This document shows, piece by piece, positions 1 through 64,000 of a stretch of DNA of 64,000 nucleotides (its first letter is position 1; each line of letters starts with the position of its first letter). Origin of the DNA: Luteibacter mycovicinus (GTDB lineage: Bacteria; Pseudomonadota; Gammaproteobacteria; Xanthomonadales; Rhodanobacteraceae). Under the pieces are notes generated by a model. It was not told the origin of the DNA and ran no database searches. It worked only from the letters and a program-made list of their open reading frames with translations. The position numbers and the translations under genes were made by a program. The DNA is taken from assembly GCF_000745235.1 (NCBI RefSeq), contig NZ_JQNL01000001.1, forward strand, positions 3,404,001-3,468,000, written 5' to 3'.

Positions 1-246
1 TTCACCAATATCGCGGGCGAGCTCGACCAGGCGTTCGACATCCATGCGGCCGCCGGCACGCGTCTTGGCGGTGTCCATCTCGAACTCACCGGCGAAAACG
101 TCACGGAGTGTCTCGGTGGCGCGCGCGGTCTGGTCGAGACGGACCTCGATCGCGCTTACAAGTCGATGGTCGATCCACGGCTGAATTACGAACAGTCGCT
201 CGAGCTGGCGATGTTGATCGTGAGGAAGTCGGGCGGCATGGCCTGA
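1..246 (+). CDS. Class II DAHP synthase, C-terminal fragment
   Basis: The last 81 codons of a 3-deoxy-7-phosphoheptulonate synthase of the class II (plant/AroA-II) type, which condenses phosphoenolpyruvate and erythrose 4-phosphate in the first step of aromatic amino acid synthesis. The reading frame is open from base 1 to a TGA at 244-246. The segment GGVHLELTGENVTECLGG followed by DPRLNYEQSLELA is the characteristic C-terminal block of this family. The 5' part lies outside the window. A strong intrinsic terminator follows 8 bases after the stop codon. Confidence 0.9.
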   Translation, partial: FTNIAGELDQAFDIHAAAGTRLGGVHLELTGENVTECLGGARGLVETDLDRAYKSMVDPRLNYEQSLELAMLIVRKSGGMA

Positions 247-254
247 CTTCAGTG

Positions 255-283
255 AAAAAGGCTCCGGGAACGGAGCCTTTTTT
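255..283 (+). terminator. Intrinsic terminator between DAHP synthase and queG
   Basis: A perfect 7-bp GC stem (260-266 with 271-277), a GGAA loop, an A5 tract before and a T6 tract after. The A and T flanks make it usable in both directions, so it probably ends both the DAHP synthase gene and the convergent queG, whose stop codon is only 3 bases away. Confidence 0.9.
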
Positions 284-285
284 CG

Positions 286-1356
286 TTACCGCGCCGGTGA
301 ATGACGTTTGCGCGCCCAGGCAACATGCTCGCGGACGATCGCCGAGGTATCGTCGGCACGCGCCTCGAGTGCCTCGACGACCTCCCGGGACGTAGGCGCA
401 TTGCCCAGGCCGACGGCCAGATTACGCAGCCAGCCTTCATAACCCGTGCGGCGGATGGCCATGCCTTCGGTGCGCGATAGAAACTCGGATTCGCTCCAGG
501 CGAACAGGTCGACCAGCCTGGGGCCGTCGAGGCTGTGCCTTGGCGCGAAATCAGGCTCCGTCGCCTCCTGTGCAAACTTGTTCCACGGGCAGATCAACTG
601 ACAGTCATCGCAGCCGAACACACGATTGCCGATCGGTGCGCGCAGCTCCTCGGGAATGCTGCCCTTGAGCTCGATCGTCAGGTATGAAATGCACTTACGA
701 GCGTCGAGTCGATACGGCGCCACGATCGCCTGGGTCGGGCAGATATCGATGCACCGGCGACAGCTGCCGCAATGCGCGCTCGCGGGTTCGTCGACGGGCA
801 GGGGCAGATCGGTGTACAGCTCACCGAGGAAAAAATACGAGCCCGCGCGCTTGTTGATCAGGACCGTGTGCTTGCCGATCCAGCCGAGCCCCGCATTACG
901 GGCCAGCGCTTTCTCGAGTACCGGTGCCGAATCCACATAGGCCCGGTAGCCGAAGTCGCCGATGTGTTCGCCAATCTTTGCCGCCAGTTTCTGCAGGCGG
1001 TTGCGCATGACCTTGTGATAGTCGCGCCCCAGCGCGTAGCGGGCGATGTAGGCCTTTTCGCCATCGTTGACCACGTCCCAGGCGTTCGACGTGCCGGGCG
1101 GTATGTAGTCCATGCGCACGGACACCACGCGTAAGGTGCCGGGCTCGAGTTCAGCCGGGCGGCTGCGGCGTGTGCCGTGGCGCGCCATGTAGTCCATCTC
1201 CCCGTGATGGCCATCGGCCAGCCAGCGTTCGAGATATGCCTCGTCGTGACCGAGGTCCGTGCCCGCGATGCCGACATCCGCGAAGCCGAGCTCGCGCGCC
1301 CAACGTTTGATGTCGGTGGCGAGTGCGGCGTAGTCGGTGTCGGTGGTGGCGGGCAT
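286..1356 (-). CDS. queG: Epoxyqueuosine reductase
   Basis: Cobalamin- and iron-sulfur-dependent enzyme reducing epoxyqueuosine to queuosine at the tRNA wobble base, in the cytoplasm. The 356-residue length is normal for QueG. An N-terminal cobalamin-binding region carries the conserved VDSAPVLEKALA motif with candidate catalytic Asp142. Two [4Fe-4S] clusters are supplied by CGSCRRCIDICP (Cys196, 199, 202, 206) and by Cys222 with CDDCQLIC (Cys249, 252, 256), followed by PWNK. A HEAT-like tail follows. It is divergent from nnr with 35 bases between the two start codons. Confidence 0.96.
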   Translation of the reverse strand: MPATTDTDYAALATDIKRWARELGFADVGIAGTDLGHDEAYLERWLADGHHGEMDYMARHGTRRSRPAELEPGTLRVVSVRMDYIPPGTSNAWDVVNDGEKAYIARYALGRDYHKVMRNRLQKLAAKIGEHIGDFGYRAYVDSAPVLEKALARNAGLGWIGKHTVLINKRAGSYFFLGELYTDLPLPVDEPASAHCGSCRRCIDICPTQAIVAPYRLDARKCISYLTIELKGSIPEELRAPIGNRVFGCDDCQLICPWNKFAQEATEPDFAPRHSLDGPRLVDLFAWSESEFLSRTEGMAIRRTGYEGWLRNLAVGLGNAPTSREVVEALEARADDTSAIVREHVAWARKRHSPAR

Positions 1357-1379
1357 ACGTGCATTCTACTTGGCCCTCC

Positions 1380-1385
1380 TATAAT
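1380..1385 (+). promoter_or_regulatory. Perfect -10 hexamer close to the nnr start
   Basis: TATAAT lies only 6 bases before the chosen nnr ATG at 1392. If it is used, transcription would begin at or next to the ATG, giving a leaderless message. No convincing -35 box is seen at 16-18 bases upstream. Confidence 0.4.
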
Positions 1386-1391
1386 CCTCCG

Positions 1392-2864
1392 ATGACCGCA
1401 CCCAACCTCGATATCGCCCTCTTCACGTCCGGGCAGGCCCGTGCCATCGACCGGCGCGCGATCGACGAACTCGGCATCCCGGGCTTCGAACTGATGACGC
1501 GTGCCGCGGCGGCCGCCTATCGGATGCTCCGGCTGCGCTGGCCGCAGGTCCGGCGACTCAGAGTGGTGTGCGGCCCGGGAAATAACGGTGGCGACGGCTA
1601 TCTGGTCGCGCGCGATGCGCTGCGGGATGGTCTGGCCGTCGACCTCCTGGCACTCGGCGTACCCAGTGGCGCGGACGCCTCTCAGGCACGGCAGGCCTTC
1701 GAGGCCGTGGGCGGCCGCGTTGAGGCCTTCGAGGCGTGGCCCTCGCTGCCGGCCGCCGAACTGATCGTGGATGCGATCTACGGGACGGGACTCAATCGCG
1801 CACCGGAGGGCGAGGCCTGCAAGGCGATCGAAGCGCTCAATGCCGCGAAGGTTGCCGTGTTCGCGCTGGACGTGCCCTCGGGACTGAACGCAGACACGGG
1901 CGACTGTCCGGGTGTGGTCGTCCGCGCCGACGCCACGGCGACCTTCATCGTGCACAAACGCGGCTTGCATACGCATCGGGCCGAGGTGGCGGGCGATATC
2001 GAGCTCCATTCACTCGACCTGCCGGACAGCGCGCTGGAGTCGCCGGACGCGTGCCTGCTCATCGAAGCCTCGTTGCCGCGTCGTCCGAGGGATTCGCACA
2101 AGGGCAGTAACGGCCATATCCTCGCGATCGGCGGCGACCACGGTACCGGCGGTGCCGTGCGCATGGCTGCCGAGGCTGCGCTCCGAACGGGCGCGGGACT
2201 GGTCAGTGTGGCCACCCGCGAGGAGAACGTGCTGGCGATGAATGCCGCGCGCCCGGAGTTGATGGCACATGGCGTCAACGGCCCGCAGGCGTTGCAGCCC
2301 ATGCTCGACAAGGCATCGGTGGTGGCCCTCGGTCCCGGACTCGGCCAGGCGGCCTGGGGGCACGCTCTCTGGACCACCGCGCTGGACGCCGGCTTGCCCA
2401 CGGTGCTGGATGCCGATGGGCTCAATCTGCTTCACGCCGAGCCGCGCGCACTTCCGGAACACATTGTCCTGACCCCGCACCCCGGGGAAGCGGCACGCCT
2501 GCTCGGCGTCGACACCGCGGCGATTCAGGCCGATCGATTCGCGGCGGTCCGCGAGCTGGCCCGGCGCTACCGCGCCGTCGTCGTTCTGAAGGGCAATGGC
2601 AGCCTGATCGCTTCGCCCGAGGGCGAGGTCGCCGTGTGCCGGTGGGGGAACCCGGGCATGGCGAGCGGCGGCATGGGCGACACCCTGACCGGTATCATCG
2701 CTGGCTTGCTGGGGCAAGGAAGTAAACCTTATGAAGCCGCTTGCCTCGGTGTGGGGCTGCATGCGCGCGCCGCGGATGTGGCGGCGCGTGTCGGCGAACG
2801 TGGCCTGCTCGCCGGCGACCTGCTCGAGCCGCTTCGCCGGCTCGTCAACGGGTTACCCGCATGA
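1392..2864 (+). CDS. nnr: Bifunctional NAD(P)H-hydrate epimerase/dehydratase
   Basis: Repairs hydrated NADH and NADPH: the N-terminal YjeF_N domain (about residues 1-210) epimerises NAD(P)HX and the C-terminal ribokinase-like domain (about 220-490) dehydrates the S form using ATP or ADP. Visible motifs are CGPGNNGGDGYLVAR in the N domain, and LTPHPGEAARLLG and GNPGMASGGMGDTLTG in the C domain. The total of 490 residues is normal for the fused form. ATG 1392 is chosen because it starts exactly at the family's N-terminus; an in-frame ATG at 1323 would overlap queG. The stop overlaps the tsaE start (ATGA), so the two are translationally coupled. Confidence 0.95.
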   Translation: MTAPNLDIALFTSGQARAIDRRAIDELGIPGFELMTRAAAAAYRMLRLRWPQVRRLRVVCGPGNNGGDGYLVARDALRDGLAVDLLALGVPSGADASQARQAFEAVGGRVEAFEAWPSLPAAELIVDAIYGTGLNRAPEGEACKAIEALNAAKVAVFALDVPSGLNADTGDCPGVVVRADATATFIVHKRGLHTHRAEVAGDIELHSLDLPDSALESPDACLLIEASLPRRPRDSHKGSNGHILAIGGDHGTGGAVRMAAEAALRTGAGLVSVATREENVLAMNAARPELMAHGVNGPQALQPMLDKASVVALGPGLGQAAWGHALWTTALDAGLPTVLDADGLNLLHAEPRALPEHIVLTPHPGEAARLLGVDTAAIQADRFAAVRELARRYRAVVVLKGNGSLIASPEGEVAVCRWGNPGMASGGMGDTLTGIIAGLLGQGSKPYEAACLGVGLHARAADVAARVGERGLLAGDLLEPLRRLVNGLPA

Positions 2865-3322
2865 GCGGCGCCGAGCGGATTCTCCCTGACGAGGAAGCAA
2901 CCCTCACCCTCGGCCGCAGTGTGGCTGGGGCGTTTCCCGGCGGTCTGGTCGCCTTCCTGCATGGCGATCTCGGCGCGGGGAAAACGACGTTCGCCAGAGC
3001 GTTTCTTCGCGCGCTCGGTGTCGGCGAGCGCGTAAAGAGCCCGACGTACAGCCTCGTCGAGGGTTACGACATCGGCGATCGTCGTGCCTTTCATCTCGAT
3101 CTGTATCGCATCGCGGATCCCGGCGAACTCGAATGGCTGGGCCTCGACAGCCTGGCCGAGCCCGGCGCCATCGTCCTCGTGGAATGGCCTGAGCGCGGCG
3201 CTGGGGCGTTACCGCCGGTCGATCTGGAGCTGTACTTCCGGCATGCCGACGGCGGTCGCGCCGTTCGGCTCGAGGCGCGGACTCCCACGGGTCGGCGACT
3301 TCTGGAAGCCCTCGACGACTGA
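2861..3322 (+). CDS. tsaE: tRNA threonylcarbamoyladenosine biosynthesis ATPase TsaE
   Basis: Small ATPase (153 residues) that powers the TsaD-TsaB complex making t6A37 in ANN-decoding tRNAs. The P-loop GDLGAGKTT is at residues 35-43, followed by the family signature VKSPTYSLVEGY and the HLDLYR block, then LEWLGLD and IVLVEWPER. The start is fixed by the ATGA overlap with nnr. The nnr-tsaE-amiC-mutL order matches the conserved yjeF-yjeE-ami-mutL neighbourhood of gammaproteobacteria. Confidence 0.95.
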   Translation: MSGAERILPDEEATLTLGRSVAGAFPGGLVAFLHGDLGAGKTTFARAFLRALGVGERVKSPTYSLVEGYDIGDRRAFHLDLYRIADPGELEWLGLDSLAEPGAIVLVEWPERGAGALPPVDLELYFRHADGGRAVRLEARTPTGRRLLEALDD

Positions 3323-3361
3323 CCTTCCTGTCGCTGTTTGGAGCGCATTCCTGTACGCGCG

Positions 3362-3391
3362 TTGACGAAGGTTTCGCAGGTTATGGATTAT
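3362..3391 (+). promoter_or_regulatory. Candidate sigma-70 promoter for amiC
   Basis: TTGACG at 3362-3367 and GATTAT at 3386-3391 are separated by 18 bases, 52 bases before the preferred amiC ATG at 3444. The surrounding stretch is noticeably AT-richer than the neighbouring genes. Confidence 0.45.
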
Positions 3392-3443
3392 CAAGGGAAA
3401 AGATATTGCATTCGTCGGGCGCATGGAGTTCAATCCGGGCCAT

Positions 3444-5195
3444 ATGAGGGGAATCACTAACAAATTAGGCCTGCTTGCGTGCGTGACCGCCGTCGCGACG
3501 TTGGCTCCTGCCGCCTCGAATGCGGCCGACGTGAAGGCAGCCCGCGTCTGGGCGGGCCCGGAATACACCCGGGTCGTTTTCGATCTCTCCGGTCCGGCGA
3601 CCTACAAGATGTCCCAGGGAGACACCCCGGGCAGCGTGGTGCTGGATATCGCCGGCAGCTCGGTGACGGGGGATTTCTCCGCGCCAGGCGCGCAGGGCCT
3701 GTTCAAGTCGATGACGACGGGCAGGCAGGGCGGCGGCGCCCGCCTGGTCGCCAGCGTCGATGCAAGGGCGAAGCCGAAGAGTTTTCTGCTGAAGCCGGCC
3801 GGGGACTACGGGTACCGGCTGGTGCTCGACCTTTACCCGGGCGGGCAGAGCGACCCCGGCGATAACAGTCCAACGGACAACGACACGCCCGCGATTGCGA
3901 AGGCTGCCGCGCAGGCCGATGCGGAAGCCGCCGCGGATGCGCCGACGGTTGCGCCCTCCGGCGGAAAACGCGGCAGGGCTGGAAAGACGGCAAAGACGAT
4001 TTCAGCCGGCTCGCCGCCGATGCTGACCGGTGAGCGCAAGGTCGTCGTCGCGATCGATGCGGGCCACGGCGGTGAAGATCCCGGTGCCAGGGGCGCCACA
4101 GGTCTGCGCGAGAAGGACGTCACGCTGCAGGTGGCGCGCGAGCTCGCGGACCAGATCAACCGCCAGCCCGGCATGCAGGCCGTCCTGACCCGAAACGGCG
4201 ATTACTTCATTCCGCTGAAGCGCCGCTACCAGATCGCTCGCGAGCACAACGCGGACATGTTCGTGTCGATTCACGCGGATGCGTTCAAGAACGGCGACGC
4301 CAAGGGTTCGTCGGTCTGGGTGCTTTCCCCTCGCGGGAAGACGTCGGAGGCCTCGCGCTGGCTGGCCGACCGTGAAAACCGCGCCGACCTGGTCGGCGGC
4401 GTCTCGCTGGACGACAAGGACGATTCCCTCGCCGCCGTGCTGCTGGATCTCCAGCAGGGCTACGCGATGCAGGCCAGCGAATCCATTGCCGGCAACGTGC
4501 TGAAGGCCCTAGGCCGCCTGGGCCCGACCCATCGCGGCTACGTCGAGCGCGCCAACTTCGTGGTGCTGCGTTCGCCGGACGTCCCCTCGATCCTGGTGGA
4601 GACGGCCTTCATCACGAATCCCACCGAAGAAAAGCGCCTGCGCGACGACGGTCACCGTCGTGAGCTGGCGACCGCGGTGCTCGGCGGCGTGCGCAACTAT
4701 TTCGAGTCCATGCCGCCCCCGGGCACGTGGTTTGCCGCGCAGGCCGCGCGGCGCAACGGCACGTCGCTGGCTTCGACTGCGGCGAGTGCGCCCGCCGCGC
4801 CGGCCGTGGCCTCGGACGCCGGTGCCGTGGCATCCGACGCGGTCAAGGCGGCGACGACCCGGGTGGTCGCCAGTCGTGAGCCTGTCGCGAAAGCGCCCGC
4901 CAGCCGGGCACCGACGCCCGCATCCCGACCAGAACCCGAACTCCTCAAGGGCGGGGCCAAACGTCCGCCATCCGACGCCATCGTCGTGCAGACCGTCGAC
5001 GCCCCGCCGAAGCCCGCGGCGCCCGCCGGTCGCGCCGATGACAACGTGCGCGACCTGCACCGCGTCAACCGCGGTGAGACGCTGACCGGTATCGCCCAGC
5101 AGTACGGCGTATCGGTCGGGGCGCTCAAGAGCGCCAACAAGATGAACGACAACAACGTCCGCATCGGGTCGGTGATGGTTATTCCGTCAAGCTGA
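3444..5195 (+). CDS. amiC: N-acetylmuramoyl-L-alanine amidase with AMIN and LysM domains
   Basis: Periplasmic zinc amidase that splits septal peptidoglycan during cell separation. A signal peptide (MRGITNKLGLLACV through SNAA) precedes an AMIN domain (about residues 25-120), an Ala/Pro/Thr linker, the Amidase_3 domain starting at VVVAIDAGHGGEDPG with zinc ligands in AGHGGED and SIHAD and the glutamate of LVETAF, a second low-complexity linker, and a C-terminal LysM domain beginning RVNRGETLTGIAQQYGV. ATG 3444 is preferred over an in-frame ATG at 3423 because it begins directly with the signal peptide. The protein is 583 residues. The C-terminal LysM is unlike E. coli AmiC but common in pseudomonads and xanthomonads. 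Confidence 0.92.
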   Translation: MRGITNKLGLLACVTAVATLAPAASNAADVKAARVWAGPEYTRVVFDLSGPATYKMSQGDTPGSVVLDIAGSSVTGDFSAPGAQGLFKSMTTGRQGGGARLVASVDARAKPKSFLLKPAGDYGYRLVLDLYPGGQSDPGDNSPTDNDTPAIAKAAAQADAEAAADAPTVAPSGGKRGRAGKTAKTISAGSPPMLTGERKVVVAIDAGHGGEDPGARGATGLREKDVTLQVARELADQINRQPGMQAVLTRNGDYFIPLKRRYQIAREHNADMFVSIHADAFKNGDAKGSSVWVLSPRGKTSEASRWLADRENRADLVGGVSLDDKDDSLAAVLLDLQQGYAMQASESIAGNVLKALGRLGPTHRGYVERANFVVLRSPDVPSILVETAFITNPTEEKRLRDDGHRRELATAVLGGVRNYFESMPPPGTWFAAQAARRNGTSLASTAASAPAAPAVASDAGAVASDAVKAATTRVVASREPVAKAPASRAPTPASRPEPELLKGGAKRPPSDAIVVQTVDAPPKPAAPAGRADDNVRDLHRVNRGETLTGIAQQYGVSVGALKSANKMNDNNVRIGSVMVIPSS

Positions 5196-5219
5196 CGGAG
5201 TCGCCTTGGGCTATCCTTT

Positions 5220-5241
5220 CGACCTGAACGCAGTCAGGTCG
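5220..5241 (+). other. Perfect hairpin just before mutL
   Basis: CGACCTGA and TCAGGTCG form a perfect 8-bp inverted repeat around a 6-base loop, ending 6 bases before the mutL ATG. It lies where a ribosome binding site would be, so it could be an operator or an RNA hairpin limiting mutL translation. It has no T tract, so it is not a standard terminator for amiC. Confidence 0.5.
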
Positions 5242-5247
5242 TAAGCC

Positions 5248-7101
5248 ATGCCCATTCGCCCCCTGCCGCCCGAGCTGATCAACCAGATCGCGGCCGGCGA
5301 AGTCATCGAGCGGCCCGCCTCGGTGGTCAAAGAGCTCGTCGAGAACAGCATCGACGCAGGCGCCCGCCGCATCGAGGTCGATATCGAGCAGGGCGGCTCC
5401 CGCCTGATCCGCGTGCGCGACGACGGCGGCGGCATTCCTCGCGACGAACTTGCCCTGGCCGTGGCCTCGCATGCCACGAGCAAGATCGGCAGCTTCGACG
5501 ACCTCGAGCGCGTCGCCAGCATGGGTTTCCGCGGTGAAGCCCTGGCCTCCGTGTCATCGGTGGCGCGGTTCGCGCTGACGTCCCGTTCGACCGGTGAAGA
5601 CGCTGCCTGGCGTATCGAGGTGGATGGTGGTCGCCTGCAGGAAGCGCGTCCCGCGCAGCATCCGCCGGGTACCACGATCGAGGTGCGCGACCTGTTCTAC
5701 AACGTGCCGGCCCGACGCAAGTTTCTCCGCGCCGAGCGGACCGAGTTCGCTCACATCGACGACCTGCTGAAATCGCTGGCACTGGCGCGCGAAGGCGTCG
5801 ATATCCGCCTGTCGCACAATGGCAAGCCGGTGCGGCTGCTGAAGCCGGCCCGCGACGAACATGCCGCGCTGGCCCGTGTCGCCGAGGTCCTCGGTCCGGA
5901 ATTTCCGGGCCAGTCGCTGCGGGTCGATCACGAGGCGGCCGGTCTGCGCCTGTCCGGCTGGGTAGGGTTGCCCACGGCATCCCGTTCCCAGGCCGACCAG
6001 CAATATTTCTACGTCAACGGGCGCCTCGTCCGCGATCGCATCGTCGCGCATGCCGTACGCCAGGCGTATGCCGACGTGCTGTTTCATGGTCGTCATCCGG
6101 TCTTCGTGCTGTTCCTTACGCTGGATCCGGTCGGCGTCGATGTAAACGTGCATCCGGCCAAGAGTGAAGTGCGCTTTCGCGAACAGCGACTCATCCACGA
6201 TTTTCTTTTCCGGACTTTGCACGAGGCGCTCGCGCAGACACGCGCCGGTGTCGCCGCAGCGGCGGGCGAAGGCTCCGTGGCCATGGTGGGCACGGTGGGC
6301 TCGGGCTTCGTGCAGCCCGGCTTTACCGCCACCCAGTCGTCGGCTCCTCCGATGGCCGCCTGGCCGCAGGCGGGCAGTCAGTCGCGCCTGACACTCGGCG
6401 TCCGCGACGAGCCGCTCGCCGGCTATGCCACGTTGTTCGGCAGCACCGCATCGGCGCCGCGCCCCTCGACGTCGTGGACGCCGCCAGCCGGCAACGAGCC
6501 GGAGTCGGGTGGCGACGTCCCGCCGCTGGGGTATGCGATCGCGCAGCTGAAGAACATCTACGTACTCGCCGAGAACGAGCACGGGATGGTGCTGGTCGAC
6601 ATGCACGCGGCGCACGAGCGAATCACTTACGAGAAGCTCAAGAACGGTCGCGTCACCGCCAACCTGCGCTCGCAGATGCTACTGGTGCCGTTGTCGATCG
6701 CGGTCAGCGCGCGCGAAGCCGCCGCTGCCGAAGAGCATGCGGACGCACTGGGTGAATGGGGCCTGGAGCTGTCGCGCAGTGGCCCGTCGGGCGTCGTGGT
6801 GCGGCGTATCCCCTCGCTGCTGGAAGGTGCCGATGTGGCGCAGCTGACCCGCGACGTGCTCGCGGAACTCGCCCAGCACGGCAGCTCACGTCGTCTCGAG
6901 GAGCTCGAAAACGAGTTGCTTTCGACGATGGCGTGTCACGGCTCGGTACGGGCTGGCCGACGCCTGGGCATTCCTGAAATGAACGCTTTGCTTCGCGAGA
7001 TGGAAGCCACCGAGCGCTCCGGTCAGTGCAATCACGGCCGGCCGACCTGGGTGCAGTTGTCGCTGGGGGAGCTGGACAGGCTGTTTCTGCGCGGTCGCTG
7101 A
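5248..7101 (+). CDS. mutL: DNA mismatch repair protein MutL, probably nicking type
   Basis: Couples mismatch recognition by MutS to strand incision. The N-terminal GHKL ATPase shows [21 protein letters not shown] and [10 protein letters not shown]; a Pro/Ser/Ala-rich linker at about residues 330-420 leads to the dimerisation domain. The C-terminal domain contains [12 protein letters not shown], which fits the endonuclease motif DQHA(X)2E(X)4E apart from Met for Gln, as I recall for the MutL of Pseudomonas and other bacteria lacking MutH. It therefore probably nicks DNA itself. At 617 residues the length is normal. The gene commonly following mutL, miaA, is absent here. Confidence 0.96.
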
Positions 7102-7146
7102 ATCCGTGTATGCTGGACGGATAGACGTCCAAACCGGGGTATCGCC

Positions 7147-8037
7147 ATGATCCGTTCGTTTGCCTTCGCCTCCGTCGTGGCGGTCACGTCCGGCAGTGTC
7201 ATTGCCGGCGATGCCTATACCGCCGCCGTGGAAAAAGTCCGCGCGTCGCGCCTCGAAACCCTCAAGGCGCCGGCCGGATGGCTCAGCCTGATCGGTCTGG
7301 AATGGCTGCAGCCGGGAGCGAATCGCGTCGGCAGCGCCGCGGACAATGACATCGTGCTCAAGGCCGGCCCGGCACACCTCGGCGTCGTCACGCTGGACGA
7401 CACCGGCAACGTCACGCTGGAAGTCGCCAGGGGCAGCGGTGTCCTCGTCGACGGTCGCGAGGTGCAGCGGGCGACCCTGGTGGACGACGGCGGCAACGGT
7501 GGCAAGGCGACCGAAGTGCGCTTCGGCTCCGCCAATTTCTTCGTCATCGCGCGCGACGGCAAGAAGGCGCTGCGCGTAAAGGACGAAAAGGCGGAGACCC
7601 GCACGCACTTCGTCGGCCTCGACTATTTCCCCGTCGATCCGTCGTGGCGCGTCGAAGCGGAGTGGGTACCGTTCGATCCTCCGCATGAGATCGAGATCGG
7701 CTCGGTGCTTGGCACGATCGACAAGGAAAAGGTACCGGGCAAAGCGGTGTTCACGCGCGACGGGCACACCTACGAGCTCTTCCCGATCCAGGAAGAACCC
7801 GACTCGCTGTTCTTCGTCTTCGCCGATCGCACCAGCGGTAAGGAGACGTACGGCGCGGCACGCTTCCTCGATACCCCGTTGGCGAAGGACGGCAAGCTCG
7901 TGCTCGATTTCAACGAAGCCCGCAATCCGCCCTGTGCGTTCACGCCGTACGCCACCTGCCCACTGGCACCGCCCGAAAACCGGTTGGATGTCCGGGTGAC
8001 GGCGGGCGAGAAGAAGTACGCGGGCGGCCACGGCTGA
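7147..8037 (+). CDS. Exported DUF1684 protein
   Basis: A 296-residue protein with a short signal peptide (cleavage expected after VIAG, residue 21) and the DUF1684 fold. Family landmarks are GWLSLIGLEWLQPGANRVGS near the N-terminus, TYGAARFLD, and DFNEARNPPCAFTPYATCPL near the C-terminus. The family's biochemical role is unknown to me. The gene stands alone between mutL and a convergent enoyl-CoA hydratase gene. Confidence 0.85.
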   Translation: MIRSFAFASVVAVTSGSVIAGDAYTAAVEKVRASRLETLKAPAGWLSLIGLEWLQPGANRVGSAADNDIVLKAGPAHLGVVTLDDTGNVTLEVARGSGVLVDGREVQRATLVDDGGNGGKATEVRFGSANFFVIARDGKKALRVKDEKAETRTHFVGLDYFPVDPSWRVEAEWVPFDPPHEIEIGSVLGTIDKEKVPGKAVFTRDGHTYELFPIQEEPDSLFFVFADRTSGKETYGAARFLDTPLAKDGKLVLDFNEARNPPCAFTPYATCPLAPPENRLDVRVTAGEKKYAGGHG

Positions 8038-8086
8038 CACCAGGCTCACCCACGCACGGGCAGGCCAGCGTCAGCGTCGGATGCGC

Positions 8087-8869
8087 TCAGGCACCCTTGA
8101 AGGTCGGCTTGCGCCGCTCCAGGAACGCGCTGGTGCCTTCCTGCATGTCTTCCGTCGAGAAGGCGATGGCGAAGCCCTGGGTCTCGAAAGCCAGTCCCTG
8201 ATCGATCGCGCACTCACCACCCTCGATCACGGCTTCCAGAATTCCCTTCAGCGCGAGCGGCGCGGCGGCGGCAAGCTGTTCGGCCATGGCATCCACGGCG
8301 GCATCCAGTTCATCGGCCGCCACGACGCGGGTGACGACCCCGACGCGTTCGGCACGCGCGGCGTCGATCTGCTGGCCGAGCAGACACAGCTCCAGTGCGA
8401 TGCCGCGACCGGCGAGGCGGGTGAGACGCTGCGTGCCGCCAAAGCCGGGGATCAGGCCGAGGCCGATTTCCGGCTGACCGAAGCGCGCCATGTCGCTGGC
8501 GACGCGCAAGTGGCAAGCCATGGCCAGTTCCATGCCGCCTCCCAGCGCGTAGCCCTGGATCTTGGCGATCACCGGCTTGCCGAGTCGTTCGACGGTCAGC
8601 ATGAGGTCCTGCCCGGCCCGTGAAGCGGCCTGCGCCTTCACCGGAGACCAGGCGGTCATCTCCGAGATGTCCGCACCGGCGACGAAGGCTTTGTCGCCAG
8701 CGCCGGCGAGGACCACCACACGGACGGCATCGTCCTGGGCGGCCTGGCGGAAGGCGAGCGTCAGCTCGCCGATGGTCTCGCGGTTGAGCGCGTTGAGCTT
8801 GTCGGGGCGGTTGACCGTGATGTGGCGCACGGCGCCGCGGTCGGCGGTGGTAAGCGTACGAAAGGCCAT
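8087..8869 (-). CDS. Enoyl-CoA hydratase/isomerase family protein
   Basis: Crotonase-fold enzyme of 260 residues that most likely hydrates trans-2-enoyl-CoA in fatty acid or short-chain acyl-CoA breakdown. AFVAGADISEM contributes the CoA-binding and oxyanion segment. The two catalytic glutamates are in GYALGGGMELAMAC and FGQPEIGLGLIPGFGGTQRL. The C-terminus FLERRKPTFKG is typical of FadB1x/PaaF-type hydratases. Substrate length cannot be read from sequence. fadH at 20 kb would act in the same general pathway. Confidence 0.9.
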   Translation of the reverse strand: MAFRTLTTADRGAVRHITVNRPDKLNALNRETIGELTLAFRQAAQDDAVRVVVLAGAGDKAFVAGADISEMTAWSPVKAQAASRAGQDLMLTVERLGKPVIAKIQGYALGGGMELAMACHLRVASDMARFGQPEIGLGLIPGFGGTQRLTRLAGRGIALELCLLGQQIDAARAERVGVVTRVVAADELDAAVDAMAEQLAAAAPLALKGILEAVIEGGECAIDQGLAFETQGFAIAFSTEDMQEGTSAFLERRKPTFKGA

Positions 8870-9003
8870 GGCGGTTCCTGGCGGTTGGGCGAGGAGGCGG
8901 ATGGTAGCAGGGGAACCTTTACCCCCTGCGCGGCGTCTTATGGCGTACGGACGGGGCGGCGACCGATGGATTATCCTCCACGCACGCCCAGGGTTCCGGG
9001 TTC

Positions 9004-9738
9004 ATGGAGAACGGGATGCCATCCTCGCGTTTGCTGGTCACGATCGCCGCACTGCTGTGCCTGCCCGCCCTCCCGGCGTTGGCACAGGCACCGTCGACGG
9101 CGCCTGCGTCCGGTGCTCCGGTCATCGACAAGACGAAGCTGTCGTATGCGATCGGCTATCAGATCGGCACGCAGTTCGCCAACAGCGCGCAGCCCGACGT
9201 GGACATCGCCGTGCTGGTCAAGGCACTGCAGGATGGTTATGCCAAGCGTGCGCCAGGCGTTCCGATCGACGTGATGCAGCAGCAGCTCGTCAACTTCGAT
9301 GCCAAGGTCCAGCGCGACTCGGCGGTCGAATTCCGTCGTGTCGCCACCGCCAATGCGAAGCGCAGCGCGGATTTCCTCGCCCGCAATCGCACCCGCCCCG
9401 GCGTGACCACGTTGCCCTCCGGCATCCAGTACGCCGTGCTCGCCAAGGGCAACGGCGCACAGGCGCAGGTTACGAGCACAGTCGTGGTGAATTACCGCGG
9501 GGCGCTGATCGACGGTACGGAGTTCGACAGCTCGTACGCGCACGGCAAACCCGTGACCTTCACGGTCAACCGCGTCATACCCGGTTGGCAGGACGTCATT
9601 CCGCGCATGCATGTCGGTGACAAGTGGAAAGTGGTGATTCCACCGGCGCTGGCCTATGGCGAGCGCGGTGAACTGCCGCGCATCGGGCCTAACGAGGCGT
9701 TGTTGTTCGACCTCGAGCTCATCGACGTCAAGCCCTGA
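9004..9738 (+). CDS. Mip-like FKBP-type peptidyl-prolyl isomerase
   Basis: Periplasmic proline isomerase assisting folding of exported proteins. The signal peptide ends near ALAQA. An N-terminal helical dimerisation domain (about residues 35-130, beginning DKTKLSYAIGYQIGTQFA) and a C-terminal FKBP domain (about 140-244) with VVNYRGALIDGTEFDSSY, VIPGWQDVIPRMHVG and the end LLFDLELIDV match the Mip/FkpA architecture. An in-frame ATG at 9016 is an equally possible start and would shorten the signal peptide by four residues. Confidence 0.92.
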   Translation: MENGMPSSRLLVTIAALLCLPALPALAQAPSTAPASGAPVIDKTKLSYAIGYQIGTQFANSAQPDVDIAVLVKALQDGYAKRAPGVPIDVMQQQLVNFDAKVQRDSAVEFRRVATANAKRSADFLARNRTRPGVTTLPSGIQYAVLAKGNGAQAQVTSTVVVNYRGALIDGTEFDSSYAHGKPVTFTVNRVIPGWQDVIPRMHVGDKWKVVIPPALAYGERGELPRIGPNEALLFDLELIDVKP

Positions 9739-9763
9739 CCGTCGCGCTAGAATGGCCGACGGT

Positions 9764-9949
9764 ATGGCCATCGTCTCTTCCTCCTCGCTGCCCCTGACTC
9801 CCTGCACCGGTGTGTGCCGGCTAGACGCGCGCGGCCTCTGTGAGGGCTGTCTGCGCACGGGTGACGAGATCGCCCGCTGGTCCACGATGGACGACGAGCA
9901 GAAACTCTGGTTGATGGACCGGATCCTGCCAGGCAGGCAGGACGCCTGA
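9764..9949 (+). CDS. Small DUF1289 cysteine-rich protein
   Basis: A 61-residue protein (65 if it starts at the in-frame ATG 9752) with the DUF1289 pattern TPCTGVCRLDARGLCEGCLR, whose four cysteines suggest metal binding, and the following EIARWSTMDDEQK. The stop TGA shares its last base with the ATG of the next gene, implying coupling with the Nudix hydrolase. Function is unknown. Confidence 0.85.
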   Translation: MAIVSSSSLPLTPCTGVCRLDARGLCEGCLRTGDEIARWSTMDDEQKLWLMDRILPGRQDA

Positions 9950-10557
9950 TGGATGACCTGCTCGCCCGGCTGCACGGCGCGCTGCTTCCCCTGGAGGCGC
10001 CCCCGGGACCGCGCGGCTGGAACCACGAGGACATGGCCGAGCTCATCGGCGATGCACCGAGGCGCGCCGCCGCGGTGCTGATCGGTATTCGTGACGACCG
10101 TGAGCAGCGTGTGGTGCTCACCGTACGCACGGACACGTTGCAGCAGCATGCGGGTCAGGTCGCCTTTCCCGGCGGCCGGGTGGAGGATCACGACGAGGAC
10201 GCGGTCGCCACGGCCTTGCGCGAAAGTCACGAGGAAATCGGGCTCGATGCGCGCATGGTAACGCCGTTGGGGTTCCTGGAATCCTTCGAGACGATCAGCG
10301 GTTACTCCGTCACGCCGGTGGTCGCGCGTATCGCGGCCGAGGCGACACTGACGCCCGATCCCGGCGAGGTGGCCGAGGTCTTCGAGGTCCCTTTCGCCTT
10401 CTTTCTCGAGCCGGCAAACCTCCGCCGCTATACGATGGATTTCCGTGGACACCGCCGCGACATGGTCGAATTTCTCCACGCGGGTTACCGCATCTGGGGT
10501 GTCACGGCGGCCATTCTTCTCAACCTGCTCAAGCGAATGGGACATCACCCATGTTGA
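9949..10557 (+). CDS. Nudix hydrolase, NudL-like CoA pyrophosphatase
   Basis: Hydrolyses a nucleoside diphosphate derivative, most likely coenzyme A to 4'-phosphopantetheine and 3',5'-ADP. The UPF0035 signature QQHAGQVAFPGGR, specific to NudL-type CoA pyrophosphatases, directly precedes the Nudix box, which runs from GGRVEDHDEDAV to ESHEEIGL. At 202 residues the length is normal. It overlaps both neighbours: 1 base with the DUF1289 gene and 7 bases with the sulfurtransferase gene, so the three form an operon. Confidence 0.88.
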   Translation: MDDLLARLHGALLPLEAPPGPRGWNHEDMAELIGDAPRRAAAVLIGIRDDREQRVVLTVRTDTLQQHAGQVAFPGGRVEDHDEDAVATALRESHEEIGLDARMVTPLGFLESFETISGYSVTPVVARIAAEATLTPDPGEVAEVFEVPFAFFLEPANLRRYTMDFRGHRRDMVEFLHAGYRIWGVTAAILLNLLKRMGHHPC

Positions 10558-11411
10558 TCTCGCGCACGCTGATAGACGCCATCACCGCTTCCCATCTGCC
10601 GGCGCAGGACGTGCTTTTCGTCGATGCGCGTTTCGACCTGGCGCAGCCGTCGAAGGGGAATGAGGACTACGCACAGGCGCACGTGCCTGGCGCGGTGCGT
10701 GCCGACCTCGATCGTGACCTCGCCGACATGGCCACGCCGGCGAACGGCCGGGGGCGACATCCGTTGCCGTCCGCGGCGTCGTTCGCGGCGTGGCTGTCGC
10801 GCGCGGGGTGGCGCCCCGATTTGCAGGTCGTCGTTTACGACGCGGCAGGCGGCGCACTGGCGGCGGCACGTCTGTGGTGGCTGGCGCGTCTGGCCGGCCT
10901 CGACAATGTCGCGGTGCTCGACGGAGGCTGGGCCGCCTGGGAGGCGGCCAGGCTTCCCATCGATGCGAGGGTGGCTTCGCGTGATGCGACGGCGGTACAC
11001 GCGGCCTTCGACGACGCGGGCACGGTCGGTGCGGATGAACTCGCCGATGGTGTCGCCAGCGGGCGCTTCGTTCTGCTGGATGCGCGTGCGGCGCCGCGAT
11101 ACCGGGGCGACGTCGAACCGCTCGATCCCGTGGCGGGGCACGTACCGGGAGCGCGCAACCGGCCGTTTACGGACAACCTCGACGCGCAGGGCCGGTTTCG
11201 CTCGCCGGAGGACCTTCGTCGCGCGTTCGAAGGGGTGATCGGACCCCATCCGGCGGAAGACGTCGTACACATGTGCGGCTCCGGCGTGACCGCATGCCAT
11301 AACCTGCTGGCCATGGAGTACGCGGGGCTGTGCGGATCGCGTCTGTATGCGCCGTCGTGGAGTGGCTGGGTGAGCGACCGGTCGCGCGGTGTGGCGACCG
11401 GCGAGGGCTGA
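10551..11411 (+). CDS. Two-domain sulfurtransferase (3-mercaptopyruvate type)
   Basis: Tandem rhodanese protein of 286 residues. The N-terminal inactive domain has VFVDARF and LDGGWAAWEAA. The C-terminal domain has FVLLDARAAPRYRGD and the active-site loop MCGSGVTACH, where CGSGVTA is the pattern of 3-mercaptopyruvate sulfurtransferase (SseA) rather than thiosulfate sulfurtransferase. It transfers sulfur from mercaptopyruvate to thiols or cyanide. It is the last gene of the DUF1289-Nudix-sulfurtransferase operon and converges on an oxidoreductase gene 24 bases away. Confidence 0.9.
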   Translation: MLISRTLIDAITASHLPAQDVLFVDARFDLAQPSKGNEDYAQAHVPGAVRADLDRDLADMATPANGRGRHPLPSAASFAAWLSRAGWRPDLQVVVYDAAGGALAAARLWWLARLAGLDNVAVLDGGWAAWEAARLPIDARVASRDATAVHAAFDDAGTVGADELADGVASGRFVLLDARAAPRYRGDVEPLDPVAGHVPGARNRPFTDNLDAQGRFRSPEDLRRAFEGVIGPHPAEDVVHMCGSGVTACHNLLAMEYAGLCGSRLYAPSWSGWVSDRSRGVATGEG

Positions 11412-11435
11412 CGTCCGCTCCTCGCCGGCGATGGG

Positions 11436-12467
11436 TCAGAGCGACACCGTCCGCCGCTCGCGTGCACTCAGCTGCGCCGCCTCGATCACCCGGATGACAT
11501 CGCGGGCCTCGCGTGCGACGACCGGCAAGGTCGCACCCTGGCGAATCGCCGCGGCCACACCTTCGTAATACGCCGTGTAACGGCCGGGCAGCGTATCGAT
11601 CACCGTGGTGCTGCCATCGGCATCGGTGAACCGGCCGAACGACGCCGGCTCGTCCTCGCCCCAGTTCGCGCCGCCCGGGCGGCGGCCCTCACGAAGCGCG
11701 GCTTCCTGGCCGTCGATGCCGTACTTCACGAAGCTGCCGCCATCGCCGTGGACGAGATAGCGCGGGCCCGGGTCGCGGACCATGACCGACGCATGCAACA
11801 CCGCGCGCCGATGGCCGTAATCGAGCACGAGATGGAAGTAGTCATCCACCTTTGCGGCTGCGCGCTGGCGCGCGACATCCGCGGTGATCGCCTGAGGCGG
11901 GCCGAACAACACCAGGGCCTGGTCGATCAGGTGCGCGCCAAGGTCATAGAGCAGGCCGGATCCCGCGACTTCGGTCTCGCGCCACCCCTGCTTGATCTCG
12001 GGGCGGAAGCGATCGAAGTGCGCCTCGAAGTAGACGACCTCGCCGAGGCGGCCGTCGTCGACGAGGCGACGAACGGTCAGGAAATCGTTGTCCCAGCGAC
12101 GGTTCTGGAAGACGGAAAGGCGGCGGTCCACGCGGTCGGCCAGCGCGATCAGGGCATCGGCCTCGGCGGCGTTCAGCGTGAACGGCTTGTCCACCACGAC
12201 ATGCTTGCCTGCTTCCAGCGCGGCACGCGCCAGTGGCGCATGGCTCTCGTTGGGCGAAGCGATCACGATCAGCTCGAGCGACGGGTCCGCGATCAGGTCG
12301 TGAGGATGTTCATACGCCGTGGCCTCGGGAAAGTCGCGGGCGATCTGTTCCGCACGGCGACTGCCGATGGCGGCGAGACGAAGGCCTTCCGCCGCGGCGA
12401 TCAGTGGCGCATGGAAGAAGGCACCTGCTGTGCCATAGCCGATGAGGCCGGTGGGAATCGGTTGCAT
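11436..12467 (-). CDS. Gfo/Idh/MocA-family oxidoreductase
   Basis: A 343-residue NAD(P)-dependent oxidoreductase acting on a sugar or related polyol. The Rossmann motif GLIGYGTAGAFFHAP starts at residue 7, VVVDKPFT carries the conserved Lys-Pro pair, and the C-terminal domain has GSGLLYDLGAHLIDQAL with the catalytic histidine candidate. Overall it resembles the YdgJ/YhhX branch. The gene stands alone, divergent from an SDR gene; the substrate is not evident. Confidence 0.88.
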   Translation of the reverse strand: MQPIPTGLIGYGTAGAFFHAPLIAAAEGLRLAAIGSRRAEQIARDFPEATAYEHPHDLIADPSLELIVIASPNESHAPLARAALEAGKHVVVDKPFTLNAAEADALIALADRVDRRLSVFQNRRWDNDFLTVRRLVDDGRLGEVVYFEAHFDRFRPEIKQGWRETEVAGSGLLYDLGAHLIDQALVLFGPPQAITADVARQRAAAKVDDYFHLVLDYGHRRAVLHASVMVRDPGPRYLVHGDGGSFVKYGIDGQEAALREGRRPGGANWGEDEPASFGRFTDADGSTTVIDTLPGRYTAYYEGVAAAIRQGATLPVVAREARDVIRVIEAAQLSARERRTVSL

Positions 12468-12632
12468 AGTCGTTCCTGAGGTAGTCCTGGCAGCAAGCGT
12501 AGCGCGAGCCGCCTGAGCGTTTCGTTCAGGAATTCGCGGTTTTCTGTCGCCTCTGATCGTTGCTCAGCGTGACGTTCCCTGCACGGGGCGACGCAGAGCA
12601 TCGGCGGCGAACTCCCTGAAGAGACATGACCC

Positions 12633-13439
12633 ATGGTGGCAGCAAAGAAAGCCGCGCCTATACCCTCCGCCGCGACGAGTGAGTGGCCCGGCAAGGTCGT
12701 ACTTGTGACGGGCGGTGCGCAAGGTGTGGGCAAGGGCATCGCGGAAGCGGTACTGGCCGCCGGTGGCTCCGTGGTCATCGGCGATCTGGATGCCGAAGCC
12801 GGCAAGGCCTGTATCGACGAATGGGACGCGGGCGAGCGCGCCGCGTTTCTCGTGCTGGATGTCGCGAAGGAAGCGAGTGTCAGGCGTTTCGTGGCCTCGT
12901 CATTGCGACGCTTCGGTCGCATCGATGGCCTGGTCAATAACGCAGGCATCGCCAACCCTGTGAACGGTCCGATCGAGAAGCTCGACTGGACCGAATGGAA
13001 GCGGCGCATCGATACGAACCTCGGTGGGACCTTTCTCTGCAGCAAGCACGCCTTGCCGGCGTTGAAAAAGAGCAACGGCGCCATCGTCAATATTTCCTCG
13101 TCGCGCGCGCACCAGTCCGAGCCTGACACGGAAGCCTATGCGGCGAGCAAGGGCGGCATCGTCGCGTTGACGCACGCGCTCGCGATCAGTGTGGGACCGG
13201 TTCGCGTCAATGCGATCAATCCGGGGTGGATCGTGGTGGATGACTGGAAGAAGCCATCGGCGCGCCATAAGCCGAAGCTGTCAGCGGCGGATCATGCGCA
13301 GCACCCGGTCGGGCGGGCGGGTATCCCGCCGGACATCGGTGCGCTGGCGGTATTCCTGCTGTCGTCGCAGGCGGGGTTCATCACCGGCGAGAACTTCACC
13401 GTCGACGGTGGGGTTGCGCGGAAGATGCATTACGTCTGA
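12633..13439 (+). CDS. Short-chain dehydrogenase/reductase
   Basis: Classical SDR of 268 residues with an N-terminal extension of about 20 residues. Motifs in order: TGGAQGVGKG (cofactor glycine motif), LVNNAGIANP, NISSSRAHQSE (catalytic Ser), EAYAASKGG (Tyr and Lys), NAINPGWI, and FITGENFTVDGG at the C-terminus. The acidic residue in VIGDLDAE after the second strand suggests preference for NAD(H). The substrate is unknown. The last 10 bases overlap the end of the convergent metallophosphoesterase gene. Confidence 0.9.
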   Translation: MVAAKKAAPIPSAATSEWPGKVVLVTGGAQGVGKGIAEAVLAAGGSVVIGDLDAEAGKACIDEWDAGERAAFLVLDVAKEASVRRFVASSLRRFGRIDGLVNNAGIANPVNGPIEKLDWTEWKRRIDTNLGGTFLCSKHALPALKKSNGAIVNISSSRAHQSEPDTEAYAASKGGIVALTHALAISVGPVRVNAINPGWIVVDDWKKPSARHKPKLSAADHAQHPVGRAGIPPDIGALAVFLLSSQAGFITGENFTVDGGVARKMHYV

Positions 13440-14272
13440 AGCCCTGCCGACGATGGGATGCCGCTGTACCGCTGAAGAGGCACGGTCGTCTTCCCGCCGG
13501 GATCGAAGCGCCCGTTGGCCTCGTTGTAATCCCATTGCTCGACCACGCATGTCGAGCGATCGGTGGTCGGGTCGTGGCGAATGACATTGAAAGAGTTGCT
13601 GATTCCCTCGCGAATGCGCGTCGACAACGCCGTGCCCGCCTGTACCGACCACAACTCACTGGACAGTGCACGCTGTTCGGTATTGAGCGGCCTGACATAA
13701 GGCAGGTGGATGTGTCCGCCGAGCACAAGGTCGGCGCCGGCGGCGGCCCAGGCGGCGATCGCGCGCTCGTGGTTGATCAGAAGGTTCTCGACATCCTTCT
13801 CTCGTATCACATGGACTGGCTGGTGCGTTACGACGACGCGCAACTGATCGGCGGTGGCCTCGCGTAGCCGCTGGCTGACGCGTTCGATCTGCGCATCGGA
13901 TACCTCGCCGTTCTTGTGCCGGTGCGCCCGGACGGTGTTGACGCCGATGACGAGCAACGCGTCGTCCGTGTGCCCGGGCTCCAGGTTTGCCCCGAAGACG
14001 CGGCGGAAACCACCGAACGGATCGAAGACGCGCGCGAAGACGTTCAGTAGCGGGACGTCGTGGTTTCCAGGAATCACAAGGGTAGGGCGCCCGTAGCCGT
14101 CGATGAAACGGCGGGCGGCATCGAACTGGCTGCGCCGCGCGCGCTGCGTCACGTCACCGGAAAGTATGACGAGATCCGGCCGCATCGAGATGATCAGTTC
14201 GCTCAGTGCCGACACCACGTCGGGACGCTCGGTGCCGAAGTGCGTATCGGAAATCTGTACCAGCGTGCTCAA
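13430..14272 (-). CDS. Calcineurin-like metallophosphoesterase
   Basis: A 280-residue binuclear-metal phosphoesterase with all five family motifs: ISDTHFG, LSGDVTQRA, IPGNHDVPL, VTHQPVH and LGGHIHLPY. This is the Icc/cyclic-nucleotide phosphodiesterase-like branch, but its substrate cannot be assigned. Its start overlaps the stop of the upstream lipid kinase gene (ATGA at 14269-14272), so the two are coupled, suggesting a role in phospholipid or polyprenyl-phosphate turnover. Confidence 0.88.
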   Translation of the reverse strand: MSTLVQISDTHFGTERPDVVSALSELIISMRPDLVILSGDVTQRARRSQFDAARRFIDGYGRPTLVIPGNHDVPLLNVFARVFDPFGGFRRVFGANLEPGHTDDALLVIGVNTVRAHRHKNGEVSDAQIERVSQRLREATADQLRVVVTHQPVHVIREKDVENLLINHERAIAAWAAAGADLVLGGHIHLPYVRPLNTEQRALSSELWSVQAGTALSTRIREGISNSFNVIRHDPTTDRSTCVVEQWDYNEANGRFDPGGKTTVPLQRYSGIPSSAGLQT

Positions 14273-15216
14273 CCCGGATCCTCCCCTGGCTGGCGTTCAC
14301 CATGGGTAAGCAGCACGAGCGGGCGCGGCGCGGCGCGGAAGACGATAGGCGGATCGAGCCAGACGATCTCGCCGTCGACGGCCACCTTGATCTTCGCCCG
14401 GTGGTGTTTCGGTTTGACGGTGATCTCGCGAAACGGAAAGCTGACGACGTCGTCCGCTTCGCCGAGCTTGCCCAGGGCGCCGCTGAGTATGAGGCGGAGC
14501 ATGGTGAGCTTGCCGATGGGCTTGAGCACGAGTCCGGCCAGCGTGCCATCGTTGCGATGCACGTCCACCGCCTCGGGCAGACCGATTTTCTCCAGCTGCA
14601 GCGCATTGTTACCGACGAACAGTGTCGGCGTGCGCAGCTGACGCGACCGCGTGCCGTCGGTCACTTCGACGCGAAGCGGCCGGAAACCCTTCATCAGCGT
14701 CGACAGGCCCGACCACAACGCTACGATGCGGTGCCGGCCGAAACGCTGTTTCCACGTCTCGCGGTCTTCGAGCACCTGCGGGTAGAGACCGAGGCTCGCA
14801 TTCACCAGGAACACGCGATCGTTGACCATGCCGATCTGCGCGTTGATCGGCGTAGACCGCACGAGCGCCTCGGCGGCGCCGCGGGTGTCCGTCGGAATGC
14901 CGTGCGTCCGGCCGACGAAGTTGAAGGTACCTTGCGGCAGGATGCCCATGGTCAGCTGTTCGCGCCACGCCGCGGCGGCAACGCAGTTGATGGTGCCGTC
15001 GCCGCCCGCGGCCACGATCGCGCCACCCTGTTCGCTGGCGTAAGCGGCGGCGTCGCGGACGACGTCGACGATGTCGTGCTCGTCGTCGATGAGAAAAAAC
15101 GCATGAGGATGTCCGGCGGCATCGAGAATCGAGGCGATCTCGTCGCGTGCCGCCGCGGCGTCCTGTCGGCCGGAGCCGGCATTCATGACAATGGCGAAAG
15201 AGACTGGACTGGACAT
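14269..15216 (-). CDS. Diacylglycerol kinase-family lipid kinase
   Basis: A 315-residue protein of the DAGK catalytic (YegS/BmrU) family that phosphorylates diacylglycerol, sphingosine-like or related lipids. Motifs: AIVMNAGSG at the start, IVAAGGDGTINCVAAA as the nucleotide-binding signature, LPQGTFNFVGR, and a beta-sandwich C-terminal domain ending with the DGEIVW segment. It is the middle gene of a minus-strand set, 40 bases after the PAP2 gene and overlapping the metallophosphoesterase gene. Confidence 0.88.
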   Translation of the reverse strand: MSSPVSFAIVMNAGSGRQDAAAARDEIASILDAAGHPHAFFLIDDEHDIVDVVRDAAAYASEQGGAIVAAGGDGTINCVAAAAWREQLTMGILPQGTFNFVGRTHGIPTDTRGAAEALVRSTPINAQIGMVNDRVFLVNASLGLYPQVLEDRETWKQRFGRHRIVALWSGLSTLMKGFRPLRVEVTDGTRSRQLRTPTLFVGNNALQLEKIGLPEAVDVHRNDGTLAGLVLKPIGKLTMLRLILSGALGKLGEADDVVSFPFREITVKPKHHRAKIKVAVDGEIVWLDPPIVFRAAPRPLVLLTHGERQPGEDPG

Positions 15217-15256
15217 CGCTGGATCGAAGCATTCGCCTCGTTACGGCCGCATGAAA

Positions 15257-16057
15257 TTACGTCCTGGCCTGCCGGCCCTCGCGAAGGCGGAGGTATTCCG
15301 CGCTGCCGACACACAGCGTGACCCAGGCAAGGCCCGTGGCGTATCCCGCCATCACGTCGCTGAAGTAATGCACCTGGAGCAGGATGCGGCTGATACCGAC
15401 CACCGTGATCATGGCCACGGCAGCGATCACGATGAGCCGGTGCCAGCGAGGTGGGCAAAGCACCAGCAGGACATACGCGAGCATGCCGTAGAACACCATC
15501 GATCCCGATGCATGGCCACTGGGAAAGCTGTAACTGTGTTCGACGATGAAGCCATGGTCGTGCAGCGGCCGTTCGCGCTGGAACCAGCCCTTGAGCGCAC
15601 TGTTGATTGCGGCGGTGCCGACCAGCGTGGCGATCCAGGTGATGGCGAGGCGCACGTGCCGGCGAAGCAACAGCGCGAGGAAGACGACGCCCGTGGCCAC
15701 GCCGACGACGACGGGATCGCCCGTATGGGTGACCCAGGCGATCGCACGCAGCACGGGCAGGGGCAGGTTGGCGCGCAGGTCGGCGGCGAGGCTGGCGTCG
15801 AAGACGGTCAGGCCTGCCTGCTCGCGAACCTCCACCGCGATCGCCGTGGCGATCACCAGCATGGCGACGATGACGACCATGGCGGTCGTGGGGCGCAGGA
15901 AGGCGCGGGCCGCCGGGTCCAGTCCTTCTCGCCGCCGTACGGCGCGGCGCCACGCCACGTCGGCGCCCAGCAGGGCGGCGACCAGAAGGAGCGCCCAGAC
16001 CGACAGGGCGTGGCGGCTGATCCAATCCAATGGCACTGCGATCACTCCTCGTCTCAT
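15257..16057 (-). CDS. PAP2-family membrane phosphatase
   Basis: Integral membrane lipid-phosphate phosphatase (phosphatidate or undecaprenyl diphosphate type). The three PAP2 motifs are KGWFQRERP, SFPSGHASGS and SRILLQVHYFSD. About six hydrophobic helices are visible. I prefer ATG 16057 (266 residues, starting MRRGVIAV), because an in-frame ATG at 16114 would overlap the divergent esterase start. Together with the adjoining lipid kinase and phosphoesterase it forms a lipid-phosphate cycle cassette. Confidence 0.85.
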   Translation of the reverse strand: MRRGVIAVPLDWISRHALSVWALLLVAALLGADVAWRRAVRRREGLDPAARAFLRPTTAMVVIVAMLVIATAIAVEVREQAGLTVFDASLAADLRANLPLPVLRAIAWVTHTGDPVVVGVATGVVFLALLLRRHVRLAITWIATLVGTAAINSALKGWFQRERPLHDHGFIVEHSYSFPSGHASGSMVFYGMLAYVLLVLCPPRWHRLIVIAAVAMITVVGISRILLQVHYFSDVMAGYATGLAWVTLCVGSAEYLRLREGRQART

Positions 16058-16112
16058 GGCAGGATCGGCATGTTGCCACGCCGCGACCTCGCGGCTCGAA
16101 AAGGGGATGAAC

Positions 16113-17720
16113 ATGTCGAAGGTTTCGTCGGCTCGCGCGGTGCTCGCGCTGGCCCTTCTCGCGGGCGCTGCCTCCGCCGTTCATGCCGACGGCGCGCCGC
16201 TGGCGCATCGCATCGTGCGCGTCGGCCTGCCGGCGGCAAGCCAGGGCACTTCCGGCCGCCTGATCCTGTTCGCCATGCCCGCTTCGGCTGCGAAGGACGG
16301 CAAGGCGGAAGAAGTGGACACCAACCCGTTCCAGCCGACCGCGGTGTCGGTCGCGGCCAGGGACGTCGGCTGGATCGGTGGCGGCCAGACGGTCGATCTC
16401 GACACGGACGGCGAGGCGTTCCCCGCGGGCTTTTCGAGCCTTCCTTCAGGCGATTACCTTATCCAGGCCGTGCTCGACGTGGGGCATGACTACAACTACA
16501 GCGGACGCCATGCCGGCGATCTGATCAGCCCGGTCACGGCCGTCAGGCTGACGCCGGGCGATAGCCTGCCCACGCTCACTCTCGATACCACCGTGCCCGC
16601 GAAGGACCCCTGGAACCTGTCGCCGGCGGCACCGCAGGCAATCCGCGACGCGCTGCCCGAGGCGCGCAAGCATGCGCATGCGGAGGTGTTCGAGAGTCCC
16701 GCTCTGACGGCTTTCGCCGGTCGCCCCCTGTCGATCCGTGCCTGGGTCCTCACGCCGCCCGGCTATGACCCCAAAGCCTCGACACGTTATCCCACGGTCT
16801 ATCTGACACACGGCTTCGGGGGTGGCTTCGACCGGTTCACGGGGACCATCGCGTCGGTATGGTCGGCCATGGCCAACAAGCAGATGCCACCGATGATCTG
16901 GGTCCTGCTCGATGAATCCGGTCCTACGGGTACGCACGAATTCGCCGATTCGGTGAACAACGGTCCGTGGGGCCAGGCGCTGACCACGGAATACATCCCG
17001 TGGCTGGAGGCCCGCTACAAGATGGACGCCAGGGTGAGCGGTCGCTTCCTCAATGGTCATTCGTCCGGCGGCTGGGCCACGCTGTGGCTGCAGACGCGTT
17101 ATCCGAAGGTGTTCGGCGGCACCTGGTCGACCTCTCCGGATCCGAGCGATTTCCACGACTTCACCGGCATCGACCTCTACGCGCCCCACGCCAACGCCTA
17201 TAAAGCGGCCGATGGCACGCCGTACCCCCTGATCCGCGACAAGGGCAAGGTGATCGCCACGTTCGAGACCTTCGCGCATCTCGAGCGCGTGCTCGGCGCC
17301 TATGGTGGCCAGCTGGCATCGTTCGAGTGGGTGTTCTCGCCGCGCGGCGCCGACGGACGGCCGCAGCCGATGTTCAATCGCGATACCGGCGCGATCGATG
17401 CGAATGTCGTCGCGTACTGGCGCGACCATTACGACATCGCCCAGCGCATGCGCACACAGTGGCCGTCGCTCAGGCCCGACCTGGACGGAAAGATCCATCT
17501 GATCGTCGGCACGGCCGACACGTTCTACCTCGATGGGTCGGCGAAGTTGCTCAAGGACACGCTCGACGGCCTGCACGCGAAGAGCGATTTCCGGTTCCTG
17601 CCCGGAAAGACGCATTTCGACCTCTATACCGAAGGGGATGACCGACAGGCCTTGCTGAAGAAGATCGCCTGGGAGATGTACGGGGTAGCGCGGCCGGGGC
17701 AGGGCAAGCCCGGAGGTTGA
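16113..17720 (+). CDS. Secreted alpha/beta-hydrolase (esterase D-like)
   Basis: A 535-residue exported esterase. The signal peptide ([16 protein letters not shown], cleavage near VHADG) precedes an N-terminal beta domain of about 150 residues and a C-terminal esterase-D-like catalytic domain with [12 protein letters not shown] and the nucleophile motif [12 protein letters not shown], then GKTHFDLY with the likely catalytic histidine. The start is set by AAGGGGATG just upstream of ATG 16113; ATG 16107 is an alternative. A natural substrate cannot be named. Confidence 0.82.
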
Positions 17721-17797
17721 GGCCTGTCACGCCGCGACGCAGCAAGGCCTTCACCACGGGCTGGGCTAAAATGCCGGTCTTTGCCCCGGAGAGTTTC

Positions 17798-18685
17798 ATG
17801 GCGCAGCTTCCCTCGGCCGGCGGCCGCTTCCGTGCCGCGCTTGCGGCGGAACAGCCCCTGCAGGTCATTGGCGCGATCAACGCCAACCACGCGTTGCTGG
17901 CGAAGCGCGCCGGGTTTCGCGCTATCTACCTTTCCGGCGGCGGTGTGGCGGCGGGTTCGCTGGGCCTGCCCGACCTGGGCATCAACACGCTGGACGACGT
18001 ACTCACCGACGTGCGTCGCATCACCGACGTGTGCGACCTGCCGTTGATGGTCGATATCGACACGGGGTTCGGCCCGAGCGCGTTCAATATCGCGCGCACC
18101 GTCAAAAGCCTGATCAAGTTCGGCGCCGCGGCCTGCCACATCGAAGACCAGGTCGGCGCGAAGCGCTGCGGTCACCGGCCCGGCAAGGAAATCGTCACGA
18201 CCGAGGAAATGGCCGATCGCGTCAAGGCCGCCGCCGATGCGAAGACCGATCCGGACTTCTTCCTGATCGCGCGCACCGATGCCATCGCCGTGCTCGGCGT
18301 GGATGCCGCCATCGACCGTGCCATCGCCTGCGTGGAAGCGGGCGCCGACGCGATCTTCGCCGAGGCCGCCTACGACCTGCCGACGTACAAGCGTTTCGTC
18401 GATGCGGTCAACGTGCCCGTGCTGGCCAATATCACGGAGTTCGGCCAGACGCCGCTGTTCAGCACCGAGGAGCTCGGGAGTGTCGGCGTCGGCATCGTCC
18501 TGTATCCGCTTTCCGCGTTCCGCGCCATGAACAAGGCCGCCGAGAACGTGTACACCAGCATCCGCCGCGACGGTCACCAGCGCAACGTCATCGACACGAT
18601 GCAGACGCGCGAAGAACTGTACGACCGCATCGGCTACCACGACTACGAGCGTCACCTCGACGCGCTGTTCTCTAAGAAGGGTTAA
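17798..18685 (+). CDS. prpB: Methylisocitrate lyase
   Basis: Cleaves 2-methylisocitrate to pyruvate and succinate in the methylcitrate cycle of propionate breakdown. At 295 residues from ATG 17798 the length matches PrpB exactly, and CCCGGAGAG upstream supports that start. Motifs: [25 protein letters not shown] (metal site) and [13 protein letters not shown] with the active-site Cys. A 12-base gap containing AAGGAGA separates it from prpC, so the pair is an operon. Confidence 0.95.
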
Positions 18686-18697
18686 GGAGAGTCACTC

Positions 18698-19852
18698 ATG
18701 AGCGACACCGCAACCACCACCGGCCCGAAGCCGAAGAAATCCGTCGCATTGTCCGGCATCGCCGCCGGCAATACCGCGCTGTGCACGGTCGGCCGCAGCG
18801 GCAATGACCTGCACTACCGTGGTTACGATATCCATGACCTCGCCGCGAAGGGCTCGTTTGAAGAGGTGGCCTACCTTCTCGTCCATGGCGTCTTGCCGAA
18901 CTGGATGGAGCTCAACGCCTATCGGGCCAAGCTGAAGCGCCTGCGCGGTTTGCCTGCGCCCGTCAAGGCCTCGCTGGAACTGCTGCCGGCGGCCACGCAC
19001 CCGATGGACGTGATGCGCACCGGTGCGTCGGTGCTCGGCACCGTGCTGCCGGAGAAGGACGATCACAATGTGACGGGCGCGCGCGACATCGCCGATCGTC
19101 TCATGGCGAGCTTCGGTTCGATCCTGCTGTACTGGTACCACTTCAGCCACAACGGCAAGCGCATCGAGACGGAGACCGAAGACGACTCGATCGCCGGGCA
19201 CTTCCTGCATCTGCTGCACGGTCGCAAGCCGAGCGATCTGCACTCGCACGCGCTCGACCGTTCGCTGGTGCTGTATGCCGAGCATGAGTTCAACGCCAGC
19301 ACGTTCGCGGCGCGTGTCATCGCCGGCACCGGTTCGGACATGTATTCGGCCATCACCGGCGCCATCGGTGCGCTTCGCGGTCCCAAGCACGGCGGTGCCA
19401 ACGAGGTCGCGATGGAAATCATCGCGCGCTACCGCGATGCCGGTGAGGCGGAAGCCGATATCCGTGCGCGCGTGGAGCGGAAGGAGATCATCATCGGATT
19501 CGGGCATCCGGTGTACACCGTGTCCGATCCGCGCAACGAAATCATCAAGGAAATCGCGCGCAAGCTCTGCACCGACGGTGGCAATCCGCGTCTGTTCGAG
19601 GTGTCGGAGAAGATCGAGAAGCTGATGTGGGATCTGAAAAAGATGTTCCCCAACCTCGACTGGTACTCGGCGTCGGCGTACCACATGATGGGTGTGCCGA
19701 CGGCGATGTTCACGCCGTTGTTCGTCATCGCGCGTACGTCGGGCTGGAGCGCCCACGTGATCGAGCAGCGTCAGGACGGCAAGATCATTCGTCCGAGCGC
19801 GAATTACACGGGGCCGGAAGACCAGGTGTATACGCCGATCGAGAAGCGCTGA
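18698..19852 (+). CDS. prpC: 2-methylcitrate synthase
   Basis: Condenses propionyl-CoA with oxaloacetate. The 384-residue length and the motifs [19 protein letters not shown] (active-site His), [13 protein letters not shown] (second His) and [16 protein letters not shown] identify PrpC rather than GltA. It follows prpB closely. No acnD or prpF follows; the next gene is convergent fadH, and prpD lies 8.5 kb away. Confidence 0.95.
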
Positions 19853-19882
19853 ATCGAGGCGGCATTGCCGCGTCGTTATTGA

Positions 19883-19963
19883 TTCGCGCGCAGGGCGCTC
19901 CTACCAAAGCCGCGTTGTCGCTCCTACGAGAGCCGCATTGTAGGAGCGCGCCCTGCGCGCGAA
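19883..19963. repeat. REP-like inverted pair (GTAGGAGC family)
   Basis: Two facing copies of a GTAGGAGCGC...GCGCGCGAA motif at 19883-19904 (inverted) and 19940-19963, with a partial third CTCCTAC between them. The same motif recurs at 54563-54626 and 60731-60820. The GTAG head followed by an imperfect palindrome is the hallmark of REP sequences linked to RAYT transposases. It sits between the convergent prpC and fadH genes. Confidence 0.8.
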
Positions 19964-20011
19964 AGGCCGACAGCGCGATGACGCCGCGCCCCGGCTACCC
20001 CGCGGACAACC

Positions 20012-22336
<2,325 letters not shown>

Positions 22337-23284
22337 ATGCGTAAGACCTTCATTGCCACGGCGATCTGCCTCGCTCTCGGATTCGCCCTGCCGGCCGTTG
22401 CCCAGGACAGCAGCCAGACCGGAGCAGCGGGCGCCACCGCCCAGCGTAACTCGACGGCGTATCAGTACTCGGACAGCTCGACCTATTCCGATAGCTCGAC
22501 TCACAGCAACACGACGACGAACACCACCTGGGGTTCGTACAACACGACGAATGCCATTTCCGACACCACGCTCAACGGGAGTGTCAGCGGCGTCACCGTC
22601 AGTGGCATCGGCAACAACGCCTATAACTACGGATCCGCAGCCGGTGGACGCGGCGGATCCGGCGGCGCCGGCTACGGGGCCACGGGATATGGCGGCGACG
22701 GCGGAGCTGGCGGCAGCGGCGGCAACGCGCGTGCGCGCGGCGCGGTCGGCGGCGACGGCAGTGCGTCGTCCAGCAGTGGCGATGCGGGCTCCCTGACCGC
22801 ATCGGCAGGCGGGAACGCCTCCGGCAACGGCGGCAACTCCAACGGTGACGGCGGTGCCGCGCGGTCTCGCGGCGCGGGCGGCGGTGCGCCGACGGGTGGT
22901 TCCACGGCCGGCACGGGTGGCGCGAGCGCGAGCACCGGTGGCGCGGGCACGTCGGGCGATGCCACGGCCATGGCGGCGGGTGGCGCATCGACAGGAACGG
23001 GCGGCGCGGGCGGCACGGCGACGTCCGCCGCGGGCGCCGGAGGTGCGGGCGCGGCGGCGGGTGACGGCACGGGCGGTGCGGGTTCCGGCGCGACCGGTGG
23101 CGCGGGCGGCGCGGGCGGTACGTCGATGGCGGACGCGGGCAGCTTCAGCATGGCCAATAGCATGGGCAGTGCGGGCGCGGCAGCGGCGGGCATCTCGAAC
23201 TTTGCGCAGAACAGCGGCGCGGCGTCGCTGATCCAGCAGGGTGTCAACGTTCAGGCCAATCTCAGCGTGGGCTCGTCGCCCTGA
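22337..23284 (+). CDS. Secreted Gly/Ala-rich protein, putative amyloid subunit
   Basis: A 315-residue low-complexity exported protein. The signal peptide is residues 1-23 (cleavage after AVAQ). Residues 24-100 are Ser/Thr/Asn-rich and include TLNGSVSGVTVSGIGNN; about 100-265 are almost only Gly, Ala and Ser with GG pairs; the C-terminal 50 residues return to normal complexity and end SNFAQNSGAASLIQQGVNV plus ten more residues. Similar C-terminal Gln/Asn/Val segments occur in Fap-type fibre proteins. ATG 22337 follows CAGGAGA at 7-base spacing. Its place at the head of a fapD-E-F-like run makes it the best candidate for the main fibre or adhesin subunit; this is inference. Confidence 0.75.
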   Translation: MRKTFIATAICLALGFALPAVAQDSSQTGAAGATAQRNSTAYQYSDSSTYSDSSTHSNTTTNTTWGSYNTTNAISDTTLNGSVSGVTVSGIGNNAYNYGSAAGGRGGSGGAGYGATGYGGDGGAGGSGGNARARGAVGGDGSASSSSGDAGSLTASAGGNASGNGGNSNGDGGAARSRGAGGGAPTGGSTAGTGGASASTGGAGTSGDATAMAAGGASTGTGGAGGTATSAAGAGGAGAAAGDGTGGAGSGATGGAGGAGGTSMADAGSFSMANSMGSAGAAAAGISNFAQNSGAASLIQQGVNVQANLSVGSSP

Positions 23285-23371
23285 CGCATCGGGTGGGCAA
23301 AGGGAGCCACGGGGCGCGTGTCGCTCCGTGGCGATCCGAAGGGACATCGAACGACCTTCAGGAGAGCACCC

Positions 23372-23737
23372 ATGTGGCAGCAATACCGGTATCGAAGGTG
23401 CGCGGTGCTGAGTTTCATCAGTATCGCGTTTTCCAGCGGAGCGGCGATGGCCGCGCCGCCAGCGGAAAAAACGCCACCGCCGGGCTTTGGCGCGGCGGTC
23501 CCCGCCGACACGCTGAAGGCGATGAGTGGCGGCAGCAACGTCACCAACAACGTCAGTCAGCAGACCCTCAACGGGACGATGAGTGACACGGAGGCACGGG
23601 ACACCGTAAGCGGCGGAAACATCGTGTCCGGTAGCGCGTTCGGCAACGCGGCGGGCCTGCCCACGGTGATCCAGAACTCCGGCAACAATGTGTTGATCCA
23701 GAATGCCACGATCGTCAACGTGCGGATGAATCCATGA
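23372..23737 (+). CDS. Small secreted protein with double-glycine leader motif
   Basis: A 121-residue protein. The signal peptide is followed by VPADTLKAMSGG (residues 43-54), which fits the double-glycine leader consensus of C39 substrates: hydrophobic at -12 (V43), -7 (L48) and -4 (M51), Gly-Gly at -2/-1. The mature part is rich in Asn, Gln, Gly, Ser and Val and ends TVIQNSGNNVLIQNATI. It shares TLNGT/S with the preceding Gly-rich protein. The start follows CAGGAGAG. Its stop overlaps the start of the C39 peptidase gene (ATGA). Probably a minor fibre subunit. Confidence 0.75.
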   Translation: MWQQYRYRRCAVLSFISIAFSSGAAMAAPPAEKTPPPGFGAAVPADTLKAMSGGSNVTNNVSQQTLNGTMSDTEARDTVSGGNIVSGSAFGNAAGLPTVIQNSGNNVLIQNATIVNVRMNP

Positions 23738-24417
23738 AGATCGTCTGCGCGCTGGCCCTGCTCGTCATGCTCCCGGCTCCCGCCGTCAGCGCGATGAAGG
23801 CCGATGTGCAGACCGGGCAGGGTACGTCGTATCCGGTCCGGTTGACGAGCCTCAAGGAAGCGCGGTTCCGCAACACCATCCGACAGAAATACGACTTCAG
23901 CTGCGGATCGGCCGCAGTGGCGACGTTGCTTACGTATCAGTACGGTTATCCGGTCGACGAGCAATCCGCGTTCGACGTGATGTACGCGAATGGCGATCGC
24001 GCGAAGATCGGGCGCGAGGGATTCTCCCTGCTGGACATCAAACGCTTTCTCGCGTCGCGCGGCTTCGAGGCGGATGGTTTCGACGTCCCGCTCGACAAAC
24101 TGGACGTCGACGGCATCCCTGCCATCGTGTTGATCAACGAGCGCGGGTATCACCATTTCGTGGTGGTGAAAGGGTACAAGGCTGGACGTGTCCTGGTCGG
24201 CGACCCGGCACGCGGAACGCGCTCGATGTCCAGGCGCCGTTTCGACGCGATGTGGACCAATCACATCGTTTTCGTCATTCACAACGAACGCGACCGCGCC
24301 ATCTTCAACAGTCCGCGTGACTGGGCGGTCGCTCCCGTGGCACCGATCTCCGGGAGTATCGAGCGTAACGGGCTCGCGCCGATCGTGATGCCCAAGCGCG
24401 GACCGGGGGACATATGA
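23734..24417 (+). CDS. Periplasmic C39-family peptidase (FapD-like)
   Basis: A 227-residue exported cysteine peptidase. After the signal peptide (cleavage near AVSA, residue 20) the C39 fold shows oxyanion Gln51 and catalytic Cys57 in RQKYDFSCGSAA, His141 in GYHHFVVVKGY and Asp157 in VGDPARG. There is no ABC transporter domain, unlike bacteriocin exporters, so it acts as a free enzyme after Sec export. It resembles FapD of the Pseudomonas amyloid operon in size, domain and position before E- and F-like genes. It overlaps both neighbours by ATGA. Confidence 0.85.
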   Translation: MKIVCALALLVMLPAPAVSAMKADVQTGQGTSYPVRLTSLKEARFRNTIRQKYDFSCGSAAVATLLTYQYGYPVDEQSAFDVMYANGDRAKIGREGFSLLDIKRFLASRGFEADGFDVPLDKLDVDGIPAIVLINERGYHHFVVVKGYKAGRVLVGDPARGTRSMSRRRFDAMWTNHIVFVIHNERDRAIFNSPRDWAVAPVAPISGSIERNGLAPIVMPKRGPGDI

Positions 24418-24950
24418 ACACCCGACTTTTCCGGCGGCTGCCGATCGCGTGCGCACTTGCCTGCGCCAGCGCGCACGCAGTGGACTTTCCGGTAAATCGC
24501 GCCGTGGCGGACGCCGAGCTGGACCGCATCCGCGGCGGTTTCGACCTCGGGGACAACCTCAAGGTGTCGTTCGTGCTCCAGCGCACGGTACTCATCAATG
24601 GCATGGAGGCGCTGCGCACCACCATCTCGGTGCCGGACGTCGCCGCGATCACCCACGATCAGGCGATGGCGCTGCAGAGCGCACTGCAGACCATGGTCAT
24701 CACCAATGGTGCCGGTGGCATCGGGAGTCAGTCGCCGGCGGTGTCGCCTGCGCCAGCGACCGCGGCGGTCGTTACCGCGGTCCTGCCGAACTCGATAACG
24801 CCGGGTCTCGTCATCCAGAACTCGCTTGACAACCAGGCCATCACGGCCAACACGACGATCGATGCGTCCGTGAACACGGCACGCATGCTGCAGAACATGC
24901 GTGTGGCGGAGTCGGTCAACGATGCGGTGATTCAATCTCGGGGGAACTGA
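24414..24950 (+). CDS. Secreted protein with canonical double-glycine leader (FapE position)
   Basis: A 178-residue protein. The signal peptide ends near Ala22; residues 31-42, VADAELDRIRGG, match the bacteriocin double-glycine consensus at every position (V at -12, E -8, L -7, I -4, G -2, G -1). The mature part starts FDLGDNLKVSFVLQR and carries LVIQNSLDNQAI, related to Ile-Gln-Asn segments in the other two exported proteins. It lies between the C39 gene and the pore gene, the place of fapE. It is likely processed by the neighbouring peptidase; its function is otherwise unknown. Confidence 0.75.
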   Translation: MNTRLFRRLPIACALACASAHAVDFPVNRAVADAELDRIRGGFDLGDNLKVSFVLQRTVLINGMEALRTTISVPDVAAITHDQAMALQSALQTMVITNGAGGIGSQSPAVSPAPATAAVVTAVLPNSITPGLVIQNSLDNQAITANTTIDASVNTARMLQNMRVAESVNDAVIQSRGN

Positions 24951-24953
24951 CGC

Positions 24954-26345
24954 ATGTATCGCAATGGCAGGGTGATGCAGGCAAAAACGTGCGCGGGCGC
25001 CCTGGTGCTTGCGGTTCTGCCGATGTGGATCGGCGCGTGCCTCGCGCAGGGATCCGCGGTGGATCCGGCGCTGCGCGAGAAGATCGAATCGCAGGGACGG
25101 AAGATCGACGCGATGCGCAGCCGCATGGCCGAGCAGCTGGCGGAGCTCGAGCAGATGAAGCGCGAGCTGGCGTCGCAGGAGGTGCAGTACAACGACCTGC
25201 GCAAGGCGATCGGCCTGAACGCCCTGGAGAACGCACGCGGCGGATCGGCGGCGGTCGCCAACCCCGATGCACAGGCACCCTTGCCGCAGGAACGGTCCGA
25301 TGGTCTTCCGCCGTCGACTCCCGTGATGGCGACATCCCCGCAGACGGTCGCGACGCAGCCGGTCGGCAAGCGACCCGAAGAGGACGAGAGGCCGCCCGAG
25401 GTCGCGCCCATCTTCGACCAGCCGGGTGTGCTCACGCCACGCGGCAAGCTCATCATCGAACCGTCGTACCAGTACGGTTATTCATCGAGTGACCGCGTTG
25501 CGCTGGTGGGCTACACCGTCATTCCCGCGATCCTCATCGGCCTGGTCGATGTGCGCCAGGTCAAGACGACCACGCAGACCGGGGCGCTGGCCTTTCGCTA
25601 CGGACTGACCAACCGCATGGAGCTGGAGATACGCGTGCCTTACGTGGACACGCACACCGACACGATCAGCCGGGAGATCTTCACCGGGACGGCACAGGAC
25701 AATCTCTTTACCACCAGCGGCAAAGGTATCGGCGACGTGGAGGCCACGTTGCGCTACCAGATCAACGACGGCGGTGCGGACAAGCCGTATTACATCGGCT
25801 GGTTCCGCGCAAAGTCGCGCACCGGTCGCGATCCGTTCGACGTCACCAGCGACTGTGTGACGCGCTGCGTACAAAATGTCACGGGCACCGGGCTTCCGTT
25901 GCAGAGTCCGACCGGGTCGGGCTTCTACTCGGCGCAGCTGGGCATGACGTGGCTGTATCCGTCCGATCCGGTCGTGTTTTTCGGCAACATCAGCTATTTG
26001 CACAACTTCGAGCGGAAGAACGTCAGCCGCAACGTCCTGCTTGCCGGAGAGCAGTTTCTTGGCGACGTGAAAGCGGGCGATATCGCGGATATCAGCATCG
26101 GCATGGGCCTGTCACTCAATGAAAAGGCGTCGATCAGTATCGGCTACGACCAGGCCTTCGTTGCCCGTACGGAGCAAAACGGGCATCCGCTGCCGGGCTC
26201 GGCGCGCGCCACGCTGGGGTCGCTCCTGATCGGCGGTTCGTATCGCTACAACGCGAAAGAAACGCTCAACGTCACCCTCGGTGTCGGTGTTACCCGCGAT
26301 ACGCCGGATACGACGATTACGGTGCGCCTACCCATCACCTTGTGA
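24954..26345 (+). CDS. Outer-membrane pore with N-terminal coiled coil (FapF-like)
   Basis: A 463-residue outer-membrane protein. After the signal peptide (cleavage near CLAQ) residues 38-88 form a charged heptad-rich coiled coil (REKIESQGRKIDAMRSRMAE and onward), then a Pro/Gln/Ala linker to about 155, then a beta-barrel of alternating aromatic strands starting TPRGKLIIEPSYQYGY and ending TVRLPITL. This architecture, a trimerising coiled coil plus barrel, is that of FapF, the pore that secretes Fap amyloid subunits. Such proteins are also annotated generically as transporter or phenol-degradation MetA-like. It begins 3 bases after the preceding stop. Confidence 0.8.
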   Translation: MYRNGRVMQAKTCAGALVLAVLPMWIGACLAQGSAVDPALREKIESQGRKIDAMRSRMAEQLAELEQMKRELASQEVQYNDLRKAIGLNALENARGGSAAVANPDAQAPLPQERSDGLPPSTPVMATSPQTVATQPVGKRPEEDERPPEVAPIFDQPGVLTPRGKLIIEPSYQYGYSSSDRVALVGYTVIPAILIGLVDVRQVKTTTQTGALAFRYGLTNRMELEIRVPYVDTHTDTISREIFTGTAQDNLFTTSGKGIGDVEATLRYQINDGGADKPYYIGWFRAKSRTGRDPFDVTSDCVTRCVQNVTGTGLPLQSPTGSGFYSAQLGMTWLYPSDPVVFFGNISYLHNFERKNVSRNVLLAGEQFLGDVKAGDIADISIGMGLSLNEKASISIGYDQAFVARTEQNGHPLPGSARATLGSLLIGGSYRYNAKETLNVTLGVGVTRDTPDTTITVRLPITL

Positions 26346-26375
26346 TGCCGGTCGCACTTTCACCTGAATTTCATG

Positions 26376-26407
26376 AAAAAAAGCCTCGCGTTTCAAACAC
26401 GCGAAGG
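26376..26407 (-). terminator. Hairpin after the amyloid-like operon, T-tract on the minus strand
   Basis: CCTCGCGT (26384-26391) pairs with ACGCGAAGG (26399-26407, one bulge), and an A7 tract lies before it on the plus strand. Read on the minus strand this is a hairpin followed by CTTTTTTT, a normal terminator shape, although no minus-strand gene ends here. On the plus strand it may only stabilise the operon's 3' end or block antisense transcription. Confidence 0.4.
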
Positions 26408-26498
26408 TTCCCGTGCACGCCGCGCACACACAACCGTTCGTTAAGATTTCAAACGGGGGTTACTAACAATCTTGAAACATTTGCAGGGAGTTTTGTTC

Positions 26499-27353
26499 AT
26501 GCGCACTGGTCACAATCGTTACGGCAAGTTCACCGCGGGTCTTGCCATCGCTTCGCTCGCCGCCTTCGGAGCGGCCGCGCATGCGCAGGACAGCGAGAAG
26601 AAGTCGCAGTCGCCGGCTCTCGATAACGTGAGCGTCTGGGTCGGTGGTTACTACACCAACAATGACACCACGATCGGCGCGAAGACCGGCATTCTGAACA
26701 CCAGCGGCGACGTCAATCTCGAAGACGATCTCGACTTCAAGAAGCACAAGACGGTGCCGCGCGTCCGCCTCGATTTCCTCATCGGCGCCCACCAGGGCTT
26801 CGCGTTCGACTATTACGAGGTCGATCGTTCGCACTCCAAGTCGCTGGACGAGCAGATCAATTTCCTCGGCAACCCGATCAGCGCGGCCGCGCAGGTCAAG
26901 GGCGACCTGAAGTTCACCTTCGGCAGCGCCGCCTACAAGTGGTGGTTCGGCACGGGCAACGACGTGTTCGGCCTCGGTCTGGGTGCGGCGTACTACAAGA
27001 TCGACGCCAGCATCGACGCGAACGCGTCGGCATTCGGCCAGAACTTCTCCAGCAGCAACTCCACCAAGACGAATGCCTGGGCGCCCAACCTGCAGATCGG
27101 CTGGCGTCACGCGTTCAGCGATCAGCTCCGCATGTACCTCAATGCGTCGGGCGTGAAGAAGAACGGTGGCTCGCTCAACGGCCATATCTATGACGTCGCG
27201 CTCGGCCTCGAGTGGTTCCCGTGGCAGAACGTCGGCTTCGGTGCGGAATACGCCTATACCCGCATCAAGCTCAACCAGGACAAGAGCCGTTACGACCTGG
27301 ACCTCGACATGAAGCTCAACGGACCGGCTGCCTACGTCCGCTTCCGCTTCTGA
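26499..27353 (+). CDS. Outer-membrane beta-barrel protein
   Basis: A 284-residue exported protein. The start ATG 26499 is chosen for its CAGGGAG site and because the signal peptide (MRTGHNRYGKF to AAHAQ) begins there; an upstream ATG at 26472 lacks a site. The mature protein alternates polar and aromatic residues in eight or so strands, begins NVSVWVGGYYTNND and ends YVRFRF with C-terminal Phe, as outer-membrane barrels do. I cannot name its function. An AT-rich 150-base gap separates it from the amyloid-like operon. Confidence 0.8.
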   Translation: MRTGHNRYGKFTAGLAIASLAAFGAAAHAQDSEKKSQSPALDNVSVWVGGYYTNNDTTIGAKTGILNTSGDVNLEDDLDFKKHKTVPRVRLDFLIGAHQGFAFDYYEVDRSHSKSLDEQINFLGNPISAAAQVKGDLKFTFGSAAYKWWFGTGNDVFGLGLGAAYYKIDASIDANASAFGQNFSSSNSTKTNAWAPNLQIGWRHAFSDQLRMYLNASGVKKNGGSLNGHIYDVALGLEWFPWQNVGFGAEYAYTRIKLNQDKSRYDLDLDMKLNGPAAYVRFRF

Positions 27354-27405
27354 CCAGCCGGTTGGCGGGCGGCGTGATGCCGTCCGCCTCGCCGGGGGGA
27401 ATCCT

Positions 27406-27433
27406 GGGCCGCCTTCGGGCGGCCCGTTTTTTT
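27406..27433 (+). terminator. Intrinsic terminator after the barrel protein gene
   Basis: GGGCCGCC and GGCGGCCC form an 8-bp stem with a TTCG tetraloop, followed by G and T7. The next gene converges and its stop codon lies 6 bases beyond. Confidence 0.92.
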
Positions 27434-27438
27434 AGCGC

Positions 27439-28116
27439 TCAGGCGTGCTTCGCCGCGTTGCGACGGGCCCGGAGCCATCCGCCACCACAGATGCCGATGA
27501 CCAGCACGGCGTCGAGCAGCCACGGCGCCCAGGGGCGTGCATCGAACCAGGGGGCCACCAGACCGTCGTGGGCGATCATGCGCGCCGCCGTCCATGCGAT
27601 GGCCGCGGCTCCGATGTAAATCACGACAGGGAAGCGCTCGATCAGTTTCAGGATGAGCGTCGATCCCCACACCACCAGCGGCACGCTGATGGCCAGACCG
27701 AGCACGACCAGACCCATGTGGCCCTTGGCCGCCCCGGCGATCGCCAGGACGTTGTCCAGGCCCATCAGGGCATCGGCAACGACGATCGTGCGGATGGCGG
27801 CCCAGAAGCCCGACGCGGCGCTGACCTCGGGGTCGTGGTCGTCGTGCTTGAGCAGCTTCCACGCGATCGGGATGAGCAGGGCGCCGCCGACCAGCATCAG
27901 GCCAGGCAGCTTCAGCAGCCAGATGACCGCGAAGGTCAGCAGGATGCGCAGGGCGATGGCGCCGAAGGTGCCCCAGAACACGGCCTTCTTCTGGAGCTCT
28001 TTAGGCAGGTTGCGCGCCGCCAGGGCGATGACGATCGCGTTGTCGCCCGCCAGGACCAGGTCCAGCAGGATGATGGCGGCGAGGCCGGAGAAAAATTCGG
28101 GGGTGAGGAAATCCAT
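27439..28116 (-). CDS. TerC-family membrane protein, probable manganese exporter
   Basis: A 225-residue integral membrane protein of the TerC/YkoY/Alx family with about seven helices. The two family motifs with metal-binding acidic residues are DLVLAGDNAIVIALAAR near the N-terminus and DALMGLDNVLAIAGAA in the middle. Members exporting Mn2+ are often controlled by a yybP-ykoY riboswitch, and one appears to lie in this gene's leader, which is the main reason for calling Mn2+ as the substrate. The frame stays open far upstream on this strand, but ATG 28116 is the family N-terminus; the extension is antisense to prpD. Confidence 0.88.
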   Translation of the reverse strand: MDFLTPEFFSGLAAIILLDLVLAGDNAIVIALAARNLPKELQKKAVFWGTFGAIALRILLTFAVIWLLKLPGLMLVGGALLIPIAWKLLKHDDHDPEVSAASGFWAAIRTIVVADALMGLDNVLAIAGAAKGHMGLVVLGLAISVPLVVWGSTLILKLIERFPVVIYIGAAAIAWTAARMIAHDGLVAPWFDARPWAPWLLDAVLVIGICGGGWLRARRNAAKHA

Positions 28117-28178
28117 GCTTGGTGGCCTTCGCGCGTGGTGAGATCGAATGCGGCGGCAACGGGTACGCGCGCCCGTCG

Positions 28179-28300
28179 TCACCACAAAAGTCTCGTTCCT
28201 GGCACGGAAGCCACCGCGACGACCGGGGTGCGTGGGGCACCCGTATTGACGACCGTCGCGCACGAAGCCCGGGGACTCCGTGGAACTACTCCCCTTCGGG
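28179..28300 (-). ncRNA. Probable yybP-ykoY (Mn2+) riboswitch
   Basis: Read on the minus strand, the leader of the TerC gene holds AGGGGAGTAG (about 28295-28286), TCGTCAATACGGG in the middle (about 28251-28239) and ACGAGACTTTTGTGG near the end (about 28197-28183). These correspond in order to the conserved GGGGAGUAG, GUCA(U/A)CACGG and CGAGACUUUUG blocks of the yybP-ykoY class, with GC-rich stems between them. About 60 bases separate it from the TerC ATG. The exact stems need a covariance model; the boundaries are approximate. Confidence 0.75.
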
Positions 28301-28407
28301 TTGGTAGTGGAGCGCATTGTGCGGCTTGGGATGCACTGCGGCAAGACATTCCCCCGGGGGCACCGGTTAAAATCGGCGGCTAACCCAACCCCTCGCGAGT
28401 GAAATCC

Positions 28408-29859
28408 ATGAGCGCACACGACATCCGTTCCGCCACGCGTCCCGATCCGGACCAGCCGTTGGTGGACATCGCCAACTACGTGGCCGACTACCAGATCGAC
28501 TCGCAGGAGGCTTACGACACCGCGCGCTACATGCTTCTCGACTCGCTGGCCTGCTCGGCGCTCGCGATGAAGTTCCCGGATTGCGTCAAGCATCTCGGCC
28601 CGCTGGTTCCCGGCGCCGTGATGCCGGGCGGCACCCGCGTGCCCTTCACCGCGCATGAGCTGGACCCGGTGCAGGCGGCGTTCGCCATCGGCACCCAGAT
28701 CCGCTACCTCGACTTCAACGACACCTGGCTCGCTGCCGAGTGGGGCCACCCCTCGGACAACCTCGGTGCCATTCTCTCGGTCGCCGATTACCTCTCGCGC
28801 AAGGCGGTCAAGGAAGGCGGCAAGCCGCTCACCGTGCGTGACGTGCTGGGCTACGCCATCAAGGCGCACGAGATCCAGGGCTGCTACGCCCTCAGGAACA
28901 GCTTCAACCGCGTCGGCCAGGACCACGTGATCCTCGTGCGCCTGGCGTCCACGGCGGTCGCCACGGCCATGCTGGGCGGCGACAAGGAGCAGATCACCAC
29001 GGCGGTCTCGCACAGCTGGATCGACAACGGGGCCCTGCGCACGTATCGCCACGCTCCGAACACCGGCCCGCGCAAGAGCTGGGCCGCCGGCGATGCCTGC
29101 CGCCGCGCCGTCACGCACGCCATCAACGCGGTTTACCGCAACGTGGTGGGTTACCCGTCGGCGCTCACGGCGAAGACCTGGGGCTTCTACGATGTGGCCT
29201 TCAAGGGCAACGCGTTCGAGTTCGAGCGTCCGTTCGGCAGCTACGTCATGGAGAACGTGCTGTTCAAGATCAGCTTCCCGGCCGAGTTCCACGCTCAGAC
29301 GGCGGTCGAGTGCGCCATGGCGCTGCATGGTCAGGTCGCCGACCGTATCGACCAGATCGAGAAGGTGGTGATCGAGACCCAGGAGGCCGGCGTTCGCATC
29401 ATCGACAAGACGGGCCCTCTGGCCAACTACGCCGACCGCGACCACTGCATCCAGTACATGACCGCCGTGCCGCTGATTTTCGGCCGTCTCACGGCCGACG
29501 ACTACAACGACTCCGTCGCCGCCGATCCCCGCATCGACGCCCTGCGCGACAAAATGACCGTGGTCGAGAATCCGCAGTTTACGAAGGATTATTTCGACCC
29601 TGAAAAGCGCTACATCGGCAATTCGGTGCAGGTTTTCTTCAAGGATGGGTCGAAAACCGAAAAGGTTTCGATCGACTTTCCGATCGGACACCGTAAGCGT
29701 CGCGCCGAAGGCATTCCGGTCCTGCTGAAGAAATTCGAGTCCGCGCTGCGTGCCGAGTGGCCTGCGGAGCGGGTTGAGCGGGTTCTCGAGGTCACTTCGT
29801 CGGCCGAAAAGCTGGACGCGATGCCCATTCACGAGTTCATGACGCTCTTCACGGCTTGA
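28408..29859 (+). CDS. prpD: 2-methylcitrate dehydratase PrpD
   Basis: Dehydrates 2-methylcitrate to 2-methyl-cis-aconitate in propionate breakdown. The 483-residue protein shows the MmgE/PrpD family features LLDSLACSALAM, RYLDFNDTWLAAEWGHPSDN, SHSWIDNGALRTYRHAPNTG, KTWGFYDVAFKG and FPAEFHAQTAVECA. ATG 28408 is preferred; a GTG three codons earlier at 28399 is possible. It completes the pathway begun by prpB and prpC but lies 8.5 kb from them, behind fadH, the amyloid-like operon and the TerC gene. Confidence 0.93.
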   Translation: MSAHDIRSATRPDPDQPLVDIANYVADYQIDSQEAYDTARYMLLDSLACSALAMKFPDCVKHLGPLVPGAVMPGGTRVPFTAHELDPVQAAFAIGTQIRYLDFNDTWLAAEWGHPSDNLGAILSVADYLSRKAVKEGGKPLTVRDVLGYAIKAHEIQGCYALRNSFNRVGQDHVILVRLASTAVATAMLGGDKEQITTAVSHSWIDNGALRTYRHAPNTGPRKSWAAGDACRRAVTHAINAVYRNVVGYPSALTAKTWGFYDVAFKGNAFEFERPFGSYVMENVLFKISFPAEFHAQTAVECAMALHGQVADRIDQIEKVVIETQEAGVRIIDKTGPLANYADRDHCIQYMTAVPLIFGRLTADDYNDSVAADPRIDALRDKMTVVENPQFTKDYFDPEKRYIGNSVQVFFKDGSKTEKVSIDFPIGHRKRRAEGIPVLLKKFESALRAEWPAERVERVLEVTSSAEKLDAMPIHEFMTLFTA

Positions 29860-29900
29860 TAATGGCCGTGACTCAAGTATGAACGGCGGTTTTTAGCACG

Positions 29901-29928
29901 TGTTCAATTGTTTGATTTTTGCTAAACT
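29901..29928 (+). promoter_or_regulatory. Candidate promoter of the OmpA-like gene
   Basis: In an unusually AT-rich stretch, TGTTCA (29901-29906) and TAAACT (29923-29928) are 16 bases apart. This implies a 5' leader of about 120 bases before ATG 30057, in which I see no known riboswitch. Confidence 0.35.
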
Positions 29929-30056
29929 GCCGCCGCCCGTTGAAGGGGTATCAAAGCGAGGGACGGCATGAAGTCCCCGGATTCGATATGAGATTTACGC
30001 GCGATTTCCGTCTGGGGTGGAGCGCGGACGCGAATACCAATAATGAGGAGACACCG

Positions 30057-31154
30057 ATGAAACGTAAGGGCTTGTTTTTGCTGATCGGTTTGGCCCTGGG
30101 CGGCGTGGGTGCCGTTCATGCGCAGGAATCCGCTGACACCGCGGGTAACGGCTATGACGGCCGCTGGTACATCGCACCGACGGTTGGCGGTTACTACAAC
30201 GACACCGACCGCAACACCAACAGCCGCCAGGTTTACTACGGCCTGGGCTTCGGCAAGTTCATCTCGAACAACGCGTCGATCGACATCTTTGCCGATCGCA
30301 CCAAGCGCGATAACGATGGCAACGGCCACTGGTCGAACAACAGCTACGGCGTTGCCGCTCGTTTCTACGCTGGCGCGTGGGACAGCTGGCGTCCGTACCT
30401 GCTGGCTGGCGTGATGGGCTCGTACCACCACAACCCGGCTGACAACGGCTGGTCCCCGGCTGCCGAGCTCGGCGTCGGCGTGTCCAAGACCATCACCGAC
30501 AGCTCCGACTTCCGCGTCGAAGCCGGCTACCGCTACGATTGGGACGACAAGACTGTCGAGTCCGAGAATGGCTACGGTGACTGGTTCCTCGGCTTCTCGA
30601 TCGTCTCGCGCTTCGGCGAGCCGCCGGCAGCTCCCGCTCCGGTTGCCGCTGCTGTCCCGACCGCTCCGGATTGCTCGACGCTCGACAGCGACGGCGACGG
30701 CGTGAACGATTGCGACGACAAGTGCCCGGCCACCCCGGCTGGCACGATCGTCGGTCCGGACGGTTGCCCGCAGAAGGTCGTCATCGACCTGCGCGGCGTC
30801 AACTTCAAGTTCGATCGCCCGAAGAAGGGTGAGACGAACATCGGTCCGACCCTGCAGGAGCCGACCAGCGAATCGCTGGGCGTCCTCGACCAGGCTGTCG
30901 ACACCCTGCAGCGCTACCCGGCCGTCAAGGTCACGGTCGCTGGTTACACGGATAGCGTCGGTAAGGACGCTTACAACCAGGGCCTGTCCGAGCGTCGCGC
31001 GAAGATCGTGTTCGACTACCTGACCTCGCACGGTATCGGTGCGGATCGTCTGGAAGGCCCGATCGGCCACGGCGAGAACAACCCGATCGACACGAACGAC
31101 ACGGCCGAAGGCCGCGCTCGTAACCGTCGCACGGAACTGCAGGTTCAGCAGTAA
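30057..31154 (+). CDS. OmpA-family outer-membrane protein
   Basis: A 365-residue outer-membrane porin-like protein that anchors the membrane to peptidoglycan. A signal peptide (cleavage at VHAQ) is followed by an eight-strand barrel (about residues 35-190), an Ala/Pro hinge, a thrombospondin type 3-like calcium motif DSDGDGVNDCDDKCP with GTIVGPDGCPQ, and a C-terminal OmpA domain with VAGYTDSVGKDAYNQGLSER and ARNRRTELQV, which carries the diaminopimelate-binding Asp and Arg positions. The start follows TGAGGAG at 7-base spacing. Codon use is strongly biased, suggesting high expression. Confidence 0.93.
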   Translation: MKRKGLFLLIGLALGGVGAVHAQESADTAGNGYDGRWYIAPTVGGYYNDTDRNTNSRQVYYGLGFGKFISNNASIDIFADRTKRDNDGNGHWSNNSYGVAARFYAGAWDSWRPYLLAGVMGSYHHNPADNGWSPAAELGVGVSKTITDSSDFRVEAGYRYDWDDKTVESENGYGDWFLGFSIVSRFGEPPAAPAPVAAAVPTAPDCSTLDSDGDGVNDCDDKCPATPAGTIVGPDGCPQKVVIDLRGVNFKFDRPKKGETNIGPTLQEPTSESLGVLDQAVDTLQRYPAVKVTVAGYTDSVGKDAYNQGLSERRAKIVFDYLTSHGIGADRLEGPIGHGENNPIDTNDTAEGRARNRRTELQVQQ

Positions 31155-31182
31155 TCCTTGCAAGATCGGTAACTGTTCCATG

Positions 31183-31214
31183 AAAGAGCCCGGCGAAAGC
31201 CGGGCTCTTTTTTT
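31183..31214 (+). terminator. Intrinsic terminator after the OmpA-like gene
   Basis: A long stem (AAAGAGCCCGGC with GCCGGGCTCTTT) around a GAAA tetraloop followed by T7 or more. The convergent TonB receptor gene ends 10 bases beyond, and the same stem may serve it weakly. Confidence 0.93.
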
Positions 31215-31223
31215 GTGCCTCAC

Positions 31224-33656
31224 TCACCAGGCGTAACGAACCCGCCCGTACCAGTAGGCACCATTGCTCCCGATCGGGGAGATCACGTCGTAAGGAAAAT
31301 TGCCCGCATACGCGATGTCCGGGATCGACCGGTCAGGGTACTGATCGGTGATGTTCTGTCCGCCCAGCGCGATCGACAGTCGGTCGGTCGCATGCCACTC
31401 TGCCTCGGCATCGATCTGCCAGCGCGCGGCGTACGTCTGCTTCGGAACATAGCCATCGCCGAAATCGAACACGCGCGTCGTCGTCCCCTGGCGCGTGGCA
31501 CGCGTCAGCAGCGACCAGCGCGCGCTGTCCCATTTCGCGGTAAATGACCCGCGCTGGCGAGGCGCCGCGTCGGTCAACGTGTTGCGTTCTTCCAGACCGA
31601 AGAGCACGGCGTCTGCGCCTAGTGCGGCAAGTTCTGCAGGCGTGTCGCGGACCTTCCGGATCGACGTACGGTTGTAGCTGTACGTCGCGGTGAGCGTCAG
31701 GTTGCCGCCGTAGACCGGCTGCCGATAGTTGGTCACCAGTTCCGCGCCGCGCGTGCGCGTGTCCACCGCATTGGTGAAAAAGGCGACGCTCTGTACGCCG
31801 GGGACGCCGAAGCGCGTGGCGATGTAGTCCTCGAGGCCATCGGGTGCGATGGTCTCCGACAGCGTGACGCGGTGATCCACGTCGATACGATAGACATCGA
31901 GCGACGCGTCGAAGCGATCCCCGATGCGCGCTGTCAATCCGAGGCTGTAGTTGCGCGATTTCTCCGGCTTGAGATCCTTCGCGCCGAGGCCGCGGGCCAC
32001 CGGATTGTTGACGGAAAGAATCCGTCCCTGCACCAGCGTGCCGTCCGCTCCATAGCCGGTGGACGTCGATTCGAAACCCACCTGGCTCAATGATGGTGCA
32101 CGAAGGTTGTTCGATGCGGCACCACGAATCGCGATTGCATCGGTGATGGCGTATCGCCCGCTCAGCTTTCCCGTCCAGGCGGACCCGAAGTCATCGTAGT
32201 GCTCGTAGCGCGCGGCGGCGTCGGCGAAGAAACGGTCGGTAACGTCGCCGGAGAGGTCGACGTAGGCAGCGCTGACGTTGCGACGCAGGTCCGCCGTGTC
32301 CTGTGGCGTGAGGCCACCGCCGGCCTGGGCTCCCGTCGGGGCACCGACGATGGGTCCGACCGCGTATGAGGCAGGGTCGCCCGCATACGTCTGGAACCCT
32401 TCATGACGAAACTCCGCGCCCGTCGCCAGCGTGAACAGCTTCGAGCCCCATTCGACGGATCGACTGAGATCGAGATTGGCGGTCCCCTGGGTGTTGTCGT
32501 ATTTGCCGATGTTGAAGCGGGTGGGGCTCTCATCGCCGAGCGATACATTGACCGTGTTGCGCAGGTCGTAGTCGAAGGTGTTGCGTCCCCAGGTCAGGCT
32601 GCCGTCGATATCCCATTCGCCCGCGCGGCCACGCGCCCCGGCGGTGAGGTTGACGTCGCGGTTGTAGCCCAGCGACTCCGGACGATACCCATCCGGGTAG
32701 ATCGATGGCACGTTGGCGTCGCTGTCCGGATAGCGAAAGTAGTTGTCGCCGATCGTCCGTCGCTGGGTGTACGTGCCGAAGGCATAGCCACGCACGCTGT
32801 CGCCGAAGGGTAGTTCCGCGTTGAACCAGCCACTGTAGTTTTCGTTGCGCGGGTCGCCCGCGGCGTAGTTACGCCTGCCCTGGAGCGCCAGATTGGCGGG
32901 TGACTGGTTCTCCCACGAGGGGATCTGATCGGGACCGGCGCGGTTGGTCGCCTGACGGTCGTTGCCCTCGAAACCTGCCCGTAAAAAGCCGCCGTCGCCG
33001 CCGAGCTTCGTCCCGGCCTTGGCGCTCACGTAGGCGCTCTGGCCGTCCGTGATGGTGCGATCGCCGGGGCGGAAGTTCGTGTGATACGCGCCGTATGTGG
33101 CGTTGACCTCGCCACCGTCCGGCGAATCGTCCAGGATGATGTTGACCACGCCGGCGATGGCGTCGGAGCCGTACTGCGCGCCGGCGCCGTCGCGCAGCAC
33201 TTCAATGCGCTTGATCGCGCTGATCGGGATCGCGTTGAAGTCGACCGGTGTCGTGCCGCGACCGATCTTGGTGTCGCTGTTGACCAGTGCGGAGGTATGG
33301 AAACGCTTGCCGTTGACCAGTACGAGGACCTGATCCGGGCTCATGCCGCGAAGCTGCGCGGCGCGTACATGGTCCGATCCGCCCGAGTTCGACTGGCGCG
33401 GGAAGTTGAACGAGGGCAGCAGCGTCGCGAGCGCCTGGCCGAGTTCCCCGTTGACCGCGCCCGCGGAACGCAGGTCTTCCGGGGTGAGCACATCGATCGG
33501 CACCGGCGAATCGAGCACGGTGCGATCCTTGGCATGGGTGCCGGTGACCACGACCTGGTCGAGGGTCGACGCGTTGGCGCGGTCGGCTTCCTGCGCGGCG
33601 ACGGGCAGGGCGGCAAGGGCGATGAGAACGGCGGAGGTAAGGCGGGACGGGCGCAT
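31224..33656 (-). CDS. TonB-dependent outer-membrane receptor
   Basis: An 810-residue receptor importing an unidentified ligand across the outer membrane. The signal peptide starts MRPSRLTSAVLIALAALPVA; the TonB-box region is STLDQVVVTGT; the plug domain shows AAQLRGMSPDQVLVLVNGKR, IKRIEVLRDGAGAQYGSDAI and AGVVNIIL; the barrel ends GAYWYGRVRYAW. The motif set fits the large receptors of Xanthomonadales, many of which import oligosaccharides or peptides. No Fur-like box is seen upstream, so iron is not indicated. ATG 33656 is preferred over one seven codons upstream. Confidence 0.9.
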   Translation of the reverse strand: MRPSRLTSAVLIALAALPVAAQEADRANASTLDQVVVTGTHAKDRTVLDSPVPIDVLTPEDLRSAGAVNGELGQALATLLPSFNFPRQSNSGGSDHVRAAQLRGMSPDQVLVLVNGKRFHTSALVNSDTKIGRGTTPVDFNAIPISAIKRIEVLRDGAGAQYGSDAIAGVVNIILDDSPDGGEVNATYGAYHTNFRPGDRTITDGQSAYVSAKAGTKLGGDGGFLRAGFEGNDRQATNRAGPDQIPSWENQSPANLALQGRRNYAAGDPRNENYSGWFNAELPFGDSVRGYAFGTYTQRRTIGDNYFRYPDSDANVPSIYPDGYRPESLGYNRDVNLTAGARGRAGEWDIDGSLTWGRNTFDYDLRNTVNVSLGDESPTRFNIGKYDNTQGTANLDLSRSVEWGSKLFTLATGAEFRHEGFQTYAGDPASYAVGPIVGAPTGAQAGGGLTPQDTADLRRNVSAAYVDLSGDVTDRFFADAAARYEHYDDFGSAWTGKLSGRYAITDAIAIRGAASNNLRAPSLSQVGFESTSTGYGADGTLVQGRILSVNNPVARGLGAKDLKPEKSRNYSLGLTARIGDRFDASLDVYRIDVDHRVTLSETIAPDGLEDYIATRFGVPGVQSVAFFTNAVDTRTRGAELVTNYRQPVYGGNLTLTATYSYNRTSIRKVRDTPAELAALGADAVLFGLEERNTLTDAAPRQRGSFTAKWDSARWSLLTRATRQGTTTRVFDFGDGYVPKQTYAARWQIDAEAEWHATDRLSIALGGQNITDQYPDRSIPDIAYAGNFPYDVISPIGSNGAYWYGRVRYAW

Positions 33657-33958
33657 GGAGGGTCCTGGCGGGCACACGGGGTCGTTGCCGCCGAGGGGCG
33701 GACGACAAGAAGAGGGGGCTGACGGGTTGCGACGTCAGTCGTGCGCGGCGCGGCCCGGGCGACATCGCGGATCGGCCGCGGGGCGGCGGACGACGATGGC
33801 GGGACGGGTTGGGCGCGGGATCACGGCGGGTGGTTCCAGTGGTCGCAGGAACGTGCGAACCTTTCACTATTTGTTGCATTGCGGTGTACGCTGTGTCAAT
33901 AGCTCGGACGCCTAGCCGTATGGACGTCCGTTTCAGAATGCATGTGCAAGGGGTTCTT
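33657..33958. other. Divergent intergenic region
   Basis: About 300 bases between the TonB receptor and the DUF3574 lipoprotein gene. It is GC-rich near the receptor and AT-richer from 33860. A weak candidate promoter for the lipoprotein operon is TTGCAT (33874-33879) and TCAATA (33896-33901), 16 bases apart. I see no gene or repeat in it. Confidence 0.4.
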
Positions 33959-34420
33959 ATGAAGCTGTTCGCCGGTCTGATACTCGCCGTTTCGCTGTCC
34001 ACGGCGGGGTGTGCCAGTCCCGCGCAGCGGGCGCCGGGCGCGGTGAACGCGAGCGCGACGCTCAGTGGTGACCTGGCCCATCCGGATGCGACCACGGGCT
34101 GGGTTCGCACCGAGTTGTACTTCGGTCTCGGGCTGGCGGACGGACGCGATGGCGTCGACGAAGCCGCATGGCGCGCCTTCCTGGACAAGGAAGTAACCCC
34201 GCGTTTCCCCAGCGGCCTCACGGTCATCGATGCCTACGGTCAGTGGCAGGGGAAGCAGCAGTCGCGCCCCGAGCGCCTGCGTTCCAAACTGCTGGTGCTG
34301 CTCTACCGGGACACGCCGGCGCAGCGTGAGGCCGTGGATGCCATTCGCAGCGCCTGGAAGGCAAAGACCGGTGACCAGTCGGTGCTCCGCGTCACCCAGC
34401 CTGCGGATGTGTCGTTCTGA
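33959..34420 (+). CDS. DUF3574 lipoprotein
   Basis: A 153-residue protein with a lipoprotein signal (MKLFAGLILAVSLSTAGC, lipobox STAGC) and a DUF3574 domain recognisable by RTELYFGLGLADG, FLDKEVTPRFPSGLTVIDA and YGQWQG. The family is of unknown function. The TGA stop shares one base with the ATG of the following permease gene, so the two are co-translated. ATG 33959 is chosen because it starts the lipoprotein signal. Confidence 0.85.
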   Translation: MKLFAGLILAVSLSTAGCASPAQRAPGAVNASATLSGDLAHPDATTGWVRTELYFGLGLADGRDGVDEAAWRAFLDKEVTPRFPSGLTVIDAYGQWQGKQQSRPERLRSKLLVLLYRDTPAQREAVDAIRSAWKAKTGDQSVLRVTQPADVSF

Positions 34421-36021
34421 TGGCCACCACGATCGCACCGCGTCGTCGTTTCGGTGGCGGCGACCTCAATGGCGTTCTCGGCCTCGTCGTCGACAATCTC
34501 TCGCTCCTGGCGTTTCTCGCCACGGCACTCATCGGGATCTTCGGTATGCCGGCGGATCTGGTCTTCCGGAAGATGTTCCCGGGTACGGCCTTCGGCGTCC
34601 TGCTGGGCAACCTCGCTTACACCTGGATGGCACGGAGGCTCGCGGCCCGCACGGGTCGAAGTGACGTCACCGCGATGCCGCTTGGCATCGACGCACCGAC
34701 GACCATCGGTATGGCCCTGCTGGTGCTCGGTCCCGCCTTCGCCGGCTACCGTCAGGCCGGTATGGACGTCGCCACCGCCGGTGAGGCGACCTGGCACCTC
34801 GGCATGGCGTCGCTGGTCGTCATGGGCGTGCTGAAGTTCGTGCTGTCGTTCTTCGGCGCGTGGGTGCAGCGTTCGGTCCCCCGTGCCGGCCTGCTCGGCT
34901 CGATCGCCGGTATCGCGCTGGTGCTGATGGGTCTGCTGCCGCTGGTTGAGATTCTTCGTGTGCCGGTGGTGGGCTTCGCCGGGCTTGGCATCGTTCTCTA
35001 TGCGCTTATCGCGAAGCGCCGTCTGCCGTTCGGCCTGCCGGGTGTGCTCGGTGCCTTTGTCGTCGGTGTGGCGCTGTATTACGGGCTCGGCCCGGTCGGG
35101 CTGCTGGGTAGCGGATACCACGCGCCGGCCCCATGGACATGGCGCGTGGGCCTGCCGCTGCCGAGCCTCGGGTTTATCGATGCGCTGCCTGCCACGGTGC
35201 CGTACCTTCCGTTGATCCTGCCGTTCGGCCTGCTGATGGTGGTCGGCGGTATCAACGTGACCGAAAGTGCCCGGGCGGCGGGCGACGACTACGCAACGCG
35301 CGACATTCTTCTGGTGGAAGCCCTGGCTACGCTCGTGGCCGGTGTCTGCGGTGGCGTGGCGCAGACCACGCCGTATATCGGCCAGCCGGCCTACAAGGCG
35401 ATGGGCGCGCGGTGGGGTTACACGCTCGCCACGGGCATGATCATCGGCCTCGGCGGCGTGCTCGGCTACCTGTCCAACCTCGTCGAACTGCTGCCGGTCG
35501 CGGTGCTCGCGCCCATCCTCGTTTTCGTTTCCATCAGCATCACCACGCAGGCCTTCGAAGCGACGCCGCTGCGGTACGCGGGCGCGGTCGTCTTCAGCTT
35601 CTTCCCGCCGATCGCGAGGCTGCTGGCGATCAAGCTGGGCGATCCGACCATCGTCGACCCGGCGCATTTCGGTGCCCTGTTCGCCGATAACGGTCATGGC
35701 ATCTCGGCGATGGCGGTGATCGTGATCCTCGGCAACGGCTTCATCATCACCTCGATGGTCTGGGCGAGTTTTGTCGTGGCGATGATCGATGGGCAGGTGC
35801 GCAAGGCCGCGGGCATCGTGGCGCTGGGCGGTGTATTGACGGCGTTCGGCGTCATCCATTCCGTCGCGCCGATCGGCTCCGTCTACCTGCCGTGGCTGCT
35901 CGACGCCGCGTCGCAGGCGCTGGTATGGCAGTTCGTGGCGGCCTATGGCGCGCTGGCGGCGGTGTTGTTGGCGCTGTCGCTGGGCGGCGAGCAGGCGGCC
36001 TCACGTCCGGTCGCCCGATAG
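34420..36021 (+). CDS. NCS2-like (xanthine/uracil-type) permease
   Basis: A 533-residue inner-membrane transporter with about 13 hydrophobic helices. The layout, with RSDVTAMPLGIDAPTTIGMA near the N-terminal half, GGINVTESARAAGDDYATRD in the middle and GGVAQTTPYIGQPAYKAMGA, resembles the nucleobase/ascorbate (NCS2/AzgA-like) superfamily. The exact purine/pyrimidine signature motifs are not clear, so the substrate remains open. It is coupled to the DUF3574 lipoprotein gene. Confidence 0.72.
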   Translation: MATTIAPRRRFGGGDLNGVLGLVVDNLSLLAFLATALIGIFGMPADLVFRKMFPGTAFGVLLGNLAYTWMARRLAARTGRSDVTAMPLGIDAPTTIGMALLVLGPAFAGYRQAGMDVATAGEATWHLGMASLVVMGVLKFVLSFFGAWVQRSVPRAGLLGSIAGIALVLMGLLPLVEILRVPVVGFAGLGIVLYALIAKRRLPFGLPGVLGAFVVGVALYYGLGPVGLLGSGYHAPAPWTWRVGLPLPSLGFIDALPATVPYLPLILPFGLLMVVGGINVTESARAAGDDYATRDILLVEALATLVAGVCGGVAQTTPYIGQPAYKAMGARWGYTLATGMIIGLGGVLGYLSNLVELLPVAVLAPILVFVSISITTQAFEATPLRYAGAVVFSFFPPIARLLAIKLGDPTIVDPAHFGALFADNGHGISAMAVIVILGNGFIITSMVWASFVVAMIDGQVRKAAGIVALGGVLTAFGVIHSVAPIGSVYLPWLLDAASQALVWQFVAAYGALAAVLLALSLGGEQAASRPVAR

Positions 36022-36098
36022 CGAGGCAAGTCCGCGCAGGCGCTTGAATTGGGCCGTGCGGGCAGCCACCCTTGGGTATTGTCCCAAGGAAAACTCCG

Positions 36099-36629
36099 AT
36101 GTCCCTCTCCGACCTGACTTCGCTCCCCGGTGTCACTGCGACCCCGGACGCCGTCACCCATGGCTACGTGTTCAACCACACGATGATCCGTGTGCGCGAT
36201 CTCAACGTGTCGCTCGACTTCTACACGCGCGTGCTGGGTTTCACCCCGGTGTACAGGCACGTCTACGAGGAAGCCGCGTTCACCATCGTCTACCTGGTGC
36301 TGGTCGGCGATCGCAGCCAGATTCCGGATAACGACGAAGAGCGCAAGCGCTGGGTGCTGGCACAGCCGGGCGTGCTCGAGCTGACGCATAACCATGGCAC
36401 CGAAAAGGATCCAGAGTTCGCCTACCACAATGGCAACAGCGAACCGCGCGGCTTCGGTCACCTGTGCGTGAGCGTACCCGACGTCAACGCCGCATGCGCG
36501 CGTTTCGAAGAGCTCGGCGTCACCTTCCAGAAGCGCCTGAGCGATGGCCGTATGCGTCATATCGCCTTCATCCGCGATCCGGATCAGTACTGGATCGAGA
36601 TCCTTCAGCCCACGCCGCTCGCCGTCTGA
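36099..36629 (+). CDS. gloA: Lactoylglutathione lyase (glyoxalase I)
   Basis: Converts the methylglyoxal-glutathione adduct to S-lactoylglutathione. The 176-residue protein has metal ligands in NHTMIRVRDL (His), VLELTHNHGTE (Glu), FGHLCVSVPD (His) and YWIEILQP (Glu). Its length and the extra loops fit the longer, zinc-type enzymes (human, P. putida) rather than the 135-residue nickel type of E. coli. A small hairpin (CCTTGGG/CCCAAGG, 36070-36089) overlaps its AAGGA site. ATG 36099 is preferred over 36072. Confidence 0.93.
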   Translation: MSLSDLTSLPGVTATPDAVTHGYVFNHTMIRVRDLNVSLDFYTRVLGFTPVYRHVYEEAAFTIVYLVLVGDRSQIPDNDEERKRWVLAQPGVLELTHNHGTEKDPEFAYHNGNSEPRGFGHLCVSVPDVNAACARFEELGVTFQKRLSDGRMRHIAFIRDPDQYWIEILQPTPLAV

Positions 36630-36642
36630 CGAACGCACCCCG

Positions 36643-37299
36643 ATGCCGACGAACCTGCCCCCCATCACCCGCAATCTGCTGATCGCGAACGTCCTCGTCT
36701 TCATCGTGCAGATGCTGCTCGGCGACGACAGCACCATGGCGGTGAGCCGATGGTTCGCGCTGTGGCCGATCGGTCACGACATCGCGGTGGACATGGGGGG
36801 CGGGGATATCGCCGGTCTCGGGTTTCGTGCGTGGCAGCTGGTGACCTACGGCTTCATGCACGGAAGCGTCATGCACATCGTGCTGAACATGTACGCCTTG
36901 TACATGTTCGGCGGGCTGATCGAGCGGGTGATGGGGAAGCGGCGCTTCGTCATCTATTACTTCACGTGCCTGATCGCGGCGGCCGTGGCGCAGCTGGCGG
37001 TGGTGTATTTCTTCGAGCCGGAGAAGATGTTCCCGACGGTGGGTGCCTCGGGCGCGGTGTTCGGTCTGCTTGGCGCGTTCGCGATGTTGTTCCCGCGCGA
37101 GAAGCTGATGTTGATTCCGATTCCTGTGGGCATTCCGGCGTGGCTGTTCGTCACGCTTTACGGTGCGGCCGAGCTGATTTTTGGCGTGACCGGCACGGTG
37201 TCGGGTGTGGCGCATTTCGCCCATCTGGGTGGGCTTTTTGCGGGGCTGGTCCTGCTTTGGGCGTGGGGAGTGAGGCCGCCGCCGCGGCGGGCTTTTTAG
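36643..37299 (+). CDS. Rhomboid-family intramembrane serine protease
   Basis: A 218-residue membrane protease with about six helices. Catalytic Ser136 is in VGASGAVFGLLGA and catalytic His194 in HFAHLGGLFAGL; the conserved HGSVMHIVLNMYALYMFG segment holds the family's HxxxN oxyanion residues. The C-terminus is Arg/Pro-rich. It follows gloA by 13 bases and is probably co-transcribed. The substrate is unknown. Confidence 0.92.
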   Translation: MPTNLPPITRNLLIANVLVFIVQMLLGDDSTMAVSRWFALWPIGHDIAVDMGGGDIAGLGFRAWQLVTYGFMHGSVMHIVLNMYALYMFGGLIERVMGKRRFVIYYFTCLIAAAVAQLAVVYFFEPEKMFPTVGASGAVFGLLGAFAMLFPREKLMLIPIPVGIPAWLFVTLYGAAELIFGVTGTVSGVAHFAHLGGLFAGLVLLWAWGVRPPPRRAF

Positions 37300-37363
37300 G
37301 CTATTGAGGTCGAGGCATGGGCTCCCTTGCGTCGAGGCATGGGCGCCGTTGGGTGCCATTCTC

Positions 37364-37716
37364 GTCGCTAAGTCCTCCTCCGGCCTTCGCCTACGTGCGG
37401 AATCGCTCCGAGAACGACACCCAACGGCACCCTCCGACTCATGAGGTTGCGGGCTGCAAGAGCGAGGATCACAAGCGATAGCACGAGCACGAGCACAAGC
37501 GATAAGCGCGAGCACTAGGCGCGAAGCGGTGCATCGCGCCAATGGATGCGTGGATCGTCGATCGCCGAGCGCTCCGCGGCCTCAGGCTCTGCTCTTCCGT
37601 CAAGTACACGGTCGCGCTGGGAGGGAGTGGTTGGCTGCCGTTCCTGGAGCGCTTCCGCACGAAGGCGAAGGCCGTAGGAGGACTTAGCGACAGGAACGGC
37701 AGCCAACCGCTCCCTC
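37364..37716. repeat. Nested inverted-repeat element
   Basis: In the 496-base gap between the convergent rhomboid and rapA genes, 37364-37411 is an imperfect reverse complement of 37647-37691 (shared core GTCGCTAAGTCCTCCT and GGCCTTCGCC). A second, tighter inverted repeat, 37621-37646 with 37691-37716 (about 25 of 26 bases pair), encloses the latter arm. A short direct repeat GTCGAGGCATGGGC (around 37310 and 37331) and GAGCAC/GCGATAAGCGCGAGCAC repeats lie to its left. No protein gene is present in the gap. Confidence 0.85.
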
Positions 37717-37795
37717 GCCCCACGGCGCCCGCCCCAACGCGATGGCGAAGCCGAGCCCCCCGCAGTGAACCTGCGAAGGACCGGCACAGACGCAC

Positions 37796-40627
37796 TCAAC
37801 GCAGCGCGAGGAAGTCCGGGCTGACCACGAACCGCACAGCATCCAGGCGGAAGCGTGCTTCGGGAATCGCCGCCAGCAACGCATCGCGTTCGGCCTCGAC
37901 CGCTTCCAGCTCCGCGTCGGTGATCGACGGATTCACCGCGTGCAGCGCGACCAGGCGTGCGTACTCGCCATCGAGCTCTCGTCGCGCCGCTTCCATGGCC
38001 TCGAGCTTGATCACTTCCGCACGTGCCTCGGCGAGATCCTGCGCACGCTCGAGCATCGGCGGCACCAGCTTGGAAAGGAACTTGCGATAGCGCGCGACTT
38101 CGATGTTGCGGTCGGGCGCACGCCGCATCGCGACATCGCTGGGGCGGAAGCCGGCGCGCTCGCTGAGCTTCGTATCGACCGTGAGTGCCAGCGGCGTGGT
38201 CGGCAGGAAACGGCCCGGATCCAGCGTGCGGTCCGCGACGATCTCGAGCACGAACACCGTCTGCAGCAGCGCGGTACGCACGGGCAGGGCGTCGTCGACG
38301 AGGAAGGCCGCGTTGCCGTTGTCGCCGGTGACCAGCAGGTCGACCGCGGCGAGCACCATCGGGTGATCCAGGCGCAGCAGCGGCAGATCTTCGCGGGCGA
38401 GAGCGAGCTCACGCGAGAAGGTCACCGAGAGGGGGCCATCGCCGAAGCCGGTGAGGCCATCCGTCGAGAGGTACTGCGGGTCGAGCAGCACGATGTCCCT
38501 CGCGAGTTCCTCGGCGTGCACGCCGTAGGTCTCGAACAGCCGCTGGATGAACGTGTCGCGTGCCTCGTCGTCGTCCTCGGCGGCGAAACTGCCGGCGAGA
38601 TCGTCGGCGTGCGGATCGCGGCTGGCCGCAAGTTCGAGCAGGTGGTCGCGACCGGCGTGAATGAGGGCGGACAGCTCCTCGTGCGCGCCACGCGTTTCCG
38701 CGATCAGCGCGTCGAGCTCCTGGTCGCGGGCGTCGTCTTCGCGGGCATGCTCGTCGGCCAGCGTGGCCAGCAGCTTGCCGAAGCGGCGCAGCAGTTCACG
38801 GCCGTCGGCGGGACTGGAGCGGAAGGCGTCGAGCCCTTCGTCGTACCAGCGCGCGAGGATGTGCTGCGCGCTCTGCTCGACCACCGGTACGTGGATGCTG
38901 ATGTCGTGTTTCTGGCCGATACGGTCCAGACGGCCGATGCGCTGTTCGAGCAGGTCGGGATCCAGCGGCAGATCCCACATCACCAGACGGTGGGCGAACT
39001 GAAAATTGCGGCCTTCCGAACCGATCTCGGAGCAGATCAGCAGGCGCGCGCCATCGGGCTGAGCGAAGAACGCGGCGTTGCGGTCGCGCTGGACGATGCC
39101 GAGGCCTTCGTGGAAACGCGCCACGCCGACGCCGCTCTTCGTACGCAGTGCCTCTTCGATCGCCAGCACCTTGGCCTGGCTGCGGCAGAGAAGGAGGAAC
39201 TTGTCCGTGGGATGCGCGTCGAGCAGGCTCAGCAGCGCGGCCAGACGCGGATCGTCGTGGTAGTCGAATTCGTGCAGAGTCGGCGGCTGCTGAAGGTCCG
39301 ATCGGAATTCGGCGAGCAGGGCATCGCGACGGCCTTCGTCGAGGCTGTCCGGATCGAGCACGCGGATCTGCGGCACACGGTGCGGAAAACCGCCGATGCC
39401 GGCGCGTCGGTTGCGGAACATCGCGCGGCCGGTGCCGTGACGATCGATCAGCGCGGCAAGGAGCTCCTCATTCGCGTCGTTGCGATCGACCAGCCCGAGC
39501 AACTCACGGTCGCCCTTGAAGCGGGCCTTGAGCAGGTCGCGGTGCGCATCGCCCAGCGGCTCACCCGCGACGAGCACGTTGGCGATTTCAGACAGCGCGC
39601 CGTAGCCCTCGGCTTCGGCAAGGTAGCTGTCCAGATCGCTGTAGCGCTGCGGATCGAGCAGGCGCAGGCGGGCGAAATGCCCGGCGCGGCCCAGCTGTTC
39701 CGGTGTCGCCGTGAGCAGGATGACACCCGGCGTCGCGGCGGCCAGTTCCTCGACCAGGCGATAACGCGGGCTGGCGCCCTCCGGCGTCCACTCGAGATGG
39801 TGAGCCTCGTCGACGACGATGAGGTCCCAGCCGGCTTCCGTGAGCTGGGCGGCCCGCCTGGGTGACGACTCGAGGAAGGCGAAGTCGGCGATGACCAGTT
39901 GCTCGTCCTCGAACGGATTGCGCCCGTCGTTCGACTGCTCGATGGCCTCGCAGCGCTCCTCGTCGAAAATCGAGAACGAGAGGTTGAAGCGGCGCAGCAG
40001 CTCGACGAACCACTGGTAGACCAGGGTCTCGGGGAGCAGCACCAGCACACGGCCGGCACGACCGGCGGCCAGCTGGCGCGAAAGGATCATGCCGGCTTCG
40101 ATGGTCTTGCCCAGGCCGACTTCGTCGGCGAGCAGGACGCGTGGGGGCCGACGCGCGGCGGCGATACCGGCCACGCGCAGCTGATGCGGGACCAGGCCGA
40201 TACGGGCCGATTCCAGGCCCCAGGCGGGCGAGCGGCGCGCGTCGGCGCGACGACGCAGGGCCTCGAGGCGGAGGTCGAAGCGATCGTTGGTGTCAGTACG
40301 ACCGCCGATCAGACGATCGTCGGCCTGGGAATGGGCTTGCTCGTCATCCAGCTGGCCTTCTTCGAGCTCGCGACCTTCGCCGCGATAGACGAAGAGACCT
40401 TCACGCTCGTCGATACGTTCGACCAGAAAAGCGATGCCCTTCCCGGAAACGCGTTGGCCGGCGCGGAATTCGGCGCGGATGAGGGGTGCGCTGTCCGATG
40501 CATAGGGGCGCAGGACGCCCGCCTTGGCGAACAGAACCTGCACACTGCGTCCCTCGACGCGGAGAATGGTGCCGAGGCCGAGCTCGGGCTCGGCGGTGGA
40601 AATCCAGCGTTGACCGGGTTGGAACAT
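37796..40627 (-). CDS. rapA: RNA polymerase-associated ATPase RapA
   Basis: Swi2/Snf2-type ATPase that recycles RNA polymerase from stalled post-termination complexes. The 943-residue protein has N-terminal Tudor-like domains (start MFQPGQRWIS), the helicase N lobe with Walker A LLADEVGLGKTIEAGMI and DEAH box IVVDEAHHLEW, the C lobe with ICSEIGSEGRNFQFAHRLV and LLEQRIGRLDRIGQ, and the C-terminal RapA domain. Length and motifs are complete. It is transcribed alone. Confidence 0.95.
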   Translation of the reverse strand: MFQPGQRWISTAEPELGLGTILRVEGRSVQVLFAKAGVLRPYASDSAPLIRAEFRAGQRVSGKGIAFLVERIDEREGLFVYRGEGRELEEGQLDDEQAHSQADDRLIGGRTDTNDRFDLRLEALRRRADARRSPAWGLESARIGLVPHQLRVAGIAAARRPPRVLLADEVGLGKTIEAGMILSRQLAAGRAGRVLVLLPETLVYQWFVELLRRFNLSFSIFDEERCEAIEQSNDGRNPFEDEQLVIADFAFLESSPRRAAQLTEAGWDLIVVDEAHHLEWTPEGASPRYRLVEELAAATPGVILLTATPEQLGRAGHFARLRLLDPQRYSDLDSYLAEAEGYGALSEIANVLVAGEPLGDAHRDLLKARFKGDRELLGLVDRNDANEELLAALIDRHGTGRAMFRNRRAGIGGFPHRVPQIRVLDPDSLDEGRRDALLAEFRSDLQQPPTLHEFDYHDDPRLAALLSLLDAHPTDKFLLLCRSQAKVLAIEEALRTKSGVGVARFHEGLGIVQRDRNAAFFAQPDGARLLICSEIGSEGRNFQFAHRLVMWDLPLDPDLLEQRIGRLDRIGQKHDISIHVPVVEQSAQHILARWYDEGLDAFRSSPADGRELLRRFGKLLATLADEHAREDDARDQELDALIAETRGAHEELSALIHAGRDHLLELAASRDPHADDLAGSFAAEDDDEARDTFIQRLFETYGVHAEELARDIVLLDPQYLSTDGLTGFGDGPLSVTFSRELALAREDLPLLRLDHPMVLAAVDLLVTGDNGNAAFLVDDALPVRTALLQTVFVLEIVADRTLDPGRFLPTTPLALTVDTKLSERAGFRPSDVAMRRAPDRNIEVARYRKFLSKLVPPMLERAQDLAEARAEVIKLEAMEAARRELDGEYARLVALHAVNPSITDAELEAVEAERDALLAAIPEARFRLDAVRFVVSPDFLALR

Positions 40628-40700
40628 GCTAGGGGAGCCAAGGACTACAAGGGGGCGTTGATTATCCGCCCCCGGGGCCCCGATGCCTACCTTTTACGCC

Positions 40701-41381
40701 TCAGGTCTCGGCCCAGCGCCGCAAAAGGTTGTGATAAACGCCTGTCAGCTGGAGGATCGCGGCCTGATCCGCGCCCGCGGCGGAGAGGGTGCGGATGGCG
40801 GTGTCCATCTCGAGCAGCAAGCGGCGGCCACTGTCGTCACGCACAAGGCTCTGGATCCAGAAAAACGACGCGATGCGCGCTCCCCGTGTGACCGGGGTCA
40901 CGCGATGAAGGCTGGACGACGGATACACGATGGCATCGCCGGCGGGCAGTTTGACCTCGTGCTCACCGTATGTGTCGCTGACGATCAGCTCGCCACCGTC
41001 GTATTCATCGGGATCGGCCAGGAAAAGGGTGCATGAGATGTCGCTACGGACATGCTCCTCGCCGCGCCCGGTCGACATCACCGCGCCATCGATATGAAAA
41101 CCGTATTCGCCGCCGCCTTCGTAGCGATTGAAGCGCGGCGAGATCGTGCGCAACGGCAAGACCGCCGCATGATAAAGCGGGTGCCGTGTCAGCGCCGCGA
41201 CCACCTGGTCGCCCAGTTCGCGCCGCAAGGGCGATGCGTCGGGCAGTTGCAGGTTGCGCTTGACCTTCGCACCCTGCGGACCGACGGTCTGGCGACCGTC
41301 GGTCCATTCGGCTTCCGCCAGTGCGGCGCGCATCCCCGCGACCTGTTCCCTGGTCAGGACTTCCGGGATGTGCAGCAACAT
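40701..41381 (-). CDS. piuC: PKHD-type Fe(II)/2-oxoglutarate hydroxylase PiuC
   Basis: A 226-residue member of the iron-uptake factor PiuC (YbiX) family. The iron ligands are His96 and Asp98 in [10 protein letters not shown] and His159 in [11 protein letters not shown]; Arg169 binds 2-oxoglutarate. This family is generally found next to catecholate siderophore receptors, as here, where it follows the receptor gene by 18 bases and is presumably under the same Fur control. Its exact substrate is not established. Confidence 0.92.
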
Positions 41382-41399
41382 GACGGTTTCCTCGATCGA

Positions 41400-43715
41400 T
41401 CAGAAGCGGACGTTGGCGGTGAGCATCGCCGAGCGCGGTGTACCCGGAGTGTAGCGGTAGCCGCTCTTGTTGATCGCCGCGACGTAGTTCTTGTCGAACA
41501 GGTTGTACACGTTCAGCTGCAGATCGAAGTTGCGGTTGATCGGGTAGCTGGCCATCGCGTCGAACACCCAGTAGGCCTTGGTGTATTGCGGCGTGCCGAC
41601 CGCACCGTCCGTGCCGCGCTGCAGTTCGCCGGAGTAACGCGCACCGCCGCCGATCGTCAGGTTGAAGGGCAGGTGGTAGGTGGTCCACGAGGTGAAGGCT
41701 TTCTTCGGGGTATACGCCAGATCGTCCGAACCGTTCTGGGTGACGTTGGCACCCTTCTCGACGGTGGCGTCCATGGTCGTGAAGCCGGCACTGATCGCCC
41801 AGTTCTCGGTCAGCTTGCCGAGGGCGGAGATCTCGATGCCCTGCACGCGCTTCTTGCCGATCTGGTAATACAGCAGGTCGGTCGGATCCTGCACCAGTTC
41901 GTTGGTGACGGTGGTGCGATAAAGCGCGCCGGTCAACAGCAGCTTCGAGTCGAGCAGATCCCACTTCGTGCCGATCTCGGCGGTGCGCGCCTTCTGCGGA
42001 TCGAAGTTCGGGTTGTCCGCACTGTTCGCCGACGAAGACAGCGTGAGGGTGTTGCCACCCGGCGGCTCCTGGGACTGGGCGAAGTTGACGTAGATGCTGC
42101 CATTGGCGGCGGGCTTGTAGAGCACACCGACCTTGTAGTTGACCAGGTTGTCGCTCTTGCTGGTGTCGACGCCCGGCAAGACACTGCCGGTGGGCAGGGC
42201 ACCGCAGACCGGGCCGCCACGACCGCCACAGACCACGAGACTGCTGAAGTCGGTCTTGTAGTGATCGAAGCGGACGCCTGCGTTGACCTGCCAGCTTTCG
42301 CCGAACTTCACGGTGTCAAAGACATACGCTGCGGCGGTGTTGGTCTTGCCGCCGGACGAGGCGCCCGTTTCGCCATAGCGAAGGCCACCGACGTTCGAAT
42401 ACGGCTTATACAGGTTCGCCGCGGGCCATGTGCTTCCCGCGCGGGCGCCCATGCCGATCGTGCGGGCTTCCTCGTTGGTGAGCTCGATGCCCGTGCTGAT
42501 GTCCTGTGTCACCGCGCCGGATTCGATCGTCGCCGTCAGGTTGGTCTGATTGGTCGCGATACGGTTGGTCTGGTGCTTGAACGTCGGTGTGCTGCGAGCC
42601 AGCGTCCAGGTCGAGGGATCGGTCGCGTTCGGCGTGAGCAGGTTGGCGGTCGAACCCATGAAGGAGGTCAGCAGATAATCCTGCGTCGTGCGGCCCCAGC
42701 GTGACGTATTGTGCAGCGCGACCTTGTCGCTGAAGTCGTGCTCGACGATGACCGTGAACATGTCCTGCGTGTCATGGTCATGGTCCTGATTGGTACCGTA
42801 GTAATTGTCCTCGTCGACCTTGCCGGCGCTGGTGAGGAAAGCGCGGGTATCGGGCGAGGTATAACCGGGCAGGCCGATGGTCGGGACGCCGCCATCGGGA
42901 ACGTTGTTCTGCTTGATGTGCAGGTAATCGATGTATACGCGCGTGGGGGTGCCGAGGCCGAAGGCCAGCGACGGAGCGATACCCCAGCGGTTGTTTTCGA
43001 TCCGGTCGCGACCCGCCACGTGGCTCTTCTGGTCCATGACGTTCAGGCGGAACGCGCCGGTATCGCCCATCTGCTGGTTCAGGTCGGCCGTGCCACGCCG
43101 ACGCTGGCCGCTGCCCATCTGCACGGAGCCGGACACGCCGTTACCGAGTACGGGCTGCTTGGTGACCAGATTCACCGCACCGGTCGGCGCCGTACGGCCG
43201 TATTCCGTGCCGTCCGGACCCTTGGTGACTTCGACCTGTTCGATATTGAACACGTCGCGCGACACGGTGCCGAGGTCGCGCACGCCGTCGACGAAGATGC
43301 TGCCCGACGTATCGAAGCCACGCATGTAGATCGAATCGCCCGTATTGGTCGAGCCGTTCTCGCCGACGTAGAACGTGCCCACGCCCGGACTGTTGCGCAG
43401 CGCTTCGGTCAGCGTGGTGGCGCCCTGCTGCTGGATCAGCTCGCGGTTGATCACCTGCACGGTCTGCGTCGTATCCAGCAACGACTGGGTGAATTTCGGC
43501 GACGAGACCTTGTCCACGCGGTAGTCGCTGGAACGATCCGCCTCGACCTGCATGCCGGGAAGCGCCTGGGCGTCGTTGACCTTGGCCTGCTGCGGCGGGG
43601 CGACATCCACGGAAGCGTCGCTGGCGATGGCGCCATGGGCGAGCGAGAGGAGAACGGCGGCGCCGACGGTTCGTGCGGCGGGAGCGGCGTGCTTGCGGCT
43701 CTTGATGAAGGCCAT
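41400..43715 (-). CDS. TonB-dependent siderophore receptor (Fiu-like)
   Basis: A 771-residue outer-membrane receptor for ferric, probably catecholate, siderophores. The signal peptide starts MAFIKSRKHAAPAA; the plug contains TQTVQVINRELIQQQGATT, NSGSSxx-type loop positions, FDTSGSIFVDGVRDLG and FNIEQVEVTKGPDGTEYGR; the barrel ends SAMLTANVRF with C-terminal Phe. Pairing with piuC is the usual arrangement for Fiu/PiuA-type receptors. ATG 43715 is preferred; the in-frame extension to 43766 lacks a signal. A Fur-box candidate lies 157 bases upstream. Confidence 0.92.
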   Translation of the reverse strand: MAFIKSRKHAAPAARTVGAAVLLSLAHGAIASDASVDVAPPQQAKVNDAQALPGMQVEADRSSDYRVDKVSSPKFTQSLLDTTQTVQVINRELIQQQGATTLTEALRNSPGVGTFYVGENGSTNTGDSIYMRGFDTSGSIFVDGVRDLGTVSRDVFNIEQVEVTKGPDGTEYGRTAPTGAVNLVTKQPVLGNGVSGSVQMGSGQRRRGTADLNQQMGDTGAFRLNVMDQKSHVAGRDRIENNRWGIAPSLAFGLGTPTRVYIDYLHIKQNNVPDGGVPTIGLPGYTSPDTRAFLTSAGKVDEDNYYGTNQDHDHDTQDMFTVIVEHDFSDKVALHNTSRWGRTTQDYLLTSFMGSTANLLTPNATDPSTWTLARSTPTFKHQTNRIATNQTNLTATIESGAVTQDISTGIELTNEEARTIGMGARAGSTWPAANLYKPYSNVGGLRYGETGASSGGKTNTAAAYVFDTVKFGESWQVNAGVRFDHYKTDFSSLVVCGGRGGPVCGALPTGSVLPGVDTSKSDNLVNYKVGVLYKPAANGSIYVNFAQSQEPPGGNTLTLSSSANSADNPNFDPQKARTAEIGTKWDLLDSKLLLTGALYRTTVTNELVQDPTDLLYYQIGKKRVQGIEISALGKLTENWAISAGFTTMDATVEKGANVTQNGSDDLAYTPKKAFTSWTTYHLPFNLTIGGGARYSGELQRGTDGAVGTPQYTKAYWVFDAMASYPINRNFDLQLNVYNLFDKNYVAAINKSGYRYTPGTPRSAMLTANVRF

Positions 43716-43871
43716 GATGATCCTTGCGAGGCTTGGACAAAAAAGGTCCGGACCCGTCGCGCGCACGAACTCGCCCGTCGCGAGTCATGGACTCACGTGA
43801 GATGCTGGTCGTTGCCCCTGATCGGTGGCGGTGCGCGGGACTTAACCCGGTATGCGCCGCATCGTAAACTT

Positions 43872-43890
43872 AATGAGAACGATTCGCAAT
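43872..43890 (-). promoter_or_regulatory. Fur-box candidate
   Basis: AATGAGAACGATTCGCAAT in an AT-rich island matches the 19-base Fur consensus GATAATGATAATCATTATC at most hexamer positions (core AATGAGAA and GATT), with a further overlapping half site to 43900. It is placed to repress the siderophore receptor-piuC operon under iron-replete conditions, and it lies right next to the 3' end of fetB. Confidence 0.7.
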
Positions 43891-43903
43891 GCTAATGCGA
43901 GCT

Positions 43904-44695
43904 TTAGCCAAGTCGATCGAGGCGAAGCCGCATCCTGTCGTCATGGAGTCGCGCCATCGCTCCATAGGCGGTACCCACCGCGGCAAGGCAACTGGCTCCC
44001 GTTAACAGGATCAGCAGCAGAATCTGGTATTTCACCGCATCCACCGGATCGGCACCGGCCAGCAGCTGACCGGTCATCGTCCCGGGCAGGGTGATGACGC
44101 CCGCCGCGGCCATCTGGTTGATCACCGGCACCATGGCCGCGCGGATCGATCGTCGCAGCAGCGGTGCGCCGGCGGTGCGAAACGTGGCCCCAAGCATCAG
44201 CTGCGCCTCGATCGCGTCGCGCTGATGGCGGACGTTGTCCAGTACCCCGGCCAGCGCGATGCTTGCCGCATTGAGGATGCTGCCGAGCAGTATCCCCACC
44301 AGTGGAATCGCGTAGCGCGGGTCGTACCACGGCTGCGGACGAATCGCGGTGAGCAGGGCGAAGCACGCGGTGATCAGGACCACGCCGAGCACGTGAGGCA
44401 AGGCGACCACGACGTTGCCGCCGCGGAGACGCCGTACCGGTCGTACGGCCACTTCCCGGACCGCGACGAGTGACATCGCCAGCACCAGCACCGCGGTAAG
44501 CCAGGGCGAGTGTTCCGCGAACACATAGCGCAGCAGGTAACCGACGGCTACGAGCTGGACGGCCATACGCACGGAGGCGACGATCAGCGCGCGATGAAAG
44601 CGCAGGCGCAACGCGATGGACAAGGCCGCGTCCACGACGAGCAGGAGGGAGGCCAGGGCGATATCGCCGGCATGCAGTGAGAGAGGCGACGTCAT
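43904..44695 (-). CDS. fetB: Iron-export ABC transporter permease FetB
   Basis: A 263-residue inner-membrane protein of the UPF0014/FetB (YbbM) family with about seven helices. Family segments visible are SVRMAVQLVAVGYLLR, IPLVGILLGSILNAASIALA and VITLPGTMTGQLLAGADP. With FetA it is known in E. coli to lower cytoplasmic iron and give peroxide resistance. Its start overlaps the fetA stop (ATGA). Confidence 0.92.
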   Translation of the reverse strand: MTSPLSLHAGDIALASLLLVVDAALSIALRLRFHRALIVASVRMAVQLVAVGYLLRYVFAEHSPWLTAVLVLAMSLVAVREVAVRPVRRLRGGNVVVALPHVLGVVLITACFALLTAIRPQPWYDPRYAIPLVGILLGSILNAASIALAGVLDNVRHQRDAIEAQLMLGATFRTAGAPLLRRSIRAAMVPVINQMAAAGVITLPGTMTGQLLAGADPVDAVKYQILLLILLTGASCLAAVGTAYGAMARLHDDRMRLRLDRLG

Positions 44696-45291
44696 GCGGT
44701 GAGCACTCCGCCGATCTGCATTTTCAACGCGTGGTCGCCCACGCGTGCCGCCTGCGCGGCGTCGTGGGTGACCCAGATCACTGTAGCCCCACCGGCCATC
44801 CGTCGCGAGATGACGGTTTCCACCGCCCGGGTGGACGCGGGGTCGAGGGATGCGGTGGGTTCGTCGAGAAGGAGCAAGCGCGGCTCGGCCACCAGTGCAC
44901 GGATCAGGGCGAGGCGCTGGCGCTCGCCGGTGGATGCCTCCTCGATGGGGCGTTCGAACAGGCGCTCGGGCAGGAACAGCTCCGCAGCCAGGCGGCGGTA
45001 AGTCGCATCAGCGCCAGCGGGAAAGTGGTCGCTCACGTTGTCGGCCCACCATCCGCTGCGAGCCGGTACCAATCCCGCTCGCCGCCGCCACTCCGCCGCC
45101 GGCAGCGACGCCCGTTCGACCCCCTCGAAGCTGACCGCGCCCTCGTGAGGGTCGAGGTCGGCGAGCATGCGCAACAGCAGCGTTTTTCCCGACCCCGAGG
45201 CGCCGGTGATGGCGAGGCACTGCCCGGTCGGCACCTCGAAAGAGAAGGGGCCAGCGTGCACGCTACGCAAGCCTTCGACGAATAAGCTCAT
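44692..45291 (-). CDS. fetA: Iron-export ABC transporter ATPase FetA
   Basis: A 199-residue ATPase (YbbL family). Walker A GASGSGKT is at residues 30-37, the ABC signature is ASTGERQRLAL, Walker B is RLLLLDEPTASLDP, and the H-loop is WVTHDAAQA. The signature has STGER in place of LSGGQ, as is usual in FetA. It is the first gene of the fetAB unit, divergent from the response regulator gene, with two direct-repeat boxes in the gap. Confidence 0.92.
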   Translation of the reverse strand: MSLFVEGLRSVHAGPFSFEVPTGQCLAITGASGSGKTLLLRMLADLDPHEGAVSFEGVERASLPAAEWRRRAGLVPARSGWWADNVSDHFPAGADATYRRLAAELFLPERLFERPIEEASTGERQRLALIRALVAEPRLLLLDEPTASLDPASTRAVETVISRRMAGGATVIWVTHDAAQAARVGDHALKMQIGGVLTA

Positions 45292-45343
45292 GCGACAACC
45301 TTTGTGAACACCGTTGGTTTCGCGACCAAGGTCGCCTGCACCG

Positions 45344-45360
45344 CTTAGCTGAGCCTTAGG
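45344..45360 (-). promoter_or_regulatory. Response-regulator box facing fetAB
   Basis: CTTAGC-TGAGC-CTTAGG, a hexamer-N5-hexamer direct repeat. On the minus strand it reads CCTAAG-N5-GCTAAG, pointing at fetA, whose start is 53 bases away. The hexamers match those before both response regulator genes. No clear -10 is seen at the same spacing toward fetA. Confidence 0.5.
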
Positions 45361-45367
45361 TGCCTCT

Positions 45368-45401
45368 ACTCAGTGACGCCTAAGGCAGCCCTTCGGATAA
45401 T
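45368..45401 (+). promoter_or_regulatory. Autoregulatory promoter of response regulator 1
   Basis: ACTCAG-TGACG-CCTAAG (45368-45384), then 11 bases, then GATAAT (45396-45401). The same layout, hexamer-N5-hexamer, N11, GATAAT, precedes the paralogous regulator at 57665-57698. PmrA/BasR-type regulators bind such 11-base-period repeats of (C/T)TTAA(G/T), the complement of the hexamers here. Confidence 0.55.
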
Positions 45402-45485
45402 GCGCCGGGGTCGCCGGAAACGTGGGTGCCCCGCCGCGCACGGATGCGATACCAGAATCTCAGTGCGCTACCGAGGACGTACAAC

Positions 45486-46151
45486 GTGAACATCATCGTG
45501 GTCGAGGACGACGCACGGCTCGGCGCAGCCATCAAGCGCGCGCTGGAGCATCTGGCGTATACGGTCACGTGGCTGCGCACAGGCGCCGAAGGCCTGGAGG
45601 CGCTGCGCAGCCAGTCCGTCGATCTGGTCCTGCTCGACCTCGGGCTGCCGGAAAAAGACGGCATCGAGGTGATCACCGAGGCCCGCCGGCTGAAGGTAAA
45701 GACGCCTATTCTCGTCATGACCGCGCGTGACAGCGTGGAATCGCGCGTGCGCGGGCTGGACGCGGGCGCCGACGACTACATGACCAAGCCGTTCCATCTC
45801 GACGAGCTGGCCGCACGGATCCGTTCGCTGGCGCGGCGCGCGCAGGGCCTCGCGGACAATCAGCTTGACGCGGGTGCGTTGTCGCTCAACCTGAGCACGC
45901 TCGAGGTCACCTTTCAGGAGCGTCGTGTCGAACTCACCCGCCGCGAGTTCGCCCTGCTGCGCATCCTGATGGAGCGGCACGGCAAGATCGTCCGCCGGGA
46001 ATCGATCGAGAGTTCGGTCTACGGGATGGAGTCGGACGTCAGCCCCAATGCGCTGGAAGTGCTTGTGCATTCACTGCGGCGGAAACTCAGCCCCGAGGCG
46101 ATCCAGACCGTGCGTGGGTTTGGCTACATGGTGCCGCGAGACCTGACGTGA
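45486..46151 (+). CDS. OmpR-family response regulator 1
   Basis: A 221-residue two-component regulator. The receiver domain has acidic pocket EDD (7-9), phospho-acceptor Asp51 in LVLLDLGLP, and the conserved Lys in MTKPFHLDELAARIRS; the winged-helix effector ends with recognition helix NALEVLVHSLRRKL and QTVRGFGYMVPR. The start is GTG 45486, with GAGGA upstream and the paralogue's length matched exactly. An ATG at 45426 would add 20 residues without family support. It overlaps the kinase gene by 4 bases. It aligns without gaps to the regulator at 57723, identical at well over half of positions. Confidence 0.92.
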   Translation: MNIIVVEDDARLGAAIKRALEHLAYTVTWLRTGAEGLEALRSQSVDLVLLDLGLPEKDGIEVITEARRLKVKTPILVMTARDSVESRVRGLDAGADDYMTKPFHLDELAARIRSLARRAQGLADNQLDAGALSLNLSTLEVTFQERRVELTRREFALLRILMERHGKIVRRESIESSVYGMESDVSPNALEVLVHSLRRKLSPEAIQTVRGFGYMVPRDLT

Positions 46152-47524
46152 GCCAACGCGGCATCGCATCGCGGTTGCGCTGGTCGATCGGCCTGCTCGC
46201 GGTGGCGGTGCTCATTCCGATGGGCTGGTTCGCGGCACGGCGCACGCTCGCCGATGTCGACGCGCTATGCGACGCCCGGCTGGCTCAGGCGGCGCTGGGC
46301 ATGGACGCGATGATCGCGCAGACGGGTCTTGCGCATATCGAGGTGGCGCACGACAGTCAGTCGTTGCCCGATGTGCCAGTCACAGGGCATCTCGGAGAGA
46401 CGCCGACCCATGAGGTCGAGGTGGGCTATCAGGTACTTGGCGCCGATGGCCGTGTGCTGCTGGTTACCGAGAACATGCGCGCGCTGGGTGCGCCGCCGGA
46501 AGGCGATGGTGCTTTCGGCGACGTGCACATCGATCGCCGCCACTGGCGCATCTACACGCATCGGGATTCTGCCCGGGGCATTACGGTCACGGCGGGTGAG
46601 CGCTACGACAGCCGGCGTGACGTGCTGCGTGCTCTGTGGATCGAGCACGCCTTGCCGTTGTTGTTGGGTATTCCGTTGCTGGCAGTGGCGGTGCGCTGGT
46701 CGGTGCGACGTGCGCTGCGGCCGCTGGATACGCTGACTTCCCTGCTGACGATCCGCACGGCTTGGAGTCGCGACACGCTGTTGCTCGCCGGAGCGCCCGA
46801 AGAAATACGGCCCATCGTGGAATCTCTGAACACACAGTTCCGCCGGATCGGTCATGCCCTCGAGCGTGAGCGACGTTTCAGCGCCGACGTCGCGCACGAA
46901 CTACGTACGCCGCTCGCTTCGACCATGATCAATCTCGACAGCGCGATCGCGGAAAAGCGAGGCATGAGAGCGGCCGCGTCGCTTCCGGACGCCTACGCCA
47001 GCCTGCAATCGCTCGCTCGACGAACCGATCAGCTGTTGCTGCTGGTGCGACTCGACGATGCGGACGATATGCCGCGTGGCCGGGTCGACCTTTGCGCCGC
47101 CGCGCGGGCGGTCGTCGACGAGCTGCGTGCGACGGCTCGCGTGGACGCGCGGCATCTCGACGTGTCGGTACCGACCTTGCCTGTCTGGCTTGTAGCGCAT
47201 GGACCCGCACTCGATGCGTTGATGCGCAATCTTGTGGAGAACGCCCTTCGGCATGCACCGGCGGGTGGACATGTATGCCTGACCGTGAAGCAGGATGCGA
47301 AGGCGACGGTGATCGAAGTCCGCGACGACGGTCCGGGAATTCCTCCGGAACGACGTGAAGCGGTGTTCGAACGGTTTCATCGTGAGGCGACCAGCCTGGG
47401 CGATGGCTTTGGTCTCGGCCTGTCGATCGTGCAGCGGGCGGCGCGGCTGCACGGCGCAAGCGTCGATCTGCTCGACCCACCGGATGGGCCCGGACTACTC
47501 GTCAGGGTCGGCTTGCCCCATTGA
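46148..47524 (+). CDS. Sensor histidine kinase 1
   Basis: A 458-residue membrane kinase, partner of the preceding regulator. Helix TM1 (about residues 12-30), a periplasmic sensor of about 135 residues, TM2 (about 168-184), a short HAMP, HisKA with His250 in FSADVAHELRTPLAS, and HATPase with NLVENALRHAP, RDDGPGIPP and GDGFGLGLSIVQ. It starts with GTG 46148 overlapping the regulator's stop (GTGA). It resembles QseC/PmrB-type kinases. The signal is unknown. Confidence 0.92.
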   Translation: MSQRGIASRLRWSIGLLAVAVLIPMGWFAARRTLADVDALCDARLAQAALGMDAMIAQTGLAHIEVAHDSQSLPDVPVTGHLGETPTHEVEVGYQVLGADGRVLLVTENMRALGAPPEGDGAFGDVHIDRRHWRIYTHRDSARGITVTAGERYDSRRDVLRALWIEHALPLLLGIPLLAVAVRWSVRRALRPLDTLTSLLTIRTAWSRDTLLLAGAPEEIRPIVESLNTQFRRIGHALERERRFSADVAHELRTPLASTMINLDSAIAEKRGMRAAASLPDAYASLQSLARRTDQLLLLVRLDDADDMPRGRVDLCAAARAVVDELRATARVDARHLDVSVPTLPVWLVAHGPALDALMRNLVENALRHAPAGGHVCLTVKQDAKATVIEVRDDGPGIPPERREAVFERFHREATSLGDGFGLGLSIVQRAARLHGASVDLLDPPDGPGLLVRVGLPH

Positions 47525-47689
47525 GCCTCGGCGAGCCGGGCGCGAAGGCTAAGCTGCCCTCGCAGCACGACATCGTGCATTCCCGTTCCCATGCGCCCGG
47601 GCGCACGGACGTCGAATCGTCATCCCACGGACAGCAAGGCATAAGGTTGCTGCGGCATCGTTGGCGGCAGACTTCCAGAGAGTTCGCCC

Positions 47690-48793
47690 ATGCCTCCTGT
47701 CGCGTCGCTGTCATCGACCACATCGAACGAGCCGGCTCGCACGCCCATGCACGGCAACGCCGCGCTCTGGCGTCGCCGGGTCGCGGCCTGGCTGGCGCGG
47801 CACCTGGTCGCCCCGCCGAAAAACCTCGTTGGCGCCGGACAGCTTCCTGCCTCGGGCATCCAGCGCATCCTGGTCTGCCGTCCCAACCACCGGCTTGGTA
47901 ATACGCTGCTGCTCACCCCGCTGCTGGTCGAAATCGAACGTCGTTTCCCGGGCGCTGAAGTGGATCTGCTCTCCGCCGGTCCCGCGGCGCACTCGGTGTT
48001 TCGCGGGTTCGACATCGTCGGTGACTGCATGACCCTCGATCGACGCGCGGCGCGGCGCCCCCTCGCCACGATCGGCGCGTTGCGCAAGCTGCGCTCGCGT
48101 CGCTATGACCTGGTCATCGACGCGGCGGCGGGGTCGTCATCCGGGCGTATCGCCAGTGCCATGGCGAAGGCCCGTTTTCAGTTACGTACCGACGCCATGC
48201 CGAACGAGGGTCCGGTGACGCACCTCGCGGCACGGCCGGTGCAGGCGTTGCGCTGGGCACTGGGTGCCCGTGGTGAGGGGGAGGTTCCGTTGCTCGATGT
48301 CAGGCTGACCGATGCGGAACGTCGCTGTGGGCAGGACGCCCTCACGCGGGTGCTTCGCGATGCCAACGAACGCGGCCTGCCGGTGATGGCGATCTTCCCG
48401 AACGCGACCGGCTCGAAGCGCCTGCCGACCGACTGGTGGAGCGATTTCGCGAACGAACTGCTCGCACGCATCGGCGATGTCTGCATCGTCGAGCTCGTAT
48501 CCGCCGATGGTCAGTCGCGCCTGGGTGGCGGCTATCCCACGTATTACACGAGCGATCCGCGCAAGCTCGCCAGCTTCATCGAAGCCGCCGGAACCTACAT
48601 CAGTGCCGACTGCGGCGTGATGCATCTGGCGGCCGCTACGAACGCGACCACCGTCGGTTTATTCGGGCCTACCGACCCGGGGCGTTATGCGCCGTACGGG
48701 CGTAACAACGCCGCCATCGCCTGTGATGACGGGTGTCCGCGACACGCGGCGACGCGAACGGCGGCGCATCTGCAACGTCGCCGTTCGCCATAA
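47690..48793 (+). CDS. GT9-family glycosyltransferase (heptosyltransferase-like)
   Basis: A 367-residue protein of glycosyltransferase family 9, which adds heptose or related sugars to lipopolysaccharide core. Visible are ILVCRPNHRLGNTLLLTPLL at the start of the N-terminal fold, YDLVIDAAAGSSSGRIAS, IFPNATGSKRLPTDWW, YISADCGVMHLAAATNATTV and GLFGPTDPGRYAPYG in the nucleotide-sugar domain. It stands alone after the two-component pair. The acceptor is unknown. Confidence 0.88.
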   Translation: MPPVASLSSTTSNEPARTPMHGNAALWRRRVAAWLARHLVAPPKNLVGAGQLPASGIQRILVCRPNHRLGNTLLLTPLLVEIERRFPGAEVDLLSAGPAAHSVFRGFDIVGDCMTLDRRAARRPLATIGALRKLRSRRYDLVIDAAAGSSSGRIASAMAKARFQLRTDAMPNEGPVTHLAARPVQALRWALGARGEGEVPLLDVRLTDAERRCGQDALTRVLRDANERGLPVMAIFPNATGSKRLPTDWWSDFANELLARIGDVCIVELVSADGQSRLGGGYPTYYTSDPRKLASFIEAAGTYISADCGVMHLAAATNATTVGLFGPTDPGRYAPYGRNNAAIACDDGCPRHAATRTAAHLQRRRSP

Positions 48794-48830
48794 AAAAAAG
48801 CGCCGCACTCTTGTGCGGCGCTTTCGTTTT
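48791..48830. terminator. Bidirectional terminator, glycosyltransferase and M13 peptidase
   Basis: A perfect 10-bp stem (48799-48808 with 48813-48822), loop TCTT, with A8 on the left. On the minus strand this gives a hairpin followed by a long T tract, a strong terminator for the M13 peptidase gene; on the plus strand TTTCGTTTT follows. Confidence 0.9.
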
Positions 48831-48852
48831 CAGATCGCGTAATCGAACCGAC

Positions 48853-51000
48853 TTACCAGATCTTCACCTGCTTATCGCCGGCGCGGACCATCTTCGCGCC
48901 CGGCTTGCACTGGAACGCCGTGGCGAACGATTCCATGTTCGACGGAGCGCCGATGGCGCGCAGCGAGGCCGGTGCGTGCGGGTCGACGTTGAGGTACAGC
49001 ATCGCCTGCTTCTCGCGGACGCTGCCGCGCCACACACGGGCCCAGTTGAGGAAGAAGCGCTGGTCCTGGGTGTAGCCGTCGATCTTGGACTCGGCTTCCT
49101 TCGGGTTCTTCTTCAGGGCTTCCTGCAGGGCGTCGTACGCCACGGCGGTGCCACCCAGATCGGCAATGTTCTCACCGAGGGTCAGCTTGCCGTTGACGTG
49201 CAGGTCCGGCTTGTCCTTGATCGGCGCGTACTCGTTGAACTGGTTGACCAGCTTCGCGGTGCGCTCTTCGAACTTCTTCTTGTCGGCCGCGGTCCACCAG
49301 TTGCTGTTGTTGCCTTCACCGTCGAACTGGCTGCCTTCGTCGTCGAAGCCGTGGCTGGCTTCGTGACCGATCACGGCACCGATACCGCCGTAGTTGATCG
49401 CGTCGTCGCCGTTGGCGTCGAAGAACGGCGGCTGCAGGATCGCGGCCGGGAAATTGATCGTGTTGTCGGTCGGGTTGTAGTAGGCGTTGACCGTCTGCGG
49501 GGTCATGCCCCACTCGAGGCGGTCGGTCGGCTTGCCGATCTTGGCGATGTCGTAGTGGTAGTTGAACTTGCTGGCGGCTTCGACGTTACCGAAGTAGTTT
49601 TCGCCGGACACGTCCAGGCCCGACCAGTCGCGCCACTTGTCCGGGTAACCGATCTTCGGCAGGAAGGTATTCCACTTGGCGATGGCCTTCTGCTTGGTTT
49701 CGTCGCTCATCCAGTCGAGCTTTTCGATGCGCGCCTTGAGGGCGTTGCGCACGTTGTCGACCAGTTCGTTGGCGCGCTGCTTGGCTTCCGGCTTGAACAC
49801 CTTGGCCACATAGAGCTGGCCGAGGCCTTCGCCCATCGACGAGTTGACCGTGCCGAGCACGCGCTTCCAGCGCGGCTTCTGCTGCGGCTGACCGGCAAGG
49901 GTCTTGCCGTAGAAGTCGAACTTGTTGTCCTGGAAGGCCTTGGACAGGTACGGCGAGGCGCCGTCGATGGCGTGGAAGCGCAGGTAGGCCTGCCACGTCG
50001 ACACCGGCGTGGACGCCAGCATCTTGTCGAACTCCTTGAAGAACTTCGGCTGCGACAGCGAGAAGCCCTTGTCGACCGTTACACCCTGGGCGGCGAAGAA
50101 CTTCTCCCAGTTGAAGTGCGGGGTGATCTTGTCCGCGTCGGCGACGGTCACGAAGTGGTACTGGTTTTCCGGGGTACGCAGTTCGACCGGCGCGAGCGAG
50201 GCGGCGGCGAGCTGGGTTTCGAACTTCATGATCGCGTCGGCCTGGGTCTTCGCGTCGGCATCGGAGACGCCGGCGAGGGTCAGCGTCTTGACGATGTAGT
50301 CGACGTAAGCCTTACGGTTATCCGCCTGCTTCGGATCGGTGTAGTAGTCCTTGGTCGGCAGACCCAGGCCATCCTGCTGCGCGAAACCGATCTGCATCTT
50401 GGCGTTCTTGAAGTCGGCGCCCGCGCCGAAGCCGAAGACGTAGCTGTTGCCATCATTGAAGCTGGCGTCGAGGAAATCGGCGATGTCCTGCGGCGACTTC
50501 AGCGCGTCGATCTTGGCCAGCTCCGGCTTGAGCGGCTCGATGCCGGCCTTCTCGATGGCGTCCTCGTTCATGCCCGAGCGATACAGCAGGCCGATCTTCT
50601 GCTCGATCGAGCCGGCGGTGGCGCTGGCGGCGCCCTTGTCCATCGCATCGACGATTTCGTGCTGCGTGTTCAGGCTGTTCTCGGCCAGCTGGTCGAAGGC
50701 GCCCCAGCGGGTGCGGTCGTCCGGAATCGGGTTGGCGGCCACCCACTTGGCATTGACGAAGCCGTTGAAGTCGTCGCAAGCGTCGATGCTGGTATCGATG
50801 TCGGCCACATTGAACGTGGGGCCGGCCGGTGCGGCGGCGGTCGTCGCGGCCGGCGCGGGCGCGGGCGCGGCCGTGGTCGACGGGGACGGGGTGTTGCCGC
50901 CCGGGACGGCGGTATCGGCGTCGTTGTGCTTGCTGCAGGCGGTGCCGGCGAGCGCGATGGTCAGCGCCAGGGCGAGCGGCTTCAGGTACTGCTGGGTCAT
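48853..51000 (-). CDS. M13-family metallopeptidase lipoprotein
   Basis: A 715-residue neprilysin/PepO-type zinc endopeptidase. The lipoprotein signal is MTQQYLKPLALALTIALAGT followed by the lipidation Cys, then an Ala/Pro/Thr linker. The zinc site is AVIGHEASHGFDDEGSQFD (HExxH), preceded by NPTDNTINFPAAILQPPFFD; the third ligand and ENIADLGG motif follow; the C-terminus ends with the family's KPGAKMVRAGDKQVKIW, where CKPG is the usual xCxxW-like ending. ATG 51000 starts the lipoprotein signal. The enzyme should act at the periplasmic face of a membrane. Confidence 0.93.
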   Translation of the reverse strand: MTQQYLKPLALALTIALAGTACSKHNDADTAVPGGNTPSPSTTAAPAPAPAATTAAAPAGPTFNVADIDTSIDACDDFNGFVNAKWVAANPIPDDRTRWGAFDQLAENSLNTQHEIVDAMDKGAASATAGSIEQKIGLLYRSGMNEDAIEKAGIEPLKPELAKIDALKSPQDIADFLDASFNDGNSYVFGFGAGADFKNAKMQIGFAQQDGLGLPTKDYYTDPKQADNRKAYVDYIVKTLTLAGVSDADAKTQADAIMKFETQLAAASLAPVELRTPENQYHFVTVADADKITPHFNWEKFFAAQGVTVDKGFSLSQPKFFKEFDKMLASTPVSTWQAYLRFHAIDGASPYLSKAFQDNKFDFYGKTLAGQPQQKPRWKRVLGTVNSSMGEGLGQLYVAKVFKPEAKQRANELVDNVRNALKARIEKLDWMSDETKQKAIAKWNTFLPKIGYPDKWRDWSGLDVSGENYFGNVEAASKFNYHYDIAKIGKPTDRLEWGMTPQTVNAYYNPTDNTINFPAAILQPPFFDANGDDAINYGGIGAVIGHEASHGFDDEGSQFDGEGNNSNWWTAADKKKFEERTAKLVNQFNEYAPIKDKPDLHVNGKLTLGENIADLGGTAVAYDALQEALKKNPKEAESKIDGYTQDQRFFLNWARVWRGSVREKQAMLYLNVDPHAPASLRAIGAPSNMESFATAFQCKPGAKMVRAGDKQVKIW

Positions 51001-51241
51001 GGGTGTCCCTCTGTGAAAGTGGCTGCAACGGCGCCCCCGGGCACCGCACTCCCCGAGGATAACGGCTGAAGGGCGGCCGCAGGGCCAACCGTGACGAAGG
51101 TCATGGTTTAGTGAACTTCGCAAGTTCTCGCGAGGCAGTGACCCCGGACTGTCACAGGCGGTTCGCAGAATCGGCAGGACCGCATGACAGGGGATGCGGC
51201 CCACCCACGCAATTCGGACGTCTACACCGAGGAGCTACGTC
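51001..51241. other. Divergent gap, M13 peptidase and phosphoesterase
   Basis: About 240 bases. A likely minus-strand ribosome site (AGAGGGACACCC) precedes the M13 gene and GAGGAGC at 51229-51235 precedes the phosphoesterase start. I see no clear promoter pair or repeat. Confidence 0.4.
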
Positions 51242-52951
51242 ATGCGCAAGTTACTGGCCGCGGGCATTGCCTGCGTGCTCACCCTGTCCGGTGCGTCGAT
51301 CGTCGTCGCGCAGCAGACCGATCCCGCGGAAGCGACCTCGGCCACGGAAGCCCTCGGTTTCGGTCACGGTGGCCACGGGAGCGATCCGCGCACGGCCACC
51401 CCGATCAGGCACGTGGTCGTGATTTTTCAGGAGAATGTCTCCTTCGACCACTATTTCGGCACCTATCCGTTCGCCGTCAATGCGAAAGGCGAGCCCGCGT
51501 TCTACGCGCGGCCGTTCACACCGCCGGTCAACGGTCTGACGCATCGCCTGCTGACCGACAATCCGAATGCCAGCAACACAGGCAACGCGGATGCCGCCAT
51601 CAATCCGTTCCGCCTGACCCGCGCGCAAGCGGCGACGGCCGATCAGGACCACGGCTACACATCGGAGCAGCGGGCCTTCCACGGCGGTCGCATGGACCTG
51701 TTCCCGCTGTACACCGGTCGCGGCGAAACACTGCCTGATGGCGACGCGGCGGAAGAGGGCAAGGGCCAGGTCATGGGTTACTACGACGGCAACACGGTCA
51801 CCGCGTACTGGAATTACGCGCAGAACTTCTCGATGAGCGACAACCACTATGGCACCGGGTTTGGCCCGTCCACGCCGGGCGCGGTCAACCTCATCGCCGG
51901 CCAGACCGCCGGCGTGACCGACACGCTCAACGGTACCGGTGCCGAGACCGACGACGGGCACGGCGGTCTGACGATGATCGGCGATCCCGATCCGATCGGC
52001 GATGTCTGCTCGTCGCCCACGGCCAATCAGGTGACGATGGGCGGTCGCAACATCGGCGACCTGCTCAACGAGCGCAACATCACATGGGGCTGGTTCCAGG
52101 GCGGTTTCGACCTTACCCGGACCAACCCCGACGGCAGCACGGGCTGCACGCGTCGCCACCTGTCGAGTGTGACCCACACCACGTCCAACGATTACAGCCA
52201 GCATCACGAGCCGTTCCAGTACTACCCGTCCACCGCGAACCCGACGCATGCGCGTCCGACCTCGGTGGCGACGATCGGCAAGACCGACGCGGCCAACCAT
52301 CAGTACGATATCGAAGACTTCTACGACGCGCTCGATGCGAACAACCTGCCGGCGGTGAGCTTCCTCAAGGCACCGGCGTATCAGGACGGTCACGCGGGGT
52401 ATTCCGATCCGCTCGACGAACAGGCCTTTGTCGTCCACGTGATCAATACCCTGCAGCAGAGCGCCGAGTGGAAGGACACGGCGGTCATCATCGCCTATGA
52501 CGATTCCGATGGCTGGTACGACCACCAGGCCCCGCCGCGCATGAACGCATCCGTCGGCAGCACCGACGCGCTCGACGGCGACGGTGTGTGCAAGGGCCAT
52601 GGCACGCTGCCGGGCCTCGATGGCAAGACACCGGCGCAGGGCCGCTGCGGTTTCGGTCCGCGCCTGCCCTTGCTGGTGGTGTCCCCGTGGGCGCGCGAGA
52701 ACATGGTCGATCACAGCGTTACCGACCAGAGCTCGATTACGCGCTTCATCGAAGACAACTGGCTGTCGGGCAAGCGCATCGGCGGCGGTTCCACAGACGC
52801 ACAGGCCGGTCGCCTGGACGGCATGTTCGATTTCTTCCTGCCGCGTCTGTTCGATCGCAAGCTGATCCTCGACGAGTCGACCGGTCAGCCGAAGCAGGCG
52901 GGCGGTGGTGGCTGGCCGCACTGGCCGTTCGGGAACGGTGGGCATGGTTGA
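51242..52951 (+). CDS. Secreted phosphoesterase (phospholipase C/acid phosphatase type)
   Basis: A 569-residue exported enzyme of the PF04185 phosphoesterase family, which includes bacterial phospholipase C and AcpA acid phosphatase. The signal peptide (MRKLLAAGIACVLTLSGAS, cleavage near VVAQ) is followed by the metal-site segment VVVIFQENVSFDHYFGTYPF; later motifs are HYGTGFGPSTPGAVNLIAGQ, FLKAPAYQDGHAGYSDPLDE, VIIAYDDSDGWYDHQAPP and RLPLLVVSPWAREN. ENVSFDHYFG rather than ENRSFDHYFG favours the acid phosphatase-like branch. Its end overlaps the multicopper oxidase start by 8 bases. Confidence 0.9.
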   Translation: MRKLLAAGIACVLTLSGASIVVAQQTDPAEATSATEALGFGHGGHGSDPRTATPIRHVVVIFQENVSFDHYFGTYPFAVNAKGEPAFYARPFTPPVNGLTHRLLTDNPNASNTGNADAAINPFRLTRAQAATADQDHGYTSEQRAFHGGRMDLFPLYTGRGETLPDGDAAEEGKGQVMGYYDGNTVTAYWNYAQNFSMSDNHYGTGFGPSTPGAVNLIAGQTAGVTDTLNGTGAETDDGHGGLTMIGDPDPIGDVCSSPTANQVTMGGRNIGDLLNERNITWGWFQGGFDLTRTNPDGSTGCTRRHLSSVTHTTSNDYSQHHEPFQYYPSTANPTHARPTSVATIGKTDAANHQYDIEDFYDALDANNLPAVSFLKAPAYQDGHAGYSDPLDEQAFVVHVINTLQQSAEWKDTAVIIAYDDSDGWYDHQAPPRMNASVGSTDALDGDGVCKGHGTLPGLDGKTPAQGRCGFGPRLPLLVVSPWARENMVDHSVTDQSSITRFIEDNWLSGKRIGGGSTDAQAGRLDGMFDFFLPRLFDRKLILDESTGQPKQAGGGGWPHWPFGNGGHG

Positions 52952-54566
52952 TCGCCGCCGGTTTCTGACCACGGCGGGCTGGGCGGCCGCGGCGGGGTGG
53001 ATCCCGTCGCGGCTGCTCGCGCATGACATGCACGGCATGCAGGCCGCGCCCGCCGCGAAGGTGGGCAACAACCTGTGCATGCATCCCATGGGTGACACGA
53101 CGCGGATGCCGGGTCTGGTCGATCCGGGCAAGCTCGCCGCCTTTGTCGATCCGCTGCCGTTGCCCCCGACATTGCACGCCGGGAAGGATAAGCCGCTGCA
53201 CGTCCGCATGGCCGAGACGACGCAGAAGCTGCACCGCGATCTGCCGCCGACGACGCTATGGACGTACGGCGGCCATTATCCCGGGCCGACGATCGAAGCC
53301 CGTACGGGTCAGCCGGTGGATGTGGTCTGGGAGAACGCGCTGCCGACGAAGCATTTCCTGCCGGTGGATCACGCGATCTGCGGTGCGGAGGCGGACAAGC
53401 CCGAAGTGCGTGCCATCGTCCATCTGCACGGTGCCAGGGTGCCGCGCGCGGACGATGGTTTTCCGGAGGACTGGTACGTCCCCGGCAAGTCACGCAAGCA
53501 CCATTACGCCAACGTCCAGGATGCTTCGACGCTCTGGTATCACGATCACGCAATGGGCATCAACCGGCTGAACATGTATGCCGGGCTGATGGGTCTCTAC
53601 CTGTTGCGCGATGACCATGAGCTGTCGCTTGGCTTGCCCTCGGGCGAGCAGGAGTTGCCGCTGGTGCTCGCCGACCGATGGTTACGTACGGACGGGCGGC
53701 TGTACTACCCGGATTCCGGCGACGCGAATGCGCCGTGGGTGCCCGAGGTGTTCGGCAACCTCACACTGGTCAACGGTGCGATCCTGCCCCGGGCCGACGT
53801 GCAGCCGCGTCGTTATCGCCTGCGCGTGCTCAATGCCGCCAATGGGCGGTTCTATCATCTGCGCTTTCGCGACGGCAGACCGTTTCAGGTGATCGGATCG
53901 GACCAGGGGCTGCTTGCCGCGCCGGCGACGGTGAAGTCGATCTTTCTCGCACCGGGCGAGCGGGCGGACCTCGTCGTCGACTTCGCTTCGTTGCGTGGCG
54001 GCGACGTTGAACTGATGAACGATGCGCTGCCGCTGATGCGTTTTGCCGTGGGGCAGGGCGAGGTGCGGGACGTCAGTCGGGTACCGGACGTGCTGCGCGA
54101 TCTGCCGCGTGTCACTGAAACCACGGCGTCGAGGTCACGCGAGCTCACGCTGGACGAATACAGCGACTGCGTCGCGACGCCGATGTTGATGCTGTTGAAC
54201 GGCAAGCGCTGGCACGACCCGGTGACCGAGACAGTGAAGCTGGGCACGACGGAGATGTGGAATCTGGTGAACCTCACCGAGGACACACATCCGATCCATC
54301 TGCACCTCGTTCGTTTCCAGATTCTCGACCGGCGGCCTTATGACGTCGACGAGTACATGGAAAAGAAGACGATCCGCTACGTCGGGCCGGCGCAGGAGCC
54401 GCCGGCGCATGAACGTGGCTGGAAGGATGTGGTGCAGGTGTATCCGGGGATGATTACGCGGATCGTGGCGACCTTCGATGGCTATGCCGGGCGTTATGCA
54501 TGGCATTGCCACCTGGCGGAGCACGAGGCGAATGAAATGATGCGACCGTTCGAGGTGGTGGTGTAG
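52944..54566 (+). CDS. Multicopper oxidase (CotA/laccase-like), Tat exported
   Basis: A 540-residue periplasmic copper oxidase. The N-terminal twin-arginine signal is DRRRFLTTAGWAAAAGW. The four copper motifs are IVHLHGARV, WYHDHAMG, HPIHLHLVRF (about residue 449) and HCHLAEHEANEMM (about 521), the last giving the type 1 His, Cys and Met ligands. The region PVDHAICGAEAD and the overall layout resemble CotA/bilirubin oxidase-like proteins. It overlaps the phosphoesterase gene by 8 bases, so the two are translated together. Its TAG stop lies inside the left edge of a REP palindrome. The substrate is unknown. Confidence 0.92.
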   Translation: MVDRRRFLTTAGWAAAAGWIPSRLLAHDMHGMQAAPAAKVGNNLCMHPMGDTTRMPGLVDPGKLAAFVDPLPLPPTLHAGKDKPLHVRMAETTQKLHRDLPPTTLWTYGGHYPGPTIEARTGQPVDVVWENALPTKHFLPVDHAICGAEADKPEVRAIVHLHGARVPRADDGFPEDWYVPGKSRKHHYANVQDASTLWYHDHAMGINRLNMYAGLMGLYLLRDDHELSLGLPSGEQELPLVLADRWLRTDGRLYYPDSGDANAPWVPEVFGNLTLVNGAILPRADVQPRRYRLRVLNAANGRFYHLRFRDGRPFQVIGSDQGLLAAPATVKSIFLAPGERADLVVDFASLRGGDVELMNDALPLMRFAVGQGEVRDVSRVPDVLRDLPRVTETTASRSRELTLDEYSDCVATPMLMLLNGKRWHDPVTETVKLGTTEMWNLVNLTEDTHPIHLHLVRFQILDRRPYDVDEYMEKKTIRYVGPAQEPPAHERGWKDVVQVYPGMITRIVATFDGYAGRYAWHCHLAEHEANEMMRPFEVVV

Positions 54567-54626
54567 GAGCGCGCCTTGCGCGCGATGCTTCCGATCAGAA
54601 GCATCGCGCGCAAGGCGCGCTCCTAC
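54563..54626. repeat. Perfect 29-bp REP-like palindrome
   Basis: Arms 54563-54591 and 54598-54626 are perfect reverse complements around a 6-base loop (CGATCA). Each arm begins GTAGGAGCGCGCCTTGCGCG, the REP-like motif also seen at 19.9 and 60.7 kb. It lies between the convergent multicopper oxidase and M14 genes and contains the oxidase stop codon, so it may form the 3' end of both messages. There is no T tract. Confidence 0.9.
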
Positions 54627-54628
54627 AA

Positions 54629-56476
54629 TCAATGGGCGAGTTGTTGCAACGCGGGGGCATCCAGCCGCAACACCGGATAAGCACCCACCTTCTGAACCGT
54701 GTACCACGGGCTGCGCTCGTAGAAGAAGGTCAGCCGCGCGCGCGGGCTGGCGGCAAACGCCGCATCGCTTTTCACCTTCGCGTCGAACTCCGCCTTCAGT
54801 GAAGGATTCTCCGCCAGCATCTTCCTCGCCAGGGCCTCGAGCACACGAGGCTCGCCGTATTCCTTCTGCTCGAAGATCCCGTTGAGATAGCCCCAGCGCA
54901 GCACCGAGTCGGGCGCACGCGCATCCAGAAGGTTCAGCGCGAGCACCGCATCGACGTTATCCGCGCGGACAATCACGGTACCCGGGGGTAACTCGACGGT
55001 TTCCTTCGCTGGCGTCACCACGACGTCCTTCAACATGTGATGACCCTCGAACGGCTTATCCGCCCACTTCGGCTGCGTGAGCTCGTCGCGCGTCACGGCG
55101 ACCTTCGTCGCGGCGGTCGTCCGCGTATAAGGGATGCCCTGCGCATCCAGCCGCTCGATGATGTCGGTCCACTGCGGCGGAATCGCCCATGCGGCAGGGA
55201 TCGGTGCCGAGACATCCGGCAGCAGATCGTTCCAGCTCTGGATGTCGTAGGTCTTGTTGGTCTTCGGGTCGTACTGGACCCAGAGGTCGCCGGAGATGTC
55301 GCTCTTTGTCTGGGTGAACGCGTAACCCTTAAGCTGGAACGGTTTCGGCGTCGGGTCGAGCTTGAACGTGACCGGCAACGAGGCACCCGGCTGCGCGGAA
55401 AGTGACGACGCCCAGCGATCCGCATCCTTCGACGCCTGCAGCAACGCGGCAGGATCGGCGTTGATCACCTCGAACATGCTGCGCACGACGTCGTACGTCG
55501 CGCGCACGCGAACTTCGTATGACTTCAGCATGTGCGTTTCGATCAGCAACCCGGCGCGATTGCGAATCGCCGCATAGCCGGTGGAGAAGCGCGGACCCGA
55601 GCCGAAGTTTTCGATGCCCTTGGTGATATCGCGCCCGTCGCGGAACTCGAGGTAGGGCGAAGCCAGATGACCGAGCTTTTCATAGCGCGGCATCGTCTGA
55701 CCGGCAAAGGCCTTCGCTTGCCAGGCGGCGATCGACGGTGGCAGCTTATGTGCATCCTCCGCGTACCACGTGAGGTCGTACTGATAGTCCGCGCCATCCG
55801 TCGTATGGATGTCGATGAGCAGGTCGGGCTTCCATGCGTTCCACAGTGTCAGCCACGCGCGGGTTTCCGGCGCGTCGGCCTTGACGTAGTCGCGGTTGAG
55901 ATTGAGGTACTGCGACTGGCCACGGAAACCCATTTCCTCGGGACCGTTCTGGTTGATGCGGAAGTACGGGCCGGAGTTCTCGTGCCCGTCCACGCTGTAC
56001 ACCGGGATGTAAACCAGCACGGCGTGATCGAGCAGATGGGGCAGGCGGCCCATGGTGGCGAAGTCGCGCAGCAGCATCAGCCCCGCGTCCTTGCCTTCGA
56101 TCTCGCCCGGGTGGATGCCCGCCTGCAGCAGCACGATGGGCTTGCCCGCGGCGCGGGCGCGCTCGGGTGTGAGATCGCCGTCCTTGCCGGCGATGACCAC
56201 GGTCATCGGGCGGCCTTCGGGCGTGGTACCGAACGTCTCCAGACGGATCGTGTCCGGCGCGGCGCGGGCCAGCCGGCGCAGGAACGCCTGCGTCTCCGCA
56301 TACGATGGCGTGGTGCGGAACGAGGACGCTTCGGCGGGCGTGGTCCAGGTGTCTTTCGCGTGGATCGTCATCGGGGTCACCGCGATCAGGGCGAGGAGAA
56401 GTCGTGCTTGAAGCGTCACGGTCAGGCCAGCCTTCGGAAAGGGAATCGGGTCATTGTGTGATTTTTTCCGCGCCAC
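54629..56476 (-). CDS. Secreted M14-family zinc carboxypeptidase
   Basis: A metallopeptidase of up to 615 residues. After the export signal (TLQARLLLALIAVTPMTIHA) the M14 domain shows LLQAGIHPGEIEGKDAG (zinc His and Glu), YLNLNRDYVKADAPETRAW (substrate Arg), LLIDIHTTDGADYQYD (third zinc His) and GLLIETHMLKSYEVRV; the catalytic Glu is expected here or just after. The C-terminal 250 residues are not a known catalytic domain. ATG 56476 gives an unusual 18-residue charged leader; GTG 56419 would start directly at the signal peptide and is plausible. Confidence 0.87.
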   Translation of the reverse strand: MARKKSHNDPIPFPKAGLTVTLQARLLLALIAVTPMTIHAKDTWTTPAEASSFRTTPSYAETQAFLRRLARAAPDTIRLETFGTTPEGRPMTVVIAGKDGDLTPERARAAGKPIVLLQAGIHPGEIEGKDAGLMLLRDFATMGRLPHLLDHAVLVYIPVYSVDGHENSGPYFRINQNGPEEMGFRGQSQYLNLNRDYVKADAPETRAWLTLWNAWKPDLLIDIHTTDGADYQYDLTWYAEDAHKLPPSIAAWQAKAFAGQTMPRYEKLGHLASPYLEFRDGRDITKGIENFGSGPRFSTGYAAIRNRAGLLIETHMLKSYEVRVRATYDVVRSMFEVINADPAALLQASKDADRWASSLSAQPGASLPVTFKLDPTPKPFQLKGYAFTQTKSDISGDLWVQYDPKTNKTYDIQSWNDLLPDVSAPIPAAWAIPPQWTDIIERLDAQGIPYTRTTAATKVAVTRDELTQPKWADKPFEGHHMLKDVVVTPAKETVELPPGTVIVRADNVDAVLALNLLDARAPDSVLRWGYLNGIFEQKEYGEPRVLEALARKMLAENPSLKAEFDAKVKSDAAFAASPRARLTFFYERSPWYTVQKVGAYPVLRLDAPALQQLAH

Positions 56477-56505
56477 GGCGAATCATGGGGGAAAGAGGAG
56501 GCGTC

Positions 56506-57021
56506 ATGGCGGATCAGGCGAGGCGGCGCGAGTGTGAGGCGCTGCTCCACACCCATCGGAAAATCCTGTTCAAGGTCGCGGCGGTGTACGCCCGCGGCGA
56601 GGAGGACCGGCGCGACCTCGCTCAGGAGATCGCGTTGCAGGTCTGGCGCTCGTTCGCCAGCTATGACGTCGCCCGCCCGTTTTCCACGTGGATGTATCGC
56701 GTGGCGCTCAACGTCGGACTTTCGCATGCCCGGCGCGAACGCGAGCGGCACCAGCCGCTGGACGAAGCGCTGATCGACACCCTGGATGGCGGTACCCCCA
56801 TCGATGAGCCGGACGAGCGGCTCGCGCTGCTGGCCAGGGCCATCGAAGCACTCGCGCCACTCGACCGGGCGCTGGCCATGCTTTACCTCGACGAGCTGCC
56901 GCATGCCGAGATCGCGGCGGTGCTGGGTATCGGCGAGTCCAACGTCGGCACGCGTATCGCGCGCCTGAAGCAACGCCTGCGCCGGGATATGACCGGCCGG
57001 GCATCCACGAGAGGAAGTTGA
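56506..57021 (+). CDS. ECF-type RNA polymerase sigma factor
   Basis: A 171-residue sigma-70 family factor. Region 2 reads RRDLAQEIALQVWRSFASYD with FSTWMYRVALNVG; region 4 reads LDRALAMLYLDELPHAEIAA and GIGESNVGTRIARLKQRL. The start ATG 56506 follows AGAGGAGG at ideal spacing; ATG 56485 is less likely. The stop overlaps the next gene's leader, which encodes a four-helix membrane protein that could be its anti-sigma factor. It is divergent from the M14 peptidase gene by about 30 bases. Confidence 0.92.
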   Translation: MADQARRRECEALLHTHRKILFKVAAVYARGEEDRRDLAQEIALQVWRSFASYDVARPFSTWMYRVALNVGLSHARRERERHQPLDEALIDTLDGGTPIDEPDERLALLARAIEALAPLDRALAMLYLDELPHAEIAAVLGIGESNVGTRIARLKQRLRRDMTGRASTRGS

Positions 57022-57023
57022 TC

Positions 57024-57632
57024 ATGGAACTCGACGAACTGAAGGCGGGATGGGCGGAGCTCGACCGGCGGCTGGACCGGATCGAGGCGGCCGTCGTGGT
57101 GTCGGGCCCGCGCCGAGGCGTGAAGTCGGAACTGCGCGCGCTCGTGGCCTGGCAGCTGATACAGCTGATCGCGGGCCTGATGCTGGCGGTAGCGGCCGGG
57201 TCGTTCTGGGTCGATCACCGGGCGCAGCCGAGCCTTCTGGTGACCGGCGTTCTGCTGCATCTTTATGGCGTCGCCATGATCGTCGCCGCCGTCCGCAATC
57301 TCGTCCTCGTAGCCCGGGTGGACGAGGACTCGCCCGTGCTGACGCTGCAGGCGCGGATCGCCGACCTGCGGGCGTGGCGCATCCGCGAGGGCCGCTGGTT
57401 CGGTGTGGTCGGGTGTTTCATGTGGGTCGCGATGGTGATCTGGGCGTTTGGCTTGCTGGGCGTGGATGTGGTGGCGGCGAATCCGGCCTTCGTCGGCTTG
57501 CAGCTGATCACGGCGGTGGTATGCCTCGGCGTCTTCATCGTGGTCTCGCGACTGGACGGAAAGCCGGAAGGTTCCGCGGTACGGCGGGCGCAGGAGCGGC
57601 TGGACGAGATCGAGCGGTTTCGTTTGGGGTGA
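57024..57632 (+). CDS. Four-helix membrane protein, possible anti-sigma partner
   Basis: A 202-residue protein that I do not recognise as a named family. A charged N-terminal segment (ELDELKAGWAELDRRLDRIE) of about 40 residues is followed by four hydrophobic helices (about 44-64, 72-97, 128-148, 155-176) and a charged C-terminal helix ending RAQERLDEIERFRLG. It sits 2 bases after the sigma factor stop, with GAGGAAG upstream of ATG 57024. The position and cytoplasmic N-terminal helix fit an anti-sigma factor, but the usual zinc motif is absent. Confidence 0.7.
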   Translation: MELDELKAGWAELDRRLDRIEAAVVVSGPRRGVKSELRALVAWQLIQLIAGLMLAVAAGSFWVDHRAQPSLLVTGVLLHLYGVAMIVAAVRNLVLVARVDEDSPVLTLQARIADLRAWRIREGRWFGVVGCFMWVAMVIWAFGLLGVDVVAANPAFVGLQLITAVVCLGVFIVVSRLDGKPEGSAVRRAQERLDEIERFRLG

Positions 57633-57664
57633 CCGGGTCGCGACCCGGGCAAGGACAACGGATC

Positions 57665-57698
57665 CATAAGCTGGCGCTAAGCCGGGCATAGGGATAAT
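57665..57698 (+). promoter_or_regulatory. Autoregulatory promoter of response regulator 2
   Basis: CATAAG-CTGGC-GCTAAG (57665-57681), 11 bases, then GATAAT (57693-57698), 25 bases before the TTG start. It has the same architecture and near-identical hexamers as 45368-45401 upstream of the paralogous regulator. Confidence 0.6.
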
Positions 57699-57722
57699 TT
57701 GGGCCCATACGGAGGCTCTCCC

Positions 57723-58388
57723 TTGCACATCATCCTCGTCGAAGACGACGCCCAGCTGGGCGATGCCATCCGCCGCGCGCTGGAACGACTGGCCTATACG
57801 ATCAGTTGGTACCGCGACGGCAACGAGGCGCTGTCCGCGCTGCGCGACCACGACGCGGACCTGGTCCTGCTCGATCTGGGACTGCCCGGGCGCGATGGCA
57901 TGGACGTGCTCAGCGAGGCGCGTCGTCTGCGCGTCACCACACCGGTGATCGTCATGTCGGCGCGCGATGCCCTCGATTCGCGCATCCAGGTGCTCGATGC
58001 GGGTGCGGACGATTACCTGATCAAGCCGTTCCATCTCGATGAGCTGGCGGCGCGCATCCGTTCGCTGGCCCGTCGGGTGCGTGGCGCGGCGGTGAACAAA
58101 CTCGAAGCCGGCGCTCTGAGCCTCGACCTGGGCACGTTCGATGTCGTCTGGCACGGCCAGAAGGTGGAGCTGACACGGCGTGAATTCGCGCTGCTGCAGG
58201 CGCTGATGGAGCGGGCGGGCCGGATCGTCCGTCGCGAGTCGCTGGAGACCTCGCTGTATGGGCCGGACAGTGCGATGAGCACCAGCGCACTCGAGGTGCT
58301 CGTGCACTCCCTGCGCCGTAAGCTGAGCCACGAGGCGATCCAGACGGTGCGAGGCTTCGGTTACATGATTCCGCGGGAACCGCTTTGA
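57723..58388 (+). CDS. OmpR-family response regulator 2
   Basis: A 221-residue paralogue of the regulator at 45486, the same length and gapless in alignment. The acidic pocket is EDD (7-9), phospho-acceptor Asp51 is in LVLLDLGLPG, and LIKPFHLDELAARIRS follows; the recognition helix SALEVLVHSLRRKL differs from its paralogue at one residue. TTG 57723 is chosen for GGAGG at 57711-57715 and for alignment with the paralogue. The stop overlaps the kinase start (TTGA). Confidence 0.92.
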   Translation: MHIILVEDDAQLGDAIRRALERLAYTISWYRDGNEALSALRDHDADLVLLDLGLPGRDGMDVLSEARRLRVTTPVIVMSARDALDSRIQVLDAGADDYLIKPFHLDELAARIRSLARRVRGAAVNKLEAGALSLDLGTFDVVWHGQKVELTRREFALLQALMERAGRIVRRESLETSLYGPDSAMSTSALEVLVHSLRRKLSHEAIQTVRGFGYMIPREPL

Positions 58389-59779
58389 CGCCGCTGAGTC
58401 TCCGATCGCGGCTGCTGATCCTGATCGTCATCGTTCTGGCGGCCGTGCTGCTGCCGCTGGGTGTACTCAGCGCCAAGCGCACACTCGAAGAAGTGGACGA
58501 ACTATCGGACGGTCGTCTCGCGCAGGCGGCCCGCACGCTGGAGGTGCTGGTCGGCCGCATCGGTGTGGATCAGTTGCGCAGCCAGCGCGATGCGCGGCTA
58601 CTCGTGCCGAGCGTGTCGAATCATCCGCAGGAACTCACCGTCCAGGGGCGCACGTTCGAATCCGAAGTGGGCTTCCAGGTCTTCGATCATGACGGCCATC
58701 TGCTGCTGGGTACCGAGAATCTCGCCGGGTTGCCCAACACGCACGCCGCCGATGGCGCGTTCGAGGATGTCGAGACCGGGCATCACGAGTGGCGTGTGTT
58801 CACGCTGATCATGGAAAACGAAGACATCACGATCCGTGCCGGCGAGCGCTACGACAGCCGTCACGAGATTACCCGCGCGCTGTGGATCGAGCACGGGTTG
58901 CCCACGTTGCTCGGTCTGCCGCTGCTGGCGATTCTGGTGGGCTGGGCCATCCGTCGCGGTCTGGGACCGCTGGAGGCGTTGGCCAGTGCGCTTGCCCGAC
59001 GCGAACCCGGCAGTCGCGAGCCCATTTACCTGTCCGACGCACCGACCGAACTGCAGCCGGTGCTGACGGCTCTCAACGACCAGATCAGTCGGCTCGAAAG
59101 CGCGCTGGATCGCGAACGCCGCTTCAGTGCGGACGTGGCGCACGAACTGCGTACGCCACTCGCCTCGACCATGATCAACCTCGAGGATGCGATGGCGTCC
59201 GCACAACCGGACGAGGCTACGCGGTCCGCGCTGGAGGCCGCACGCGCCTGTCTGGTCTCGCTGGCCCGGCGCACGGAGCAGCTGCTGGCGCTGGCGCGCT
59301 TGGAAGTGGGTGCCGCATCCGGCCCGCGCAGTCGCGTGGATCTCGGAGAACTGGCCCTCGAGGTGATCGATGAACTGGCGCCCCTGGTCGGCAAGGGCAG
59401 TGTCGAGATGAGTGTCCGCGAACTGCCCGACCACCTGTTCGTCGAGGGCTACGGCGTCGCTCTGGGCGCCCTGCTGCGTAACCTGCTGGAGAATGCCTTC
59501 CGCCATGTGCCGCAGGGCGGTCATGTGGAACTGGCCATCGGTTCGGTGGACGGCATGGCGCGGATCGAGGTGGTCGACGATGGCCCCGGCATCCCGCCGG
59601 ACCGCCGCGCGGCCATGTTCACCCGTTTCCAGCGGGGCGTGGACACCCACGGCGAGGGCTATGGCCTGGGCCTGTCGATCGTGCAGCGCGCCGCCGAACT
59701 CCATGGTGCGTCCATCGAACTGCTCGATCGCCATGGCGGGTCAGGCCTGCGCGTCGTTGTGACGCTGCCGGCGGTCTGA
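58385..59779 (+). CDS. Sensor histidine kinase 2
   Basis: A 464-residue kinase paralogous to the one at 46148. TM1 (about 9-28), periplasmic sensor (about 30-170), TM2 (about 172-188), HAMP, HisKA with His253 in FSADVAHELRTPLAS, HATPase with NLLENAFRHVP, VDDGPGIPPDRRAAMF and GYGLGLSIVQRAAELHGAS. Catalytic parts are close to kinase 1, while the periplasmic domains diverge but keep ALWIEH and AGERYDSR just before TM2. The start is TTG, overlapping the regulator's stop. Confidence 0.92.
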   Translation: MTPLSLRSRLLILIVIVLAAVLLPLGVLSAKRTLEEVDELSDGRLAQAARTLEVLVGRIGVDQLRSQRDARLLVPSVSNHPQELTVQGRTFESEVGFQVFDHDGHLLLGTENLAGLPNTHAADGAFEDVETGHHEWRVFTLIMENEDITIRAGERYDSRHEITRALWIEHGLPTLLGLPLLAILVGWAIRRGLGPLEALASALARREPGSREPIYLSDAPTELQPVLTALNDQISRLESALDRERRFSADVAHELRTPLASTMINLEDAMASAQPDEATRSALEAARACLVSLARRTEQLLALARLEVGAASGPRSRVDLGELALEVIDELAPLVGKGSVEMSVRELPDHLFVEGYGVALGALLRNLLENAFRHVPQGGHVELAIGSVDGMARIEVVDDGPGIPPDRRAAMFTRFQRGVDTHGEGYGLGLSIVQRAAELHGASIELLDRHGGSGLRVVVTLPAV

Positions 59780-59853
59780 CCGACAGGAAGTCCGTGCAAT
59801 TCTGCTAACAAACCCCGGCGCATACTCGTAGCCCCTGTCCAAGGAGCGCTCCG

Positions 59854-60372
59854 ATGAAGAACCCGCAAGCGACCAAAAACCTTCGCAAGGCCGACCTGCG
59901 CACGCCCAACGGTCTGGGTGCCGACGCGACACGTGACATCGCCGCCGAGGTGAATGCCCTGCTGGCGGATACCTTCGCGCTGTACCTGAAGACGAAGAAT
60001 TTCCACTGGCACATGTCCGGCCCGCGTTTCCGCGACCTGCACCTGCTGCTGGACGAGCAGGGCGAGCAGATCTTCGCCATGACGGACGATCTTGCCGAGC
60101 GCGTGCGCAAGCTCGGCGGCACCACGCTGCATTCGATCGGGCACATCGCTCGTCTGCAACGTCTGTCCGACAACGACGCCGACTTCGTCACGCCGCAGGA
60201 CATGCTGGCCGAGTTGCGTGAGGACAATCAGCGCCTCACGGGCTTCATGCGTGAGACGCATGCGCTGTGCGACGAATACAACGACGTCGCCACGGCCAGC
60301 CTGATCGAAAACTGGATCGACCAGACGGAACGTCGCGTGTGGTTCCTCTTTGAGGCGGCGCGCGAGAGCTGA
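59854..60372 (+). CDS. dps: Dps-family ferritin-like DNA-protection protein
   Basis: A 172-residue subunit of the 12-mer that oxidises and stores iron, protecting DNA from peroxide. The inter-subunit ferroxidase ligands are visible in KTKNFHWHMSGPRFRDLHLL and LDEQGEQIF (His, Asp, Glu). The Lys-rich N-terminus (MKNPQATKNLRKADLR) could bind DNA. The final helix is ENWIDQTERRVWFLFEA. It follows kinase 2 by 74 bases; CAAGGAGCG precedes the start. Its stop lies at the edge of a large inverted repeat. Confidence 0.92.
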   Translation: MKNPQATKNLRKADLRTPNGLGADATRDIAAEVNALLADTFALYLKTKNFHWHMSGPRFRDLHLLLDEQGEQIFAMTDDLAERVRKLGGTTLHSIGHIARLQRLSDNDADFVTPQDMLAELREDNQRLTGFMRETHALCDEYNDVATASLIENWIDQTERRVWFLFEAARES

Positions 60373-61214
60373 GGGCTCGGCTTTGCCATCGCGTTTGGCT
60401 TTGTCGCGGTGTGTCGTGTCGCGTTGGAGAGCCGGCGGGGGTGACCCTCGAGGCCACGCCTTCGGCGACCCCTCAAGGAAGGGCCGCTACCGCGGCCGTG
60501 TATCAATGGCCTTCGGCCGGGTCGGGCTCCGACTGGGGGTTTTCGAGTCGGCTGTCCCTGCCTCCCCGAAAACGGCCGGTCATCCCTGACCGGCCCCGCT
60601 TCGCGGCCTTGTCCAGTCGAAGCCCTCGCCTGCGGCTACCGGCCGCGAGGGTCACCCCCGCCGTCTCTTTGGTGTACCGAGGAGGGTTGGTGGTCGAGCG
60701 GGGTGTGGCTTCTTCGCTTCGTTGGCTTTTCGCGCGCAGGGCGCGCTCCTACAGGTCGCCATGTATCCCACTATTGCGGTCGCCGTGCGGTAGGAGCGAA
60801 CCCTGTTCGCGAACCCTCAGCCCGGCTAAGGCGAACGAGGCCATCCGAAACAGGCAAGCGAGCGTTCCCAGCCAACGAAGCGCACCGCCGCTCGACCCCA
60901 CGCTGCCTCAGTCCTCCAAAGAGCCGGCGGGTGCCACCCTCGCGTCCGGTAGCCGCAGGCGAGGGCTCCGACTGGAAGAGGCCCGCAGGGGGCCGGTCAG
61001 GGATGACCGGCCGTTTTCGGGGAGGCAGGGACAGCCGACTCGAAAACCCCCAGTCGGAGCCCGACCCGGCCGAAGGCCATTGAGATACGGCCGCGGAGCG
61101 GCCTTTCCCTGAGGGGTCGCCGCAGGCGTGGACGCGAGGGTGGCACCCGCCGGCTCTTCAACGCGACACCACACGCCGCGGCAAGCCCAACGCGAAGGCG
61201 ACAGCCGAGCCCTC
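60371..61214. repeat. Large foldback element: about 350-bp inverted arms
   Basis: 60371-60727 and 60870-61214 are imperfect reverse complements over nearly their whole length, sharing GAGGGCTCGG at the outer ends and CGCTTCGTTGGCT at the inner ends. Each arm also holds a local hairpin (GGCCGGTCA/TGACCGGCC, for example 60574-60595). The 142-base centre carries two REP-like motifs. The 937-base gap between the convergent dps and M61 genes has no convincing coding region, and no transposase. Confidence 0.9.
60731..60820. repeat. REP-like motifs in the centre of the foldback element
   Basis: An inverted REP-like motif CGCGCAGGGCGCGCTCCTAC at 60732-60751 and a direct one GTAGGAGCGAACCCTGTTCG at 60792-60811, of the same family as those at 19.9 and 54.6 kb. 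The second has the variant TTCGCGAA core. Confidence 0.75.
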
Positions 61215-61233
61215 AATAACGCCACCAGCGACG

Positions 61234-61281
61234 CAAAAAAAAAAGCCAGCGCGAATGGCGGAACATACGCCGCCATTCGCT
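61234..61281 (-). terminator. Intrinsic terminator of the M61 peptidase gene
   Basis: On the minus strand an 11-bp stem (61270-61280 with 61251-61261) closes an 8-base loop and is followed, after GCTGGC, by about ten T residues. It lies 29 bases beyond the M61 stop codon. Confidence 0.85.
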
Positions 61282-61309
61282 CCGACCCTATGTCTCCCCG
61301 CGCGCCTCG

Positions 61310-63205
61310 TTACTTCTTGGGCGTAGCGATCGCGCCGATCAGGTCCTTGCCCTCACCACGCACGAGATGCGGATACTTCAGCCCCTCGTGGTAATCGACC
61401 TTGATCGTGGCGTAGTCGTCGGTGCTCTTGATCAGGAACTCGATCGGCGTGCTCGTACCCTTCGCCGCGGTCACGGCGTCTTTCAGGACCTGCGCCGAGT
61501 AATCCTTGCCGTTGATCGCGACCAGCTGCACGCCCGGCACGAGACCGGCCTTCGCGGCTACACCGTCCCACTGCGCGTCGGTAACCGAGCCTTTGTCGTT
61601 AACCACGATGCCGAGTGAGTATGCGAGGTTGACCGACTTACGGATCTTTTCCGCCGTCTTCGCGAACGCGGTCGGCTTGTCGTCGTAGACGAGTTTCCAG
61701 CCACCGCCCTCGATGCCGTGCTCGGGCAGGGTGTCGCCCGTGTAATCGAGGCGCTGGCGCAGGAAGCTCGCCCAGTCGAACGGCTGGATGCCGTTGAGTG
61801 TCGAGACGACGTCCTCGAACGTATAGGTTTTCGGCGTGTAGCTGCCGTTGTCCATGCCGTAGAAGGCCTTCGCGAATTCGTCCAGCGTGTGCTTGCCGCC
61901 GGACAGGTCGCGCATCTTCGTATCGACGTCCAGCCAGAGCAGCTGGCCTTCCGGATAGTAGTCCGAGCTGCGACGCAGATTGCCCCAGCCCGGGCTGCCG
62001 CCACGCGAGGACAGCGGGATGCCGTCGGCCGTGTCCTGCAGCGAGCGCCACGAACGGCCCGTGCGTGCGGACATGTCGGCGGCGATACCCGCCAGCGAGT
62101 CACGCCACTGGTCGGTGGTCCAGATGCCCGAGCGGGCGGTCAGCACGCCGGCCCAGTAGTCGGTCAGCCCTTCGTAGACCCAGAGCAGGTCGTCCTGCAT
62201 GGGCTCGGCGAAGGTCGGCGTCCACAGGTCCGCCGGACGACGGAACTTGCCGTTCCACGAATGGATGTACTCGTGCGGAAGGAGGGTGCCCGCGGCCACG
62301 TTGACGTCGGCGTCGGTGAGGAAGTTGGCGAAGAGGCGATCGTCGCTGGACTGGTGGTGCTCGAGCCCGAAATGGCCCGTGTGATCCGAGGTCACCAGCA
62401 GGAAGTCGTAATGACCGTAGTGGTGCGCACCGAACAGTTTGTTGGCCTGCACGATGAGGTTACGCTGTACCTCGATCTGCTTGTCGGTGGCCTTGACGCC
62501 CGCGGCGGTATCGCCGGTGATGTCGAGGTGCACCTGCGTTTCCTGGCCCGGAGCGAGGTCGATCCGGTTGAAGTACTTGCCGCTCATGACCGGCGAGTCG
62601 ACCAGGTTCTCGTAGCTCACGGTCTTGAAACTGACCGTGTTGCCGCTCTGAGACGCGGTCTCCAGTGCGGATGCGTACTTCCAGCCGGCAGGCAGGGTCA
62701 CGCTCGGATCGACCTTGATCTGGCTGGCGTAGTAGCCGGCCGGATAGAACGACACTTCATTGAAGGAGAGCGGCACGTAGTTCGGCGTCGCCGGGGCGAG
62801 ATAAACGAACGAAAGCTCGAGCTTGTCGGTGCCTTCGGGTACGTCGACGTGGAAGGCATACATTTCCTGCAGGTCGCGACGCCACGGGATCTTCTTGCCG
62901 TTGGCGGTGACCTGGATGCCGGCGACGTTGGACAACGGGCCCGAAGGGCCGTGCACGCCCGGGATCCACTTCGGGTAGTGCAGCACCACGTGTCCGGCGG
63001 TCACCGGGATGGTTTCCTTCACCCGGAAGATGTTCTTCGCGGCGTCGGACAGGTCGACGTTGAGCGTGAGATTGCCGGCGTAAGGTTTGTCCACGGCGGC
63101 GGGAATGGGTGGCGAAACGGCCGGGGCTGCGGATGCGGCGGCGGAGATAGCCATCGCCGACAAGACGGCGGCGGCGAGGGTGGCACGACGAAGCGGCAGG
63201 CGCAT
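61310..63205 (-). CDS. M61-family glycyl aminopeptidase-like metallopeptidase
   Basis: A 631-residue exported zinc peptidase. The signal peptide (MRLPLRRATLAAAVLSAMAI to SAAPA) is followed by an N-terminal beta domain, the M61 catalytic domain with zinc site LLPHEYIHSWNGKFRRP and the downstream LWVYEGLTDYWAGVLTARSG, and a C-terminal PDZ domain (about 530-610, GIVVNDKGSVTDAQWDGVAA). ATG 63205 starts the signal peptide. It resembles the Sphingomonas glycyl aminopeptidase. The gene stands alone. Confidence 0.92.
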   Translation of the reverse strand: MRLPLRRATLAAAVLSAMAISAAASAAPAVSPPIPAAVDKPYAGNLTLNVDLSDAAKNIFRVKETIPVTAGHVVLHYPKWIPGVHGPSGPLSNVAGIQVTANGKKIPWRRDLQEMYAFHVDVPEGTDKLELSFVYLAPATPNYVPLSFNEVSFYPAGYYASQIKVDPSVTLPAGWKYASALETASQSGNTVSFKTVSYENLVDSPVMSGKYFNRIDLAPGQETQVHLDITGDTAAGVKATDKQIEVQRNLIVQANKLFGAHHYGHYDFLLVTSDHTGHFGLEHHQSSDDRLFANFLTDADVNVAAGTLLPHEYIHSWNGKFRRPADLWTPTFAEPMQDDLLWVYEGLTDYWAGVLTARSGIWTTDQWRDSLAGIAADMSARTGRSWRSLQDTADGIPLSSRGGSPGWGNLRRSSDYYPEGQLLWLDVDTKMRDLSGGKHTLDEFAKAFYGMDNGSYTPKTYTFEDVVSTLNGIQPFDWASFLRQRLDYTGDTLPEHGIEGGGWKLVYDDKPTAFAKTAEKIRKSVNLAYSLGIVVNDKGSVTDAQWDGVAAKAGLVPGVQLVAINGKDYSAQVLKDAVTAAKGTSTPIEFLIKSTDDYATIKVDYHEGLKYPHLVRGEGKDLIGAIATPKK

Positions 63206-63344
63206 GGCTCTGGGTTCCCCTTGGCGGACGAGATCGTTGTCGCCCGATAGTCGGGGCCGCGTCCCGGAGCGACCTGTGCCAAAGGTCATACCTGTTTTAA
63301 ACGGGGTACTTCGCCCACCGCTCAGCCGCGGCTAGCATGGCGCC

Positions 63345-63788
63345 ATGAAAGCATCGACCCTGCGCCGCATCTTCAATGCCTGGCCGCCCTTCCTGTTCGC
63401 CGGCATCCGCGTGGTGAAGATGGACGACTACCGCTACGTCAGGGTGAAGCTCAGGCTTGCCTGGTACAACCGCAATTACGTGCGCACACACTTTGGCGGC
63501 AACCTGTTCTCGATGACCGATCCGTTCTGGATGATCATGGTGCTCAAGTCGCTCGGCAGCGAATACATCGTCTGGGACCAGGCTGGCGAAATCCGCTTCG
63601 TCGCGCCCGGTCGGGAAGATGTCTTCGCGGAGTTCCGTGTCGACGACGCGCTGCTCGATGAGATCCGCGAGATGACCGCCGACGGTGAGAAGCACCTGCG
63701 CTGGTTCGACACCGACATCCGCACCGCGTCGGGCGAGCTGGTCGCTACGGTCCGCAAGCAACTGTACGTGCGCCGCAAGCGGCGCTGA
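63345..63788 (+). CDS. DUF4442 hotdog-fold protein
   Basis: A 147-residue protein recognisable as DUF4442 by FNAWPPFLFAGIRVVKM at the start, RNYVRTHFGGNLFSMTDPFW in the middle and TVRKQLYVRRK at the end. The family has the hotdog fold of acyl-CoA thioesterases, but its substrate is unknown to me. The start follows a short gap after the divergent M61 gene. Confidence 0.85.
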   Translation: MKASTLRRIFNAWPPFLFAGIRVVKMDDYRYVRVKLRLAWYNRNYVRTHFGGNLFSMTDPFWMIMVLKSLGSEYIVWDQAGEIRFVAPGREDVFAEFRVDDALLDEIREMTADGEKHLRWFDTDIRTASGELVATVRKQLYVRRKRR

Positions 63789-63825
63789 GCTACGCTCGGT
63801 CGATATTCCCATCGGCATCGTGCTC

Positions 63826-64000
63826 ATGAGTGAATCCGACACGCTTCGCGACCTCTATCGCGCGTACATCGACTGCCTCAATCGGCGTGCATGGCCCGAA
63901 CTCGGTCGACACGTGCATGACGACGTGCGCTACAACGGCGAGTGCGTCGGCCTGCCGGGCTACCGGGCGATGCTCGAGCGCGACGTTCGCGACATCCCCG
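63826..64000 (+). CDS. SnoaL/ester cyclase-like protein, N-terminal fragment
   Basis: The first 58 codons of a gene cut by the window end. LRDLYRAYIDCLNRRAWPEL, then VHDDVRYNGECVGLPGYRAM, fits the start of SnoaL-like NTF2-fold proteins, often annotated as ester cyclase. The visible part is too short to assign an activity. Confidence 0.65.
   Translation, partial: MSESDTLRDLYRAYIDCLNRRAWPELGRHVHDDVRYNGECVGLPGYRAMLERDVRDIP

Follow-up and report, generated by a model that had tools for sequence, protein, structure and literature searches.

A five-gene locus of Luteibacter predicted to encode a fibre-secretion system sister to Fap

The closest described system to the locus reported here is Fap, which is encoded by fapABCDEF in Pseudomonas and other proteobacteria and is represented in NCBIfam by NF058557, NF058558, NF058559, NF058560 and NF058616. 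A passage in one paper holds that FapD and FapF are thought to be members of larger families (PMC3792158), and part of another mentions co-located fapD/fapF homologues outside Fap, a restricted system (PMC6173800). The section of a third that deals with FapD calls its target unclear and suspects FapE, based on missing N-terminal peptides (PMC5557850). Also comparable are Fil, a putative pilus (FilA-FilF) of Acinetobacter, and the C39 peptidase-ABC exporters of double-glycine peptides. In the portions of the literature searched, we found no description of the five-gene variant presented here.

The window, the whole stretch of DNA analysed, comprises 64,000 nucleotides (positions 3404001-3468000 of a single contig of 4,625,266 bases), and coordinates are given within it. 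Five co-directional plus-strand genes lie at 22337-26345: A, B, a C39 peptidase, D, and a FapF-type pore. Their features are as follows.

22337..23284, plus strand: gene A, 315 aa, Gly/Ala-rich, putatively exported, proposed major subunit; homologue in 79 of 80 named loci (best 80 of at least 354)
22643..23119, plus strand: Gly/Ala-rich arm of A, first GG to last GG; 42% Gly, 23% Ala
23168..23254, plus strand: C-terminal Q/N repeat of A, like mature B; B-domain HMM 15.8 bits over residues 278-306, best of 850 shuffles 6.6
23306..23332, plus strand: hairpin with an 11-bp stem, between A and B
23372..23737, plus strand: gene B, 121 aa, small, Asn/Gln-rich, proposed minor subunit
23453..23533, plus strand: proposed leader of B, after the signal peptide, ending TLKAMSGG; strict motif in 76 of 80 B proteins (best 80 of at least 354 loci)
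23621..23734, plus strand: C-terminal repeat of B (VIQNSGNNVLIQNATIVNV)
23734..24417, plus strand: C39 peptidase, FapD/FilB-like, 227 aa, Cys57 the predicted nucleophile
24414..24950, plus strand: gene D, FapE-like, putatively exported, 178 aa; hhalign P=90% against a motif-picked FapE set and P=95.7% against B
24480..24539, plus strand: proposed leader of D, after the signal peptide, ending AELDRIRGG; strict motif in 77 of 81 D proteins (best 80 of at least 354 loci)
24954..26345, plus strand: FapF-like outer-membrane pore with N-terminal coiled coil, 463 aa
25224..25244, plus strand: LENARGG behind the pore coiled coil, a possible third and weaker C39 site; L...R[GA][GAT] in 72 of 81 pores (best 80 of at least 354 loci)

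The original prediction described five tightly packed plus-strand genes, three of whose junctions overlap by ATGA or nearly so. The ORFs, coordinates and junctions are as it claimed: the B/C39 and C39/D junctions are ATGA overlaps and D is followed by the pore gene after 3 bases, with a gap of 87 bases between A and B. The start of gene B, from which its 121 amino acids are counted, is an ATG preceded by AGGAGAG. All five N-termini have a Sec-like signal peptide, as judged by eye. A promoter scan at the locus found none. Downstream (3') of the pore gene there is a gene for a beta-barrel-like outer-membrane protein at 26472-27353, plus strand (OMP_b-brl, 24.6 bits against a cut-off of 28.7). 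A same-strand ORF of 281-338 aa occupies this place in 15 of the 16 Luteibacter loci called and is absent there in other genera.

The peptidase matches PF03412 (Peptidase_C39) at 74.3 bits, above the cut-off of 22, which confirms the C39 assignment, and it scores about equally with the NCBIfam models for FapD (133.8 bits, cut-off 330) and FilB (132.3 bits, cut-off 475). Its catalytic residues are kept across the named loci (best 80 of at least 354), with the Q/Cys pair in 80/80, His in 79/80 and Asp in 80/80, and its location would be periplasmic. The pore scores 140.7 bits with FapF (E 5.4e-41, cut-off 700) and 45.9 bits with FilC (cut-off 630); its residues 143-460 align to the crystallised FapF (5o67_A) over the barrel, with an E of 2.1e-27. 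Profile comparison of these two products with FapD and FapF, proposed as a check alongside the original prediction, gives hhalign P=100% each when the Fap proteins come from the same bacterial family. Peptidase and pore are thus, by their profiles, remote homologues of FapD and FapF, both under the NCBIfam cut-offs; the refuting outcome named with the original prediction, a pore of another transporter family unrelated to FapF, did not come out. The N-terminal coiled coil claimed for the pore has moderate support: the best a/d heptad register, over residues 37-86, is 73% hydrophobic and is equalled by 18 of 5000 shuffles, and across the family 32/70 such segments reach p<=0.05.

The pore is present in 22 of the 23 genomes of the genus (own included), and its closest named relatives, up to 88% identical, are from Luteibacter (among the best 80 of at least 354). 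Within the bacterial family 124 of 233 genomes have a pore match. Counted by hand from a printed list, 94 of these have this type (57-100% identity; G148 only in part), 13 of the 94 having both pore types, and 30 have only a type with 24-30% identity. A scan of named genomes gave at least 354 relatives. The best 80 include Luteibacter, Dyella, Rhodanobacter, Pinirhizobacter, Lysobacter, Luteimonas, Pseudoxanthomonas, Cupriavidus, Ralstonia, Pandoraea, Burkholderia and Paraburkholderia, among others. In 79 of these best 80 loci the five genes are clustered, and the remaining one (L127) is cut by a contig end; contig ends also truncate A in several. The C39 and pore genes are therefore not separated from the Gly-rich gene in relatives, and, given this and the genus-wide presence of the pore, the set is not a chance arrangement. 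In 72/80 (best 80 of at least 354) the other four genes are upstream of the pore gene on the same strand, and in 7/80 they are just downstream of it on the opposite strand (6 of the 7 viewed).

More widely, there is a pore match in 46 of 369 genomes of the class and a B match in 14 of 398 genomes sampled from the phylum. Of 20 distant loci, L164-L175 retain all of B, C39, D and pore, L176 has B, C39 and pore, and L177-L183 are without B; outside these 20, a Vibrio plasmid (L074) also carries the four genes. Dyella- or Luteibacter-like copies are also found in records labelled Eremiobacteraeota, Rothia and Bacillus (L103, proteins P0040 and P0055), which suggests mislabelled or contaminated assemblies.

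B has 587 relatives at E<=1e-3, strongly conserved at the C-terminus, and no Pfam domain was found among the 120 listed. Mature B and the C-terminus of A share a Q/N repeat (0 of 5000 column permutations; hhalign P=93.5%), and D has a motif in common with B (0/5000 permutations, besides the hhalign match listed above). These values are flattered by motif-based selection: the permutation windows were cut with expressions containing part of the motif (80/80 B, 61/81 D, 53/80 A), and a motif likewise decided which sequences entered the hhalign sets for the A C-terminus and for FapE (7 proteins from 9 loci). Two checks are freer of this, the leader in FapE-model loci (below) and the B-domain HMM against shuffles of A proteins. 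For 55 of the 73 A proteins that belong to the window's type, the HMM score is above that of every one of the 850 shuffles, and for 18 it is not. Among the 12 distant subunit-like proteins scanned, a set that leaves out the subunits of L166, L175 and L074, 10 score at least 19 bits; L174 and L176a have no clear repeat by this HMM. The subunits of L168 and L173 consist of four repeat copies each with no low-complexity arm, and elsewhere the arm is Asn/Ser/Asp-rich or Gly/Thr-rich, so the repeat appears to be the constant part and the arm the varying one. The original prediction had a Gly/Ala-rich subunit in place of the usual repeats. The Gly/Ala arm is there; the loss of repeats is not, as A ends in the Q/N repeat common with B. 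AlphaFold models of mature B and D are of low confidence (mean pLDDT 55 and 60).

The same export route could instead serve a non-amyloid coat or adhesin, in which the GGX triplets of A form polyglycine-II helices and the Q/N repeat does no more than anchor or target the protein. We consider this unlikely. The median Z comes down to 2.0 with Gly runs kept, and the L168 and L173 subunits, with their four repeats and no arm, point to the repeat as the constant part.

In the pore tree, built without the long FilC row, 33 rows with B split at 100/100 from 16 Fap-type or B-less rows, which comprise 9 Fap-type pores of the bacterial family and 7 distant loci without B. The pore type of the Luteibacter window forms one clade, also at 100/100. 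The B-type label of L073 is doubtful because the hit lies inside a 1647-aa ORF and there is no C39 gene in that stretch. None of A, B and D matches the NCBIfam FapB, FapC or FapE models at E<=1, and the FapE model has no match in the Luteibacter source genome. Matches to this model occur in 12 of 274 class genomes, all of them under its cut-off. For comparison, L041, a Fap-type locus in the same family, is matched by the FapB, FapC, FapD, FapE and FapF models, all under their cut-offs, its pore reaching 365.7 bits against the FapF cut-off of 700. On another record (L046:1922-14272, contig G024) a few kb separate two Fap-type gene sets, and both include a pore and a FapC-like protein.

A strongly diverged true Fap operon would account for the gene order, for the homology of C39, D and pore, and for a B repeat whose spacing is similar to that of the Fap repeat (2 of 5000 column permutations). 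Other comparisons with the Fap repeat give little: a profile search places 11 of 80 B proteins over the 99% level of shuffles, which is marginal, with A and D at background (1 each); hhalign of B against FapB and FapC is not significant (P=3%); and column permutation finds nothing for D or A against the Fap repeat or for A against D. The tree split, the lack of FapB, FapC and FapE matches and the 13 family genomes with both pore types all argue against this explanation, and we regard it as very improbable. The fapD-fapE-fapF order that was claimed thus stands as remote homology (P=100%, 90% and 100%), where the D-FapE alignment has an E of 1.6e-6, covers 34 columns at the leader and uses the motif-picked FapE set; it does not stand as a Fap operon. 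Because of the tree split and the FapE-model finds, we place the group beside Fap rather than inside it, and we do not file the set as Fap in view of the subunit and tree results. The five-gene set is most likely a sister group to Fap that works like Fap.

Peptides processed by C39 peptidases have leaders of the pattern LSxxELxxIxGG. The leader regions of B (PADTLKAMSGG/SN) and D (VADAELDRIRGG/FD) are near this pattern and lie behind apparent signal peptides, so both proteins are likely substrates of the C39 peptidase, a new observation, with cleavage predicted at these leaders. The pore site is a weaker candidate because there is no hydrophobic residue at -4. In the distant loci the D leader has RGG in 13 of 13 cases; B leaders there are mostly not GG (GG in 1 of 14 by eye, L164-L176 and L074). 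FapE carries the same leader, ending in RGR or RGK before an aromatic residue, in 12 of 13 FapE-model loci, and so does FapE of the nine Fap-type loci of the bacterial family. One Fap-type pore (L191:2400-3705, minus strand) has SELNDLRGKY, which is the FapE leader motif, in its N-terminal part; this would fit cleavage of the pore linker. Acinetobacter FilA (L197:4500-5366) has DDAALSAATGQDG shortly after its signal peptide, which resembles the B and D leaders and has a GQ end, and FilB may too have leader-bearing substrates. Export of B as a bacteriocin-like peptide, matured by the C39 peptidase and released by the pore, would agree with the canonical leader and the peptidase, and is the least probable reading of all given a free peptidase with an apparent Sec signal, no ABC transporter in the set, one repeat common to B, A and D, and a strongly conserved C-terminus unlike that of a fast-varying toxin.

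In 59 of 72 loci gene A is followed by a hairpin stem of score >=10, a level reached in 4 of 720 shuffles and, after B, C39, D and pore, in 9, 4, 1 and 8 of 72. Ten of its 11 pairs change on both sides among 26 hairpins, which were chosen for pairing. It matches no Rfam family. An intrinsic terminator was rejected, with a T-run in 3 of 72 loci, as was a REP-type origin, the exact hairpin pattern occurring once in the genome.

The locus probably encodes a system for fibre secretion that is a sister of Fap. Sec would bring all five proteins into the periplasm, where the peptidase is predicted to remove the double-glycine leaders of B and D. These two in their trimmed form, and A, would then cross the trimeric, coiled-coil-gated pore unfolded, by homology with FapF. 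Outside the cell, B may nucleate or co-assemble with A through the common repeat, giving a fibre in which the Gly/Ala arm of A would stand out from a core of repeats. The hairpin downstream of A may hold A in excess over the assembly proteins. This model draws on the pore and peptidase homology, the conserved five-gene set, the persistence of B-C39-D-pore in 12 distant loci and the Vibrio plasmid, the catalytic residues, the leaders of B, D and FapE, the A-B repeat and the hairpin. Counting against it are the distant B leaders, the 18 of 73 A proteins not above the best shuffle, L174 and L176a, the insignificant match of B to Fap repeats and the low AlphaFold confidence.

More tentatively, the locus may stand for a class of secretion in which a periplasmic C39 peptidase licenses export by clipping products of its own operon (B, D and perhaps the pore) at double-glycine leaders, and fibres have conserved Q/N-repeat cores and exchangeable arms. 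If so, the arms would be Gly/Ala-rich in some genera, possibly with a polyglycine-II fold, and Asn/Ser/Asp-rich in others, and FapE, whose leader is alike but ends in RG(R/K), would be the protein that FapD cuts. One fapD/fapF-like group now has a defined gene content, in Xanthomonadales, Burkholderiaceae and other gammaproteobacteria, and the question of the FapD target becomes testable with plain candidate leaders in B and D and the aligned motif in FapE.

Among known systems, curli has no counterpart here, as the six proteins scanned have no curlin-repeat or CsgG Pfam match. Like the C39 peptidase-ABC exporters, the set has the C39 fold and the leader pattern; unlike them, it has a peptidase with no ABC exporter fused to it, and its leaders lie behind apparent Sec signals. 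Like Fil, it has a C39 peptidase adjoining a related pore, with a FilB score near that of FapD. Unlike Fil, the pore scores 45.9 bits with FilC, and homologues of A, B and D were not found in Acinetobacter L197 at E<=10; the FilB-like C39 gene of that record reads as two ORFs (L197:5661-6500). With Fap the set shares a free C39 peptidase with an apparent Sec signal, a FapE-like protein, a FapF-like coiled-coil pore, the D-E-F order behind the subunit genes, the leader common to FapE and D, and one of the two FapF PTG positions in the pore alignment. It differs in its own Q/N repeat, the Gly/Ala arm, a separate pore clade, the lack of FapB, FapC or FapE model matches, a D leader that ends in GG where that of FapE ends in GR or GK, and, in the pore, a Pro-rich RPPEVAPIFDQPGVL at the FapF plug position. 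Its constant repeats and varying arm parallel the repeats and linkers of FapB and FapC, as these are described in part of one account (PMC6173800).
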